Shown here piece after piece: positions 1 to 64,000 of a DNA stretch of 64,000 nt. Origin of the DNA: Zopfochytrium polystomum (taxonomy: Eukaryota; Chytridiomycota; Chytridiomycetes; Chytridiales; Chytridiaceae); contig JAIVFJ010000160.1 in NCBI GenBank assembly GCA_025765615.1, positions 62,001 through 126,000 on the forward strand. The letters run 5' to 3'. The notes under the pieces were generated by a model. That model was not told the origin of the DNA. It worked only from the letters and a program-made list of their open reading frames with translations, and ran no database searches. How positions within the stretch are numbered: position 1 is the stretch's first letter; every line of letters starts with the position of its first letter. The translations under genes were made by a program, and so were the position numbers.

Positions 1-1
1 T

Positions 2-214
2 CCTACAATTTTTAATGACACTCAACTAACCAAGTTGTTTGTTCAATCACTTGAGTCATGCAAACCTGCTGATGTTAGTTCTATTTTCAAATATCTCTAT
101 CCTAATATTGCGTACTGTCAGAAACAATGGTTTCATTGTCCTTCTTCTACTCGTATTTGGCATCTTTTAACAATCAAACAAATGTGGGAATTTGACCCTA
201 ACCCTTGTATCTAG
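2..214 (+). CDS. C-terminal fragment of a possible D5-N-like viral protein
   Basis: An open frame enters from the left edge and ends with TAG at 212-214, leaving 70 residues. The stretch FKYLYPNIAYCQKQWFHC resembles the part of D5-type primase-helicases that precedes the helicase, where a Phe/Tyr-Pro-rich segment leads into a Trp-Tyr/Phe pair. A similar arrangement (YYFPNFAF...KWYVF) lies in the polymerase-like gene at 28747-30754. The similarity is short and the rest of the gene lies outside the window, so the assignment is tentative. Its 3' end overlaps a truncated F-box copy on the other strand, which suggests a rearrangement at this point. Confidence 0.35.
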   Translation, partial: PTIFNDTQLTKLFVQSLESCKPADVSSIFKYLYPNIAYCQKQWFHCPSSTRIWHLLTIKQMWEFDPNPCI

Positions 215-311
215 TTTGTGGCAACTTTAATGCTTTTTCTATATTCATTCTATCATCGATACTTACGTAATCATAAATATTTTTGAATATTTCAAATGGT
301 AACTTCACCAT
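205..311 (-). pseudogene. Truncated F-box-like paralog (N-terminal piece)
   Basis: Reading leftwards from ATG at 311-309, the frame gives an MVKLPFEIFKNIYDY start and an IEKALKLP segment. This matches the first 35 residues of the neighbouring copies at 333-766 and 869-1273. It then runs into the end of the gene at 2-214. It is the third and shortest member of a tandem array of duplicated F-box-like genes, cut off after the F-box-like helix region. Confidence 0.5.
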
Positions 312-332
312 AATCACCTTTTTTATTCTTGT

Positions 333-766
333 TTAAATTAACGTTTCAAACGAGAAATTTTCCCATCCATGCCACGATTTTTTGTAAGATATTTGATTAC
401 TTTTTATAATATAAAAACAATGTGAGTAATGTGAGTAGGACGTTGGTAGTATTGTAGGTGGATCTATTTTTTCAGACGTTCTATAGATAATTCTTGGCAA
501 ATCAAAACTTTGTTTTCGTTTTAAAATCCATTCGATACTTTCTTCAAAACTTCTCATTAATTCATATTGTTCCAATTAAACGCAATGTAATTAGAATATA
601 TCGTTGTTGATTTTTTTGATAAACAATCGAAACACTTTTCATCAAATTTTAGTTTGTATCTCATTTTTGGTAGATTCAAGGCTTTTTCTATATCTAATCG
701 ATCATCTATAGTAATGTATTCATAAATATTTTTGAATATTTCAAATGGCAACTTCACCATAATCAC
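333..766 (-). pseudogene. F-box-like viral protein, frameshifted
   Basis: The N-terminal part (766-557) starts MIMVKLPFEIFKNIYEY and carries the Leu-Pro-x-Glu/Phe signature of short F-box-like domains, which recruit substrates to SCF ubiquitin ligases in known families. The C-terminal part (575-333) continues in another frame with EWILKRKQSFDLPRI. That matches EWILKRKRLIDGIMPRV in the intact paralog at 869-1273, so the two pieces are one gene broken near 560-580. F-box proteins of this size, often in tandem families, are common in giant viruses. The partner-binding half is lineage-specific and its target cannot be read. Confidence 0.6.
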
Positions 767-868
767 ATTTTTTATTCTTGTGAACGTTTAAATTAACTTT
801 GTGCCCCAGTTGTTACAAGTATTTCAAACGATAATTATTTGTAACAAGTCGATTCAATGCTATTTCTA

Positions 869-1273
869 TTATCTATATTCTTCGTTTGACATTTTTATTT
901 GTCCCATATGATCATATTTTCTAAGAAAAGCACAAAATGTGCTGGATAAAGCTCGTAATGAAGGTGGAAAAATCTTATAACACGTTTTATCAATAACTCT
1001 TGGCATTATACCATCAATCAGTCGTTTTCGTTTCAAAATCCATTCGTCTTCCATTTCGTCAAAACTTCTCACAAATTCACATCTGTTCCATTTAAACTCT
1101 ATGTAATTAGAGAATATCGTTGTTGATGTTTTTGATATGCAATCGAAACACTTTTCATCTATTTTCAATTTGTATCTAATTTTTGGAAGTTTAAATGCTT
1201 TTTCCATATTCATTTTATCATCAAGATTCAAGTATTTATAAATAGTTTCGAATAGTTCAAATGGCAACATCAT
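869..1273 (-). CDS. F-box-like viral protein, 134 aa
   Basis: This is the most complete member of the left F-box array. The N-terminus MMLPFELFETIYKYLNL is an F-box-like motif, followed by an Asp/Lys-rich helix and a basic segment RYKLKIDEKCFDC. The C-terminal half shares EWILKRKR and PRVIDKT with the broken neighbour at 333-766. Known F-box proteins bind Skp1 and present targets for ubiquitination; giant viruses carry many short versions with unknown targets. The last residues (after about 120) diverge from the paralog, so the C-terminus may also be altered. The surroundings are AT-rich, as elsewhere in this segment. Confidence 0.55.
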   Translation of the reverse strand: MMLPFELFETIYKYLNLDDKMNMEKAFKLPKIRYKLKIDEKCFDCISKTSTTIFSNYIEFKWNRCEFVRSFDEMEDEWILKRKRLIDGIMPRVIDKTCYKIFPPSLRALSSTFCAFLRKYDHMGQIKMSNEEYR

Positions 1274-1407
1274 TCTTATTCTTGTTTAATTATTGCATTG
1301 TTTATAGAATTCATGAATGTTATATTTATCGTTCTTTCAACCATTTCTAAGAAATTCAAAGAATTACATGAATTTAGCTAAACATTTATTTCTCATATTA
1401 TTACAAT

Positions 1408-2845
1408 ATGGTTTTAGGCACGAACGCAAATGCATCTCTTTCAAGTATAAATCAAACCTTGTATTTTACAGGTGGTAACATTGGACTCAATACAACGAGT
1501 CCTGCTTATGTTTTGGATGTTTCTGGTAACATTAATGCTACTAGTTTGTATAAAAATGGAACCACTTTCACTATTACAAGCACTATTAAACCAGTTGTTA
1601 CTTACAATACAACAGCAACTTTAACTAGTACTGGATGTGACGTCATCGTTCAAGGTCAGTCTGGAAATCTCAATATTATTTTACCTACTTCTTGGTCAAG
1701 TGGTAGTACTATTAATATTCATAATTTAGGTGGAACTGTTGGAAACTATGGACTTAACAATTCTAGCATATTTGTAAAGATGAACAGTACGTATGCTTCC
1801 GTCGCGCGTCTTTCAGTTGGAGACAGTATAAATGTAACGCCAATTGTTTCCAATCCTACGTCTATTAGCAATCTTCAAAAAATCAATTACAACGTTTCAC
1901 CTCCTATTTTTTTATACACACAATCGACTGTGAACGGAAATTTGTGGAGAGCAATTGAGTGGAGTCCTGAATTAGGAATTTTCGCAGCTCTTTCATACAA
2001 TAAAAACGCAAAAGCCATGATCTCATCTGATTCTAAAACATGGACTGAATTTACCATTCCTTCAACACAAAAGTGGTTTAGTATGGCTTGGTCTCCTCAA
2101 TTGGGTACCTTCTGCGCTACTAATCGTGGTTCTAAAGCCTGTTTCTTGACAAGTACTGACGGAATGACGTGGGTTGAACAAACAATTGCATACAATTACG
2201 ATTGGACTGGAATTTGTTGGTCTCCGGAACTTGGAATTTTCTGTGCAGTCAATAATGGTGCTGGTGCTCGTGTTTTAACATCACCGGACGCCGTAAATTG
2301 GACTTCTGTTACCATTCCTAATACAAGAGGTTACAGTGCTATTACGTGGAGTTCTGATCTTGGATTATTTGTTGCTACTACTAATGATTCATCCAACATT
2401 GTTTTGACCTCTTCAGATGGAGTCACATTTACTGAAACAAATATTGGATTTTCTAATATTTCTGATATCTGTTATAGTCCAGAGTTAAGACTTTTTTGTG
2501 CTTGTGGAGGTACTGTTACTGATCCTAATCCTAATAATGTTGGAGGGTAACAGTTCTACTTCTACCAGTTTCTATATTTACACTTCAAAAACTGGAACAA
2601 GTTGGACTCGTGCCTATACTCAAGCAAACTCTAATTACATTATTTCAGTTATTTGGTCTTCTTACCATAAATCATTTTATGCAGTTGGAGGTTATACTTA
2701 CACAAGTCAAAATGGAGTCGATTGGCTTCAATTGAATACACCTACTGGTTATGGGCTTTATGCTAAGTACAGTCCTCAACTTTTAGCATTTGTTGTCACT
2801 GATGGTTCGACAAGTAACAATTATGTCCTTACTACTTTCACTTAA
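1408..2845 (+). pseudogene. Tail-fibre-like / Asp-box repeat protein 1, frameshifted
   Basis: The protein starts MVLGTNANASLSSINQ. Residues about 25-50 (GNIGLNTTSPAYVLDVSGNI) form the beta-rich signature seen ahead of the shaft in phage and giant-virus tail-fibre or adhesin proteins. From about residue 170 there are roughly 45-residue repeats of the form WSPELGIFCAV...TSSDGVTFTE, which are Asp-box/BNR-like blades as in sialidase-type beta-propellers. The frame is lost near 2500-2540 and resumes to 2845 with three more blades. Two paralogs follow at 4213 and 6279. A structural or host-attachment role is inferred from the architecture only; no sialidase catalytic residues can be recognised. Confidence 0.6.
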
Positions 2846-3103
2846 ATTGTACTTTGAAATGACTATGATTTATATTCATTTCACACTCTCATTTCACATT
2901 CATTTCAATTTGATTTCTCTTCCACATGACACAAATTTTCCAACTTTTATATTTTTTTCTGGATACGTGACACGATATCTAAAGTCACCGTGTAGTAAAT
3001 TTTATGTTACATTCTATATCATTTCTAACAGTTTGACTTCAAGTGAACATATATTTTATTCAATGTTTTAAATATGTCAAAGTCTTTTTCATAAGGTGAA
3101 TAT

Positions 3104-3853
3104 CTAATAAACACAATTAAGTTTTTCTTCTATATATTTTTGACGAATATTGTCTTCAACTTGTTTACTTTTATGAAAACTTTCATCACATTCGACTGCT
3201 AATTTATATTGTGGAAAATATAAATCTATTCTATACTTATCAACGTGAAATTGTGTTAACATAGTTTCATTTTCAAAAACTTTTATTATGTGTAACAAAG
3301 TTTCACTTTCTATCTGAAAAGTATCAACAACATTCATGTTAAAATTTCTTGCAAGCATTTCTGCGAATGGACTTCTGGATCTTGTCAAAAACACTTGTAC
3401 ACCACGTTGAGTTAAAAATGTTGTGGACTGATTGCGATTTTTAGAATCTTTAATATAAAAATTTTCCTTTTCGCTTTGACTTATTGTTTGAAGGGAAGTT
3501 CGTATGGCGTGAATTTGAAGTGCTTTTCCAATGTCAATCGCACAGTAATATATGACGTCATCTTTTATTAACGTTCTTATATCAACTATTTTGCTATTAA
3601 TTGTTACATTTATAGAAGACTGAATCATATGCGATGGTGGAGAATAATGATATTTCAATTTATTTCAAACTTTTAATTCTGTTCTAATTGCTTTTATACC
3701 AAGGAGCTCTCCTATATCATTTGCTTTAAAAAGTGGATCATCAATCGTTCCATATACATGAATGTTAATACCTTGAAATACTTTCGCTACAACTGTATTA
3801 GATAGTTCCATCTTGTTTTTATACATAATACCTATTTTTATATTTAAATACAA
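3104..3853 (-). pseudogene. BRO/MSV199-type protein with nuclease-like C-terminus, broken
   Basis: The upstream piece (3853-3665) contains a BRO-N-like segment, PLFKANDIGELLGI. After a break around 3660 the second piece (3658-3104, 184 aa) repeats a similar motif, CAIDIGKALQI, followed by TFLTQRGVQVFLTRSRSPFAE, the conserved helix-turn region of the BRO/MSV199 family of large DNA viruses. The C-terminus has YRIDLYFPQYKLAVECDESFH, an acidic pattern like the restriction-endonuclease-fold domain often fused to these proteins. Known BRO proteins bind DNA and affect host chromatin or transcription; the nuclease activity is inferred. It is divergently arranged with the small gene at 3883 across a 29-nt AT-rich gap. 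Confidence 0.65.
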
Positions 3854-3882
3854 ACGCGCGTCTGTTTTATTTAAAGAAAAAA

Positions 3883-4155
3883 ATGGTGAACATTAAGATG
3901 TTGGATGCTGATATTGTAGACAAATTAAACAATTCTTCACTTAGAGATTTTATGAGGATATATTTGATCGTAAGGGAGAGATATTCTAAATTAAGAGATG
4001 AAGATTCAGGTAAAGTCTCCAGAGCTCTTTATGGAATTCAACATCAAGATAAAGAATACGAATACACTAAAAGATACCAAGACAAAATACGCGCGTTAAA
4101 GAAAAATAAGATACATGAAACTGAAAGTTCGTTGGAATCATTTCTCGTAAATTGA
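3883..4155 (+). CDS. Small basic hypothetical protein, 90 aa
   Basis: ATG at 3883 opens a 90-codon frame ending in TGA. The product is highly charged and probably helical (RDFMRIYLIVRERYSKLRDED, then a Lys-rich tail), with no signal peptide, membrane span or recognisable domain. I do not recognise a family. It starts 29 nt from the divergent BRO-type gene and ends about 60 nt before the second tail-fibre gene, so the compact spacing supports it being a real gene of the viral segment. Confidence 0.45.
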   Translation: MVNIKMLDADIVDKLNNSSLRDFMRIYLIVRERYSKLRDEDSGKVSRALYGIQHQDKEYEYTKRYQDKIRALKKNKIHETESSLESFLVN

Positions 4156-4212
4156 GTTTCATTTATAGCTTCATTTACCTGAAAATTTATTGTTTGTGTA
4201 AAGTAACAAGAA

Positions 4213-5180
4213 TGGTTCTATCTAGTTCAGGAAATTTAAGTTTTTCTACTTTGAATAAGTATTTTAGATTCACAAGTTCAGGTACCAACAAATGTGACAT
4301 CAGGACTTTCTTTTACAATTCATAACAAAGGAAGTACTTCCACAAATACGAATGTTTATGTTGCATTAGGCTCATCGACCACTGTTGGTTCTCTTTGTAT
4401 GTTGCGCAAAGGAGATCATGCAGGACTTTTTGCTTTAAAAAACACTATCGGCAGTCCTTATGATTATCGAGTTACACTAAATAGGACCACTGGTATTGGG
4501 ATTAGAACTAAAACTATTACGTTAACAAAGACCTATACAAGTGCTGCGTGGAGTCCAAGTCTTGGTCTTTTTGTTGCTGTTTCTGTTGAAGGGTATTCTG
4601 CTGTGTCAAATGATGGAATAAACTTTTATGAGACAAATTTAGCATATACCACTAATCAAAGTACTCCATTGATCTTATGGGTCCCTGAATTTAATAAATT
4701 CTTTTGGTATTACAACACAGTTCAATACATGTATGTTGCGTACTCGAGTGATGCTGTAAACTGGACCACAACCATTGCTATAGGAGGTGCGGGTTACATG
4801 ACATCTATTGTTTGGTGTCCTGAAATTAAGACATTTGGATGTGCTTTATATTACAATAGTGGTGACACTACTTTATATTCCAGTGTGGATGGAATAAACT
4901 TTTCAAATGGAATTTCTACATCAACACCTCAATTATATTCTGGTATATGGTCTCCTTATGATTCTCGAATCTATTATGTAGTACTGTCGACCGGAAAACT
5001 TTTTTATCATATCGTAGGTACTAATTCATTCAGTGGTGGTGGTGGTACTGCTTTGACAAATAGTTCTAATTACACTTCTAATTATGGAAATGGTTGTTAT
5101 TTTCCATCCAAAATGGCTATGTTATACCCTGGGTCATCAAATCACATACAAGTTATAGTTCAAGGCAATATTCTAATAGC
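4213..5180 (+). pseudogene. Tail-fibre-like / Asp-box protein 2, deleted and LTR-truncated
   Basis: ATG at 4213 gives MVLSSSGNLSFSTLNKYFRF, matching the start of the paralogs at 1408 and 6279. The conserved fibre-shaft part is missing and the frame changes near 4280. It resumes with TSGLSFTIHNKGSTSTN and then Asp-box-like blades (AAWSPSLGLFVAV, VWCPEIKTFGCAL, IWSPYDSRIYYVV). Coding ends at 5180, where a solo-LTR-like repeat starts; the last in-frame residues after that point come from the repeat. An internal deletion, a frameshift and a truncation make this a relic. The role is as inferred for its paralogs. Confidence 0.6.
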
Positions 5181-5889
5181 TGTGGTTGTCTTTGGTGTCT
5201 TCCTTGTGTGTGGGAGTGGGTATTGACCTTCCTTGCTTCTAAGACAGGTTATTCTCTCTGGCCTGGTGAGGCAGAGGTCTGTCTCCTGGTAGGATGAAGC
5301 AAGAAGAGTCCCACTGTCTCCCACCCTGGTTGCACCCTCTTCCTTGGATTGAGTTGGAACACTCTCCTTGGAGTGAGAGAAGTTGTGTCTGGTTCTGTTA
5401 AGCGGAAAACAGTTCTGATTTGGTTCAACAGGCACCTCTGCATACTAACTGTTCCTTGTGTCTGCCCTTTGTCTCTCCAACCCCCTCCAACTCAGGGTTT
5501 GACTTGTTGTTTATTTCTTTTGTTGTTTCTTTTGATGGGTTGTGGTGACTTGTCACTCCCCTTACCAATTCAGTCAGTTCTGTCTCTGGTCTAACTTGGC
5601 TTTGGCCTTGTGCCCCAGATGAAACCCTTCTGTGTCTTGCACCAGAGGATTATGCTTTCTTTTGTGATTCTGTCTGTTTCATATGCTTTGGTGTGAGAAA
5701 CCCCTCTTTTGTGTTAGAGATTTATTTGTGTTTTTCTTGGGCTTTTTAAGACTCCAAATACACTTTCCTGTCTAGTGCCCCTAGACACCCTCCTTTTGCC
5801 CCTTTTCATTAGTCAGGATTGGTATTTAGGTCCATGCTCTAGTTTCCACCTATAGCCCTAGGTGAGGAGTTAGAGAGCACAGTCTCACA
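5181..5889. mobile_element. Solo-LTR-like dispersed repeat, copy 1
   Basis: About 709 bp that begins TGTGGTTGTC and ends CAGTCTCACA, with TG...CA ends. It aligns through most of its length with 57369-58170; shared blocks include AAGCAAGAAGAGTCCCACTG and the 3' block GGTATTTAGG...GAGAGCACAGTCTCACA. In the second copy a gag-like frame lies next to it, so this is probably a solo LTR. Base composition differs sharply from the AT-rich viral flanks. No target-site duplication is visible and the flanking coding sequences do not match each other. Confidence 0.55.
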
Positions 5890-5890
5890 A

Positions 5891-6076
5891 GAATGTCGTC
5901 GTATTACTGATGAATATGACTTTTACTTGCAAGAATATGAAATCACTCCAACTCACGTTTTCGTTCGTAAAGCTTGTAGTCTTGCTTATTCTTTACATCG
6001 TTCGAAGACACCTGGAAATAGAACAATTCATCCAATTTATTGTGACATAAAATGTCAGCTAAAACATTTGATATAA
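5891..6076 (+). pseudogene. C-terminal remnant of an unrecognised viral gene
   Basis: Immediately right of the LTR-like repeat a frame of 61 residues runs to TAA at 6074-6076. It has a protein-like composition (ITDEYDFYLQEYEITPTHVF, then a Cys/His-containing end, HPIYCDIKCQ). It does not look like the Asp-box protein on the other side of the repeat. I do not recognise the family. The missing 5' part is not nearby, so sequence was lost when the repeat became fixed here. Confidence 0.35.
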
Positions 6077-6278
6077 ATGTTGAGTGATGTTACTTGTATT
6101 TTTTGAAATTTTTACATAACATTGTCCAAATGTTTATGTAAAATCCTTTCTTTAGCATTTTTCTGGATACATTTGTGTAAGATTTTATGTACTTGCTCTC
6201 GTGTTTGTAATATAGATAAAGAAATGGATGTCTCAAACTATTTGACACAAATATTTTCTATGCTCAATGTAATAAGAA

Positions 6279-7693
6279 ATGTCGTTGGCTTCTGCCAGTA
6301 ATCTCAGTTTCTCTCTTATGAATGCTTGTGTCAGATTCACAAATGGAAATCTTGGCATCAATACCACTGCCCCTGCCTATGCCCTTGATGTAAATGGCTC
6401 TCTCAATGCTACAAACTTTTTGCAAGCTGGAGCCACTATTTCAGGCGGTGGTTCTAATGCTACTGTTACAGTTTCTTCTAGTAGTTCACTTTCATTCACA
6501 TCACCCACAAATGTCGTTGTAAAAGGTCAAACTTCTAATACTTTTCTATACCTTCCAGCAAGTCTTTCAGCAGGTAACAATGTTACTATCACAAATTTAG
6601 GAGGCACTTCTGGTAACTTTAACACAAGTGTTATCATTAAAATGGGCTCTTCAAACACTTCAGGTGGTGTTGCTCGTCTTGATCCCGGTGAATCAGTTCG
6701 TATTGTTGCAACAACTTCAAACCCAACAATTCCAAAACAATTACAAACAACTTTCTATAGAAATCCGAATCAAGGACTCAAAAACTTGAAAGGATCTACC
6801 AGAATCATTCCCAATTCAAGAAACTGGGAAAGCGTTGCTTGTAGTCCTGACTTAGGTCTATTTTGCGCTGTAAATTATGGATCTGCAGCTTACGTAATGA
6901 CAAGCAATGATTCAATCAATTGCGTTGAAAGAACAATCCCAAACACAAGAAACTACGCATCCATTGGTCTTCTGAACTTGGACTTTTTTGTGCAGAGTGT
7001 TCAGGTGGTGCAGCTGTTGTTTTAACAAGCTCTGATGGTGTTAATTTTATAGAACGTTCTATTCCCAATACACGACTATACGCTTCAATTTGTTGGGCGC
7101 CTGACCTTCTTCTTTTTGTCGCTGTTTGACTTGACGTAGCTGTTGTTTTAACAAGCTCTGATGGTGTTAATTTTACAGAACGTTCTATTCCCAATTCACG
7201 ACAATACAATGCAATTTGCTGGTCATCTGAACTTGGAATTTTCTGTGCTGTTTGTCGAGACGCAGCTGTTGCATTGACAAGCTCTAATGGTGTTACATTT
7301 ACAGAACGGTCTATACCCACTGCACGACAATGGTGGTCAATTTGTTGGGCGCCTGAAATTGGTAAATTTTGTGCAACAGCGTACAATACAACAAACGTGT
7401 TAACAAGTTCAGACGGTGTCACTTTCACTGAAAGTAGTGTGTTTTCGAAACTGTTCTATTATGTACAGTGGTCGTCTGACTTACAATTATTTTATGCAAT
7501 AGATTATAGCAATACAGGATACATCGCTTATTCTTCGGACGCTGTTACATGGTATGAAAAACTTGAGTTTCCAACGACTTTGGCTCCTATTTTAACTTCT
7601 TATTGTTCACCTCTTAAAACATTTTGTGCGGTAAATTATTATGGAAACACTGTGGGAACAACTGGTAACTTTGCTTTTACAAGTTTCACTTAA
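6279..7693 (+). pseudogene. Tail-fibre-like / Asp-box repeat protein 3, frameshifted
   Basis: The protein starts MSLASASNLSFSLMN and contains FTNGNLGINTTAPAYALDVNGS, the same fibre signature as the paralog at 1408. A Ser/Thr/Asn-rich beta region follows (residues 50-150). The C-terminal half is a row of near-identical Asp-box blades (LTSSDGVTFTERSIP; SICWAPEIGKFCA), whose DNA is also tandemly repeated between about 6900 and 7440. The reading frame shifts at least twice, near 6960 and near 7130-7260, before a clean ending at 7693. High repeat identity suggests recent blade duplication before decay. A virion-fibre role is inferred. Confidence 0.6.
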
Positions 7694-7716
7694 AAAATTC
7701 TTTTGAAAGTTAATTT

Positions 7717-7920
7717 ATGAAACTTCCAAACGAAATACTATTGAATATTTTAGATAAAATTACAGACATAGATACACTGATAAAATTTCAGAAAGCAATT
7801 AATGTCGTTCGTAAAAGAAAATTAGTATTACCTGATCTAAAACCATTTCCTGAGATCATATTGTATGAAAGAGATCCTGATATGTGGCAAAATTGTTGTG
7901 ATACCAATAGAAGGTACTGA
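7717..7920 (+). CDS. Short F-box-like protein, 67 aa
   Basis: ATG at 7717, 24 nt after the fibre gene, opens MKLPNEILLNILDKITDIDTL, a clear Leu-Pro-x-Glu-Ile-Leu F-box-like start. It ends at TGA 7918-7920 after DMWQNCCDTNRRY. Paralogs in this window run 120-170 residues, so the gene is probably truncated or frameshifted at its end. The following 100 bases hold no clear continuation before the SINE insertion. Confidence 0.5.
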   Translation: MKLPNEILLNILDKITDIDTLIKFQKAINVVRKRKLVLPDLKPFPEIILYERDPDMWQNCCDTNRRY

Positions 7921-8021
7921 GAAATATATGATGCTGATGAAGTCATATTATAATTTTTCTGGTCGTTTAATCTCTAATTGCTTTTGTCGTAAAGTGTTTT
8001 GACGTTACACAGAATTGGATG

Positions 8022-8344
8022 ATGACCTTTCTTTACACGCCCCTCACAAGAGCCTAGCTGGGAAAGCATGAAGGGTCTGGGTATCTGTCACTCAAGGGCC
8101 CAGGGTTCAAGTCACAACGCCAGCTGTTGAAGGCAACAAGAAAGAGTACGGTCTTGAATCACAGGAAGTGGTGCGGTGGAGATGCCTGACAACCCTGTAA
8201 GTCCGTAGTGCATGGGGTGGGTTTGCCGAGGTGAAGCCTGGACGTAGTCTATAACGGTTCACCATTGATGGCGCTTTCTCTTCCCGTCGGCCCTTCAGGG
8301 CTGGAACAATATTAAAAAAAAAAAAAAATGACCTTTCTTTACAC
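8022..8344 (+). mobile_element. tRNA-derived SINE with 17-bp target-site duplication
   Basis: The 17-mer ATGACCTTTCTTTACAC occurs at 8022-8038 and again at 8328-8344. Between them is a 289-bp body ending in ATTA followed by a run of A. The head carries an A-box-like stretch (CTAGCTGGGAAAGC, about 8053) and a B-box-like GGTTCAAGTC about 50 nt later, the internal pol III promoter of tRNA-derived SINEs. The poly(A) tail and long direct repeats are the hallmark of LINE-mediated insertion. No coding frame is supported. The insertion lies in viral DNA, so it postdates integration. Confidence 0.8.
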
Positions 8345-8563
8345 AAATGTAACCATTACCATTACCATTCCAAGAAATGTCCTGCATGAATAAAATGTTT
8401 AGAAAAGTTATTGTTCCGAGCCCGCGCAGCGGGGGAGGATTTAATTCTACACGTGAATCCCCCAGGGCCCGATTTTTGATTAGTGAATTAGGGGAACCAA
8501 TCATTAATTCGCTTAGGGGTTTTGTCAGAAACATTTAGAAAAAGGGAAAGGACAAAAAAGAGG

Positions 8564-8660
8564 GAAAAAAAAAGCAGACAAAATAGATAAAATAGAAAAA
8601 AAAGCAGACAAAATAGAAAAAAAAACAGACAAAATAGAAAAAAAAGCAGACAAAATGGAA
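8564..8660. repeat. A-rich tandem repeat of AAGCAGACAAAATAG
   Basis: About four imperfect copies of a unit close to AAAAAAAGCAGACAAAATAG, differing in A-run length, lie in the non-coding left end of the Helitron. Confidence 0.75.
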
Positions 8661-8863
8661 AAAAGGAAAAAAAAGAGTAGAAAAAACAGAAAAGAGGAGA
8701 AAAGGAAACAAAGGAAAATTACAACAACCCCAGTCCAACCACCACTCGTTGTCGTCGTCCGCGTCGTCTGCAGCTGCCGCCACCACCACCACCACCACCG
8801 TCAGGTCCCAACACAGCCTGCCACCCCTGAATCGCAGGCTGCTGCTGCTGCTGCTGGCCTGTG

Positions 8864-9014
<151 letters not shown>

Positions 9015-9061
9015 AGAAAATTTTTTTTTTTTTTGTTCTGTCACTTTTCCTCATTGGAATC

Positions 9062-12000
9062 ATGGTGAAAGCCAAAAAAACAAAAAAAAAAAAAAAAAAA
9101 GGAAAAGGAAAATCAGTCCTGCTACACAGAATGGGTCCAAAACGATCAAGAGCTGGCAGACCGAAACTGACTGAAGAACAAAAGGAAGCCAATCGTCACG
9201 CTCGAGAGGCTGCTGTTCAAGTCCAAGCTGCCACTGATGCTGTGCTGCGCCAAGCAGTCTCAAGGGCCTCCGCACAGAGAAGACTTCCAGTTGGAGCAGC
9301 AACTCAAGCTCCAATTCATCCACCAATTCGTGTTCAAGCACTTGCTCAGGGTGAAGCACAAGCTGCAGCAGAGGAAGTTTCGCAGCACAACCAAGCAGTT
9401 GCACAGCCTGAGAATGAGAGTCATGAGGCAAATGAGCCAACACTACAGGTTTCACTCTCTTTGACTAACTTTTCATATTTGCTTCAGTCAAACTAATTAT
9501 TGGCATTCTGTAGGACCAAATTCCTCAAGGCGACTACTTGCAGCAGTTTGATGCAGCTGAAAATGATCCTCTGATTGAGCAGCTTTTTGCAAAGACTGCT
9601 ATGACTCAATTTCACGAGAAAATGGCTCGATACAACTCACTTCACTGCACTGTTTGCAGAGAGCTTTGGCCAGCAAAAGACATGCCACTTCCAGTGGCCA
9701 ACAACTATAAGTGTGACCGGTGCAAAAAAGGTAAGTTAACCAGTGCTGACTGTTTTTGTTCTGAAGTCCATTCAGATCTGATGAAGCACCAGAATGCTGG
9801 GGTTCCCCTTTTTGGAATTGAGAATGACATGATCCCAGAATTCTCCACCATTGATTTGGAAATAAGACAAGCTCTGAGATCTCTCACTATGGTTGAAGAA
9901 ATGCTGCTTTCTCCTGTTCTTCCCATCATGACTGTCTATCAGCTGCGCAGCAATGGCCGAAATGTGCACCGAGGCTTTGTGGCAAACTTTCGCCAGCAGA
10001 ATATTGAGTTTGTGAAGCAAGTCCCTCGCCTCCCAGCAGCAGTTTCAGTTATTGTTGTTCGCAGAGCAAATCAAGATGAACACGGCCAACCTAGAGACTT
10101 GACTGTTTGCAGAGCAAGAGTGCAGATGATTGCAAGGTTTTTGGTGGAGAACCACCCTGACTTTATTGAGCATCGTGTTCAGTTTGACCAGGCTGCTTCT
10201 GATGGTCTTCCAGAAAATGGTGTTCCTCCAGACTTGCCTGTTGCTTTGGATAATGAAGATGAAGGTCAGGGATTGGTTGATGAGAATGCTGTTGTGGATC
10301 AGGATCTTGAAGAGCAGGACCTTAACCCCTATGGAACTATTGTGATGAAGGAGGGGCAGAGGAGCTTCTTACAGAGCAGGAAAGGGTTCAACAACTGCTG
10401 GATTGGCCTGCTGTTGAAGAGACTCCACTGAATGAATTTAACACTCCTGGTGAGAATAGCGCGCATGAGACTGTTAAACACTGGTTCTTATTAAAAGCCT
10501 CCCTAATTGACAGGTCTGGCCTCCCTTGCATTTGTGAAGCTATTCCCTCTTGGCCTTGCAGACCCAACCAAGCTTGCACGTGCTCGTAAAGTGGAATTGA
10601 AAGATGCAGGGACACATTTGATGAAGTATGCAGAGCCAGATCCTTGTGATCCCTCTGGGAAGCTTTACTACCCTTTTGCAGAGCATGAACGTTTTCTTTT
10701 CTGGATCTATGATTTGGTACGGCGCCGAAGGGGCCTTGGACAAGCTTCCATTTATTTGCAGCATAACCCAGGAGATGAGGCAATGTCTCTAGATGAGCTT
10801 CGGGCAGCATTGGATGATGAAGCGGCTAAGGCTGGAATCATGCGTAGAATAACTGCTTATGCTGGCAATATTACTGGTTCTGACAGCTACTGGTATAACA
10901 GGCGGCAAGAGTTGGAAGCTGCTTTTCAGCAGAAGGGCGCAGCAACTGCGTTCTTCACTTTCAGCTATGCAGACAATCATCTTCCAGATTTGCATCGCTT
11001 GCTGCCAGCAGGGCTTCTTGCATCCCCGGCAGAAAGGGCTTTGCAAGTTTCTCGGTGCCAACACCTTGTGGATATTTCACAGAGCGCCTTGAAGCATTTG
11101 TCGACGCTTTCTTTTCAAAAACCTTGAAGAATGATTGGATTTGGTATAGATATGAGTGGCAGGCACGCACTACAGTTCATGCTCATGGTGCTGTCAAGCT
11201 TTCAAATGATCCTGGCCTTGTGGACCTATGTGGCAAAGTGTGGGCTGGAAGGGAAGCTGCCAAGAAACTGGCCAATCCAGAAGCACTGGAAGTGGAGAAT
11301 CTTGATCCAGAAAGTCTGCGTGAACTTGTTGAAGCAGGGAAGACAGCTGAGAGAAGAGTCTGCCACTATGTGGACACACTCATCTCTGCCTACAATCCAC
11401 GACAGGCTGTGCAGAATCCAACTGGCACTGTTCCAGATCCCCATCCATCATCTGTTGATATTTCAGGGATACTTGATCAAGCTGAAGAAATGGCCAAGGA
11501 TTATGAAGAATTGTGCAACTGTGTGCAGCGGCATGTCTGTAGGCCTAATGGATACTGCTATTCAGAGAGGCAGGATGGGTGTAGATTTGGATTTCCCTGC
11601 TCTGCGTGTGAGAGCACTCACATAATTTTTGAAGAAGTTTCTGGAAAGGTCACTGCAAAAATTGTTCTCAGGAGAAATGATCCATTTATGAATCCACATT
11701 GTCCTCTACAGCTTCACCATTGGAGAGGAAATGTGGACCTCCAAATTATTATTGATGTGAGGGCTGCGTTTGAATATATGGTCAAGTATGCATCCAAGGC
11801 TGAAAAGCGCAGCAGAAATATCAACAGCACATTCAATGCAGTTGTTCAAAGAGCAGGAGATGATAAAGACCCCTCTACTGTTCTTCGCTCCATAATGCTG
11901 CGAACACTGGAGCGCAGGGACATTGGTGGAGGTGAAACATTCAGACTCCTTTCTGGAGGCAAGCACATCAGCTGCTCATTGGAGTTTGTCCATATCAGCA

Positions 12001-14149
12001 TCAACTTTGACTCTGAGCGATTTGATGTGATGAGGCGAGCTGCTGATGCCCCTGCTGAAATAACTGCTGCAGACTCAACATTGCTCAAACTGTACATGAA
12101 AAGAGATATGAATGCTCTGTATGCCAACATGAGCTTGTTAGATTTTTGCATTGGGCAGAAGGAAGAAAGGAGCTCTTTATGAAAGAAGTAGTGAGAGCTC
12201 TCAGAAAGTAGTTGTTCTGTTTACTCCAAAACATCGGCCAAGCAAGGACTCAGAAGAAATACTGCCGGCAACAACTAGCCAAGTACAAGCCATGGCATGC
12301 AGCATCTTTTCAGCAGCTCAGAAACTTGGAAGTAGCTGAAGAGGACTGGAAGAATTTCCTTTTGCACTGCAGCAATGATGCCCTAAAGCGAATTTGTGAA
12401 ATGGACCATTTCCTGGCAGCTGAATTGAAAAAAATGCGTGACAACCAGAATGAAGCTGCAAGACAAGGAAGAGATGTTATGGCAATGGAGGAAATGGATT
12501 TGGTCAGGGAAATGTGGATGAATGCTGCAGATGAGCTTCCACAGGCAGATGTGCAACAAAACACACAGTCTGACAGACTTGGATTGGACCTACCATTGGC
12601 AGCAAACTATGACTGGAGTATCCATCGTTTGAGGTATTCAGAGGAGAAACTTAAGGAGGGCACCAAATTTGTTGAAAAAAACAAGCAAGCACTGGGAGAC
12701 GGCCCTGAAGGTGCAGAGGCTCCTTATGTCAGCCCAGAGAGCCTGGATCCTGTCCAACGACAGGTTTTTGATCACATATTGAATGAAATGAGGGATCAAA
12801 ATCAGTCCCTCTTTATACTGAATGGCACTGCAGGCACTGGGAAGTCCCATGTAATCAATGCTCTGTCCAGCAGCTTTTTGCAAAATGAAGTTGCTCGTGC
12901 AGCCTTCACAGCTAAAGCTGCGTTTGCCATTGGAGGAACAACTTTACACTCCCTATTGAAGCTTGATGTACATGGATCAAAGAGGGGTGGCTTGATCTCA
13001 GGAAAACAGCTTGGAAATCTTCAGCAGGTTTTTCGCAATGTGAGGCTGCTCATTGTGGATGAATACTCAATGGTCAGCTGCGAAATCATGGGCAAGATGG
13101 ACTCACGCTTGAGGCAGGCATTTGTTAAGCCAGATGTGCCATTCGGGGGCCTTTCTATCCTGTTGGTGGGAGACTTGGCTCAGATACCTCCAGTTGGAGG
13201 TACTCCATTATTTAACGGCACTAGTGCAAAAACAGACCAAGGAAAGGCTGGTTATCATTCCTATAAACTTTTCAACAAGACTGCACGCCTCACAACAATC
13301 CATCGTCAGCAGGTTGTTGGCCATGACCTGAACCAAGCAACTTTTGTTGACCTCTTGAGGGCATTGCGCAATGGCATCATGACAAAAGATCACTGGAGAT
13401 TTCTTATGAACAACTGCAGTTATGAAAGGGCTGGTGCACGTGAGATTTACCAAAACCAATTTCGGGATTCAGTGCATTTATTCTTCACAAACTCTGCACT
13501 TGAGGAACATAACCGCGCCCAGCTGCAGCAGCTTCGCTCTCCAATTGTTCGGGTGACTGCACTCAATAATCCTGAAGATGCAAGAAGTACGGATTCCAAG
13601 GACTTTCAAAACTTGGAGAACTTCATTTACATTGCCATTGGGGCAAGGGTTGCCCTAACATCAAATATGTGGAAGCGGGTTGGGCTTACAAATGGTGCAC
13701 TTGGTACTGTCCAAGATATAGTTTTTGGATCTGACAACGCTGCAATGCCGCTGTTTGTGGTGGTTGAAATGGACCAATATGCTGCTCCTGGTCCCTCTTT
13801 TGACAACAGTGTTGAGGGACATGAGAAATATGTGGCTATCGCTCCGATATCAGTTGATGGCACTAATGGAGGAACACGCACACAGTTGCCCTTGAGGCTG
13901 GCCTATGCCATGACAATTCACAAGAGTCAAGGGCAAACCCTTGCTTCTGCTTATGTTGACATTGGCTCCAAAGAACAAACAACTGGGCTCACGTTTGTGG
14001 CTCTGTCACATGTGAAAAACGTGGCTGGCCTCATGGTGAAGGGTTTTCCGTATGACAGGGTGTCATCACTCTGGGAGAGCCCAGGGTTCCAAAAAAGGTT
14101 GGCAGAAGATCAAAGATTGGATTCTCTTTCTATCTTGCTGGATCAATAA
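9062..14149 (+). pseudogene. Helitron RepHel protein (HUH Rep + Pif1-like helicase), frameshifted
   Basis: This is the transposase of rolling-circle transposons. The start is probably 9062 or 9131 (MGPKRSRAGRPK). A GT-AG intron at 9449-9513 joins two exons in phase, and another at 10450-10513 leads into the typical Helitron N-domain (GLASLAFVKLFPLG). The zinc-finger-like CTVCRELWP...CDRCKK and the VEEMLLSPVLPIMTVYQL block come first. The Rep core has VHAHG (HUH, about 11180) and the two-tyrosine motif EYMVKYASK (about 11775). The helicase has GTAGTGKSH, LLIVDEYSM, GDLAQIPPV and AMTIHKSQGQT, and ends with VALSHVKNV. Frames change near 10350, 11050 and 12150-12250, so this copy is probably non-autonomous now. 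Confidence 0.85.
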
Positions 14150-14318
14150 TTGCATCAGCAATGCAGAAGTTGCAAAAATAAAGTTTAACCAAGTTTAATC
14201 CAGCTCCCCTCTGGGTGCTGGATTACAAATATCCTCGCGGGCGAGGTGGTAAGGCGTAGCCTTCCCATATCTTAATGTTTATATATGCGTATACGTTTCA
14301 AATTTGAAATGCGTATGT

Positions 14319-14522
14319 TTAAAATGCATTCCCAATATAGATTGTTTGGATCCTGAAAATTTTCAAACCATATCGGTTTTGTAGTTTCCAGATCACCTCC
14401 TTCACCTTCTGTCGTTTAATACGTAACTTTGAACCTTTTTCGAAATTGATAAGTGTATCAATGTCGCTAATGTATGAATGAATGTTGTAATATATTTCAA
14501 GTGGTAATTGTTGCATTTTCAC
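14319..14522 (-). CDS. Short F-box-like protein, 67 aa
   Basis: Starting at 14522, MKMQQLPLEIYYNIHSYISDIDTL carries the same Leu-Pro-x-Glu-Ile F-box-like start as the proteins at 7717 and 31185-32727. The remainder (RYGLKIFRIQTIYIGNAF) is short compared with the 120-170 residue paralogs, so this is likely a remnant or a minimal member. It sits directly right of the Helitron and shows that viral segment A continues across the insertion. Confidence 0.5.
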   Translation of the reverse strand: MKMQQLPLEIYYNIHSYISDIDTLINFEKGSKLRIKRQKVKEVIWKLQNRYGLKIFRIQTIYIGNAF

Positions 14523-14602
14523 TAAACACTTACTCCTTTACTTTCAGTTTATTTATTACTTTCGTTTCATTTTTTATAAACTTATTGGCTTATAAAAAAT
14601 GT

Positions 14603-15177
14603 TTAAAGTTTTGCACTATATTTTTGACACAGTTTTCTAAATTCTTCAGAAATTTTGGTAAGTTGGTATATTGAATTTCTGTCTCGTTTCCATACAAAAC
14701 AATTTTGTTCAATTTTGTCAGCTGGAATCTGATATTTATATGTAAAATCAATTCTGCTATTTATTTTAGTGTATATATTGTGGTCGAATTCAGTTTGGAA
14801 ATAATGGAACCTATCAACAAACGTTGTACGCATACTGTTTTCAGAAATTATATATAAAAAATGTGCTTCGACGTTTGTTGGAGCTTCGTCTGTCATAAAT
14901 TTAATGAACAAACGTCCCAAACGATGTCCCGATACAGCGATTGTTGGAAAATTTAAGCTTATTTCATTATTCACAAATTCTTCTGCTGAAAAAATTTGGA
15001 ATCCCTCATTTGCAACGTATATTTCTACTTTTTTATAGGCGTTGTGTTTTGAAATTTGATTTTACACAGAATATCACCATTCATTGGTATATCGAACATA
15101 TGATATGAGTCCCAAATTTTTTCTCTCCATGGATAACCTTTTACAACATATTTTTCACAAAAACTTCTCACATCCAT
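14603..15177 (-). pseudogene. Unrecognised viral protein, one frameshift
   Basis: The frame starts at ATG 15177 (MDVRSFCEKYVVKGYPWREK) and runs to about 15030. It then continues in a different frame through IFSAEEFVNNEISLNFP to 14603. Total length would be about 190 residues. The composition is mixed alpha/beta with many aromatic residues and no signal or membrane segment. I do not recognise a domain. Its start lies 54 nt from the CACGTG palindrome at 15231 that also precedes the divergent gene at 15262, so the two genes may share a bidirectional promoter. Confidence 0.45.
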
Positions 15178-15230
15178 TTAAGGTTCAAAAGCAAAATAAC
15201 CTGATTGAATGAACGCTGAAGTGTAAATTT

Positions 15231-15242
15231 GGTCACGTGATT
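15231..15242. promoter_or_regulatory. GGTCACGTGATT palindromic site
   Basis: This is a member of a recurrent GGTCACGTGACC-like palindrome in viral segment A. It lies 20 nt upstream of the ATG at 15262 and 54 nt upstream of the divergent gene starting at 15177. A promoter or operator role is inferred from recurrence and position only. Confidence 0.45.
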
Positions 15243-15261
15243 TTGGTCTCGTTTAATTACA

Positions 15262-16038
15262 ATGTTTGGTGACGAAATTCCTAGTTCTATTTTCTTTACT
15301 ATATATATGCTAAATAAACGTGCCAATGATTGGGCAAAAGAAAACTTGAACTTATACGACATTCATGTTTCAAATTTTGTTACAAAACATGATGAAAATG
15401 TTAATATTATGTGCAATTTCGACGTATTATTACAATATCATTCTGTTTTGGATAAAATGGATACATTACTAAATGAAATTTCAAATGCTCATGAATATGA
15501 ACAATTACAGAACATATACACTTCCTATATTGGAGATATTTATAAAAAAGTATTTAATTTAAATTATGATGATGATAATGGTGAAAATATAGAGAAAATC
15601 AAAACATGTCGTTTACAAAATGATCTTCATCAATGCATTCTTTATAACGTCAAACACAGCAGCGATTCTTCTTTAGGAGTTCTTCATTTAATTTATATTT
15701 TCAATTGTGTTGAATCTTTGAAAAATTTAGTTGACAAATTCAGTGATCAAGTCCATTTAGTTAGAGACAACTTTTCTAGAATTATTAGAAAAAACACTGA
15801 AATTAAACTTATACGAAAATCTTTGGAAGAAAAGTCACTAGAAATCAATAATGTTCGCAATTTGCTTGAACAAGCCATCACTTTTCAACTTGATACTTCA
15901 CTGAATTCTAAAAATATTGCTCTAGCTAATCAAAAAAAATATCTGCTACAAAAAATGGAAAAGCTACATACAGAAGAACTTGATTTGTGGAATCAACTTT
16001 CTCAAATTGAAAAAACCTCTTATGGATCAATCACGTGA
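15262..16038 (+). CDS. Coiled-coil-rich hypothetical protein, 258 aa
   Basis: This is an intact frame from ATG 15262 (MFGDEIPSSIFFTIYMLNKRAN) to TGA 16036-16038. The first 100 residues are mixed. Residues about 160-255 have long heptad-like stretches (RKSLEEKSLEINNVRNLLEQ, KMEKLHTEELDLWNQL), predicting a coiled coil. There is no signal peptide or membrane span and I recognise no family. It is one of the few undamaged genes in segment A. A CACGTG palindrome lies 20 nt before the start; the stop codon is embedded in another (ATCACGTGACC, 16030-16040), and a strong hairpin follows at 16052. Confidence 0.6.
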   Translation: MFGDEIPSSIFFTIYMLNKRANDWAKENLNLYDIHVSNFVTKHDENVNIMCNFDVLLQYHSVLDKMDTLLNEISNAHEYEQLQNIYTSYIGDIYKKVFNLNYDDDNGENIEKIKTCRLQNDLHQCILYNVKHSSDSSLGVLHLIYIFNCVESLKNLVDKFSDQVHLVRDNFSRIIRKNTEIKLIRKSLEEKSLEINNVRNLLEQAITFQLDTSLNSKNIALANQKKYLLQKMEKLHTEELDLWNQLSQIEKTSYGSIT

Positions 16039-16051
16039 CCTACAATAAACC

Positions 16052-16081
16052 CGAGACAATGCTTTGAAGAATATTGTCTCG
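16052..16081 (+). terminator. Hairpin after the coiled-coil gene
   Basis: CGAGACAAT (16052-16060) pairs perfectly with ATTGTCTCG (16073-16081) across a 12-nt loop. It begins 14 nt after the stop codon of the gene ending at 16038. Some giant viruses end and polyadenylate mRNAs at such hairpins, and that role is inferred here. Confidence 0.5.
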
Positions 16082-16153
16082 TATATTCTTCAAATAAATT
16101 TGTGATGGATGTTCTATGTAGTTTGATTAATTTGAGATATCTTTGACATAAAA

Positions 16154-16190
16154 AAGCCCGGCACACTGCTTAATACAATGTTTCGGGCTT
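16154..16190 (-). terminator. Conserved intergenic hairpin, copy 1
   Basis: AAGCCCGGCACA pairs with TGTTTCGGGCTT (12-bp stem, one mismatch and one G-T) around the 13-nt loop CTGCTTAATACAA. The loop and most of the stem recur at 16806 and 18187. It lies just past the 3' end of the RING gene at 16216-16709, so a transcript 3'-end signal is the best guess. Confidence 0.6.
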
Positions 16191-16215
16191 ACATTTTTAC
16201 TTGACACTAATATAA

Positions 16216-16709
16216 CTATATTCTTTCCTGTTGTTGGATTAATATCAACCCGTGCTCTGTAATAGACCATTCCTGCTTTGGTTCAAATGAAAGCTTGTAG
16301 CGATAATTTCTCATAACATCTTCAATATAAATTGTTTCTGTTTCTGTTAATGGTCCCACATATCTCATATTTCCAGTCCAGAGATAGTTATTTATCATTG
16401 GCTCCACTATTTTTTTGTAAATTCTATATACTTGTGACCAGGAATTATCTCCTCTATTGATTCTGACATTCTTTTTGCAATTTTTTTAAATCCTGGCACG
16501 TTTAAATTCGTAATCAAATAACATACATATATAATGTTATATACTTCTTCAATTTTATCAACTTTCCAACGAGTTCCACAAAAGCCACATACCTTTCCTG
16601 TCCAGTTCCATTTTTCATAACAAGTATAATGTGAATTGCGTTTACAACATTCTGTTTTGTGAACACTACTTCCACACATTACATTTTCATAGCAAATATA
16701 ACACTCCAT
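16216..16709 (-). pseudogene. RING-type zinc finger protein, frameshifted paralog
   Basis: From ATG 16709 the protein begins MECYICYENVMC and continues with a Cys/His series (CCKRNSHYTCYEKWNW, VCGFCGTRW) that forms a variant RING finger, the E2-binding fold of E3 ubiquitin ligases. The frame closes after YIEFTKK near 16407 and resumes with GPLTETETIYIEDV. That matches PLTETEAKYIEEV in the intact paralog at 18339-18896, so this is the same gene with one frameshift. With the F-box-like genes, it shows that the viral segment invested heavily in ubiquitin-pathway proteins. Upstream, CAGCTCACAAAATTC matches the sequence upstream of the paralog. Confidence 0.7.
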
Positions 16710-16769
16710 TTTATATCTTCACTTTCAGCTCACAAAATTCGATTTTTTTACTTTCATTTCTTTCTTGAA

Positions 16770-16781
16770 GTTACGTGATCT
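16770..16781. promoter_or_regulatory. GTTACGTGATCT palindrome-like site
   Basis: A degenerate copy of the GTCACGTGAC element, 60 nt upstream of the RING gene start at 16709. It is followed by TCGTTCTAAATTTTGACATG, nearly the same as the sequence after the perfect site at 18149, so a longer unit is duplicated. Confidence 0.4.
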
Positions 16782-16805
16782 CGTTCTAAATTTTGACATG
16801 AAAAA

Positions 16806-16838
16806 AACCCGACACACTGCTTAATACAATGTTAAATG
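16806..16838 (-). terminator. Conserved intergenic hairpin, decayed copy
   Basis: ACCCGACACACTGCTTAATA matches the left arm and loop of the hairpin at 18187-18219, but the right arm has drifted (TGTTAAATG), so the long stem cannot form. It lies 3' of the deaminase-like gene ending at 16965. Confidence 0.5.
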
Positions 16839-16964
16839 TTTCTCATAAATACCACCAATAATTCGATTTTTACTTCATTGTTTTCTTGAAGTCACATGAC
16901 TTGCAAAACTATTTACAAACGAAATGATGGTCTCGTGATTGAAAAATTTAAAGGAAAAGAAAGA

Positions 16965-18135
16965 TCACCAACTTTCACTTAGATCTTCATTATCAGATGA
17001 ACGTTCACTGTTAGAATCAGATACTTTTGGCATGGGCTTGGGTTTTAAATCAAAAATCCACTTACTAACATCATATTGAAGTGCACCAATTTCAGAAGGA
17101 TCAACAAAATCAGGAAGACACCATCCTGGATATATTTTTCCATGTGTTCCAGTTGTACTGATATTGATCTTTTTTGTAATAGACATCATTTCAAAATAAG
17201 CATTGCACAATGCACAGCACATTTTTGACACATAAATGTTTATTTTTTTATAAGACTTTCGTAAGTGGAGAAATAGAATAATTTCTGCATGAACACTGGG
17301 TTTTGTGTTTGAAACAGTAGTTATCGCATTTTCATATTTTGAATCATCTAGGTTTATCCAATCGTATTTCGAAGCTATTGAACTTAAAGAAACACTGCTT
17401 GATTTAACAAGGTATGGAGTCAATATTTGAATTGAATCTTTGTTAAAATTTCAAACAACTTTTTATATTTTCTTGATTTAATAAAATTCCACATATAACG
17501 ATATAGTTTAACATACATTGCAAGTTTTGCCGTTTTTCTATATACAATGTTATCTTGGTCCTTATCCTTAATGTTAGATGAATAATTGACACTTTTTTCC
17601 ATCACATTTTTTATTGAACTGAAGTTGGATGGATCAAATTCATTAACAGCATTAATTAAATCTTGGTTTTTACAGTTTCTAATACTTTTTTCAAATTTGA
17701 AATACGTTTTTTTATTTTGACAATTGACAACTGAATGAGAGAATCAATGAATACAGATCTGTTTTCTGTTTTCCATGTATTTAAATTACATTCTCGAATA
17801 CATACTATTTCTTTCATTATTAATTCTAGCAATGAATGAAGTAGTTGAACACCTTTTTCAGACTTATTGTAAGAAATAGTAATTTTTAGAGGAAACGTTT
17901 CACTAAAATGACAAGCTACAACACTTCCACATCCACTTAAAATAACAGCAATAGCATGACAAAAATCATGTTTTCTAGTTGTTTTTTTAGTAGAATCTTC
18001 GGAACCACTACTGGAAGAATCACTTGGAATTCGATCATTTACATTTTGTCCTAAAATATATCTCAAATTGATTAAACCACTTAATATATCCATCTTTATT
18101 CTTATCCTTATCTTTATTCTCCATAAAAAATTCAA
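16965..18135 (-). pseudogene. OTT_1508-like nucleic-acid/nucleotide deaminase, broken in three
   Basis: The C-terminal piece (17423-16965) has the zinc-deaminase signature: SVHAEIILFLHL (His and catalytic Glu) and, about 20 residues later, VSKMCCALCNAYF (Cys-x2-Cys zinc ligands), then GTHGKIYPGWCLPDF. This order matches the OTT_1508-like deaminase family, known mainly from fungi and intracellular bacteria. Upstream pieces (17605-17420 and 18135-17656, with a likely start at MDILSGLINLRYILG, about 18093) give the helical N-terminal region. The frame is broken near 17420 and between 17605 and 17656. The substrate of the family is unknown. It is flanked by a CACGTG palindrome upstream and hairpins on both sides. 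Confidence 0.6.
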
Positions 18136-18148
18136 TTTTGTACAGGAA

Positions 18149-18160
18149 GGTCACGTGACC
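18149..18160. promoter_or_regulatory. GGTCACGTGACC palindrome
   Basis: A perfect 12-bp palindrome, 14 nt upstream of the frame that begins at 18135 and about 55 nt upstream of the likely deaminase start. It is followed by TTGTTCTAATTTTTGACATG and the hairpin at 18187. Confidence 0.5.
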
Positions 18161-18186
18161 TTGTTCTAATTTTTGACATGAAAAAA

Positions 18187-18219
18187 GCCCGACACACTGC
18201 TTAATACAATGTGTCGGGC
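18187..18219 (-). terminator. Conserved intergenic hairpin, perfect copy
   Basis: GCCCGACACA and TGTGTCGGGC form a perfect 10-bp stem around CTGCTTAATACAA. It lies 120 nt past the 3' end of the RING gene (18339-18896, minus strand) and before the deaminase gene. Same-loop copies are at 16154 and 16806. Confidence 0.65.
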
Positions 18220-18338
18220 ATACAATTTTCACAATGTTCACAAAATAACAAGTTTTTTTTTTGATTTTTGTTTTTTTGAGTGTTCAATTCACAATAAACA
18301 ACATTCATAATCAAGAATAAAAAAAATTTACTTAATGT

Positions 18339-18896
18339 TCACAAACATATATAACAATACACCTTTGAAGAAATAATCAACTGAAAACCACGAAGTTCAC
18401 TGAAATCCACTTTCCAAATTGCCAATGCGTTTGTCACTGTCAATATCCAATGAATATCTTCCGCTTCCTTCAATCTTTTAAAGTACGATTCACTTGCAAC
18501 TTCTTCGATATATTTCGCTTCTGTTTCTGTCAATGGTTCCACGTCAACATATTCAATTGATCCATCCAAGTGTTTCGTCGCTGCATTTATCATCATCAAT
18601 ATTTTTTTAGTTATTTCCATATACTTGTGCTCTGGTATAATCTCCTCGATCGATTCTGTTAATATTTCTGCAATTTTTTCACTTTCGTTTTTTTCAAATT
18701 TCATAGTCAAAGAATAATACATAGTGTCATAAACCTCTTCAATATAATCAACTTCCCAACGAGTTCCACAAAATCCACATACTTTACCTGTCCAGTCCCA
18801 TTTCTCATAACACTTATTATGAGAAATACGTTTACAACATTCCGTTTTGTGACCAAGACCGCTCGTTACGTTTTCGTAGCAAATGTAGCACTCCAT
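18339..18896 (-). CDS. RING-type zinc finger protein, 185 aa
   Basis: This is an intact frame from ATG 18896. The first 45 residues carry a variant RING: C3, C6, then CCKRISHNKCYEKWDW and VCGFCGTRW. The central part is helical and acidic, followed by PLTETEAKYIEEV, which is conserved in the paralog at 16216-16709. The end (LIISSKVYCYICL) is hydrophobic and may be extended relative to the original stop. RING proteins of this type act as E3 ubiquitin ligases in cells and in large DNA viruses. The target cannot be read. Confidence 0.7.
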   Translation of the reverse strand: MECYICYENVTSGLGHKTECCKRISHNKCYEKWDWTGKVCGFCGTRWEVDYIEEVYDTMYYSLTMKFEKNESEKIAEILTESIEEIIPEHKYMEITKKILMMINAATKHLDGSIEYVDVEPLTETEAKYIEEVASESYFKRLKEAEDIHWILTVTNALAIWKVDFSELRGFQLIISSKVYCYICL

Positions 18897-18908
18897 TTTT
18901 GTGTCCTT

Positions 18909-19005
18909 TTCTTCTCAGCTGACAAAATTCAATTTTTTTTAAACGACGTATGAAGCAAAGCTTACTCGTTCTTCTCAGCTCACAAATTCAATTTTTTTTA
19001 AACGA
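18909..19005. repeat. Duplicated RING-gene upstream sequence
   Basis: CTTCTCAGCTGACAAAATTC with a T-run and AAACGAC occurs at about 18911-18945, and again as CTTCTCAGCTCACAAATTC with a T-run and AAACGAC at about 18972-19006. A related CTTTCAGCTCACAAAATTCG lies upstream of the other RING gene (about 16722). It is probably a promoter segment copied with the gene family. From 19006 to about 19190 I see only a short Asn/Ser-rich frame and no supported gene. Confidence 0.5.
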
Positions 19006-19313
19006 CATTTGAAGGACTTATTCTTTGATTTCGTCGTCTGCCTTCACATAGTATTCCAAATGTACAAAAGAATAGTCCTAAAAATAGTATGAACAATGAC
19101 ACTATTATTACTGGTGAATCTGTGTCCAACTCCTTCCTATCGCAGAGAAGATCCCGAAGGGTGAAGGAAGAGGGTGAAGCAGAAATGATAGTGGGCTAAG
19201 GATATGTATTTCTCTCTCCCTCCCAGCGGGCACCCCACGTCAGTATGGAGTGCGCCAACCGGTGCCCAGTGCGAAGCCCCGGGAGAGAGAGAGAAGAGAG
19301 AGGAAAGAGATGG

Positions 19314-20462
19314 TCAGTGGACATCGAGTTGTAGGTGGGCAAGTGTTGGTTGGTTCTGAATGTAGAGTTTCCATGCTGAGGAGGACCAACGCCCGCGTTG
19401 CATGATGTAAGACGCTGGGTGCCCTTGCTCGGCGAGGAATGTCGCGCCACCAGAGCGGAAAGACTTGCCGGTGAAAGTGGGTCCGAGAGTGGATTGGAGG
19501 ACAGATAGGAACCATGACTTGGTGGGGATCGAGCCGTCGCTTCGTAGGAAGAGGGCGGGGTTGTCGGAAGGTGGGCGGTGTTGGATATAGCGTTGAAGTC
19601 GGATGATAGGATCTGTGCTGAGATCGTTGGTGGAGTTGAATGGAAGAAAGACCATTTGTCCTTGTCCAAACCAGTCTACTTTGGTGTAAGGGAGATGGTA
19701 GGTGAGTCCAAGAGCGGTGATATTGACAGAGTCCAGTCGGATTCTGCGATGGGATGGGACCTGGTCATGCGTGTCAAGTAGTTCAGCAAGGCGATGGAGT
19801 GCAGAGAAGGCTATGGTCGCGAGAGCGAGGATGAGCGGTCTGTGTGGGTCGGTACGCGGCAGCAAGTTTGCAAGGTGGTGCAGGTCAGAGGTGGTGATGG
19901 GTACTGTGCGCAGAGGGGGAAATGGAATTGCTGTCGGACTTTCAGCTGCTGTTCGTTTTCTAATTCCAGCAAGGGCGCGGACCACACGTGGGTGGGAGCG
20001 GACCTCAGGCCAATGTGTACCACCAAGTAAAGTGCCAACGCCAGAGATGTAAGTTCGGATCGTAGAGTAGCTGTAACCTTGGGAAAATAGGTGGGCTGCA
20101 AACAGTGCAACTCGCTCTGGTGTAATGGTGTTGTCAAAGTTGGATAGGTTCGAAAAGGAGTGCCAGTGCCCTGCTGCAACAGCGTACTGAGCATGCGTGG
20201 TCGGTTCAATCGAGTCCAGAATGAGTGAATCTAGCAGAGCAGGAAGTTGTGGGTGAACAGTTGTGGGCGCGTTTGGGTGGGGGCGTGCAGGTGGTGGGGC
20301 TGGGATCTGCTGGCGTTGGGTGCGACGCGCACGTACGTTAAGTGTAGACATTGTGGAAAGGGTAGAGGAGGGGTGGAAGGATGTGAAGCTGATGGAAAGA
20401 TGCAAGGGGAAAAGTACGCTGCAGAAACGCCAGATTGCCACGAGAGAGGGAGTCAGCCACAA
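19314..20462 (-). CDS. Tyrosine recombinase of the Ngaro/DIRS element, 382 aa
   Basis: This is phage-integrase-fold recombinase. The N-terminal SAM-like domain is visible as HAQYAVAAGHWHSF...YSYSTIRTYISGVG. The catalytic domain has the first Arg in FSALHRLAELLD and the second in SFRSGGATFLAEQGH. GRWSSSAWKLYIQN follows, with a Trp in place of His as in many eukaryotic members and the nucleophile Tyr near the end. The His expected just before SFRSGGAT is Lys here (GKSFRS), which may impair activity. The frame overlaps the RT end by about 125 nt. The start may be inside, at MSTLNVRARRTQ. Confidence 0.8.
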   Translation of the reverse strand: MWLTPSLVAIWRFCSVLFPLHLSISFTSFHPSSTLSTMSTLNVRARRTQRQQIPAPPPARPHPNAPTTVHPQLPALLDSLILDSIEPTTHAQYAVAAGHWHSFSNLSNFDNTITPERVALFAAHLFSQGYSYSTIRTYISGVGTLLGGTHWPEVRSHPRVVRALAGIRKRTAAESPTAIPFPPLRTVPITTSDLHHLANLLPRTDPHRPLILALATIAFSALHRLAELLDTHDQVPSHRRIRLDSVNITALGLTYHLPYTKVDWFGQGQMVFLPFNSTNDLSTDPIIRLQRYIQHRPPSDNPALFLRSDGSIPTKSWFLSVLQSTLGPTFTGKSFRSGGATFLAEQGHPASYIMQRGRWSSSAWKLYIQNQPTLAHLQLDVH

Positions 20463-22557
20463 TATTGCGCTTCCCAGGGAAGTAGAGGACGCGGACTGAG
20501 ATCCTGTACATTGTTTCTAGTTCTGCTATGGACTGGATGATGACGTTGTTGATATATCGACTGGAACTGTAGGAGTCGAAGTTGACTGCGACTCCTTGAT
20601 TGTCTGTGTACCCAAGCAGTTTGCAGCCTGCGTGGGTGAGAGGAGTGTTGCGGAGTATGTGTAATGCCAGGAACTGTGCGTAGAGCTCGTTTGTACCAAC
20701 GTGTACAGGTGTGTTGTTGTGGTGATACGGCGCAGTGGTGCGGTGGTAGAACCCGAGTCGTAGAGACGGATACCAGACACCGAGGCCATCTTGGCACGCA
20801 TCCGTGAAGTATTCAAGAGTTGCATCCGCTGGTCGCCAAGCGTGTAGTCGTAGGAGACTTCGAGGCGGCGCCTTCTGTAGGAGCTGCTGCAGCCACTGTA
20901 AGGATTGGCGAGATTCCGTGTGTAGTGGTATTGTTGCTTGTGGAATGGTGCGCCCAGCGGATTGGTGGTAAAGCGGTGGTGTGGCGGCAGTAATTGCAAA
21001 GAATACGGATGTAGCGAAGTTAAGAAACCCAAAGTGTTCACGCCATGTCTGGAGGGGAAGGGCTGGTGCATCGAGCCATGATTGAAGCAGGGCTTCTAGC
21101 TTGCGCAGTTTGTCGTCAGGGAGTGAGTATACGAGAGCACATGCGTCGATATGAATCCCAAGAATTTGGAGGCTGGTACCCCAAGCCTCCTTTGCATGTG
21201 GCAGCCCAAGGTCGTCGAGTAGGTGTTCGACTGCGACGAGTTCAGCAGGCTTTGTGTGTGGGACATCACAGGTGGGTTGGAAGCATGCGCCGTACAAGTC
21301 ATCAACCCAGCATTTGACAACCGGAAGCTGGAGTTCGTTTTCGGCTATCCAAGCAATGGAGTGGCTGAGCCGAGTGAAGAGGTAGGGGCCAGAGCGAGAC
21401 CCAAAGCTGAGACAATGGTCCAGGAAGAATTCACCACGGAAGAAAACTACCTGCATCGCCTGGTTGACTGGGTGGACTGGGACCTGTCGGAAGGCAGCAG
21501 AGCAGTCGAGTTTCCACAGCACAAGCGTGTAATCACGTGCGGTATGTTGGTGCATCCAGATGAGTATGGGAATGAACTCGATGAGAGGGTCGTAGCGGAC
21601 GTGGGCATGGGAGTCGGGGATGTGGTCATTGACGGAGCTGCCACGGGGGAAGGACAGATTGTGGATAAGACGGTGCTTATTCTTTTGTTCAACTGAGAAC
21701 AGGGAGACTGTTGAGCAGAGGTGTGGTAGGGCAGGGAGTTTTGTGTACCGGCCCGCCTGTACTTCGGTGAGAACGTATTTTTCGAAGTTCTCGCCATGGA
21801 TCCCGTCTTCAGGAGCAGTACGGAGGAGCCTCGGCTCTTCCGGGCGAGAGGTGAACCCATCGCCATACCAAACGCCAATTTTGATACCAGAGAGTAGAGA
21901 CTGAGTGAAGGGCTTGTTCGGATGACGTCGGAGGTATCGCGCAAGCTTGCCAAGACAGATGGTGTGGACAATTTTCCACGGGATTGCCTTGCGGAGAGCG
22001 GCCTCAAGGACTTTGTACTGTTGGTTGTCGACTGGTGGTGAGGGCAAGGGAGCGGCAGTTTCCGTGTCAGACGCGGCACCGCCAGTCGGAAGTACTTGAG
22101 GATCAAAGAGCATCCCACGAGACCAGCGCGGATGGAGCGGGGCTCCAGTGTCGCGGCTGGACTGATCCTGAGGGGGGCCGGGGCCATGTGGGGAGGAAAT
22201 TGTGGCGGCCTCCACCCCCGCCTCAGCGAAAGGGCAGGATAGGCCTGGGTGGCACAGTGGGGGTAGTAGCAGTGGTGTTTGCAGTGGCAGGCCTAGCGGG
22301 TGCGGGCGCTGGTTGTGCGTGGACTGGTACGGCGGCTGGGGCTTGGCCGAAGGCGGGGCTGGCAGGTGCAGCCTGGTCGTGCCGGGGCTGTACAGGACGA
22401 ATACGTTGCTGGTGGTGGGCGTCGCGCTGACTGGCGCAGGAGTGAACAGCCTGAATGCCAGTGGCCAGACAGACAGCACAGACATGGGGTCGAGGGCAGT
22501 GTGCGTTGGAGCAGTTATCCACGTTGAAGTTGATGCAGTAATGTCGTGAGTCTCCAA
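20338..22557 (-). CDS. Reverse transcriptase-RNase H of the Ngaro/DIRS element
   Basis: The 739-residue frame has a Pro-rich N-terminal 200 residues, which overlaps the gag end. The RT domain follows: KNKHRLIHNLSFPRGSSVND, then KLDCSAAFRQVPVHP (catalytic Asp), CLSFGSRSGPYLF, and WVDDLYGACF (the catalytic DD pair). RNase H follows with YFTDACQDGLGVW, TNELYAQFLAL and GYTDNQGVAVNFDS, ending NIVADSLSRG. This order is typical of DIRS-like elements, which lack protease and integrase. The frame is uninterrupted. Translation probably depends on frameshifting or reinitiation from gag. Confidence 0.85.
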   Translation of the reverse strand: METHDITASTSTWITAPTHTALDPMSVLSVWPLAFRLFTPAPVSATPTTSNVFVLYSPGTTRLHLPAPPSAKPQPPYQSTHNQRPHPLGLPLQTPLLLPPLCHPGLSCPFAEAGVEAATISSPHGPGPPQDQSSRDTGAPLHPRWSRGMLFDPQVLPTGGAASDTETAAPLPSPPVDNQQYKVLEAALRKAIPWKIVHTICLGKLARYLRRHPNKPFTQSLLSGIKIGVWYGDGFTSRPEEPRLLRTAPEDGIHGENFEKYVLTEVQAGRYTKLPALPHLCSTVSLFSVEQKNKHRLIHNLSFPRGSSVNDHIPDSHAHVRYDPLIEFIPILIWMHQHTARDYTLVLWKLDCSAAFRQVPVHPVNQAMQVVFFRGEFFLDHCLSFGSRSGPYLFTRLSHSIAWIAENELQLPVVKCWVDDLYGACFQPTCDVPHTKPAELVAVEHLLDDLGLPHAKEAWGTSLQILGIHIDACALVYSLPDDKLRKLEALLQSWLDAPALPLQTWREHFGFLNFATSVFFAITAATPPLYHQSAGRTIPQATIPLHTESRQSLQWLQQLLQKAPPRSLLRLHAWRPADATLEYFTDACQDGLGVWYPSLRLGFYHRTTAPYHHNNTPVHVGTNELYAQFLALHILRNTPLTHAGCKLLGYTDNQGVAVNFDSYSSSRYINNVIIQSIAELETMYRISVRVLYFPGKRNIVADSLSRGNLAFLQRTFPLASFHQLHILPPLLYPFHNVYT

Positions 22558-24308
22558 GACCTTCAGTGTTCAGGAAAAATTGGGCGCGACGCCGTGGGTG
22601 CCTGGGTCCGCCAGCTGCAGGTGGGGCTGGTTGGGCGGCCCCAGCGCCTGGGAACAGGCCTGCGAGTCGGCGAGGCTGAACCTGTCTTGGCTGACTTGGC
22701 AGAGGAGCGAGAGCGGCTGCATGTAAGCGAACGGGGCCTGTTACACCGACGTATTGGAGGAAAAGCGGGCCGCGTTCAGCCTGGTCGGTGAGTTTGAGGT
22801 CAGGCTCAAAGGCAGCACGGCAGCGCCATTCTTGGTCAGCGAGGTAGCAGGCCTCGAAAGTCACTCGGTGGTCGATGGTGCTGCTATTGACTATATCGTT
22901 GAACCACTTAGAGTAGGAGGCAAGTTCATCGTACGTTATCATGCCGCCGTCGTCGTGGAGGATGAGCTTGTGCATGTTGGTGTACCGCTCGAAGGCTTTG
23001 TTCCAGTCCCCAGAGTGGTGAATGACGGTCTTGAGGCCGTGCTGGTTGGTGTGGAGGGCGAATGTATCATGGCTGGTGGTGTACTTGCAGTCCAAGGCAG
23101 AGCAGTCAAGAAGGTAATCTAGTTGCATGTAACCGAGGTTGGCAACAACGTAGAGTTCGTATGGAGTGTTGAATGTCGCGATGAAGGCGGCAGCTTGGGC
23201 GTCGGTGCAGGTCGCTGCACTGTTGCGGCTGTTGATCTGCATGGCCTCCGAGAAATTCTTGATGAAGTTGGGCGTTTCGAGCCAGCGCCCGGCGGCTGCG
23301 GCTCTACGAGTTCCATATGGGTGGTAGGCCGCTGTACTGGGGGCGTTGCGCCAGGAAGGGTCATAGCAAGCCCTCTCTGCCATGCTTCGTCAATGCGGTG
23401 AAGTTTCTTGGACCGTATACAGGCGCGCGCATCGTCGTCGTCGTCAGTGTCAGAATCAATTCTAGGGCGTCGCCGTCTGGGGCGCGAAGACGAACGTCGT
23501 GAGGGCGTGTAGTTCGGGTCCCTCCAAGTTGCAGTGTGGCCTCCACTTGTGACAAGTGAGCGGACGGACCCGTGCTGGCTTGGGGCAGGTGGCGGTTGGG
23601 CGGGACCAGGTGGTGGAACGACGGCGGCCGGAGGTACGAGATTGGGGTGGTTGGCCATGCCAGGTTCTTCGGCAGGGGCCTGTTGGTGGGCGAGTCTTTG
23701 GAGACGAGCATTCTCGTTGCGCAGCCCAATTAACTCAACGTCGAGAGCTGTAGAGGATGCAAGGCGAGCATTTTCAGATCGAAGGTGGCGAAGCTCAGTG
23801 GCGAGAGCGTCGAGCTCGAAGGAAGGAACCCATTGGCCGTTAGTGGGAGTTGCCGGAGGGGCGTGGTGCGCCGCAGTGGAAGGTCCGGCGGAGGCAAACG
23901 TATTTGTCTGTAATCGACCGAAGTGCCCCTGCTGCGCTGGCTGCCGTGTCCGTGGAGACAGTGCTAGACTGGTTGACGCTGCGGCGGGTGGCTGGCCGGG
24001 ATGAGCATCGGCCGGGAGAGATCCGCTCGTGCCAGCAGCAGCTGAAGAATGCCCCGGCACGTTCGGGCGTGAGGCATGTCCATGCGCGTTCAGGCCTTGG
24101 CGATAGTAGATGCGTCGTTGTAGGAGCTGAGGTCCCCACAACGCGGGCTGGGGCCGGGCCGAAGAGGACAGATTGCGAGGTGGATTGCGCGGATTAAGGT
24201 CGTCGCGAAAGGGTGAGAGTTCTGGCGTGTCTTGTTCGTCGGGGGCAGCAGCACGACTCGGAGCCAGCTGCGGAGGGGGAACTTGGGGGCTGATGGATCG
24301 GCGGGACA
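22223..24308 (-). pseudogene. Gag-like protein of the Ngaro/DIRS element, one frame change
   Basis: The N-terminal half begins near ATG 24308 (MSRRSISPQVPPP). It is Pro/Ala/Ser-rich and contains a leucine-zipper coiled coil (ELRHLRSENARLASS...ELIGLRNENARLQRL), then an Arg-rich and an Asp-rich stretch. Near 23380-23395 the frame changes to one that continues to 22223 with a helical capsid-like region (NFIKNFSEAMQINSRN...). It ends in a Cys/His cluster (CINFNVDNCSNAHCPRPHVC) typical of nucleic-acid-binding Gag ends. The change may be a mutation. Both halves are otherwise long and open. Confidence 0.65.
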
Positions 24309-24568
24309 TTGGCGGAGGGCAGGGTACGGTGGTGGTACGTGTACTCCCACGTTCAGAGCATCCCGGTCTTTCAGAGCAACGCACACCGGAGTTCGAATCC
24401 GGAGAACAAACAGACAAGAAAGAAACTCACAAACTCTGAAAACCTCCTTCTCCTCCTCCTGCGTCCAAGTCAGGGGTCGTTTCAAGCCCGTCGCCTTTTT
24501 GTCCAAAATTAAATTTCCGCAAAAAGGCTTTTCAAACGGGGACGACGTCCCCGTTTGGCTGCAGTCAC

Positions 24569-25570
24569 ATGATCGGTGGAAAAACACCTGCAGCAACGGT
24601 CAAACGCGGCCGAGGTCGTCCCCCAAAGTTGCGAGTGATGGATACTCCAGTCGTGAACAACACCACCACAGAGCCTACCGCAGTAACTACTGAAGGGCTG
24701 CCTGCTGGTTTGCTGCAAATCGGATCGCCTGTTCCGGCTGCCATTCAAGGCTTGGAAACAGCGATGACTAACGTGAGTGAAGGACGTGCAACAACTGTCA
24801 ATTCGTCCTCCTCACTAACACAGTATGCTCCTAGCAGGCAAAAGATATGAAGGAAGCGTCAGATATGGAAGCATTGGGTTCTGGATTGGCAGCTACTCCA
24901 GGCGACGTTGCACGATGGACAACTGCAATGGTGAAAACACTCCTTAAATCAAAGGAAAAGGTTCACCATGGGTACTTCACCTCAAAGTCGGACAACAAGG
25001 CAAAAGCAAAAGGTTGGGCCAACGTTGCGCTCGACATCAATGCCGCCCACGACATCAATCTGTCAAAGACTCAAGTCGCCAATAAGTACGAACGAATGAT
25101 ACGGAAGTGGAGGGACAATGGTCCAAACGGTTCTGAGACGGTACAGACAGGCAACAACCCGCCAGACCCAGCGAAAGTCATGTCAGACGAGGAGATGATT
25201 CTCATGAGTCAGTACTTTCCCCAAGCCCGAGGAGCCGACCTTGGGCAGGCGAAAACGGCAGGCAAGGTCATTGACAAGCATGAAAGGGTCCTATTGGAGT
25301 CTTTTCTCCGACTCTGACGAAGATGATGGTCGCCGCAAGCGCAAGAAGAATGAACGGGACGATGGAGAGGCGGCTTTGGCCTCAGCTATCAGCGCAGGTA
25401 TGATTGCAATGGCTGATTCATTCAAGACGCTTGGCAGCAACAGCAGAGATGACTCGCTCAAGTCGATGTTGAAAGAGCAGACGGAAGCGTTCAAAGAAAC
25501 AACGAAGGGAATGAAAGACTTGATAGCATTTATGATTGAACGTGAGCGGAAGAGAGATGAGAAGGAATAA
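24569..25570 (+). pseudogene. Harbinger AT-hook/Myb-SANT-like DNA-binding protein
   Basis: Exon 1 (24569-24772) encodes an AT-hook, KRGRGRPPK. A 65-nt GT-AG intron (24773-24837, GTGAGT...CTAGCAG) joins in phase to an exon encoding a trihelix/Myb-SANT-like domain (WTTAMVKTLLKSKE...WANVALDIN...VANKYERMIRKWRD). This protein brings the transposase to the element ends in known Harbinger systems. The frame shifts near 25285-25310. The tail continues with an acidic-basic linker (DSDEDDGRRKRKKNERDD) and a helical end (LKEQTEAFKETTKGMKDL). The shift may be a mutation or a second unseen intron. Confidence 0.7.
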
Positions 25571-25616
25571 CGTTCATGCAGTGTGGATTGCAATAAACTT
25601 CGAGCAGAGTGTACGC

Positions 25617-26873
25617 TTAAATAGCCTCAATGGCCGCGAGGTACGCCTTAATTGCATCTCGCCTTGCCTTTGCCTGGTTCCCACCCACCACACCAACCAG
25701 GTCTTCATCATTGTCTCCATCACCTGCTGCAGCTTCACCAACGGCCTCGTCATCTGCGGCTGTGTTGTCAAACTCCAAATTGTCGAGGATATCGTCTGAG
25801 TCGATAAGCACATTGTGAAGCACGATGCATGCCATAAGCGCCTTGGCCGCATTTTCGTAGCCGTAGGTGTCCACTCTGGTTTTGTCCAACCCGTTGTTGA
25901 CATTGCCTTTCTGGTCCAGAATGCCACGCAGAATTCGAAATCGCATGTTCAAAAGACCAATTGCTCGTTCAACTGTCATACGCGTTTTGGAGTGAATCTT
26001 GTTATAACGGCGCTCATCTGCATTGATTGTGTCGTGAGCGAAGGGCGTCATAACGTGGGTGTACAACTTGTACCCTGCGTCAGCGAGAATAACCCGCCCC
26101 TGTGGAAGAACAATATGTATAGTGCGACCGAAAATAGACCTGGAGAAGACCCCCAAATCGTTCTCCGAACCCTGACGCAGAGCGAAGTCCCGAATGCGCA
26201 TTTGGTGGTCCACAACAATCATTGCGTTGATCGCAGGGAACTTTTTCCGGCAGTACCAACCCTCGTAATCACGAGGATGCTCGATCTCGAAAAGCGATCC
26301 ATCCACAGCCAAGCAAGCGCCAGGGAAGCCAAACTGTTTCTCGAACCCAGTGGCAAGCAGATCCCATTCTGCGCTTGTGTCTGGAAGTCTGACCCGCTTT
26401 GGGAGGATCGCCTTGATGAGGACGTCCATGACATCCTGGGTTGCCTGAAACGCTGTGCTTGTGGACATACCGAAATGCTTCGCCGTTTGCTGGTACGATC
26501 CAGCGTGCATAAAGTAGTGGAGGCACGCTGCAGTGCGAACACGGTAGGTGAAAAACGAGTTCCAGCCAATTGGTGCGTGAACATCTGTCCAGTGCGCCTG
26601 GATTAGGTTCACAATTGCATCGAACGTGGAGCGACGGCCACGAAACTCGCTGTAGTACCACCCCTCGTTGTAACGTGCGTCGCCATCAGCTCTTTCAAGC
26701 AGTGACTGCGGAATTGCAAACTTGCGGCGAGGGGGTCTTCGGAAAGATCGGCCATCCACCCGCCGACGTCGGCGTCGTCGAGATGCGATTGCAGAAATCG
26801 CTGACACCGCGGCAATTGTTGCAGCAGCTGCAGCCGCAACAAGTTGGAGTTGTCGTCGTTGGACACCCATCAA
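25617..26873 (-). CDS. PIF/Harbinger DDE transposase, 418 aa
   Basis: This is an intact frame from ATG 26873. After a hydrophobic-then-Arg-rich N-terminus (SRRRRRRRVDGRSFRR, a likely nuclear signal), a helix-turn-helix-like region (YFMHAGSYQQTAKHFGMSTS) precedes the DDE_Tnp_4-type nuclease. The catalytic residues are the first Asp in CLAVDGSLFEIEHP, the second in VILADAGYKLYTHV, and the Glu in KTRMTVERAIGLLNMRF. The length is typical. The frame is undamaged, so the element may be young. Its 3' end lies 47 nt from the convergent AT-hook gene's stop. Confidence 0.9.
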   Translation of the reverse strand: MMGVQRRQLQLVAAAAAATIAAVSAISAIASRRRRRRRVDGRSFRRPPRRKFAIPQSLLERADGDARYNEGWYYSEFRGRRSTFDAIVNLIQAHWTDVHAPIGWNSFFTYRVRTAACLHYFMHAGSYQQTAKHFGMSTSTAFQATQDVMDVLIKAILPKRVRLPDTSAEWDLLATGFEKQFGFPGACLAVDGSLFEIEHPRDYEGWYCRKKFPAINAMIVVDHQMRIRDFALRQGSENDLGVFSRSIFGRTIHIVLPQGRVILADAGYKLYTHVMTPFAHDTINADERRYNKIHSKTRMTVERAIGLLNMRFRILRGILDQKGNVNNGLDKTRVDTYGYENAAKALMACIVLHNVLIDSDDILDNLEFDNTAADDEAVGEAAAGDGDNDEDLVGVVGGNQAKARRDAIKAYLAAIEAI

Positions 26874-27081
26874 TGGGCCAATTCAGCTTACGTACACAGC
26901 GGAGAATCTTTTCTTTATTTTTTTGGGAGCAGAAACGGCGACGAAAATAAAAAAAGGAGAGGGGGGGTATCCTTTTTTCGAGAGGGGACAGAAAAGGAGA
27001 CGAGGAATTTTCTGATTGGAGGACTTAATTTATCCGCCAAAAGGAGACGGGCTTGAAACGTCCTCTCAGGGAGTTGGCTTC

Positions 27082-27099
27082 GGCTAAACGGGTTTAGCC
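27082..27099. other. Perfect hairpin GGCTAAAC-GG-GTTTAGCC
   Basis: An 8-bp perfect inverted repeat with a 2-nt loop, 17 nt right of the Harbinger element and 77 nt before the metacaspase gene. It could be the outer end of the interrupted Ngaro/DIRS element, a viral transcription signal, or chance. Confidence 0.35.
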
Positions 27100-27175
27100 T
27101 ACAATTATTTTGCTGTCTGGATTTGTTATTATAGTTAAATTAGACATTTTTCTTTTTCCGCGTTTACTTTAAAAT

Positions 27176-27974
27176 ATGAAACGCGCTTTACTTGTTGGAA
27201 TTAATTACACAGGTGTTCGCGGAGCTCCTCAATTGAATGGTCGCATTAACGATATCGACAATATTAATTCATTTTTATCAAACAAATGTAATTATAAAGA
27301 CATTCGTGTTCTTACTGATAATACTCAAATGAAACCTACTAAACAAAATATTCAAGACTCTTTTGCTTGGCTCCTTAATGGTCATTCTGCTGGTGATACC
27401 CTTTTCTTTTATTACAGTGGTCATGGTGCCTCTGTTCAAGACTTTAACAGTGATGAATCTGATGGACTTGATAGTTGTCTTGTCCCTCTTGACTACCAAA
27501 CTAACAGTGTCATTCTCGACGACTGGCTCTTTGAAAATGTCGCCCAGAAAGTCGTCTCCGGTGCTAAACTCTATTGTTTCACTGACTGCTGTCACTCTGG
27601 TACCATGTTTGACTTGAAATACAACTTTACTTGTAAAAGTCAATGTAAAACCACCAATCCTTCTTCTTACAACAGTTCAGATTGGAGTGATGTTTTTGCA
27701 CTTTCTATGGAAAATTCAAAAGAAATCTCTGGAAGTGTCTGTCTATTCTCTGGTTGTTTAGACGCCGAAACATCTGCCGATACTTATATTAACTGTCGTA
27801 GTCAAGGTGCGTTCCTGTTTCACTCAATTCATTTCAGAAGGTAACGTTAATGTTCCTATCAATGATCTCTTCAAAGACTTGAACGCTCGTTTACAAATCA
27901 ATGGTTTCAAAGGTCAACACAGTATGTTCTCTTGTCATAATCCAACTGACTTTCAAACTGTCTTTTCGCCTTAA
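27176..27974 (+). pseudogene. Metacaspase-like (C14) cysteine protease, frameshifted near the C-terminus
   Basis: From ATG 27176, the p20-like core starts RALLVGINYTG and carries the catalytic His83 in FYYSGHGA and the catalytic Cys139 in TDCCHSGTMF, both in standard context, followed by a Cys-rich loop. This is the metacaspase family, Arg/Lys-specific proteases active in programmed cell death and stress in plants, fungi and protists, and also found in some giant viruses. The frame shifts near 27810; the original end continues through PINDLFKDLNARLQ to TAA at 27972-27974. At about 265 residues it is a minimal enzyme with no prodomain. The AT-rich codon use matches the viral neighbours. Confidence 0.75.
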
Positions 27975-28006
27975 TTTTTTTACTTGTAATTAGTAAGTAA
28001 CTAAGT

Positions 28007-28701
28007 ATGGCGCAGTCTAGACAAATTAATCAAGCTTTTGGACAACTCGTTTTATACAGAAATCCAATTGCTAATATGGAAGTCGCCACTAAATTGTATG
28101 TTGATCGTTTTGGATTCGTTGGTGACTTGAAATATTCCATTCAATCTAAGGATCATGGTTTTTGGTTGTTATGTGATGGAAGATCTTTGTCTCGTTCAAC
28201 TTACGCTGCTCTTTTCAATATCATTGGCACTTCTTTTGGCTCCGCTGATGGAAACTCTTTCAATCTTCCTAATTCTAAAGGACGTGTTCTAGGTTCTATT
28301 GGCTCCAGTCCTGGACTTTCTAATAGAAACTTGGGTGACACTATTGGTGAAGAAAGACACACTTTAAATATAACTGAAATGCCTAGTCACTCTCACTCTG
28401 GCACTACTTCAAACGCTGGTAGCCATAGTCACACTTACAATGATGCCTACTTTGCTGAACATGCTGGTGGTGGTAACAATGTCTTTGGAACAAGTGCTGG
28501 CACTGATACTGATAATACTTTTACTATTGACAACCTGATGGTTCGTATTCCACCACTCCTGCTGCTTTAAATACTTCCTCTGTTTCTGATCACTCTCATT
28601 CTCTCACAACTTCTAATGTTGGCTCTGGTAGTTCTTTCAATGTTATGCAACCAACTGTTTTCATTGGTAACGTCTTTATTTTCTCTGGTAAATTCACATA
28701 A
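28007..28701 (+). pseudogene. Phage-tail-collar-domain protein, frameshifted
   Basis: This begins 32 nt after the metacaspase gene. The domain is recognisable from FGFVGDLKYSIQSKDHGFWLLCDGRSLSRSTYAALFNIIGTSFG through FNLPNSKGRVLGSIGS and THSHSG-like repeats (MPSHSHSGTTSNAGSHSHTY). This is the phage tail collar fold, usually at the tips of phage tail fibres and in several giant viruses. The frame shifts near 28535, then continues with DHSHSLTTS to TAA at 28699-28701. Together with the three Asp-box fibre genes it points to a fibre-decorated virion. That role is inferred. Confidence 0.75.
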
Positions 28702-28746
28702 TCGTTCCTATTTGTCCAATTATGTGTAACAATCCTCGAGCTTACC

Positions 28747-30754
28747 ACCTTGTAACTTCGCTTTCATATTTCTCATAGTATTCTATTAATATTTTCTTAA
28801 AATCCATTCTCCAGTTCATCTTTGGCTCTTCGTTTATTGTTCTGTATGCATATCTTATTTTACATTCTTTTACTGTCATGAATTTTACTTAAATGATCGT
28901 GCTCACGAGTTCCCTCAATAAATTCACCATCCGCACAGTTTATATCTCCGTTCTCTCCACAATGCTTCATATGGTGAATCGCATTCATCTGGAACACTGT
29001 ATGCAACCATTTCACGTAAAAAATATTTGCAAAAATTAAGAGTATGCACTGTTGGATGACAGTATCTTTTATGATCTTGCTCCACTGCATTTGGTTGTGT
29101 TAAATATTTTATAATTGTTTTCATAATTTCTTCTGATCTTACGTACTTTAAATACCATTTTCGAATTAACAAATGTCCATAACCAACTGGGGATGCTCCT
29201 TTCTCAAATGCATACTCCAACCATTCTTTCTTATTATGTATTATACATTCTATCACTACTTCGTCTGAATGCCATGTATGATCAATAAAGTTGTTATAGA
29301 TTTCTTTGCTATTATCATCGGGTTATTTTTATAAAATTGTCTAATAGGTAAATATACATTATCACGAGTTAACAATAGCATTTTTTCCATGGAAACATGT
29401 GCATCCATGTTTTTCCAAACATTAGAAAAAACATACCATTTATTGTCAGTGAAAGCAAAATTTGGAAAATAGTATTTTAATAGTTCTGCGTGAGGTGTTG
29501 TCACCTTAATTGATTCCAATGTTTTGTTAACCAAATTTGTGATAATTGTGTTGTTAAAAATAGTGTTATCTATAGTTAATTCAAGAAGATCATTTATATC
29601 AGAAGTGTCATGTTCATTACTGTTGTAATTATTTTGAATATTGTTTTGTACATTGTTTTGTATATTTATAGTGATTCCTAAATATTGATTAAGTGATTTG
29701 TATTCACCTGGAATATTTAATGCCATTTTGGGAAATACTGAGTTACATTTAATACATTCTGCTCTGTAACCATCTTTATTTAGAACATGTTCACTTTTAC
29801 ATCCATCTTCACATTTTCTGAAGCTTGGGAATAGAAATGCTAATTCACTCATTGATGATCTTAGTTCAACAGGTCCACATTCAACGTTTGAAATTTCAGC
29901 ACCACAGTATTCTTTTACATAAGATTTCATTTCTTGTATAACTTCATTTTTATCAACGTCAACAATATCAGGTTGCCAAGTTGTATCCATTGGTTTATTA
30001 ACAAGTTGAATCTTGTAACCAGTTTGTTGTTCAACAGCACTTTCAACTTCACGTAAGATATCATCCATATTACCTTTAACACTGCTTTTTTCAATTGTTA
30101 ATCCATCATACATGAAAGTACCGACTTTCATTTTCTTACTAGTAAAAGTCTTATTCATAACCATCAATATTTCATTTTCAATATTCTGCAGCACACGAGA
30201 AATAAAGCTAGCTTTATGATTTGTTTTTTCAGATTCAATTAATTTTTGATAGACACTAATGTATTTTTTTTCAAGCACAAGCTGTCCAATTAAAGAGTGT
30301 AAATAAGTGAATGCATACGACGAATATCGTCATTTTCATTTGAAATGTTTTCATCATAAAGAATATACAAGAAAGATTCTTTTGTAAGTCCGTATTTTTT
30401 CAAAAAAGCTTCACGTTGTGTAGTATATTCAAGAAGTGTTTTGTTTGTAATCTTAAGATTTTTTTGAATGAGTTGAAATAGCAATACAGGATGACAATTT
30501 TTTATATCAATATCGTAGTAAATACCATTAACAAGATATGCACGGATTTCACGTTTAAGGCCTTGAAGGCCATTATTTGCATTAAAACGTCCAAAATTGT
30601 TAATTTGTGTATAACTGACAATTCCAGTACTAGCACGAACCTTATCTTTGGTTTCAGAAGTAATGTCAACACCTTTACGACTTTTAATCATAGAACAGTT
30701 AAGAACATTTTGTTTACGAATAGGATCGATGTGTTCACGAAGTTTAATAATCAT
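28747..30754 (-). pseudogene. TV-Pol/family-A-like polymerase with D5-N-like region, multiply frameshifted
   Basis: On the minus strand the first piece (30754-30290) contains YYDIDIKNCHPVLLFQL, the motif-A form (Asp-x-Asp...Asn-x-His-Pro) of the family-A-related polymerases called TV-Pol. The next piece (30278-29256) has FMYDGLTIEK, the matching motif C. A four-Cys zinc-binding pattern (CEDGC...CIKC) and a D5-N-like stretch (YYFPNFAFTDNKWYVFSNVWKNMD) follow. Frame changes occur near 30290, 29310, 28930 and 28880, and coding ends near 28747. In relatives, TV-Pol is fused to an S3H helicase; no Walker motifs are visible here. It is probably the replication protein of segment A or of a mobile element within it. 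Confidence 0.6.
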
Positions 30755-30885
30755 TTTGTGAGATAATTAATGATGTGATTTTTTCAATTTTATTGAAGCG
30801 AATATATTTGAAATATTTTATATCATATTATCGTCACATTTCTGATCCAATGTCTCAAGCAATTTAAATTAATAAATGTTAGAAT

Positions 30886-30976
30886 GTCACGTGACTTTCT
30901 TAAAAGAATGCTGGTTTAAACGTAATTAAAAAGTCACGTGACCTTTGCTCTATATTTAATTGGACGGTCACGTGAC
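30886..30976. promoter_or_regulatory. Three GTCACGTGAC palindromes upstream of the polymerase gene
   Basis: Perfect 10-bp palindromes at 30886-30895, 30933-30942 and 30967-30976, spaced 47 and 34 nt apart, lie 132-222 nt upstream of the start at 30754 and downstream of the F-box array. The same core recurs at 31611, 32761, 18149 and 15231. A binding site for a viral or host transcription factor, or an origin element, is inferred. Confidence 0.5.
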
Positions 30977-31007
30977 TTAGATTATAAACAACATTTGATA
31001 AATTTTG

Positions 31008-31556
31008 TTATGATCCAAATAGATATTTGATAGGAAACATGTTTTCGAACCAATTAGTGTAAATGTAGTCAGTAAGCTTTGACAAAGAATTATATTTAAA
31101 CCAGATCATTTTACAATCTTTATCTCCACTAATAATAATATTTTGTTTTAAATTTTTAACAGCACTTCTATAAATGTAGTTACTTTAATAATCATTCGAT
31201 TCACGTTCGATATATAATATTTTAGAATCGATAAACCATTCAACACTTACAATAAAAGTATTATCACATTCAACTTCAAACCGACGTACGCCATGACCAT
31301 GTTCACGCTCTTGACAACAAATAGATACAAGTTCCTCAGTTTCATCAATTTCAGCCATTTTTACAAAGTCATTTCCTTTTTGTAATCTGTATCCAAAAAG
31401 TCTTCTAAATTCACGAAAAACACGAAGATGTTTTCTTTTCATTGTATATCCAATATATTTTTCGATGTGTAACTTTTCATTGATAGAACCAATAATGTCA
31501 CTGAACAAAACATGACTGAAAATCATTTGTAAGATTTCATTTGGCAAACGAGTCAT
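31008..31556 (-). pseudogene. F-box-like paralog A, premature stop
   Basis: From ATG 31556, MTRLPNEILQMIFSHVLFSD is an F-box-like start. It is followed by DIIGSINEKLHIEKY, a basic KRKHLRVFREFRRLFG, and VSVEWFIDSKILYIERESND, shared with the next three copies. The frame stops at 31185, but DNA matching the paralog C-terminus (through the equivalent of KYLFGS) continues to 31008. The gene therefore lost its last 55-60 codons to a frame change. Confidence 0.6.
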
Positions 31557-31610
31557 AATGGTACAGAAATGAAGATTAGCAATGAAATTTTAAATTTCTT
31601 GAAATTAGAA

Positions 31611-31622
31611 GGTCACGTGACC
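31611..31622. promoter_or_regulatory. GGTCACGTGACC palindrome upstream of F-box A
   Basis: A perfect 12-bp palindrome, 55 nt upstream of the ATG at 31556 and just past the 3' end of paralog B. Confidence 0.5.
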
Positions 31623-31633
31623 CTCGATTGCAT

Positions 31634-32149
31634 TTATGATCCAAACAGATATTTGATAGGAAACATGTTTTCATACCAATACTCGTAAATGTACTCAGTA
31701 AGCTTTGACAAAGAATTCGATCTATACCAGATCATTTTACAATCTTTATCTCCACTAATTATATTCTTGTCAAAATATTTTATAGTACTTCTATAAATGT
31801 GATTAGTTTCATCATCATTAGATTCACGTTCGATATATAATGTTTTAGAATTGAAGAACCATTCAACACTTACAAGAAAAGTTTTATTACATTCAACATC
31901 AAGGCGACGTACAATACCTTGTCGATCAGAACACCACATTTTTACAAAGTCCTTTCTTCTTTCTTTTCTGGATCCAAAAAGTCGTCGAAGTAGACGAAAA
32001 GCACATACACATTTTCTTTTCATGTAACATCCAACATATTTTTCAATGTGTAACTTTTCATCAATAGAACCAATAATGTCACTGAAAAATATGTAACTGA
32101 AAATAATGTGCAAGATTTCATTTGGCAAACTTTTCATAATATTACCCAA
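31634..32149 (-). CDS. F-box-like paralog B, 171 aa
   Basis: This is the longest intact member of the right F-box array. MGNIMKSLPNEILHIIFSYIFFSD gives the F-box-like helix, and residues 30-70 are basic (MKRKCVCAFRLLRRLFG). The C-terminal half has LDVECNKTFLVSVEWFFNSK, LYIERESND and a closing EYWYENMFPIKYLFGS, conserved in copies A and C. A start at MKSLPNEIL, four residues in, is equally possible. The F-box implies recruitment to an SCF ligase; the conserved C-terminal half would be the target-binding part. Confidence 0.65.
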   Translation of the reverse strand: MGNIMKSLPNEILHIIFSYIFFSDIIGSIDEKLHIEKYVGCYMKRKCVCAFRLLRRLFGSRKERRKDFVKMWCSDRQGIVRRLDVECNKTFLVSVEWFFNSKTLYIERESNDDETNHIYRSTIKYFDKNIISGDKDCKMIWYRSNSLSKLTEYIYEYWYENMFPIKYLFGS

Positions 32150-32181
32150 AATGAAGCAATTTTAAATTTATTTAAAAGCAT

Positions 32182-32727
32182 TTATGATCCAAACAGATAT
32201 TTGATAGGAAACATGTTTTCGTACCAATACGTGCAAATGTAATCAGTAAGCTCTGACAAAGAAATAAATCGAAACTAGATCAATTTACAGTCTTTATCTC
32301 CACTAATAGTATTTAGGTGTGTAACAGCACTTCTATAAATGTAGTTACTTTCATAATCATTCGATTCACGTTCGATATATAACATTTTAGAATTGATAAA
32401 CCATTCAACACTTACAATAAAAGTATTATCACATTCAATGTCAAGTCTACGAACAAAACGAGTATGATCACGATCACGATCACAATACCATATGTCATGT
32501 TCAGCAATTTTCACGAAGTCATTTCTATCTTCCCATATTTTTCCAAAATGGTCAAGATCAGGATCAGCATAAACGCGTTTTCTTTTCATATTACATCCAA
32601 CATATTTTTCAATGTGTAACTTTTCATCGATGGAACCAACAATGTCACTGAAAAATATGTAACTAAAAATCATATGTAAGATTTCGTTTGGCAAGCTTTT
32701 CATGATCTTGAAGATTACCATCACCAA
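32182..32727 (-). pseudogene. F-box-like paralog C, premature stop
   Basis: MVMVIFKIMKSLPNEILHMIFSY at 32727 leads into the same architecture as paralog B. The frame stops at 32275 after ISGDKDCKLI. DNA matching the paralog ending (…KYLFGS) continues to 32182. A small internal deletion or change relative to B removes part of the NIISGDKD segment. The third of four tandem copies. Confidence 0.6.
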
Positions 32728-32760
32728 AATGAAGCAATTTTAAATTTCTTTAAATTGGAA

Positions 32761-32772
32761 GATCACGTGATC
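32761..32772. promoter_or_regulatory. GATCACGTGATC palindrome upstream of F-box C
   Basis: A perfect 12-bp palindrome, 34 nt upstream of the frame start at 32727. The same position relative to the gene as the site upstream of paralog A. Confidence 0.5.
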
Positions 32773-32777
32773 TTCAT

Positions 32778-33005
32778 TTACAACAGAAAGTCGACAGGAA
32801 GCATTATATTGATCCAATACTTGTAAATCAACTTAGTAAAACGAAACAAAGTATATTTCCACTTATCTGGATTACGAAAATATTTTACAGCACCTCTATA
32901 TACATAATTACTTTCATTGTCATTAGATTCTCGTTCAAAATAAAAAATTTTAGAATCAGTGCACCATTCAACACTCACAATAAACGTATCCCAAAGCAAC
33001 AACAT
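32778..33005 (-). pseudogene. F-box-like paralog D, N-terminus missing
   Basis: Only the C-terminal half remains: DTFIVSVEWCTDSKIFYFERESNDNES followed by YVYRGAVKYF and KLIYKYWINIMLPVDFLL, aligning with paralogs A-C. The F-box part is absent because the homologous sequence ends near 33005, where a different kind of DNA begins. This marks the right edge of viral segment A. Confidence 0.6.
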
Positions 33006-33286
33006 CTATAATCATATCATTATCAATTTCAATTTACTGGACAACTACTATTTCCTTAATCTCCGCCCAACCTTGTTCCATTGAAATGGTGCATTCTGCC
33101 TGGTACTCTTTCGACTTGCATGATAGCATGCGGGATTGCTGGGATGAGAGTGGCGGGTGGCGGCTTTGGGCAGGTGTTTTAAGAGTACAAGGGGAACCTT
33201 TCATAGGACCAGATTTATGTAGCATAGAGATGGTAGACGGATTTTTACCGCTGAAACCTTGTGTGATGGAGTGTTGGCCTGGCTAG
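33002..33286 (+). other. Junction region with a short protein-like frame
   Basis: A frame open from about 33002 to TAG 33284-33286 encodes MVHSAWYSFDLHDSMRDCWD and a Trp/Gly/Cys-rich rest. The composition is protein-like, but I recognise nothing and see no clear start. It sits between the truncated F-box copy and the metalloprotease gene and may be a remnant of host or segment B coding sequence. Nothing else is visible up to 33385. Confidence 0.25.
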
Positions 33287-33385
33287 CGTGGAGTGAGGTG
33301 GGACTAGTCATTTCTTTGTTTCGCTTCTATCTTTTACCAGTTTCTCTTTCGTCTTACGATTCGGAATGTTTAGTTGTCATTGCTT

Positions 33386-35758
33386 TTATTCGAAGCTCCA
33401 TTGTTGACTATCCTCATTGTTGCATGGATAAGCTCCGACAGGATTGCCAGCTTGGCTGTTCGACTGGTAGTTGTCAAGACATCGTCCACTCCAATGGTTA
33501 ACGAATGTACCCCCTTGAGCGCTCCAGCGCTGATTATCTGTTGTTGTACATCTCTCTAGCGTAAGTATTGCGTACACTTCGCTATTTAGCTCAGAATCGG
33601 TCAAGCAGAGGCCCGATTGCTTATGAGATATTAAGCCATCCGTATAGAAAGACCATTCTTGATCGACACTGCCATTGTAATCCCACAATTGAACAGTTGT
33701 ACCTTGCTGAGCGGCTCCACCGTCTAGTACCATGCCATTTGAGTTTATCATTGATCCGGAGTTAACAACGATTCTAAGCCACAATTGGGTGGCTTGCTGT
33801 GAGCAAGGAGAGACTCTGAGCTCGGAACCAGAAGATGGATTATCCGGCGTTGCCCCAAGGCATGACCTGAATCTCTGATTACATATTTCTCCGATGGAGA
33901 GGAAATTCCAACGGGAGGCACTCTCTCCGTCACAAGGTAGAAGCATTACCAGTGGTGCACCAATCAGCGGATCTGGATATGCCATGAGACACAAGCCCGA
34001 CTGTGTACTTATTATTTCACCAAGAGTAGTGACAGTCCACATTTGGTCGGGTGTTGAGTTACAGGCATAGAGCTGTGGCAAACCAGCGGACACGTTCTCA
34101 GCACCAACTAGACATAAACCGTATCTCGACATTCGAAGCGGTATGTCTTGATAGACAATTTCATCTCTTGAAGACCAGAGAGTGATTCCACCACCACCGA
34201 CAATAGACATGTGACCCGAAGATTGGAGGTATAACTTTTCACCTCCAAGTCCGAATGTCAGTGGTGATGTTCCATAAGTTCCGGAGCTCCATATGATATC
34301 GCCAGAGTTTGAGGAAGTTACCACATTACCGTCACTCTGAAACACAATGCTATATCCTCGATCTCCTTGACCTCCCGTATTAGTTGACCAGATAGCCGCT
34401 CCCGTATTCAAGTCGTAAGATACGAAGTTACCATCGCTTTGCATAACATAGATATAGTTGCTGCTTGAGGATGTGGTTAGTCCCTGGCATTCATATAGAC
34501 TGAAATCTGGGTAAACATAGCCTTCGAGGAAATTGATATTGTCGGTTTCGATGAGCGTATAGAGTGATGGATCAGCCCCGGTGCATGATATTTCGTCGGA
34601 GTCGAGTAGCAACTCGTCATGTCCCACCACAGTCGATTTTTGGTTGCCTCTTAATCTAATACTTTGGAGAGAGGGTTGTGCATATGCCAGCTTGGCATTG
34701 AAGCATCTACCTATTCCTGATCTTACAACCTTGCACCACCTGACCTCGGGAAATCCATCGTTATAGTACTTAATTGCCAGGCAGTCGTTTTCTGTTATAG
34801 CGCTGAGGCTTAGACTCGATGGTAGCATTATAGAGGAGCTGTCGTAAGCAGAAGCGTACCAGATCCCTGCCTCCTGTGCGTTTATCTCATGCGCTAGGCC
34901 CAAAACATGCCCCAGCTCATGCGTCATAGCCACGACAGATCTTTCTAGAGTTCTGGCGACCAGCCGCGGATAGTTTATTAGCACTGTGTTCGTTGTCCTA
35001 CTGTAATCGCTTGGGAAAAAGGCACAAGCAATCGCGCTCGGGTCTCTACAGACAGTTGTCTCTTGTAGTTTGAACCATATCGAGGCTAAGGAGGCCGATT
35101 CTGTATAAGTGATTTTCGAAGTGAAACCTCCTTCTTGCTCGTTGCATCCTGTCCTCCACCCTTCGATGCTTAATGATATTATACCGGCTGCTGTCTCTAT
35201 GGAGTTTTGAAGAGTATCTACCGCAACAATGGTGTAGGTCATCGGGGCACCGGACCATATCACCAATGTCCTCTCTTCTGGGGATGTTTCAAGCATCCAC
35301 TGGGACCTCCTCCTTAAGCGTCTCTTCAAGGATGGGCTGGCTGTCGAGTTGTTGGTTGAGACTTTTTTTTCTTCCTCATCGTGGTTTTCTGTCAAAGATT
35401 CTGCTTCTAGTGCAAGAAACTCTTCATATGTGACATCTATATAGCCTTCCGGTAGATAGTTGCAATGCTGAATTTCCTCTGTCACCTTTATGCAAGTTGG
35501 AGATGGTGGGCCAGGCTTTCTAGGGTGTGGCCCGCCCAGTGGGAGTAGTGGTGGACAGGGCTGCCCATCGCACTCCGTTTCAGGATCAATGTACTCGCCC
35601 TCTGCATTGTAGGGACCGAATTTGCCCCAGTCATCAAGGCTCCAGTTACCCGCCCTAATCTCTTCAGGTGTCTTCATCGCCGTCACCTGCCATTTGCGCT
35701 TGACCAGACTTACGCATAAGATTGCTACCAGTGAAACAACTGCTATCACCTTTGTCAT
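33386..35758 (-). CDS. Secreted/anchored metalloprotease with B-lectin and ricin-B-type lectin domains, 790 aa
   Basis: This is an intact frame. Residues 1-20 (VIAVVSLVAILCVSLV) form a signal peptide or membrane anchor. A Pro-rich spacer precedes a zinc-metalloprotease domain with THELGHVLGLAHE at about residue 285 (HExxHxxGxxH, the metzincin signature: three zinc His and the catalytic Glu). Residues about 430-540 form a bulb-type lectin domain (YIYVMQSDGNFVSYD; FQSDGNVV). Residues about 555-790 hold two ricin-B-like trefoil domains with QxW-type repeats (CNSTPDQMWTV, SQQATQLWLRI, DQEWSF, NEDSQQWSFE). Such proteins cleave extracellular targets while lectins bind glycans. An entry, egress or surface role is inferred. 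This is the first gene of segment B. Confidence 0.8.
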   Translation of the reverse strand: MTKVIAVVSLVAILCVSLVKRKWQVTAMKTPEEIRAGNWSLDDWGKFGPYNAEGEYIDPETECDGQPCPPLLPLGGPHPRKPGPPSPTCIKVTEEIQHCNYLPEGYIDVTYEEFLALEAESLTENHDEEEKKVSTNNSTASPSLKRRLRRRSQWMLETSPEERTLVIWSGAPMTYTIVAVDTLQNSIETAAGIISLSIEGWRTGCNEQEGGFTSKITYTESASLASIWFKLQETTVCRDPSAIACAFFPSDYSRTTNTVLINYPRLVARTLERSVVAMTHELGHVLGLAHEINAQEAGIWYASAYDSSSIMLPSSLSLSAITENDCLAIKYYNDGFPEVRWCKVVRSGIGRCFNAKLAYAQPSLQSIRLRGNQKSTVVGHDELLLDSDEISCTGADPSLYTLIETDNINFLEGYVYPDFSLYECQGLTTSSSSNYIYVMQSDGNFVSYDLNTGAAIWSTNTGGQGDRGYSIVFQSDGNVVTSSNSGDIIWSSGTYGTSPLTFGLGGEKLYLQSSGHMSIVGGGGITLWSSRDEIVYQDIPLRMSRYGLCLVGAENVSAGLPQLYACNSTPDQMWTVTTLGEIISTQSGLCLMAYPDPLIGAPLVMLLPCDGESASRWNFLSIGEICNQRFRSCLGATPDNPSSGSELRVSPCSQQATQLWLRIVVNSGSMINSNGMVLDGGAAQQGTTVQLWDYNGSVDQEWSFYTDGLISHKQSGLCLTDSELNSEVYAILTLERCTTTDNQRWSAQGGTFVNHWSGRCLDNYQSNSQAGNPVGAYPCNNEDSQQWSFE

Positions 35759-35843
35759 TTCAATTGTTTCTACCTCTAAATCTTTGATGTCTTGCTGTCA
35801 ATCATTCTTACACAGAGCAATTATTCGTCGGCCATTGTTGAAT

Positions 35844-36035
35844 TCACGAGGGTACAGTCTTTCTTGTGCCATTGCGCATTGTCTTGTGTGATATCAATGC
35901 CTCGTTTCCCAGCAAATGCGGAGTCAGAGCTGTTTTAAGATCATGAAACATATGCTCCATGCAATCGGAATGAGGAAATGTACCATAGAAGCAGCGGGTG
36001 AGATTGTAACGATGGAACCATGTAGTGACTTGTTC
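35844..36035 (-). other. Protein-like frame without a start, 63 codons
   Basis: Between the metalloprotease gene and the next gene a minus-strand frame encodes WFHRYNLTRCFYGTFPHSDC and MEHMFHDLKTALTPHLLGN, ending at TGA 35844-35846. It has no ATG at its upstream end and is preceded by a stop, so it may be the end of a frameshifted small gene. I do not recognise it. Confidence 0.3.
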
Positions 36036-36093
36036 TTATTTCCTGAGAATTGAAGACTACTTTTCAGTGAAGGGACGGTGTATACTATCAAGC

Positions 36094-36837
36094 TCAAAGA
36101 TCATGATCGTGCTCGTCATTTGTAGTTAAGAACGTGACAAGGAGAGCGATTGCATGTTCACATATATTGTCAATATCATTTCGGATTTGTCCAGGTGTAG
36201 TGAATATTCTACCCGCGATTCTAATTTGATCAGCCATGTGTCCATCCGCAGAAAGCAGCCTTTGTATGTCATCCATATTTCGCATCTGTCTTAATTCCAA
36301 ACGTTGTGATGGAATCACGTAGCTATCGTCAATTAGATCCCTCAGTGGAAAGAAACCACGTGCGAACATACGCTCAAATGTTAAGGATCCAATTTCCCTT
36401 GCAATTTCGTCTTTAGAGGGCCTTGGAATACCTCTTTCAATTGTTAATAGTCTTACACATGATGTTTGACTTGTCAAATCTCTCGTCATATTGTAGTTGC
36501 TACCTGGTATGGGCCCCGGAACTGTTTCTACTGAAGCTGAAATGTATAAGGAATCCTTTATAATCACGTAAGCATAGAACAGATATTGTAATGGTGACAA
36601 TACATAATAGCTCACTCTATTATAATCACACTGTGCGGGGACAGGCGTAATCAGCAATTTCGGTGCCTGAGTCATACATTGTAGAGAGAACGCAGCAAAG
36701 CAATTGCTAGGGACCGCATACAAGTTGCAGAATCCAGCGTTTATCTCAATCGCGGAGAAAGTCTCCTTTCGTGTGAGCAAAGGCCCAGGCTCCACAATAG
36801 AATCGGCAAGATTGAAGGGCGCCTGTCCAATTGACAT
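36094..36837 (-). CDS. Hypothetical protein of segment B, 247 aa
   Basis: This is an intact frame from ATG 36837 (MSIGQAPFNLADSIVEPGPLL). The N-terminal half looks beta-rich (CFAAFSLQCMTQAPKLLITP; YYVLSPLQYLFYAYVIIKDS). The C-terminal half is helical and charged (EIAREIGSLTFERMFARGFF; DDIQRLLSADGHMADQIRIAG), ending in an acidic/His tail. There is no signal peptide and I recognise no family. A capsid-type or regulatory role cannot be judged. Its orientation matches the metalloprotease gene. Confidence 0.55.
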   Translation of the reverse strand: MSIGQAPFNLADSIVEPGPLLTRKETFSAIEINAGFCNLYAVPSNCFAAFSLQCMTQAPKLLITPVPAQCDYNRVSYYVLSPLQYLFYAYVIIKDSLYISASVETVPGPIPGSNYNMTRDLTSQTSCVRLLTIERGIPRPSKDEIAREIGSLTFERMFARGFFPLRDLIDDSYVIPSQRLELRQMRNMDDIQRLLSADGHMADQIRIAGRIFTTPGQIRNDIDNICEHAIALLVTFLTTNDEHDHDL

Positions 36838-37002
36838 CGTACTAATGCTTGCTGACTATTATATTTCGACTTTGAGTTTTAAGTTGTTGGGTCGTTCGGG
36901 GCTGAAATAAAAATATGTGTTCTCTCGTCACAATCGTTAAAATATCTCCACGCACCCTCAACTAGCATACCCAAGAAGCAGTAGATTACCATTTCCAGCG
37001 GT

Positions 37003-37466
37003 ATGCCAGGAGGTAGGAAGAAAACACCAACGGGAAAAGAACGGGCTCGGAGACTAGAACTTGTGGCTCAAGTTCATATTCGTCATGTGGTGAGCATAAC
37101 ATGAAATTGCCAGAGGCCATGTCCACAGCGGATGAACGGTTTACTTGAGTTTCCTCCTGTCCAACCAGAGAGTATCTCATCTGTTATACACATCAGCAAT
37201 TCAATAGTCGTAACACCCTCGGCCAGGCTCCTGATCACCGGTATTGTCATAATGCCGTCGCATTACACCCAAGCGGATCACTTCAAGAGTAACCAGATGG
37301 AGGGTTTACTCCTACTGAGTATTTGATGTTTCACGCAGACAACCGTACTGTGGTTGAGGCATTCGGGCAGTTCATGAATCAAAAAGATCGTTCTTTAGAT
37401 GTCAAGAAGTTAATGCACGAAAGACCTGGCGTTACGCATAATGCAAATGTCTACATAAAGGTTTAA
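37003..37466 (+). pseudogene. Degraded gene of segment B with stop and frameshift
   Basis: ATG 37003 opens a basic N-terminus (MPGGRKKTPTGKERARR). A stop interrupts it about 33 codons in, and the same frame continues with LEFPPVQPESISSVIHISNS to about 37300. Coding then appears in another frame (TPTEYLMFHADNRTVVEAFG) to TAA 37464-37466, 22 nt before the next gene. I read these as one decayed gene of about 150 residues. No family is recognised. Confidence 0.35.
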
Positions 37467-37488
37467 TCTGTCAAACGTCAATAGAATC

Positions 37489-37908
37489 TTGTCAATTATG
37501 AATTCCAAGGTTATTCGTGTCAGTGAATTTCCATTCTTGAAGCTCGATTATGACTGTAAGATAAGGTATAATCTTACGGAATACACTTCAGCTCAAGATG
37601 CTTTCATAGATGCGGAGGTGAAATCATCAGTTAAGTCTCCCGATGGTACATACAATACTAAGCCCGTTCAGGAGGTAGTGAGATCAAACCTTGCCCCTGA
37701 GCATGGCACTGCGGAGTACCTTGAATCTCTTATTGAAGTTATGAGGGCCATTCTTCATTGTAAATTTGGAAGTGATAATCCAGAGATTCAAGAACAATTG
37801 AGAGATCTAGGGAAAGGGCCCATCTCCCATATCAACTCTGACGGTGACGTGTTTTGGGGAATTCAGAAGGGATACGGGATACTTCTTGCAGAACGACAGG
37901 CTTCCTGA
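37489..37908 (+). CDS. NADAR-domain-like protein, possibly cut at the C-terminus
   Basis: About 139 residues. The order FPFLKLDYDCKIRYNLTEYTSAQDAFIDAEVK matches the start of the NADAR fold (first strands, then the helix where relatives have a His before a Lys). AILHCKFGSDNPEIQEQLRDLG and DVFWGIQKGYG match its C-terminal substrate-site segment, normally Trp-Gly-x-Gly followed by Gly-x-Asn-x-x-Gly. The last expected helix is missing or out of frame. NADAR proteins act on ADP-ribose-linked or related N-glycosidic bonds and are common in large DNA viruses and phages. It ends 7 nt before the helicase gene start. Confidence 0.55.
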   Translation: MSIMNSKVIRVSEFPFLKLDYDCKIRYNLTEYTSAQDAFIDAEVKSSVKSPDGTYNTKPVQEVVRSNLAPEHGTAEYLESLIEVMRAILHCKFGSDNPEIQEQLRDLGKGPISHINSDGDVFWGIQKGYGILLAERQAS

Positions 37909-37915
37909 AACGACC

Positions 37916-38419
37916 ATGGTCATCGATGTTCCTGAGGTTGGTGTTGACGGTTGCCTCGCTAATTTGACCAGAGCACAGAGAAAGGCAATAAAATGTGCTG
38001 AAGACAGCAAGAGCATTTTGATAACTGGTGGCGCTGGTGTTGGCAAGAGTCATACCCTTCTGAGGATAATCGCATCTCAAGTGGAAATACAGCCATTCCG
38101 AGAGCGCAGTTGCTGTCTTGGCCCCCACTGGAATTGCAGCTTCTCTAATTGGAGGCACAACTCTCCATTCATATTTTCAACTACCATTCGTAGAGGAACA
38201 ATGGGATTCTGTTGGGGCCCGGTTGGATAAGCCTTATATGATGGATCGTTACAGAACGCTCAGAGTCATAATTATCGATGAAGTTTCGATGTTGCACTGC
38301 AATCTCTTTGAACTTATTAAGGAGATACTCGGTGCTGTTATTAACTACCGAAAGAGAGTCCAGCGTATCAGTGAACCAATCCAGCTTATACTTTGCGGTG
38401 ACTTCATGCAATTGCCACC
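37916..38419 (+). pseudogene. Pif1-like SF1 helicase, N-terminal part
   Basis: ATG 37916 starts MVIDVPEVGVDGCLANLTRAQ. Walker A is GGAGVGKSHT (about 38030), then a frame change near 38105 leads into APTGIAASLIGGTTLHSYF (motif Ia). Walker B is VIIIDEVSM (about 38270) and motif III is LCGDFMQLPPV, where the sequence stops because a retrotransposon LTR starts at 38420. Pif1/RecD2-type helicases unwind DNA 5' to 3' in replication and repair. The C-terminal motifs reappear at 42371-42697; motifs IV-V are missing. The preceding NADAR-like gene is only 7 nt upstream. Confidence 0.75.
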
Positions 38420-38772
38420 TGTCAGGAACAGGGCAGGACAGGACAAGGCAGACAAGGAACTGAGAGGAGTGATGATTGTATTGGAAACAATAATTCACTT
38501 GAGGGATGGGACAGGTCCCCCATCCCCCTTTTATACCTTTTGAGAGTGTTCCTTGTCAAGACTCCAAGAAAGTTCCAGAAAGAGCAATTAGTAATACAAT
38601 GATACCAATGATACCAATGACAACAAGACAAGTCAGGAAAGCAAAGAAGGTTCCAGAAGGTTCCACAAGGTTCCATGAAGGAATGTTCTAGAAGGTTCCA
38701 GAAGGTTCCAGAAGGTTCCATGAAGGAATGTTCTAGAAGGTTCCAGAGGTTTCCAGAGGGTGATTCATAACA
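38420..38772 (-). repeat. 3' LTR of the chromovirus, 353 bp
   Basis: It starts TGTCAGGAACAG and ends GATTCATAACA. It contains an AAGGTTCCA-type short tandem array (about 38650-38750). Nearly the same sequence forms the 308-bp solo LTR at 62436-62743, which has fewer copies of the internal array. Confidence 0.85.
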
Positions 38773-41700
38773 TCATCTCCCCCTTTTAGGCCTCTTCTGC
38801 AACTTGGTGGGGTACCTGGTCTTAAACTCAAGCAGAAGGTCTTGGCAGTGAGTGAGGTTTGACTCAGGCTCCCAGGTGTTGTCAGCATCTGAGTAACCTC
38901 TCCACTTAACAAGGAACTTGAGTGTTCTTCCAAACCACTTGGCATCCAAGATTTGTTCAACCTCAAATTCCTCTTCACCTTCTACCTCAACTGGAGGAGG
39001 AGGAGGAACAACTCTGCCTGGAATGGAATTGGCCACAAACTTCTCTAAAAGGCTGACATGGAAAACTGGGTGGATCTTCATGGATGCAGGGAGATCCAGC
39101 TTGAAGGTGACTGGATTGATTTGCTCCAAGATCTTGAAAGGTCCCAACTTGAGGTTGTCTAGCTTGGGACTTGGTCTTTTGGTCTGCAAGTTCTTCCTCA
39201 GAAGCCAAACTTGCTGACCCACAGCAAGGTCATGGTCCATTCTGTGAGTGTTGGCAAATCTTGAGGCATCTTCTTGGGCTTGCTTCAGGGTGGAGTCCAG
39301 GAAGGTGCTGATGATCTTGAGCTTATGTAAGTGTGAAGCCGCAGCAGAAGCCTGGACATTGGATAGGGTCTCTTGTCCCAGAAGATCTCCTCTTGGATTG
39401 AAGCCATAGGTTGCAAAGAAAGGAGATAGCTGGGTGCTTGAGTGGAGAGAATTGTTGAGAGCAAATTCTGCCAGTGGAAGGAGGGTGGGCCAATCATCCT
39501 GTTGATAGCTGACATAGCACCTCAAATACTGCTCCAGAGTCTGGTTTGTTCTTTCTGTTTGTCCATCAGTCTGAGGGTGATAAGCAGTTGACAGTTGAGA
39601 CTTGATTCCAAGGGCTGCTGTGAGTGCTTTCCAAAATTGAGATCTGAACTGAGGTCCTCTGTCACTGATGATTGACTGAGGCAGCCCATGGAGCCTGAAT
39701 ATGTGCTGCAAAAACAGGTCTGCTGTTCCTTGTGCATCTATATTCTCAGTGCAGGGGATAAAATGGGCCAACTTTGTCCTTCTGCAGATGACAACAAGGA
39801 TAGAGTCAAATCCATGGGATGGGGGCAGTTTCACAATGAAGTCCATGGATATTGATGACCAAGGGCTGATGGCAATTGGGAGGGGCTCCAGAAGTCCATA
39901 GGGCTTGTGTCTGCTGGATTTGTTTCTTTGACAGGTTTCACAGCTGCTGACATAGTTCTTGATGTACTTCCTCATGCCTGGCCAGTAGAAGTCTCTGGAA
40001 ACAAGCTCATATGTCTTGTGCTCTCCTGGGTGTCCAGCTGTTGCTGCATCATGCCTTGTCTTGAGTATCTCAAGTTTTCCCTCTTCTTGGCTGATTTGAA
40101 TCTTGTGAGGCTTGGGGTCCTTGGAAATAGCATGGGCCCACACACTGTCAGGAAGCAATGAAAGGTGTGTCTTGGATGGTGGGGTGAAACCATCTCCCCC
40201 TTCAGGTGCAAGGTCTGTTCTTCTTGACAGGGCATCAGCCACAGTGTTAAGGTGACCAGGAGAATAGCACAGCTTAAAGTCATACTCAGAGAGCAGTTCA
40301 GCCCACCTGGCATGCCTCTGCTTGAGCAACCTCCTTGCCCTGAAGAAGGTGAGGTTCTTGTGATCAGAATAGACAGAGATGCCTTTAGAACCAGCCAAGT
40401 AGTGTCTCCAGAATTTGAATGCTTCCACAATTGCAAGCAACTCCTTGTCATGGACTGTGTAGTTACACTCAGCACTGTTCAGCTTCCTGGAGTAATATGC
40501 CACTGGGTGCAGAGGAGCAGAGGGGTCCTGAGAGCTTGGCTGGGACAGAACAGCGCCAAGGGCATAGTCTGAGGCATCAGTTTCCAAGGTGAAGGGAAGC
40601 AAGGGATCCACATGCTTAAGGAGTGGTGCACTTGTGGTTGCTGTCTTAAGAGCTAGCCAGGCTTGCTCTGCTGCTGGGGTCCATTCAAACTTGGTGGTCT
40701 TCTTGGTGAGATCAGTGAGAGGTTTGGCTATGGCAGAATAGTTGGCAATGAAGGTTCTGTAGAAGTTGCAAAATCCAAGGAAGCTTTGAACATCCTTGAT
40801 GGAATTTGGAGCCTTCCATTCAAGAATAGTTTGGATCTTGTCTGGTGCCATGGAGATCCCTTTGTCAGACACAATGAACCCCAAAAACTCAATGGAGGTC
40901 TTGTGGAATTCACACTTCTCCAGCTTTGCATAGAGGTGATGCTGTCTGAGTCTCTCCAAGACAGTCTTGACATGTCCCATATGGCTTGCAGTGTCAGATG
41001 AAAATACCAGGATATCATCCAGGTAGACAATGACAAAAAGGTCCAGAATATCCCTGAAGATGTCATTCATCATGCCTTGGAAAATAGCTGGAGCATTGGT
41101 AAGTCCAAAGGGCATGACCAAGTACTCAAAGTGACCGTATTTGCATCTGAAGGCAGTCTTCCATTGATCCTGGGGCTTAATTCTGACCAAATTGTAGGCA
41201 CCTCTGAGGTCAATCTTGGAAAATATCCTTGCATGGCTCAGTTTGTCCAGTAATTCAGAGATGAGAGGCAGTGGATAGCGGTTCTTGACTGTCATCTCAT
41301 TGAGATCTCTGTAGTCCACACAGGGTCTCAGTCCCCCATCCTTCTTCTTGACAAAAAAGATGGGAGCTCCAGCTGGTGACTTGGAAGGTTGGATGAATCC
41401 CTTGTTCAGCATTTCTTCAATGTATTCTTGGAGGGCCTTGGCTTCTGGTGGAGAGAGGTGGTACAGTGGCTTGAAAGGTGGGCTGCAAGTTTCATCCTTG
41501 AGTGGGATTTCACAGTCATAAGGCCTCTGAGCTGGTAGCAGGTCTGCCTTGGTCTTGGAAAACACATCAGCATAAGGGAGATATTCTTTTGGTAGCTTGG
41601 ATGCCAGCAAAAGGTCTGATGGGTCCAGGTTGTTGTGCTCCTCAGCAGTGGGGCTTGAATTCTTGACTGGGAACTGTGATTCTTGAATCTTTGACTGAGA

Positions 41701-42312
41701 GTTCTGTTCTTGGCAAAGACTGTGAGCTGTGGAACTTGAATCTTGAATGTGGACTGTGAACTGTGGTACTTGAATCTTTGACTGTGGGTTCTGTGAACAA
41801 GAGTCATGGCCATGACTGTGAGCTCTATGAGCTCTACTTGAATCTTGACTGTGAACTGTGAACTGTGGAACTTGAGTCTTGGCTGGCTGTGAATCTTGAA
41901 TCAAGGGCTTGAGAGCATGAGACTTGGGGGCTTGACTTGAGTTTTGGGTGACTGTTCCGATTGGTGGAGGTTGGACTTGACCAGTGACCCAATCAATGGC
42001 AGGGTTCTGGGCTTGCAGCCATGGTAATCCCAGGATGACAGAGAATGTGGGTGAGCCAAGATCCAATACTTCCAGATTGACCATGGATGGTGGAAAGTCT
42101 TGGATGTGGAGGTTTAGCTTGGTTTCATGGCTGATTTCCTTGAACAGAGCATGATTGGCAAAGTGGACCTTGAGGGGTGTGGATTTCTTGATCGTAGGAA
42201 TGGCACAAGACTTGGCAAGGGTGGCATCAATGATGTTGCAGGATGATCCAGAGTCTATAAGGGCCTTGGTTGTGATGGTTGACTTGGGTGAGAGTTGAAT
42301 CTTGACATCCAT
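38773..42312 (-). CDS. Gypsy Pol: protease-RT-RNase H-integrase-chromodomain
   Basis: A 1179-residue uninterrupted frame. An aspartic protease sits at the N-terminus (KALIDSGSS, catalytic Asp20; ILGLPWL). RT follows with KKKDGGLRPCVDYRDLN, KIDLRGAYN and VIVYLDDILVFS. RNase H has LETDASDYALGAVLSQ and YSDHKNLTFF. Integrase has an HHCC finger (HPGEHKTYELV...CETCQRN), then the DDE core (SMDFIVKLPPS, IISDRGPQFRS, STAYHPQTDGQTERTN). The last 70 residues form a chromodomain (VEQILDAKWFGRTLKFLVKW, YSDADNTWEPE), which targets chromoviruses to specific chromatin. The 5' end of the Gag-Pol frame is truncated. Confidence 0.95.
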   Translation of the reverse strand: MDVKIQLSPKSTITTKALIDSGSSCNIIDATLAKSCAIPTIKKSTPLKVHFANHALFKEISHETKLNLHIQDFPPSMVNLEVLDLGSPTFSVILGLPWLQAQNPAIDWVTGQVQPPPIGTVTQNSSQAPKSHALKPLIQDSQPAKTQVPQFTVHSQDSSRAHRAHSHGHDSCSQNPQSKIQVPQFTVHIQDSSSTAHSLCQEQNSQSKIQESQFPVKNSSPTAEEHNNLDPSDLLLASKLPKEYLPYADVFSKTKADLLPAQRPYDCEIPLKDETCSPPFKPLYHLSPPEAKALQEYIEEMLNKGFIQPSKSPAGAPIFFVKKKDGGLRPCVDYRDLNEMTVKNRYPLPLISELLDKLSHARIFSKIDLRGAYNLVRIKPQDQWKTAFRCKYGHFEYLVMPFGLTNAPAIFQGMMNDIFRDILDLFVIVYLDDILVFSSDTASHMGHVKTVLERLRQHHLYAKLEKCEFHKTSIEFLGFIVSDKGISMAPDKIQTILEWKAPNSIKDVQSFLGFCNFYRTFIANYSAIAKPLTDLTKKTTKFEWTPAAEQAWLALKTATTSAPLLKHVDPLLPFTLETDASDYALGAVLSQPSSQDPSAPLHPVAYYSRKLNSAECNYTVHDKELLAIVEAFKFWRHYLAGSKGISVYSDHKNLTFFRARRLLKQRHARWAELLSEYDFKLCYSPGHLNTVADALSRRTDLAPEGGDGFTPPSKTHLSLLPDSVWAHAISKDPKPHKIQISQEEGKLEILKTRHDAATAGHPGEHKTYELVSRDFYWPGMRKYIKNYVSSCETCQRNKSSRHKPYGLLEPLPIAISPWSSISMDFIVKLPPSHGFDSILVVICRRTKLAHFIPCTENIDAQGTADLFLQHIFRLHGLPQSIISDRGPQFRSQFWKALTAALGIKSQLSTAYHPQTDGQTERTNQTLEQYLRCYVSYQQDDWPTLLPLAEFALNNSLHSSTQLSPFFATYGFNPRGDLLGQETLSNVQASAAASHLHKLKIISTFLDSTLKQAQEDASRFANTHRMDHDLAVGQQVWLLRKNLQTKRPSPKLDNLKLGPFKILEQINPVTFKLDLPASMKIHPVFHVSLLEKFVANSIPGRVVPPPPPVEVEGEEEFEVEQILDAKWFGRTLKFLVKWRGYSDADNTWEPESNLTHCQDLLLEFKTRYPTKLQKRPKRGR

Positions 42313-42370
42313 GGTGAGTTGGTGGGGCTTGGAATCTGAGGTGTTTGTGGTGCTGGTGGTGGTGATGGTG

Positions 42371-42697
42371 GTGGATTTTAAAGATATATTTGCCAGCAGT
42401 CAGGCTTACGTTGCAATCTCAAGGTGCAGTACTATTGAGGGAATTAGATTCTCGAATTATGACAGGGCAATGATATTCTCAGCTCCAATCACAAGGGCAT
42501 TTTACTTTTGTCTGAAGAGAGGCTTGATACCCACTGGAGGACAGATCAGAGTTATAAGCCAGCTCCTAGTAGGTAGGAAAGCAACTGACAGTTATGACGA
42601 CTGTCTGAAATCTGCTAACAAGAGAGTACGCACTTTCATTAAGGCAGAGAAAACTGCTAGAGGCGCAGATCTGCCGTGGAAATATGTGATTGGTTAA
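42371..42697 (+). pseudogene. Pif1-like helicase, C-terminal part
   Basis: The frame resumes with VDFKDIFASSQAYVAISRCS, the conserved motif VI region of Pif1/RecD2 helicases (Gln-x-Tyr-Val-Ala-x-Ser-Arg; the Arg finger). It continues to a basic tail (SANKRVRTFIKAEKTARG) and stops at 42697. The sequence between motif III and this point (motifs IV-V, expected 150-250 residues) is absent from both sides of the retroelement, so the gene cannot be functional as it stands. Confidence 0.7.
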
Positions 42698-42733
42698 TGA
42701 CGCCTGGTATTTATCAATTGGTAGTTTTAAAAT

Positions 42734-44494
42734 TCAATTCATAGCAGGAGTTGTAGATCCAACCTTGCTAGTAGATCCCTGTGGTCCAATTTCAGTCCTA
42801 AGTCTCTGAATCGTACTATCCACTAGTTCCCCTGTGATCACTTGATCATGTAACTTTTCGTTGAGATGTGTAAGGCTTAAATTCTCCATTGGAAACGAAC
42901 GATTGTCAGTTTGCTCTCCATAATTATAGGCTCTACCCACGGCTTGAGAGCCATCTACAGGTTGACTGTCGGGAGTAGATACACTCTGGCTATATGTTGG
43001 GAGCACGATAGTTGAACGTGAACCCAGAGATTTAGACTGGTTTCTCTGAGAACCAATTGTGATAATAACCTCGTTGTTACCAGTTAAGAATCCAAATAGA
43101 GCCCCACCATTGTCCCCAGCAAACTGCATGGAAGTTGGAAGCGCTACACCTAGAAGCTGGTTTTCCATTGTCTGTCTGCCAGGAGGCCCTGGCGCATTAT
43201 CCTTAACATCAGCCTCACCTGGAAGCCTCGGTGCAAATTGAGCTGGAAAACACAGCAGTGCCCTGGGTTTCTATGTTTCTACAGATGTCGAGAATTTCCG
43301 TCGGAATACAAGCAGGAGTTTCCGCACTAACGGCGTTCTGAGTCAATGGAAATACACTACTGGACACATACGGCACATTTGAACTATCAATTGTCCGCTC
43401 ATATGACACATCAGTGTGGTCTGGGCCAGGAGAATAGTGCTGTCTGACGCTAAAAGCTGCAGTTCCAGTCTCAACATTAGGCCTACCGTTCTCAGACCAA
43501 GTTGCCACTTCAGGCTTCGGTCTCGTGCTTCTAGCTTGCCAGAAAGGAAAGAACGCTGAACTTGGAGCTGCGGATTGATAATTCTTTTGTACATACGGAG
43601 TGTCGTTGTAGAGGAGCGTCTTACGACAATAGAAAAAGATAATGAATACTATGATGGAAAGGAGAAGGACTAAACCGGTAGGAAGAATAACTGCAAGAAG
43701 AGGAAATTGGTAAGAGGATAATGATGAATCAGAATTCGAATTGGAACCAGGGATCAATGCGCTAGTGCTACTCCCTGTGGAAGTCATTCCTGTAGCACCA
43801 GCTGTGGAAAAGGAGAATTCGATCCTGAGATGGTTTGTACAGCTGTGTTTCCACTGACAGGTATAGTCGCCGTCACAGACGAAGTACCGGACTGAATGGC
43901 AGTCGTAAATTCCTGTGAAGTTTGCGCAGTATCGACCGTAACTGCCGGAAGAGAGTTAGTCCTTTGAGCGGAAGTCGTAGCTTGAGTACTTGCTGTATTT
44001 CTAACCTTTGCTGTGTAAGTTGTAATGATCGGATTATTTCCATCGCACCCGCTCTGCTGAATACTTCTATTGTCAGTAGAATCGCAAGTTACATAGTTGG
44101 TAATTCCGGACGCGATTGAAGTCAGGTAGGGACAAGTGAAAGATTGGCTGCTTACAACTCCGCATATGTTTACAATCGCCATTGATATCTGGTCAATGGT
44201 ACCACCAGAAGAAGATACTGCACCGCCTATGGAGCAAATGCTATTGAAATTGGCCGTTTTGCTTACGGTAAGGTCATAATTGTAACCACCAGCGGAGGAA
44301 CAAGCTGATGCAATATCAATCATGTCTGACTGCTGTAATCCATTCTTGCAATATTTCTCCAAACTAGCAGCTATAGTGTAAGAAGGGTTTATTCTTCCAC
44401 TGGAATCGACAGAAGTATCGACAGTTCAAGTAGCGGTTGCATATTGTGCACTCAAGGAAACAATCAAAGCCAATACTGCAGGTGAAATCACCAT
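42734..44494 (-). pseudogene. Type I membrane protein of segment B, one stop and two frameshifts
   Basis: From ATG 44494 a signal peptide (MVISPAVLALIVSLSAQYATA) is followed by a TGA at 44428-44426. The same frame then continues through a Cys-containing ectodomain (CSSAGGYNYDLTVSK; CGVVSSQSFTCPYL; VTCDSTDNRS; GCDGNN) and a Ser/Thr-rich stalk. Near 43800 the frame changes into SALIPGSNSNSDSS and a membrane span (FPLLAVILPTGLVLLLSIIVFIIFFYC), then a cytoplasmic tail. Near 43245 a second change leads to the last 150 residues (42734). Overall about 570 residues with signal-ectodomain-stalk-TM-tail order. A virion surface or host-derived receptor-like role is inferred; no family is recognised. Confidence 0.55.
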
Positions 44495-44654
44495 TTTGCA
44501 GCACGGGAGAAATGCTTCAATTAGCAACTTCAGGGCTGAAACGGTTGACTTCAACTTTGACGGATGAAAAATTTCTGTGGTCGTTATTGTAATGTTCGTA
44601 CTAGCACGTACTGCGGTCCAGAATTTGCCAACGCTATTTTGAAGGCTATCAAAC

Positions 44655-44831
44655 TCAGGGGAGGTCTACTAATGCAATGCTCGTTATATCTGATATCACA
44701 GTTATCACATTGTTGTCAATTCCGTAAACGATCCCCGTAACTTCGTCTCTCACCTTACAGTACAGAGTATAAACCGTAATGCACACGAACAACAGTATTA
44801 TAACAACGAACAATTGGATTGCCATTTCCAT
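44655..44831 (-). CDS. Small membrane protein, 58 aa
   Basis: ATG 44831 to TGA 44657-44655. Residues 4-24 (AIQLFVVIILLFVCITVYTLY) form a single strong membrane span, followed by a polar tail of about 33 residues (KVRDEVTGIVYGIDNN). It starts 6 nt after the stop of the next gene upstream on the same strand, so the two may be co-transcribed. Small single-span proteins are common in virions; the function is unknown. Confidence 0.45.
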   Translation of the reverse strand: MEMAIQLFVVIILLFVCITVYTLYCKVRDEVTGIVYGIDNNVITVISDITSIALVDLP

Positions 44832-44837
44832 TAGTGT

Positions 44838-44966
44838 TCATGTGTTTATAATTCTGCTTCCCATGTCTTTTTCTGGAACCACAAGTTGAACTCTGGTAGC
44901 AGGTCTACTAGGTGGCAGATTGGCAGTTTCAATTTCTTCGTTCCTCAAGGTGAAGACTCTGTTCAT
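44838..44966 (-). CDS. Tiny polar protein, 42 aa
   Basis: ATG 44966 to TGA 44840-44838. Sequence blocks are NRVFTLRNEEIETANLPPSR and VQLVVPEKDMGSRIINT, hydrophilic with no span. Its stop lies 6 nt before the start of the membrane protein at 44831. The support is its tight packing and normal composition; chance cannot be excluded at this length. Confidence 0.3.
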   Translation of the reverse strand: MNRVFTLRNEEIETANLPPSRPATRVQLVVPEKDMGSRIINT

Positions 44967-45034
44967 TGTTAGTCACACTTTCAAGGCTAAAATTTTAGTA
45001 GCGAGACTCGTTTGATAGTGTCCAGGGCAACAAG

Positions 45035-47699
45035 ATGTCTTCACCTAGTTCTCCATTGGAGTTGCACAATCACAGCTACAGTTCAATCTCAACAATGTCC
45101 AGTGACGATATAAGCTCATTGTCAACAGTCAATCCCAATGCTCTGCCTGTCAATATAGTTATAGATGGTGAAATACTCTGCGCTGACAATTATCATGATT
45201 CTTATGCAGCATGCCTAAGAACAAGGGCAATGTCAAGGATAGGCTCAGCATTACCACTCTTAATCGGAATAAACAATTTCCAAGTTGAAGTCGTAAGAGA
45301 GGCTACAATAGATATTTCACGCACCAGTATGAGCTTATATAATTCACTCGAAGACAGCAGCAAATCCGCAAAGGAGATCTCAGTTCACATAGCCAGCTTC
45401 AATATGGTAGGATCCACTAGGCATAGAATCTCACATTCCCTAATAGACGAGCTCAAGGCAGGATTGGATCCCATCTCGTCATGGATAATTTCAATTGAAA
45501 TATACGCTGATATATCAATTAGTGACCTACCCTCGGTATGCAGATCGGCTTATTTGAATTTCCATAGATTGCAGTATCTCAGAATAAAAGACATGGAGGT
45601 ATCATTTGAGCTTCCGCACTCAGGTTCGAATACGGTTAGGACTCCAGACGACAATTTCGATTATAACGTGGAATTTATCGTCAGTGGGGAGATTGCTGAT
45701 TTCACCGGAAAGTGTAGAGCCAAGAGGAGGGCCAGCAGACTAAATCACTTCTGAAGTTGCATATTCATGAGCTCTTAAAACTGGAAATGCCTATCTTGGT
45801 CGAAGACGGTAAGTCAATTGCCCCCTTCGAAATGCGCAGATACATGACTACGGGTTCAAGGATAGACTCTGCACCCAGGGTCGATGTACTGCTCAGAAAG
45901 CAACTGAACGTTATGAATCTCAAATTTGTGCCTCACCAAACAAGAGACATTAGATGGAGAACGAGGTGTATGATGACCGAACATGAGAATTGTTCTGGCC
46001 ACTTAAGGGTTGGAATCATCGACCGAGAATACGAGGCTTGGATTTCCACATTTCATGACAGTCGAGGATGACACATTCACCGATGTGAAACAACGAATGA
46101 ACAATGACCTTTTCGACCGGGAACTTCCAAGTTTCGATTTTGCCAAACAAATGTCATCTCTATTGCTATCGAAGAGCGGTATGTTCAGGGGTGGTATATT
46201 TGAACTGAAACCAATGACAGCAGCCAGAGGAATTGCCACTCTGACTTGGGAAGGAAACCCACAAGAGATATTCATACCAAGAATTTGGGCCTCGAGAATG
46301 AAACTACCGTATAGGGAGACATCAAAAGATGGATCTCTGAGATCGCCCTACTTCTCCTTTATGAATATCAGGGAGGGCGACTACGGGGTAGTCCTTAGGT
46401 GCCCAGTTATTTCTGTAGGTTCAGTTCAACCCGTAAGAATAAGACTATGGGATAATCCTACAATTGGATGCCATCCCTCCATGTGTCCGAAGATGGGTTT
46501 AGATTTCGATGGGGACGAAGTGCATTTTGCTGTAGTCTCTGGTAGCGACTCTAAGTTGGAGATTCAAATGGCAATTGAGAAGGAACCCTCGCAGAAGTTT
46601 TCTGACTCCTTTGTGAATGAGGCCGTAACTGAGTATTTCTCTGGCCTTGAAGACAACGATGGCAGCGATCTCGTGGAGGACTGTATCAATAATGACTTTA
46701 TGATGGCATCTACCTCTAGCATCACACAGCTGAATTTCATGAGCTTCGATACTAAATACCATAGGCTCTGCAAGGTGAAGGACGAATACAGGCAGATAAT
46801 GGTATCGTATATGGGTGCTAAGCCTCTGTACCAGGTCGTAGTTGATAAGAGCATGAAAAAGATAGGACATACCATTGATACTCACATGAGTGTTGCTAAC
46901 GGATATGTCTATGCTAGACAGTTCAAGGGTCTTGCTCTCGAATGCAGCACCATTGGAAACTCAACAGAGCCACTGTGGCTGGACAGATCCAAGGCCATGT
47001 TGTGGAGTAGCCCTTCAATACCGAGGGATATCGGGTCTTATGGAATTCCAGCATTGAGATTGATAACTGAGATGACAAATCTTGTTATACAGCGAACACT
47101 CGATCGTGCTAAGCACGTGACAACTGACTTCTAGAACTTACTTTGCCGACTCGTTCTTTTCCAACCTCGAACCATGGGTTGTTGTCGTGGAATCAAAGTC
47201 AAAGTCCAACCCGCAAAAGAGCATATACAAGACGTATACCATGCATGAGGCTGCCAAAATGAGAGACAGCCATGCCATTGAGAATATCGTTGTCTGTTCT
47301 TCGAGGGAAAAGTGTATTGGGTATAGCGGTTACAATCACACATCTGATATCGAGCAGCTCTTTAAGCTCATGATCAGGAATACGGCGTACATTGTTCGAT
47401 TGCTGAAATTGAAGGCTACTACTTCAGAGATATACTCTGTCGCCTCTATTTTGACATACGCAACTTGTATGGACAAGGGCCAGGAGAAACTGACCGACAC
47501 CAAGAGCGTTAACTTTCTAAGGTCTACTGCTTCATCCTACTTGCATACTGTATTATACACAAATTACTCCAGCGTTTCTAGCATACCAGTTGGGATGTAC
47601 AGTAAGCAGAGAGATACACATGGTCAACATTCGTCAACATTTGCTATAACCACTGGAAATTATCAGGGGTTGCTCTCAATGTCGATAACAAGACAGTAG
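45035..47699 (+). pseudogene. Divergent multisubunit RNA polymerase largest-subunit-like protein (RPB1/beta'), frameshifted
   Basis: Four successive frames read as one protein of about 880 residues: 45035-45754, 45757 to about 46050, about 46050-47134, and about 47137-47699. The diagnostic part is VLRCPVISVGS about 35 residues ahead of GLDFDGDEVHFAV. This has the spacing and form of the double-psi barrel in RPB1/beta' (Arg-x-Pro, then NADFDGD, whose three Asp bind the catalytic magnesium). Further blocks (YMTTGSRIDSAPRV, MGAKPLYQVVVDK, SNLEPWVVVVESKS) are not recognisable to me. It is far shorter than cellular RPB1 (1400-1900 aa). Relatives may be viral or linear-plasmid polymerases. Cellular RNAi RdRPs also have a DxDGD barrel, but with a different spacing. 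Confidence 0.6.
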
Positions 47700-47770
47700 C
47701 ACAATTTTAAAACTTATTTGCAACTCCTATGATCCTGAGGCTCCTTATGAAGTTCGTAGTTTTTACCTTG

Positions 47771-48409
47771 TTATTCATAACTTCGTACAGCATATATTGG
47801 ATTCCTAGCTAGCATTTGCTCACTAGCCTCAGTTTTACCGAGGAGGCCAATGACACCGGCAGAGTCAATCCTAAAGTATGTATCTTTAAGTCCGTATTTC
47901 TCTGGAAACTTGAATCTTAGATTATGCTGTTCAGACATAACTTTCCCAGACGCGTCTTCTCTCTCAGATGGAAAAACTCTCAGGGTCTCTTGTGTTATTC
48001 CACATAAGTAAACAATGTCGTCAACTTGTAGCAGCACGTTCAAGCATGAGCCAGACATATTGACAAATGTAGGCGGAGAGTAAGGTACTGACTTGCCCGA
48101 GTCACGGAGCTTCTGCAAAATTGCCATTGACATTCTGCCTTTCAGTCTGACAACGGGGTCAGGGTGTATACTAGATAAATTCGGAGGGTTCCAGTTGCTA
48201 GTGCCAGGGTGATGCCTAACTATCATATTGTATGCCTGCGACACTTCGTTGGTGGTAATCTTATCCGCTCTCACAGTTGCAGTTGCAACGCAGGGCTGTA
48301 GGAGTCCGATTTCGACTTTCACCTTTTTTGTGAATGCGTCTTTGTTTTTGTAACCGATGTTATTATTAGCTTTTTGCTGTTCGAGGGCGAATTGAGTGCC
48401 ATGGACCAT
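47771..48409 (-). CDS. Hypothetical protein of segment B, 212 aa
   Basis: This is an intact frame from ATG 48409 (MVHGTQFALEQQKANNNIGY) to the stop at 47771. Mixed alpha/beta, with KVKVEIGLLQPCVATATVRA near the start and CLNVLLQVDDIVYLCGITQE in the middle. It ends with AGVIGLLGKTEASEQMLARNP. There is no signal peptide or span, and I recognise no family. It is convergent with the RNA polymerase-like gene (71 nt between stops) and divergent from the gene at 48478 (68 nt). Confidence 0.55.
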   Translation of the reverse strand: MVHGTQFALEQQKANNNIGYKNKDAFTKKVKVEIGLLQPCVATATVRADKITTNEVSQAYNMIVRHHPGTSNWNPPNLSSIHPDPVVRLKGRMSMAILQKLRDSGKSVPYSPPTFVNMSGSCLNVLLQVDDIVYLCGITQETLRVFPSEREDASGKVMSEQHNLRFKFPEKYGLKDTYFRIDSAGVIGLLGKTEASEQMLARNPIYAVRSYE

Positions 48410-48477
48410 GGTCCGTAAAATGAGCTGGAGGAAGCCATCGTTTGAAATGCTAAAGGTTTAAGCGTCGTGAGTTTAAG

Positions 48478-49277
48478 ATGTCTACGGCGATTGACGCGAG
48501 ATTTTGTAGACATGGTTACTTGAGAACATCTGTGTCTTGTGGTGATTCTGACTTCAAGCTTAATGCTTCACTATTTGTAAACAACCAGGGATGTAGGTCG
48601 GGCCCAGTGGCTGGTACAGAAGATAGGGATGATGAGAATTTCTTTCTTCTGCTTAGGTATGCGATTGGTAGGTCCCTTGATTTCCTCTGCAGAAGGATTG
48701 AAATATCATCTGTTTCAGTTTTTCCTCCGCCCGCTTCACTCGACGACTCAATTAGCGAGTCTGAGTCCAAGGAGCTGGGTAAACTCGCAATGCTACAGTT
48801 ACAGAGTCCGCTTAAGACCTCCAGGAGCATAACGTCGTTATAGCCACGGCCCCGAAGTTCGTAATTCTGAATGGGGAACAGTCTCCGCTTGGAATATCGT
48901 GGTACTACTCGGCTAAGAAAGACATAAGTATAAGAGAACAGGTAATACAGTTTAGCAAGAAAACACTCACTCGTATAATCGATCCGGGCGTTGATAATGT
49001 CTGCTGGCTAATGGTAATACCTACTGGAGAGTTTCTGACGGAATATCTGTTGCAAAATGAGATCTTCCAAACCTCATTGCTGATGTACCTCACCAATGAC
49101 GGATCCACAACATCCCACGTTGCAATTTTGGGGGGAACAAGATTAGTGGTAACTCCGACTCAGGAATTTAGGACTGTACAAGGGACTCTCAATTTATACG
49201 ACAAGGAACTCAGGAATTCGAGACTGGTAGGGCCGTTCTGCAGAGACTGTGTTTTGCAACAGATATACTCCATTTGA
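48478..49277 (+). pseudogene. Hypothetical protein of segment B, one frameshift
   Basis: The first part (48478-48843) includes FCRHGYLRTSVSCGDSDFKL and an acidic linker SLDDSISESESKELG. Near 48830 the frame changes and continues with TAPKFVILNGEQSPLGISWY, REQVIQFSKKTLTRIIDPG and MVIPTGEFLTEYLLQNEIFQ to TGA at 49277. Combined length is about 266 residues. It is globular, without membrane spans, and I recognise no family. The gene starts 68 nt from the divergent gene and is followed 38 nt later by the next plus-strand gene. Confidence 0.5.
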
Positions 49278-49315
49278 AATAGCAATACCATTTTGGAAAC
49301 ATTTAAAACTTAAAT

Positions 49316-49845
49316 ATGGCCAGTTCCATTCTCTCGTCTTACGTTGTGAGAATAATTAAGAATCTCGAGGAGGGTTTTGGATATGAGGAGGTGAGTACAA
49401 AGCGAGACCCATATCTTAAATCCGCCAACAGATTGCACCTGGATATCGCAAAGATGAAGTTGCTATTGTCGGATGAGTCTTCAGCTATCATCTTTTATCA
49501 GTCGGTGCAAAATCAATGGCAAAGACAACTTCCACCTCCATCTGGATTGGAGCATGGGGACATTGCAATTCTGATGTTATGTTCTATTGGATTCTCGATG
49601 AATCCGGAGACATTTAGGTGGCAAAAATCAAATCACAACTTGTACTCCGGGCTGTGGAGAATAGTACATTCCATATGCAGGTCCCTTACAAATAGGAATC
49701 GGAATTTCGACTCAGCACGCGCAACTAGAACTGCGGAAAACTACATGAAACATCACCAGCCAAAAGAAGGCATTATCAATTCAACTGGCCCCGATATATG
49801 TGGTGATGCCTTTTCAAAGGTACCTGGATTGCAGTCTTATCTGAC
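49316..49845 (+). pseudogene. Segment B gene interrupted by the copia element, 5' part
   Basis: ATG 49316 starts MASSILSSYVVRIIKNLEEG. The frame runs cleanly for 176 codons, including KMKLLLSDESSAIIFYQSVQ and GLEHGDIAILMLCSIGFSMN, until the copia LTR at 49846. After the element and one copy of the CTGAC duplication the same frame continues at 56192, so the gene was intact when copia inserted. I recognise no domain in either part. Whole length would be about 420 residues. Confidence 0.6.
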
Positions 49846-50247
49846 TGTTGAGGTTACCGTAGTGACCGAAGGTTGAAGTTGGAGTTGTTAGAGCAACGAG
49901 GCGTTGACAGGTAACCGAGTTTCTTAATTTAGAAGAAAAACTTCTTTATTCTCATATTATTGATGTCCCTATTTGTTCATGTTGGCCTGACGCGTCCTTC
50001 AGTCCAGAACGAGAATCCGAGCATATCTCACCTCTTATGTTCTAAGCCATGAACGCTGGAATTGCTCTTAATACGCGGACCAGTGCTTAGCAACTCTTAA
50101 TTCCCCCTTAACCGCATCCGCCCGCGTGGGACTGGCTTACACCTGATGCGGGGAGCGGACAGCGTAGCCGTCGCTTTCTCCTGAAGAACCTTGGCGTCCT
50201 GGAGTTCCAAGTGAAGCGCTAAGCACGCCGCGGAGGGTTTATCAACA
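49846..50247 (-). repeat. 3' LTR of the copia element
   Basis: 402 bp, TGTTGAGG...TATCAACA. One difference from its partner at 55785-56186. Between it and the pol stop (50248-50425) is an untranslated region of 178 bp with a polypurine tract next to the LTR. Confidence 0.97.
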
Positions 50248-50425
50248 TTCCCCCTCAATTCAAGCGTGGGACGTTTGAGAATGTAGCGTGAGGATACTCT
50301 GAATAGCAAGTCCGCCATCGCAGTACCGGTAATAGTAGGAGTTGAACCTACACTTACTATCTTAACCGAAGTGATGGAAAAAGTGTGTGAAACTCCATAC
50401 TATCGGCGAGCGCCCGTAAGAGCTC

Positions 50426-53400
50426 TCACTCAAATCTCTGTGCATCAGGGATAGCAGGAATGATACTTGACTGTGTAAGGTCAGAATAACTTGCTAATCC
50501 GAGCAGGGATGTAAGTTTGAGGTGCTGCGCTGTTGGTAGCGCTTTAGTAAGTATATCTGCAATCATATTTTCAGACTTGCAGTAAAGGAGTTTGACGTCC
50601 TTTCTCTCAATATGATCCCGCACAAAGCTTGTGCGGATATCGATATGTTTTGTTCTCGAGTGGTGAATCGGATTTGTAGCAATAGCCATAGTCGATTGGT
50701 TATCCTCACATATTATTGTGGGGTTAATTACTGGAAGATCAATTTCAGCTAATAGTTGTTGGAGCCATATTGCACCCTTGATAGCTTCAGCTAAAGAATA
50801 GTATTCTGCCTCTGTTGAAGAGAGGGAAACCCTATCCTGCTTCTTACTAAACCATGTAATTGCTGCTCCAGACATCATGAAGACATGTCCCGAGCGTGAC
50901 TTTCTCCCAGTTTCCTCTCCGTAACTAGCATCGGCATACCCTTCTGGGCCTGTGTAGCCTACTGCTTCGTTAAGCTCCTCTGATGAAGCGTTTGTTATGA
51001 GTGTTAACCTTTTTGCGCCTTTGCTGAAACGCAGTCCAAAGTCAAAGGTACCTCGTAAGTAGCGTAAAAGGCGATCTAGAGCCTGTTTGTCTGACTCTGT
51101 TGGTTTACTCTGATACTGCGAGAGAGTGTTAACTGTGTATGAGATGTCCGGTCGTGTAAGGTTTGCTACATATGCAATTTGCATCAGTGTGCTTCGAAAT
51201 GACTCAGAGTCCTTTGCTGATAAAAGTGGTGACTCATCGTCGTGACGCCAAGTTGTTGACATCGGTGTTGACTTGGACTTGATAGGTAGACCGCTAAGTG
51301 TATTCCAATAGCTGGCTTCTTCTAGGAGCCGTTGTGCGTAATTTCGCTGGGATAGGAAGAGATCTCCGTTTATTCGGTCGATTTGAATACCGACTGCATA
51401 CTTAGCGTTAAGGGAGTCCTTTATCGAGAAGCGAGTTCGAATGATGTTCTGCACCTCAAGGATATCTTCCTTTGTGCGCCCTGCAAGGAGAACATCGTCT
51501 ACGTACACGAGGGCAATACAGCATATCTTGCCATTTGTATCTCGCTTAACGAAAACGCAATGATCAGACTTGCATTGTGAGAAGCTACTCTCTTTGAGGA
51601 AATCGCGGAGAGTGAGGAACCACTGCCGACCAGACTGATGTAAGCCATAGAGACTCTTTAACAAGCGGCATACGTAAGCTAGACCTCCAGGTCCGAACTT
51701 AACAAAACCTTCTGGTTGCTCCATGTAATTGGGCAAGTCCAGGTTCGCGTTCAGATACGCTGTGTCTACGTCGAGCTCGCCAAGTTCGTAATCTAAGCAG
51801 AGCGTAGCAGCTAGGATTGTGCGAATTGCATCCATCCTAACTACTGGAGAGTAGGTTTCCTCATAATCCCTTCCGGGCACCTGAGTATAACCCTTCCCGA
51901 CAAGTCTTGCTTTAAAGCGTTTTAGGTAATCGTCATCGTCTAGCTTATAAGCGAAAACCCATTTGGATTTCAGGAAGGATTTGATGTTGCCGCGGGGCAC
52001 TAGTTCCCATGTTTTGTTCTTTGTCAATGCCTCATATTCTTTATGCATGGCAGCCATCCAATATTTTGCGTACGGACTAGCTAAGGCCTGTTTGTATGTC
52101 ATCGGAAGAGGGGGCAGATCTCGTGAGTGTATCTTCTCTGTGGGAAAAACGGTTGGATCTTCAATTGCGGAAGCCAAACAGACTTTCACTTCGAGATACG
52201 TTGTGCGAAAATCAGCACGGGAGATTCTTCTACGTCGTAAACGTGCCACCATGGCCCTTAGAACTTTCCTATTGTAGGTTGTTCCCCCTGAAATCGCGGA
52301 TTTGGTTTTGAGCTCCGGCAAAGGTACTTCAGAAGCGGCAGAGGCTTTTACTTTGCCTGGACGGAGATTGTAGCGATGTGTGTTACCGCTGTTACCATCA
52401 CGTTCCCCCTGCAAATCCGAGATGGAAGGGGCAGTAGACTCTTCAGAGTCGGAATGGAGGATATCATGAGGAACAGAGTCTTCATCAACAGGAACAGGAA
52501 TAATTTCACTGATAGAAGAGGCGCGGGTGACTGGAGTGGAAGACGAGTTGGAGTCCTCATCATCAGAATAGGTCGGTTCCCAAAAAGAATTCATGGAGGA
52601 GCGTGCCGGGGTGACGGGACCCCAAGCGTGAAGGAGAACGAGGTCGTGAAAACGGGAGATATCCCGTGTAAGAACCGGGAAGATAGTTTCGTGGAAGGAA
52701 ACGTGGAACTGCTCGGTAACCCGGCGGGTGCGGAGGTCGTAAACTAGAATGATGGAGTTTCCTCGATAACCAAGGAAAACGCCAGGGGAACCGCGAGGGC
52801 CTCCGAGACGCCGTTTCTCAGGTGGGATGCGAAAAACCACAAGGCACCCGAAAACTCGCAAATGCTCTATGGAAGGCTTCTTTTTGTGCCAAACCTCGTA
52901 AGGTGTTTTGCCCGTGAAGGAGTGGACAGTGCGATTCTTAATATGAGCCGCGTACTGGAGAGCGTAAAGCGAAAATTGAGTGGGAAGACGCGATGGGAGG
53001 AGCATGCACAGGGCCATTTCTTTAAGAGTGTTAATATTCCTTTCCGCTAGACCATTAAACTCCTTCGTGTAGGAGGGGCTTGGGTCAATTTGGATCGGAG
53101 GATGCTTCGTAGCACACCACTCCTCAAAAGCGATTGTCTTCTTAATTTCGCCGCCATCGAAACGGACAGACCGTGTAGTGGCGCCCTGATAGCGCTCTGC
53201 AGCTTCAAGGACGCCTCGAAAGCGCGAGGATGCTGCTCCCTTGTGAGGGAGCCCATGGACTTCTATCCATCGAGAGGCTTCGTCGACTGTGCATAACCAG
53301 TGTTTTTCTCCTCGAAAACCACGACATGGAAGCGGGACGGAGTCGGTACTCACGCGTCCTAAAATGTCAGTAACTGGTCGGTCGCTTGAGTAAATAGGTT

Positions 53401-54235
53401 GAGCGCGAATTCGTCCAAAATCACAAAGAACACAGGATTTATTGTGATTGGTGGACGTAGAAGAACGCACGCTGTCACCCCCCAAATGCTTTATTGTCTT
53501 TTGGATCAATCCATCAGATAAATGGCCGAACCTCAAATGGAGGAGAGCGGAATCGGCGTTACTGAAGGAAGACGGAGCATTAGCCGAATGGTCGACTGTA
53601 GGAGGTCGCGGCGCTTGGCCGACTTGGGACTCACCGGGATGGGCGTCCCCAACCATGGGTTCGTCAATGGTGGCGCCAGCCCCCCTGTGTTGCGGGAGAC
53701 GCAGAGACGGGCGCATGAGGACCGCGTAGGATGGTCCATGTAAAACTGCAAAGATTAGATCACGTGCACCAGGTCGGCGAAGTGCCGCGTGCTGGGCAGT
53801 GAAAAACATCTGAGCCCCAGTGTGCAGGAGAAGGTGGTTGACAGAAATGAGCGTCTTGCGGAACTCTGGAATATAGAGTGTGTCGGGCAAGGAAAAAGAG
53901 ACGCCGTCAACTTGGAAGTGGAAGTCGCCAATCTGCTGCGAGAGGCAGCGTGTACCGTCAGCGATCACCACAGCAGCGGAGTGGGGGCGCAAGTTAGTGA
54001 AGAAAGATAGGCAGGATGAGATGGTCCTGGTAGCGCCCGAGTCGAGGATTGCGGGGGTAACGCGATCGTGCAGCGCTGAAACCGGCTGGGAGATCTGCGG
54101 CGAACACGGGCCAAGAGGGGACACTTGTAAATTCCTCCGAAGGGAGGACGCACGCAGAGTTGGCCGAAAAGAGATCCTTCGTGAGGTCATCGAGATTGAG
54201 TGTGGGCTCAGATAAGGAAAGCCGTCGGAGACCAA
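50426..54235 (-). CDS. Copia Pol: protease-integrase-RT-RNase H
   Basis: A 1269-residue uninterrupted frame. Protease: AILDSGATRTIS. Integrase: zinc finger HLRFGHLSDGLIQK...CVLCDFG, then the DDE core (CTVDEASRWIEVH; FDGGEIKKTIAF; LAERNINTLKEMA) and the GKTPYEVWHKKKPS/FGCLVVFRIP region. RT: KSKWVFAYKLDDDDYLKRFK, LDVDTAYLNANLD, and VYVDDVLLAG with the catalytic Asp pair. RNase H: SLSSTEAEYYSLAEA, CEDNQSTMAIA, RTKHIDIRTSFVRDHI. The order integrase before RT is diagnostic of Ty1/copia. It overlaps the end of gag by 242 nt in another frame, implying ribosomal frameshifting. Confidence 0.97.
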   Translation of the reverse strand: MVSDGFPYLSPHSISMTSRRISFRPTLRASSLRRNLQVSPLGPCSPQISQPVSALHDRVTPAILDSGATRTISSCLSFFTNLRPHSAAVVIADGTRCLSQQIGDFHFQVDGVSFSLPDTLYIPEFRKTLISVNHLLLHTGAQMFFTAQHAALRRPGARDLIFAVLHGPSYAVLMRPSLRLPQHRGAGATIDEPMVGDAHPGESQVGQAPRPPTVDHSANAPSSFSNADSALLHLRFGHLSDGLIQKTIKHLGGDSVRSSTSTNHNKSCVLCDFGRIRAQPIYSSDRPVTDILGRVSTDSVPLPCRGFRGEKHWLCTVDEASRWIEVHGLPHKGAASSRFRGVLEAAERYQGATTRSVRFDGGEIKKTIAFEEWCATKHPPIQIDPSPSYTKEFNGLAERNINTLKEMALCMLLPSRLPTQFSLYALQYAAHIKNRTVHSFTGKTPYEVWHKKKPSIEHLRVFGCLVVFRIPPEKRRLGGPRGSPGVFLGYRGNSIILVYDLRTRRVTEQFHVSFHETIFPVLTRDISRFHDLVLLHAWGPVTPARSSMNSFWEPTYSDDEDSNSSSTPVTRASSISEIIPVPVDEDSVPHDILHSDSEESTAPSISDLQGERDGNSGNTHRYNLRPGKVKASAASEVPLPELKTKSAISGGTTYNRKVLRAMVARLRRRRISRADFRTTYLEVKVCLASAIEDPTVFPTEKIHSRDLPPLPMTYKQALASPYAKYWMAAMHKEYEALTKNKTWELVPRGNIKSFLKSKWVFAYKLDDDDYLKRFKARLVGKGYTQVPGRDYEETYSPVVRMDAIRTILAATLCLDYELGELDVDTAYLNANLDLPNYMEQPEGFVKFGPGGLAYVCRLLKSLYGLHQSGRQWFLTLRDFLKESSFSQCKSDHCVFVKRDTNGKICCIALVYVDDVLLAGRTKEDILEVQNIIRTRFSIKDSLNAKYAVGIQIDRINGDLFLSQRNYAQRLLEEASYWNTLSGLPIKSKSTPMSTTWRHDDESPLLSAKDSESFRSTLMQIAYVANLTRPDISYTVNTLSQYQSKPTESDKQALDRLLRYLRGTFDFGLRFSKGAKRLTLITNASSEELNEAVGYTGPEGYADASYGEETGRKSRSGHVFMMSGAAITWFSKKQDRVSLSSTEAEYYSLAEAIKGAIWLQQLLAEIDLPVINPTIICEDNQSTMAIATNPIHHSRTKHIDIRTSFVRDHIERKDVKLLYCKSENMIADILTKALPTAQHLKLTSLLGLASYSDLTQSSIIPAIPDAQRFE

Positions 54236-55775
54236 AGGAAGGTGTTTCAGGGGACAGATCGTTGGAATCCAACGGAGCTGGCGTGGTTTTTTGGAAATCG
54301 GGTGGCATTGACTCAGTGATGAATCGTTGGGTAGCCGCCGTTACATCGTATGGGAGCATATTGACCAGCACCGTATAAGGGAAAGGTCCGTAAGGGGTCG
54401 GTACTGTACAGTAGTGTGCGATAAAGGAATCGAGAGCCGACGAGACGCCACGAGCTGTCAGGGCTTGTGTGTGTCCGATCTCCGTGGTAGCAGAGGTTGA
54501 TACAAATGGAGGAGGCGGCGGTGGCGGTAGGTTCGAGGTAAGTACCCCTGATCGGGCTGATTCCGTTGACGTCGGGATAATGACGTTGGCGAAGGTGTAA
54601 CACTTTGCCTGAGGGTGCTTAACCCACTTGCCGTGGAAGGGGCAAGTGCCGTTTTCGCCTGGTTTGAGGTCCGTGGAGGACCTGTCGCTGTCTTGGGCGC
54701 GTGCAGAGGCGGAACGGGTGGGTTGTGGTCGGCTGCGGGAAGGGCCTGGCTGCGAATTGTCACCTTTGACGCGCTTTTGCGTGTTGCCCTTTTGCCCTGC
54801 GTTGTGAGCGCGCTTTCTCTGAGAAAGTTGAGCAGGAGCCGCGACCTCGACCATCTCCACGTCTACTGAAGGCGAGGTGATGTGGTCCTGGCTGGTACTC
54901 CAGCCAGCGCCTTGCGAGGTTCGATTTGATCGCCTCTCAGAGATTTCTCCGCCGTAAGCAAGTTTTTGATTGTACATGATGAAAGCGGTTTCGAGTTCAC
55001 GTTGGAGCTCAGCAGAGGTGGTATACCCGCCGTTTTCACCCAGTTGAAGTTTGGCCTGAATGTTTTTGAAAGCGAAATCCTCGGGGATCGTGTACAAAAG
55101 ACCAGTACGAATGAAAGAGAGTAAGATTGAGTCTAGGGGGTCTTTGCAGTCTTCTTTGCTGCAGTAAAAGTGGCGAGGCCAGTCTGCGATAGCAGCAGAC
55201 ACGTTACTATACCACTCCCTGATCTCTTTCGCTCCAACGGGGCGTTGCTTCATCATCATGTGGAGGCGTTTAGCCCAACCGTGACGAGTTTGCCCCTTGC
55301 TGTCGTTGAGAGCGTACCGTTCCTTAACCCATTTGAGTCGTTGGAAGACGGTTTTGATCTCGAGCTGCTCCATGTCTTTTACGTCCTGCGCTCGGCAGCA
55401 AGCGTTAAAGGCGCTGAGAGCTTTGTCGTGATCGCCGACCAACTTTGTGTGGTCGACCCGAAGCTTGCTGAGACTGAGGTTGTACTCGTTGTGCAGCTTC
55501 GCCGATTTTTGGGCCTCTAACGTGCGAAGGGCACGCTGAGCTTCGGTGAGCTGCTCGTCCGCGCCTGGAGGGCGCACGAGTGGAGGAGGGGGTATGAGGA
55601 TCGCACTGGCGTACGTTGTGAAGTCTCGCTCGAAGTCTTGTTCGAGAAAGATCGTAGCGCCGTGAGTCCTCATGTGGGGTATTACCTGGTTCTTGAAGTG
55701 ATCGTCCCAGGTGGGCGATTCCCACAACCCGAAGCGTCGGGGGTTCGACGAGGATGAAGACGAGGAGCCTTTCAT
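53994..55775 (-). CDS. Copia Gag, 593 aa
   Basis: From ATG 55775 (MKGSSSSSSSNPRRFGLWES). The helical capsid region includes FNACCRAQDVKDMEQLEIKT and RTGLLYTIPEDFAFKNIQAK. A basic Arg/Gln/Ser linker follows, then a zinc-binding pattern CPFHGKWVKHPQAKC like that of plant and protist copia Gags. The C-terminal 170 residues include a protease-like start that overlaps pol. The ATG is only 9 nt inside the 5' LTR boundary, unusually close. Confidence 0.9.
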   Translation of the reverse strand: MKGSSSSSSSNPRRFGLWESPTWDDHFKNQVIPHMRTHGATIFLEQDFERDFTTYASAILIPPPPLVRPPGADEQLTEAQRALRTLEAQKSAKLHNEYNLSLSKLRVDHTKLVGDHDKALSAFNACCRAQDVKDMEQLEIKTVFQRLKWVKERYALNDSKGQTRHGWAKRLHMMMKQRPVGAKEIREWYSNVSAAIADWPRHFYCSKEDCKDPLDSILLSFIRTGLLYTIPEDFAFKNIQAKLQLGENGGYTTSAELQRELETAFIMYNQKLAYGGEISERRSNRTSQGAGWSTSQDHITSPSVDVEMVEVAAPAQLSQRKRAHNAGQKGNTQKRVKGDNSQPGPSRSRPQPTRSASARAQDSDRSSTDLKPGENGTCPFHGKWVKHPQAKCYTFANVIIPTSTESARSGVLTSNLPPPPPPPFVSTSATTEIGHTQALTARGVSSALDSFIAHYCTVPTPYGPFPYTVLVNMLPYDVTAATQRFITESMPPDFQKTTPAPLDSNDLSPETPSFGLRRLSLSEPTLNLDDLTKDLFSANSACVLPSEEFTSVPSWPVFAADLPAGFSAARSRYPRNPRLGRYQDHLILPIFLH

Positions 55776-55784
55776 ATCGTTCTG

Positions 55785-56186
55785 TGTTGAGGTTACCGTA
55801 GTGACCGAAGGTTGAAGTTGGAGTTGTTAGAGCAACGAGGCGTTGACAGGTAACCGAGTTTCTCAATTTAGAAGAAAAACTTCTTTATTCTCATATTATT
55901 GATGTCCCTATTTGTTCATGTTGGCCTGACGCGTCCTTCAGTCCAGAACGAGAATCCGAGCATATCTCACCTCTTATGTTCTAAGCCATGAACGCTGGAA
56001 TTGCTCTTAATACGCGGACCAGTGCTTAGCAACTCTTAATTCCCCCTTAACCGCATCCGCCCGCGTGGGACTGGCTTACACCTGATGCGGGGAGCGGACA
56101 GCGTAGCCGTCGCTTTCTCCTGAAGAACCTTGGCGTCCTGGAGTTCCAAGTGAAGCGCTAAGCACGCCGCGGAGGGTTTATCAACA
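55785..56186 (-). repeat. 5' LTR of the copia element
   Basis: 402 bp, near-identical to 49846-50247. On the minus strand its inner edge (55785) is followed by only 9 nt before the gag ATG, and no TGG-type tRNA 3'-end primer-binding site can be seen there. Confidence 0.97.
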
Positions 56187-56191
56187 CTGAC

Positions 56192-56924
56192 CAATGCGAG
56201 AGACTATGTTCCATTGAAATACGACTTACAAGCTCTAAGATATGTCAGGAGGCTGAATGTTCCTCTTGTAAGTTCTAACTCCGTGGATGAGCGTGGAAGA
56301 CTGAATGGTGAGCCTCTATTGCTACCAAAGGAGGTAAGCGCAAGTATACGTTACGATCCGATGTATAATCTCTCTATTGATGACCCTAGAATTGGAAATG
56401 CTACATTTGAAGCGTGGCTCTCAATGGGAGGGCAGCTTGCTGAGAAAGATGAGAAATATAACTCAGATCAATACTTTCCGTCTAGCGTTCCTGTTGACGA
56501 TAGTCCTGACTTTGAAGAGACTGGTCTAGTAGAGGTAGAGGAATTCAGCACCGAAATTTCAGTTCACGAGTCATCAGTTGAAGTTGAACCAGAGACATTA
56601 ACCTTTCATCCCCCAACTGCAAAGATAGAAGGGCTGGAGAAAAATGCAATCACAGGAGAAATGCAAATCCTCTTGTCGTTCATGAGCTCCAATTCTTACA
56701 TTGAAGTCACAAGTTATGTCCCCGGATATGACGAGATGGAACAGACATTCTCTTATCCCACTTACGAGCTTAGTTTGCCAGTAGACCCTTCGATTCCAGT
56801 TGTCTCTTTGGATTCTACTGACGGAGAAACCATAGTAAATTCTCAGGGCGAAGTCGTAGCTGTATCACAACCTCCTGTGATACGTCATAAGGTTACGTCT
56901 ACAATAGCAATGCCTTTAAGCAGC
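56192..56924 (+). pseudogene. Segment B gene interrupted by the copia element, 3' part
   Basis: Continues in the frame of 49316-49845 with DYVPLKYDLQALRYVRRLNV, LLLPKEVSASIRYDPMYNLS, an acidic stretch (PDFEETGLVEVEEFSTE) and beta-rich segments (MQILLSFMSSNSYIEVTSYV). Viral coding sequence appears to end near 56924, where an LTR-gag fragment starts; the frame's last residues to TAG 56949-56951 come from that fragment. The native C-terminus is therefore lost. This is the right edge of segment B. Confidence 0.55.
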
Positions 56925-58170
56925 CCACCCCCCATTCTTGTTGCCCCTTAGAACCTGTGCCTGAAGTCCCTTGCCTGCCCTTTTCTTCCTGACTGTATGT
57001 AGAGCTGGGGGTGGCAGTCCCCTGGTGTGTGACAGGAGGTTGAAGTCCTCTTGGCCATGATGGCAGTGTGCTGGGTTCAAGCCCCAGTGCACCTGACCAA
57101 TTCTGCATGCTGTTTAGGTTGGACTGGGTAGGAGCCACTTGGTGATGGAAGGATGGAGGGTAAATCTGTGGTGGTGCCTCTAGGTTCCTGTCAATACATC
57201 TAGTCAAATCCAGGTCTCTCAAGGGGATATGAATGAGCTGTCTGGTCAGGTACTGCTGCAGGAATGGTCTCTCAGGTATGCCCCCTCCTCACTGGTTGTT
57301 GGCTCCTGTGGCCTCTGGTGGGCCTGGTCTTCACTGGGTTCAGACCCTCTTTCTCTCAGATTAATGCCTGTGATGTCATGGTGCCACATTTGGGTGAGGG
57401 AGTGGGTGTTAACCTTCCTTGCTTCTAAGATAGGGAATTCCTCTGGCTTGGTGAAGCAGATGTCTGTGTCCTAGTAGGATGAAGCAAGAAGAGTCCCACT
57501 GTCTCCCACCCCTGTGTGCCCCCTCCTTGGATTGAGTTGGAACTTCTCCTTGGAGTGAGACAAGTTGTGTCTGGTTCTGTTAAGTGGAAAACAGTTCTGA
57601 TTTAATTCAACAGACACCTCTGCACACTAACTGTTCCTTGTGTTTGCCCTCTGTGTCCAACCCCCTCCAACTTAGGGCTTGTCTTTGACAGAGAGGGAGC
57701 CTTGCTCCATGGTGGTGGCTCCAACAGACCGGGGTCTGGCCACTTTCCTCCCCACTCTCTTGTCTTCTTCAGTTGGATTGGAGTGCTGCACTTAGTGCCG
57801 CTCCCTGGAGCTTGCTGCATCTTGCACCTCCAGCATTGTTACCGGATTTCCCGGTCCCCTTTGGCTTTGGCTTTTGCCTCCCATTGGGCCCACTCTGTGT
57901 CATGGACCAGAGAACCCTGCACATTCTTTGCTAGTGTGCCACCTTTTCACAGTTGCCTTTGGTCTGAGTGTGAGAGTCTTCTCTTTGTGTGTAATAAGAG
58001 AGTTTCTTTGTGTTTCTTGGGCTTCTTAAGACTCCAAATACATTGTCCTGTCTAGTGACCCCTAGACATCTCCTTTTTGCCCTTTTTCACTCTTCAGGAT
58101 TGGTATTTAGGCCATTGCTCTATTTGCCACCCATAGCCCAGGGTGAGGATTTAGAGAGCACAGTCTCACA
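56925..58170 (-). mobile_element. LTR-gag fragment of an LTR retrotransposon (repeat copy 2)
   Basis: 57369-58170 (about 800 bp, TGTGATG...CAGTCTCACA) is a diverged second copy of the repeat at 5181-5889. Left of it, on the minus strand, a frame from 57222 (RDLDLTRCIDRNLEAPPQIY, then Pro/Gln-rich) looks like the start of a Gag and ends at the junction with segment B. The arrangement, a 5' LTR followed by gag on the minus strand, fits a truncated element. Divergence between the copies suggests age. Confidence 0.5.
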
Positions 58171-60330
58171 CCAGAGACTGGTGCACTGTTAGTGGTTTGG
58201 CTCACCTGAGGCGAGGCCACAGCAACTTGGGGTCCAATTTGAACAAAGTTGACCAGATTTTCTAGCACAGAATCAATCAAACGTTGGGGCCAAAAGCTAT
58301 CTGCAATCTGGTCTGGGATGGAAGGAAGTTTGGTGTTTTGCGTTCTTTGCACTCTGTGCAGCAATTCTCCTTTTGTTGGCACTTCACCTGCAGCTTTGTT
58401 GTTTGCTAGGGTTGACAAGAGTGGTGGTTTGTTTTTATTTTTATTTTTTGTTTCCCACACTACTTGTCTCCCACAAGTCACATGACTGCCACAGGATCTC
58501 CAGTCACAGATGTAGCTGGTGCCGCTGTTACGCTACCAAATGCATTGGGTCCCAGGGTGTCCCCTGGTGTCCAAAGCAGTAAGCCTGCATCCCTAGCTGG
58601 CCCAGTAACGCCCTGACCAAATTGCTTTACCTCGGTGAATAGCTCCAGTGCCGTCACTGTACACCAACACTTTTTTGCTGTGGTCATGTGCTGGGGCTCT
58701 GTGGTGGCCACTGAGACCCCAATGCCTTCATTGCTTGCCAACTCTGCACCAACACACGCAGCAGCTGCCTCGCAATCACCTCCACCTCCAGTGCTCCACA
58801 AGGATCCTGCCTACCCCAACATTGTTGTCCTTTCCGTTGCCGCTGAGGGTCCAAAGCAAAAAGTATGCCAAAAAATATCGCAATAGTTTTAGCGAGCGTA
58901 TGGCCAATCTGTCTAAGCAACACAAATATCTGAAAATCCAGAAATGCATAATCAAAAGTCCATTACAGTATTGAGCAAAATGCAAAATCATAGGTCTATC
59001 TGCTGGATGACCATGCCTTTTTGGCCTTGACAACATTGGTGAGCGCAGCCATCTGGCTGTTGACACAGGTGCGCAAACAACAAACAAACAGCCAACAGCA
59101 GCAAGTGTTGCTGTGACACTTGCTGATGCAGTTGTGGTTGAAGGGCGTGTACGACGCCAGCTGACGTCATTGGCAGAGGCAGATGGTGTTAGGCGCGGAA
59201 CTGACTGGTTAGCAGCAAGAGGCACAAGACAGACCCAAAAAAAACCGAACCTTTTGTGACTGTCAGTTATTGTTCTCACGAGGCCCATGGGAGAGCGAGC
59301 CACTGCCAATGCAGACCTGGGTGCTGGCTTGCGCTGATGACAAATACTCCGAGTAATAAGTGGAACAGAATCCCAGTGTCAACAGTTTTCCTCCTCTGCA
59401 CAAGCAGATAATATAGGAGAGGTTTTTACCCTGTGCCAGTCACGCTTGCCTAGCAACTATTACAGCATGTGTATCATCATCATGTATCAATAATTCATAA
59501 CAGAGTTTTTTCTCTTTCTCTCCAAGTTGGGGAGAAGGACCACCCACAAACACACATCTCCACTTCATTCACTCCTTCCACTCACTCACTCAGACTAGAG
59601 TGTTTACAGATGGACCAAGCAAAAGTGTTTGACCAAAAAATTTTTGCAAAAGAGCCTACCTAAAATGCCCATGCCAGGCTGTTTGGGACTGACTTGAACC
59701 GTTTCTGATGCAAATTAGAGACTGCCAGGGGGGCTAATAATGAATATTCAGGCTTAGTTTAACTTTCCAGACTCAATGACCAGGAGGACTTCAACCTTTC
59801 CCAGAGATTGGAATCTGGCAAACTGCTGCTTTCCTTAGTGTAAGTTGCATCAGCAGCGACGACAAGGCCACTGTCGACACAGGAAGTTGGTTTCCTAGGC
59901 TCAAATCTCAACACTTAACAAAGTTGTGCCAAATTGAACAGTAATTAAAGTAGATATCATATTGTCGTTGCATCAGAGAATGTCCTGCCCAAGCAGATGT
60001 GCGTTGGTTGGAAAGAAAGAAACAACGTAATTTCCAGACTGATGCAAGTCTTGGCCCTGTCCCCAAAGCTTTCCTGTTTTAATTATCAAGGAATCAACAC
60101 TCTTCCCTTTTTGATATCCTTCCTGAAGTTTTCTTCCTCCTTTTTTCTTTTCCTTTTTTCTTATAGGCATTTTCGTCTTTTTCAATGAATCTTTTACCTT
60201 TTTTTTTTCACTGTGGGTGCAATCTGGCCGTCTGTCTAGGCCCTCTTGCTTACAATTATGTCAGTTCAACGCCAGACAGACATTTTTGGTGAGAACAACA
60301 AGTGCACTAATTCGAACACGTAGCAGGTTT
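58171..60330. other. Host-like intergenic DNA, no supported gene
   Basis: Both strands hold only short frames of biased composition. There are moderate pyrimidine tracts (about 60100-60205) and AT-rich stretches. I see no conserved motif, repeat copy or RNA gene here. The base composition differs from both viral segments. Confidence 0.5.
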
Positions 60331-60403
60331 TGGAGAATCGGGGTATCGATCCCCGTGCCTCTCGCATGCTAAGCGAGCGCTCTACCATTTGAGCTAATTC
60401 CCC
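60331..60403 (-). tRNA. tRNA-Ala (anticodon AGC), no intron
   Basis: On the minus strand GGGGAATTAGCTC... folds into a full cloverleaf: acceptor GGGGAAT/ATTCTCC (one G-U), D-stem GCTC/GAGC, anticodon stem CTCGC/GCGAG with loop TTAGCAT (AGC, read as inosine-GC), and T-stem CGGGG/CCCCG with loop ATCGATA. The discriminator is A. 73 nt; CCA is not encoded, as in eukaryotes. Confidence 0.95.
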
Positions 60404-60482
60404 ACTCCTATGGAATAAAGTTTACACAAAAACAAAATCTGCAGGAACAGGGAAGTAGACGATCAGGAGAGAGAGAAACTGA

Positions 60483-60483
<1 letters not shown>

Positions 60484-60519
<36 letters not shown>
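60484..60519. repeat. Poly(A) run, 36 nt
   Basis: An uninterrupted A36 followed by CAAACAAACAAA. It may be the tail of a degraded retroposed element. No target duplication was identified. Confidence 0.9.
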
Positions 60520-60520
<1 letters not shown>

Positions 60521-60756
60521 AAACAAACAAAACAGTAATGAATGAAAGGTGCCTTAGCTTCCTGTTTGTTTCCCCCCCAAGCTGATTCCACTTTTTTTGC
60601 CACCTTAGAAAGAGTGCTATTTTCATGAAAAAATTGTGTTGAGAGTCTGACTTACCATCTAGAAAATTGAAACTTTACGTTGGTGCGGTTGTGCTGCATT
60701 GCCTTCTTCATCAAGGAGGAAGGCTACAAATGTTCTTACTTTACCACACAAATGCA

Positions 60757-60862
60757 GCCATCTTAGCTCATCTGGGAGAGCGTAAGACTGAAGAAGCCAC
60801 CTGGAATCCCACCAGTTGGCTTGGCCATCTTAGGGCACCCGGTTCAATCCTGGGAGACGGCA
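60757..60862 (+). tRNA. tRNA-Phe (anticodon GAA) with 33-nt intron
   Basis: GCCATCT pairs with AGACGGC (one A-C mismatch). D-arm GCTC...GAGC; anticodon stem TAAGA/TCTTA; loop CTGAAG plus A after an intron at 60794-60826. T-stem and loop: ACCCGGTTCAATCCTGGGA region. The discriminator is A (60862). The intron lies directly after position 37, the canonical nuclear site. The acceptor mismatch and an imperfect T-stem leave some doubt whether it is functional. Confidence 0.75.
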
Positions 60863-61255
60863 GCTGGCTTCAGCATTGCTGTGCCCCATACGCCACACAA
60901 AACTGCCTTGATGGCATGATGCAGCTGGCCCCTGTGCACACCTCCAATGCTGTGTGTGTGACATTTGAGAGAACGTGAATTAGAGCCCACATGAGAGCAT
61001 CCTTCAGCTTCTACAAATCCTTGAAGCCAAGGATTATCAACAAAAATGGTTCTACTATGTTTATGATTAGCTGGAGTGATTATAAACTATTGGGGGAGCT
61101 TCATTCATTTTTGCAAACATGTGAGCAAAAGGGACACAGAGTTAGGGCACAGGTAACAGATGGGAGGCAGATGCTTAACAGTCAGCTTGAGCCAAGTGGC
61201 TCCAAACAACCACTCTGCAAGTGTTCAGTCAGACTTAGAATGTGGGTTCCACAGA

Positions 61256-61290
61256 GGGGGGGGGGGGGGGGGGGGTGGGGGGGGGGGAGG
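61256..61290. repeat. Poly(G) run
   Basis: About 33 G interrupted once by T and once by A. From 60863 to 61533 I see no gene; this run is the only notable feature. Confidence 0.9.
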
Positions 61291-61533
61291 TTCTCCCAGC
61301 TGAAGCAAGGGGTCTGCGTGTGTCATTTGAGCCTATTGCAAGCAGTAACAGCTGCGTGTACTGCAGCAAGGAGGAGTGCACGATGCCTCTGACACTGCAC
61401 ACAGATTTTGTCCACTCTCTATCACTATTCAGTTTTCCGCAGGAAGGGCTATATGATGACCCAAGAATAGGCCAATGGAGGGAGTTGTGATTATTCTCCT
61501 GATCAAATTGGGCGGAAAAATGCAGTGTGTTTT

Positions 61534-61632
61534 GCCTGGTTAGCTCAATCGGTAGAGCGTGTGACTCTTACAGCATGTGCGACATGTATGTGAGCCATCA
61601 CAAGGCTGTGGGTTCGACCCCCACATCAGGCG
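61534..61632 (+). tRNA. tRNA-Lys (anticodon CTT) with 26-nt intron
   Basis: GCCTGGT pairs with ATCAGGC (one G-U). D-arm GCTC...GAGC. Anticodon stem TGTGA/TCACA with loop CTCTTA plus A, split by an intron at 61571-61596. T-arm CTGTGGGTTCGACCCCCACA is canonical. The discriminator is G. 73 nt after removal of the intron, which sits at 37/38. Confidence 0.95.
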
Positions 61633-62435
61633 TGTCCTCATTTTCTGTGGCATGAGCAACTTGATCTAGGGAGGGCATTGTCAGCTGCAGCTGTAGGATG
61701 AAACACAAACCCTGCATTTGATTCGAATGACCATTTGGGATTGATTCAAAAGCGATTCCATCATCAGTAAAATTTTCTTATGTCTGACTGTTCAGCCCAA
61801 AAATTGATAATTTACTGAATCAAATGGCCAAATAACATGGGAAAATTGTCATATATATTCAGAAAATCAAATCAAATCAAATCAAACATTGAAAATGACT
61901 CGATTTGTGCTAGACCCTATTCAGCAGTTTGGGCATTTACAGTGCAATGAGGGAAAGGTGAATGTCTGTTAAGGTTTTCAGTCTCAAAGAGAAGCTTGGG
62001 ACGTTTTGCCCTGTATCAGTGTCGAATTGCCAAAGAGCGAATTTCCTTGAGAAGGCAGTGTTTGCTTTTCAGACCCACCAAATTGGTTCACGTCTCTGCA
62101 GGCTGTCATACTGGGCAAAATGCTGACAACACTAACAATTTTTTTTTTTTTTTCTTTTTTTTCTCGTGCAGTGCAGCCTGCAGCATGAATCTAATATGTC
62201 TGAACTGATAACAGATACAGAAAACCTCATTTTGGTATCCTTTGCGCATACTACTATTATGCCAAAACCCCATTTTATCTGTTATCAGTGATATTTGGAA
62301 CTTCAAGCGTGTGCTTTTACCCAAAAGACTTTGGTATTTGCAGTCATTAGACACGGTCCAGCATTGGGTCACCTTGTGCTGCAATTTTGCAAGGGGTATC
62401 TGACATTTTTTTTGCTGTCACAGGTGCATGGCAGA
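61633..62435. other. Intergenic DNA with ATCAA repeats, no supported gene
   Basis: Contains a short (ATCAA)n run at about 61866-61886 and a T-rich stretch at about 62139-62162. TTTGATT/AATCAAA-type words recur here and again at 63660-63900. No coding or RNA gene is supported. Confidence 0.5.
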
Positions 62436-62743
62436 TGTCAGGAACAGGTCAGGACAGGACAAGGCAGACAAGGACCTGAGAGGAGTGATGATTATATTGG
62501 AAACAATAATTCACTTGAGGGATGGGACAGGTCCCCCATCCCCCTTTTATACCTTTTGAGAGTCTTCCTTGTCAAGATTCAAAGAAAGTTCCAGAAAGAG
62601 CAATTAGTAATACAATGATACCAATGATACCAATGACAACAAGACAAGTCAGGAAAGCAAAGAAGGTTCCAGAAGGTTCCACAAGGTTCCATGAAGGAAT
62701 GTTCTAGAAGGTTCCAGAGGTTTCCAGAGGGTGATTCATAACA
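62436..62743. mobile_element. Solo LTR of the chromovirus family
   Basis: 308 bp, TGTCAGGAAC...TTCATAACA, nearly identical to the 3' LTR at 38420-38772 apart from fewer AAGGTTCCA-type units. Flanks are GCAGA and GCAGG, a probable 5-bp duplication with one change. It arose by LTR-LTR recombination of a full element. Confidence 0.9.
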
Positions 62744-63013
62744 GCAGGGGTCCAGACAGAAAAATTGACCGCATTGCATTTCGTGAAGTCCAATGGCTTT
62801 TGGGGAGTGGTCCTTTGTTTGATTTACATACTTTGCCCTGCAGCCTGGCCTCTGAGTCTGCAGTGGCATGCCATTTTGAGAATGGAGACTCAACACAAAA
62901 CCCAACAATCCTATGGTCATATGCAATCTCTGCCACACATTTTGAACGCTTCCTTGAATGGGAAAGTGTGAAAAGAATTGGATCAATTGGCAACCATCTC
63001 CAAACTGTAATAT

Positions 63014-63104
63014 GCTGCTGTGGCGCAACTGGTTAGCGCGTGCGGCTGTTAGACATGGTCAGCAGCACACCGCCAGATTGGTGGTTCAAGTCCACCCGGT
63101 AGCG
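63014..63104 (+). tRNA. tRNA-Asn (anticodon GTT) with 17-nt intron
   Basis: GCTGCTG pairs with CGGTAGC (two wobble pairs). D-stem GCGC/GCGC. Anticodon loop CTGTTA plus A, split by an intron at 63052-63068. T-arm GGTGG TTCAAGT CCACC is perfect. The discriminator is G. 74 nt after intron removal. One mismatch (T-C) lies at the base of the anticodon stem. Confidence 0.9.
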
Positions 63105-64000
63105 ATAAGGATTGCAGATTTGTGTGGACTGTTGCCTGGCTGCTGACTCCCTTGGGGTGTTGGTCGGCATTCCATTGGGGTGTTAGCAAAGGCACACACG
63201 ATTGGTAGGCTTGAGTAATAATTTCAACGTATCGACAACAGTTCTCTGGTTTTGTTGGACCCACTTGCATGTTTGAACCGTAGAGTTTCCAATGGGGAGG
63301 AGAAAAAAAAGTTGGTGGTCGGCATTCCACTGTGCAAGTCTCCTGCAGAGCTTGGAAATTGGATCCCCAGACAGACAAGGGGAAAAACACCACCTGAAGA
63401 TGCTCATGACAAAGTTCCTGCACCCTCAAAGTGCCAAGGGGGGCACTCTCAGGAAACCAAAACCATCACTTGCCAAAGCAGGGCCATAAGCGCCGGGTGT
63501 GGTCTTTACTTTCTGATTTTGCCATCATATGCTGCAATGAGGGCAACAATCCCCCTGATGCCACAAGCTTGCCAGCAGCAGAGCTGACAATGATTTCTAG
63601 CAGTGATGGACAGCTGCAAAGCGCTTTACAAGGAGCGTCTGCCACAGACCAGATCCCCATTTGGGTTTGATTTGATTTGATTCTGCTTTCCAGACCCAAA
63701 TGACAAGAAAAAATGTATTTCCCAGACATTTGAATCTGACAAACGGCTGTTTTTGCACTCAAATTGCGCCAAATCAAATGGAATTTCGATTTTTTACTTA
63801 TAAAATCTGAATCAAATTGAATTCAAATCACTCTATACTGGAGAATTCATTTGATTCAAGTCTGATTTGAATTCAAATCAAACTCAAATTTATTTCAGAT
63901 TTGACCCGGTTCAGTCAGTGGCAGACCCTATTCAGGAGGAAAAGGTACAGCCTTAAGGCCACCCCCTTCCTTTGTTTACCTACAGGCTGCCGCCACTGGC
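63105..64000. other. Intergenic DNA to the window end, no supported gene
   Basis: Short frames only. The last 350 bases are rich in alternating TTTGATTTGA and ATTCAAATCAAA words, which form many weak inverted repeats. I see no conserved protein or RNA signal. Confidence 0.5.

What the first reader, a model, noticed from the sequence alone, without database searches (positions are those of the whole stretch)
45035..47699. RNA polymerase largest-subunit-like catalytic motif in a compact, unassigned gene
GLDFDGDEVHFAV with an Arg-x-Pro element about 35 residues upstream has the form and spacing of the RPB1/beta' double-psi barrel, yet the whole protein would be only about 880 residues and nothing else in it is recognisable. 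Known families: RPB1/beta', baculovirus-type LEF polymerases, linear-plasmid polymerases and RNAi RdRPs share this barrel. That this is a new viral or plasmid polymerase lineage is inference.
Basis: partly seen in the sequence, partly recalled or inferred. Interest (0 to 1): 0.88.

Follow-up and report, generated by a model that had tools for sequence, protein, structure and literature searches.

The report
Fungal virus-like element's RNA polymerase remnant
A chytrid fungus carries many copies, some broken like this one and some intact, of a DNA element that encodes its own compact RNA polymerase, DNA polymerase and probable mRNA-capping enzyme, pointing to a little-known lineage of DNA viruses or plasmids of fungi.

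The parts
44988..44997 (.). TAAAATTTTA palindrome about 40 bp upstream of the first ORF; candidate start signal
   Evidence: The same type lies near the starts of POLB/HEL, g349/g294 and RPB2 in C175.
45035..45754 (+). Separate 239-aa ORF of unknown function (A_N), taken as part of the element; decayed homologues precede the RPB1-like pieces on C158 and C88
   Evidence: No BLASTP match to intact RPB1-like proteins.
45787..46071 (+). N-terminal piece of the RPB1-like gene, with C-x5-H-x2-C-x-G-H motif from 45967
   Evidence: start inferred from alignment with relatives
46010..47134 (+). Catalytic piece of the RPB1-like gene: R-C-P at 46397, DFDGD at 46502-46516
   Evidence: Pfam; PDB; fold
47187..47699 (+). 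C-terminal piece of the RPB1-like gene in another frame
   Evidence: BLASTP to the C374 RPB1-like protein E 6e-6
47705..47712 (.). TTTTAAAA palindrome between the convergent RPB1-like and g349-like genes; candidate gene-end signal
47771..48409 (-). g349-like gene, convergent neighbour of the RPB1-like gene in clades A, B, C and D; function unknown
   Evidence: BLASTP E 1.5e-18 to clade B, 2.5e-8 to clade C
49110..49250 (+). Possible remnant of the g265/g294 gene, in syntenic position
   Evidence: tblastn E 0.001 only, 49 residues
49316..49876 (+). g227-like gene; its 3' end runs into the retrotransposon repeat
   Evidence: BLASTP E 2e-9 to D_g227, 44 residues
49846..56000 (-). Copia-like retrotransposon (direct repeats of at least 216 nt at 49846 and 55785; ORF 50426-54235) that interrupts the element; its far repeat may run past 56000, where the repeat search ended
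   Evidence: the Copia name is from reading the ORF, no family search was run on it

Best explanation
The finding is a degenerate copy of the RPB1-like subunit gene of a DNA element (virus or virus-like plasmid) present in many copies in the genome of a chytrid. Shown by sequence similarity: intact copies of the element encode a compact two-polypeptide RNA polymerase core (RPB1-like 603-792 aa, RPB2-like 749-879 aa), a family-B DNA polymerase, an SF3-type helicase and a protein with capping-enzyme motifs, in a fixed gene order, with palindromic AT motifs between genes. Inferred: the element integrated more than once; it copies its DNA with its own polymerase and helicase, transcribes its genes (perhaps in the cytoplasm) with its own RNA polymerase using TAAAATTTTA-type motifs near starts and GTTTTAAAAC palindromes at gene ends, and caps the transcripts itself. 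The window copy is apparently dead: it is frame-broken and interrupted by a retrotransposon.
For: RPB1 identity. RPB2-like partner: Pfam Rpb2_6 1.3e-10, 4.7e-15 and 3e-20 in three clades; profile match to archaeal Rpo2 1.6e-23; NYED and GDKxxTxHGQK invariant in the three. PolB E 2.9e-40; helicase TIGR01613 2.2e-7. Capping motifs KxDG, DGV-AI, YRIK-LT-D and RxDKxxPN shared by the clade D protein and a 32%-identical copy on C64. RPB1, RPB2, PolB, helicase and capping candidate in the same order on 3 contigs, C175, C374 and C94. Four other loci score far higher with PF00623 and are taken as the host's own. Purifying selection: omega 0.06-0.08 at dS 0.24-0.26 for the three clade D RPB1-like copies. 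Relatives outside this genome. Palindromes: 12 TTTTAAAA sites in 25 gaps against a mean of 0.14 in shuffles, 7 of 7 convergent gaps.
Against: No capsid, packaging ATPase or terminal repeats were recognised in the stretches read (ATPase and terminal repeats were not searched for). The capping assignment rests on motifs recalled by me; Pfam mRNA_cap_C gives only E 0.07-0.14, the PDB search gave none or two unrelated weak matches; the C374 ORF aligns only from the DGV-AI motif on, so KxDG was not seen there, and it has GN where the others have PN. The coiled-coil-like and 584/636-aa genes are equated between clades by position only, g265/g294 and g550/g227 by weak matches (E 0.007 and 0.003). The RPB1 profile match outside the barrel region is unproved (one search ends at column 262) and both AF2 models are poor outside it (mean pLDDT 45.5 and 49.3). 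The clade B pair C64/C491 shows omega 0.64 on 19 changes. Two of four head-to-head gaps hold neither palindrome. No RPB1 or RPB2 relative was found in IMG/VR except one barrel-only match, and the RPB2 protein search found, besides this genome, only three cellular-type proteins.
Confidence: 0.82

Rival explanations
1. A special case of the above: fragments of an ordinary giant virus (Nucleocytoviricota) integrated in a chytrid, as reported for Rhizophagus, with a divergent RNA polymerase.
For: PolB, both RNAP subunits and capping enzyme are among the Nucleocytoviricota markers used in PMC10640383 (passages). The genome also has one NCLDV capsid match (C206) and one VLTF3 match (C340). The top named BFVD hits are giant-virus RPB1.
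Against: RPB1-like is about half and RPB2-like about two-thirds to three-quarters of the usual size; C206 and C340 hold none of the element matches listed; RPB1/RPB2 have no close relative in IMG/VR; the RPB2 profile scores archaeal and cellular subunits above vaccinia.
Confidence: 0.3
2. Another special case: a chytrid branch of the yeast cytoplasmic linear plasmids (virus-like elements, pGKL type).
For: Same functional set: own RNAP, DNA polymerase, capping enzyme, helicase (for the yeast set; here); small size.
Against: In pGKL2 ORF6 is a beta-beta' fusion, and an element with ORF6 divided could not replace it (PMC6211774, passages); here the two are separate genes. PolB matches PF00136, while PF03175 is just under its cut-off. 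The helicase looks SF3-type, not superfamily II.
Confidence: 0.15
3. A host gene family, for example domesticated Pol IV/V-like subunits working in the chytrid.
For: Several intact copies, three of them under purifying selection; plant Pol V is among the best PDB matches.
Against: Linked to PolB, helicase and capping candidate in the same order; many decayed copies; relatives in a rust-fungus record and other contigs; multi-clade diversity inside one genome.
Confidence: 0.06
4. RNAi-type RNA-dependent RNA polymerase.
For: QDE-1 (5fsw) appears at rank 23 for the Melampsora model.
Against: 588 Foldseek matches at E<=0.001 for the window model; the 50 rows listed are all from DNA-directed RNAP entries; the second subunit is a separate RPB2-like gene.
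Confidence: 0.01

Closest known systems
Cellular/archaeal RNA polymerase RPB1/Rpo1N and RPB2/Rpo2
   Same: Catalytic barrel with DFDGD and upstream R-x-P; RPB2-like NYED, GDKxxTxHGQK, PVRxGEME and C-terminal Cys-pair motifs
   Different: Much shorter; most of RPB1 outside the barrel has no demonstrated match; no other subunit recognised
Yeast cytoplasmic linear plasmids / virus-like elements (pGKL2 ORF3, ORF4, ORF6, ORF7)
   Same: Small DNA element with own RNAP, DNA polymerase, capping enzyme and helicase
   Different: Separate RPB1-like and RPB2-like genes; PolB of the PF00136 type; SF3-type helicase; GC about 44-52%, while the abstract of PMC4431711 (search listing) calls three yeast VLE sets over 75% A/T
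Nucleocytoviricota (giant viruses), incl. the Rhizophagus endogenous element (PMC10640383)
   Same: PolB, RNAP large and small subunits, capping enzyme
   Different: Compact two-subunit RNAP; no capsid or VLTF3 match on the same contigs; apparent block of about 20 kb
Baculovirus/nudivirus LEF-9 and LEF-8
   Same: Two short, separate catalytic RNAP subunits (recalled)
   Different: LEF-9 only at rank 36 in BFVD; sequence relationship not tested

Membership tests
Multisubunit RNAP largest subunit (RPB1/beta') | Double-psi barrel with DFDGD catalytic Asp triad | tested here: met
Multisubunit RNAP largest subunit (RPB1/beta') | Bridge helix and trigger loop | tested here: inconclusive
   hhalign ended at column 262; models low-confidence there. 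A G-F/Y-V-x-x-R-Q-L-K segment resembles the bridge helix by eye only
Multisubunit RNAP | Separate RPB2/beta partner | tested here: met
   on the same contig as RPB1 on C175, C374, C94 (also C491, C48); no match in the window
RNAi RdRP | Both barrels in one chain | tested here: not met
   Intact RPB1-like proteins carry one DFDGD; the RPB2-like partner is a separate gene
Yeast linear-plasmid VLE | RNAP large subunit is a beta-beta' fusion | tested here: not met
   Separate, oppositely oriented genes on C175 and C374; definition from PMC6211774
Yeast linear-plasmid VLE | Protein-primed type-B DNA polymerase | tested here: inconclusive
   PF00136 2.9e-40 and PF03104 3.3e-8; PF03175 24.8 bits, under its cut-off 25.8; priming itself not testable; that VLE polymerases are protein-primed is recalled
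Yeast linear-plasmid VLE | Linear DNA with terminal inverted repeats and terminal protein | not testable with these tools
   Only integrated copies and gene records available
Nucleocytoviricota | PolB, RNAP subunits, D5-like helicase, capping enzyme | tested here: inconclusive
   PolB, RNAP and SF3-type helicase found; capping by motifs only; no tree made
Nucleocytoviricota | Double-jelly-roll capsid in the element | tested here: inconclusive
   The only PF04451 match is on C206, which has no element match; the ends of the element are unknown
Baculovirus-type LEF polymerase | LEF-8/LEF-9 sequence relationship | not tested
   No LEF reference sequences were compared; LEF-9 appears at BFVD rank 36

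The most novel reading that the evidence does not exclude
A previously undescribed lineage of transcription-autonomous DNA viruses or plasmids of fungi (chytrids, rusts and unsampled hosts), neither giant virus nor yeast linear plasmid, with a minimal separate two-subunit RNA polymerase and its own palindromic gene-end code in which one site serves both convergent genes.
Probability: 0.5. Interest if true: 0.92.

Novelty: new variant of a known kind. Interest (0 to 1): 0.82.

Why it matters
PMC10640383 (abstract) states that no dsDNA virus infecting fungi is known. A compact element carrying its own RNA polymerase, DNA polymerase and probable capping enzyme in a chytrid, with relatives in a rust-fungus record and in JGI and other environmental-type contigs, would give that missing group a concrete gene set to search for. 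The two-polypeptide RNA polymerase would be a very small natural multisubunit enzyme, useful for asking what the minimal catalytic core is and for placing yeast linear plasmids relative to giant viruses.

Tried and rejected
RNAi RdRP: rejected (one QDE-1 row told above). Phage tail chaperone hit on 47187-47696 (E 0.0043, under cut-off): taken as chance; the piece aligns to an RPB1-like C-terminus. A 239-aa N-terminal extension of RPB1: rejected, see observation check. IMG/VR scans with RPB1 and RPB2 queries: nothing but one 154,896-bp contig with a barrel-only match (L027); PolB gave 57 loci at 22-35% identity, not followed. The RPB2 protein search returned only this genome and three cellular-type proteins; its words come from the first 500 residues only, before most of the best conserved motifs, so absence means little. 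PHROGs gave no assignment better than E 0.1 for the g349, g294, g227, coiled-coil-like and 584-aa ORFs given to it. Whole-chain folds were poor. VIA-align lists were filled by RNAP chains; absence of other families there shows nothing. Killer-toxin link (LysM-GH18 ORF beside clade B copies): seen only in related duplicated segments (L009, L010, L016), so not counted as evidence for a pGKL-type killer plasmid. Papers: in the listings of ten searches I saw no description of this element; I opened three papers in part and did not open others listed (such as PMC5294986, PMC10120064); the library lacks bioRxiv and most subscription journals.

Full report
What is in the window. ORF 46010-47134 (+) carries GLDFDGDEVHFAV, with DFDGD at 46502-46516 and an R-C-P 35 residues upstream. 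Pfam assigns RNA_pol_Rpb1_2 (27.2 bits, cut-off 25.3, E 5.3e-6). The nearest PDB sequences are Pol V, Pol II and gamma/beta' subunits (best E 2.6e-4). ORF-by-ORF reading shows the gene is in pieces: 45757-46071, 46010-47134 and 47187-47699. The protein would therefore be about 640 residues, in line with full-length relatives of 603, 609, 633, 673 and 792 residues.

The host and the family. The closest database protein, P0001 from Zopfochytrium polystomum, agrees with the window ORF apart from a missing segment, probably a predicted intron, and its later start. Lengths of contigs given for other Z. polystomum proteins (136391, 32779, 51753) equal those of C175, C491 and C384, so the genome is this species' assembly. 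The genome (80.2 Mb, 761 contigs) has 33 RPB1-like matches at E<=1, some of them pieces of one copy, on 18 contigs (33 of 33 candidates scored). By identity and best match they fall into about four clades: A (window, C158, C88, C35, C362), B (C64, C491, C48, C133, C283, C260), C (C374, C94) and D (C175, C7, C491); three contigs (C528, C55, C78) were not assigned. Many are stop-ridden; six matches lie in uninterrupted frames of 623-794 codons. Four other loci (C51, C36, C26, C49) score 78-190 bits with PF00623, against at most 39 for the element copies, and are taken as the host's own largest subunits (the naming is inference). Outside this genome a profile search (8000 candidates scored, the rest not) gave 9 proteins: two of this species, a 603-aa Melampsora americana protein on a 14,385-bp contig, a 609-aa protein on a 19,583-bp JGI contig, a 515-aa protein on a 6,741-bp JGI contig, and four cellular-type RPB1/beta' proteins at E 3.4e-4 to 0.018. 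A further 246-aa relative on a 3,501-bp contig came.

The neighbourhood. On C175 the order is RPB1-like (+), g349 (-), g294 (+), g227 (+), coiled-coil-like (+, by eye), RPB2-like (-), PolB (-), helicase (+), a 584-aa ORF (+), capping candidate (-). C374 and C94 have the order reversed; C374 carries a Gypsy-like insertion and one ORF more than C175 between helicase and the 584/636-aa gene. The five enzymes are matched by similarity; g349 C to D is E 4.9e-4, g265/g294 0.007, g550/g227 0.003, and the coiled-coil-like and 584/636-aa genes are equated by position only. The window keeps RPB1-like, g349, a possible g265/294 remnant and g227 in this order and is then cut by a Copia-like element. No RPB2, PolB, helicase or capping match lies in the window.

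The enzymes. RPB2-like: Pfam Rpb2_6 at 1.3e-10, 4.7e-15 and 3e-20 in three clades; profile match to archaeal Rpo2 at 1.6e-23. PolB: PF00136 2.9e-40 with exonuclease PF03104 3.3e-8. Helicase: P4-family primase C-terminal model 2.2e-7, under its cut-off, with a GDGGEGKS Walker motif. Capping candidate: KxDG, DGV-AI, YRIK-LT-D and RxDKxxPN are shared by the clade D protein and a 32%-identical copy on C64, followed by a VD-I/V-GSG methyltransferase-like motif; the C374 protein aligns only from DGV-AI on and has GN for PN and IDMGAG for VDIGSG. Those motif names are recalled, and family and PDB searches gave no significant hit.

Selection. Three clade D RPB1-like copies differ at dS 0.24-0.26 with dN/dS 0.06-0.08; the C7/C175 pairs of g349, g294 and g227 give 0.06, 0.21 and 0.11. 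The clade B pair (19 changes) gives 0.64 (Nei-Gojobori in my own script). So the D sequences diverged under constraint, most simply as replicating elements integrated separately, although host use is not excluded.

Gene-end signals. After listing upstream sequences I noticed AT palindromes. In 25 gaps (3,701 bp; C175, C374 and window; four narrow gaps were widened by about 4-6 bases into the genes) TTTTAAAA occurs 12 times against a mean of 0.14 and a maximum of 2 in 500 dinucleotide shuffles; it is in 7 of 7 convergent gaps, in five other gaps and in none of the four marked head-to-head. TAAAATTTTA-type palindromes occur 4 times (shuffles 0.02, maximum 1), near gene starts in three of the four; a fifth lies at the RPB2 start, overlapping the gap boundary. 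Two of the four head-to-head gaps hold neither motif. In the two clade B copies looked at (98.6% identical) the RPB1/g349 junction has GTTTTAAAC instead. Counting all variants, with overlapping patterns counted separately and with homologous C7 and C491 copies included, 45 pattern hits lie in 5,044 intergenic bp and 5 in 43,410 coding bp. The motif was chosen after seeing the data, and homologous junctions are not independent. Window 1-42,300 has one TTTTAAAA.

How it probably works. An intact element would replicate with its own PolB and helicase and transcribe with an RPB1-like/RPB2-like enzyme that starts near TAAAATTTTA palindromes and ends at GTTTTAAAAC palindromes, which would serve both convergent genes; its own enzyme would cap the transcripts. 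Enzyme identities are shown by similarity (capping by motifs); signals, location and life style are inference. The window copy is apparently a dead relic.

Comparison. Yeast linear plasmids have the same functional set but a beta-beta' fusion that could not be split (PMC6211774, abstract and passages and section 18 read). Giant viruses have PolB, RNAP subunits and capping enzyme as markers, including the 1.5-Mb Rhizophagus element (PMC10640383, abstract and passages). This genome also has one NCLDV capsid match on C206 and one VLTF3 match on C340, not on element contigs, so a separate giant-virus trace probably exists. PMC7482067 (passages only) took dsRNA and total RNA of Z. polystomum WB228 in a survey of RNA viruses. 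The listings of ten paper searches showed no description of this element; this is weak evidence of novelty because the library is partial.

Noticed in passing
L009:6150-9059 and L010:6165-8331 (two ORFs) (C64, C491), partly L016: A LysM/GH18 chitinase-like ORF, resembling killer-toxin alpha-type chitinases by eye (no family search run), lies divergently beside clade B RPB1-like genes in related duplicated segments.
   Followed up: partly
G000:C206:50226-50384 and C340:1080-1538: One NCLDV major-capsid match and one VLTF3 match in the same chytrid genome, on contigs without an element match: possible traces of a separate giant virus.
   Followed up: no
L090:942-3581 and 3691-6444 (C374, next to the element): Two large ORFs, one with ricin-type lectin domains (Pfam 7.3e-17); not known whether host or element.
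   Followed up: no
L024:6183-7115 (C374): Reverse-transcriptase ORF (RVT_1 1.8e-7) beside the element.
   Followed up: no
L014:3624-4055 (C175) and 15 other matches: A 144-aa ORF with hydrophobic stretches (by eye), near RPB1-like genes on several contigs and elsewhere in the genome (16 matches).
   Followed up: partly
window 38773-42312: Near-intact Gypsy-like polyprotein on the minus strand (name by eye); very similar ORFs interrupt the element on C374 (L022) and lie beside it on C175 (L091).
   Followed up: no
window 43215-44362: Two minus-strand ORFs, one with a membrane-like stretch by eye, perhaps a host secreted or wall protein gene next to the element.
   Followed up: no
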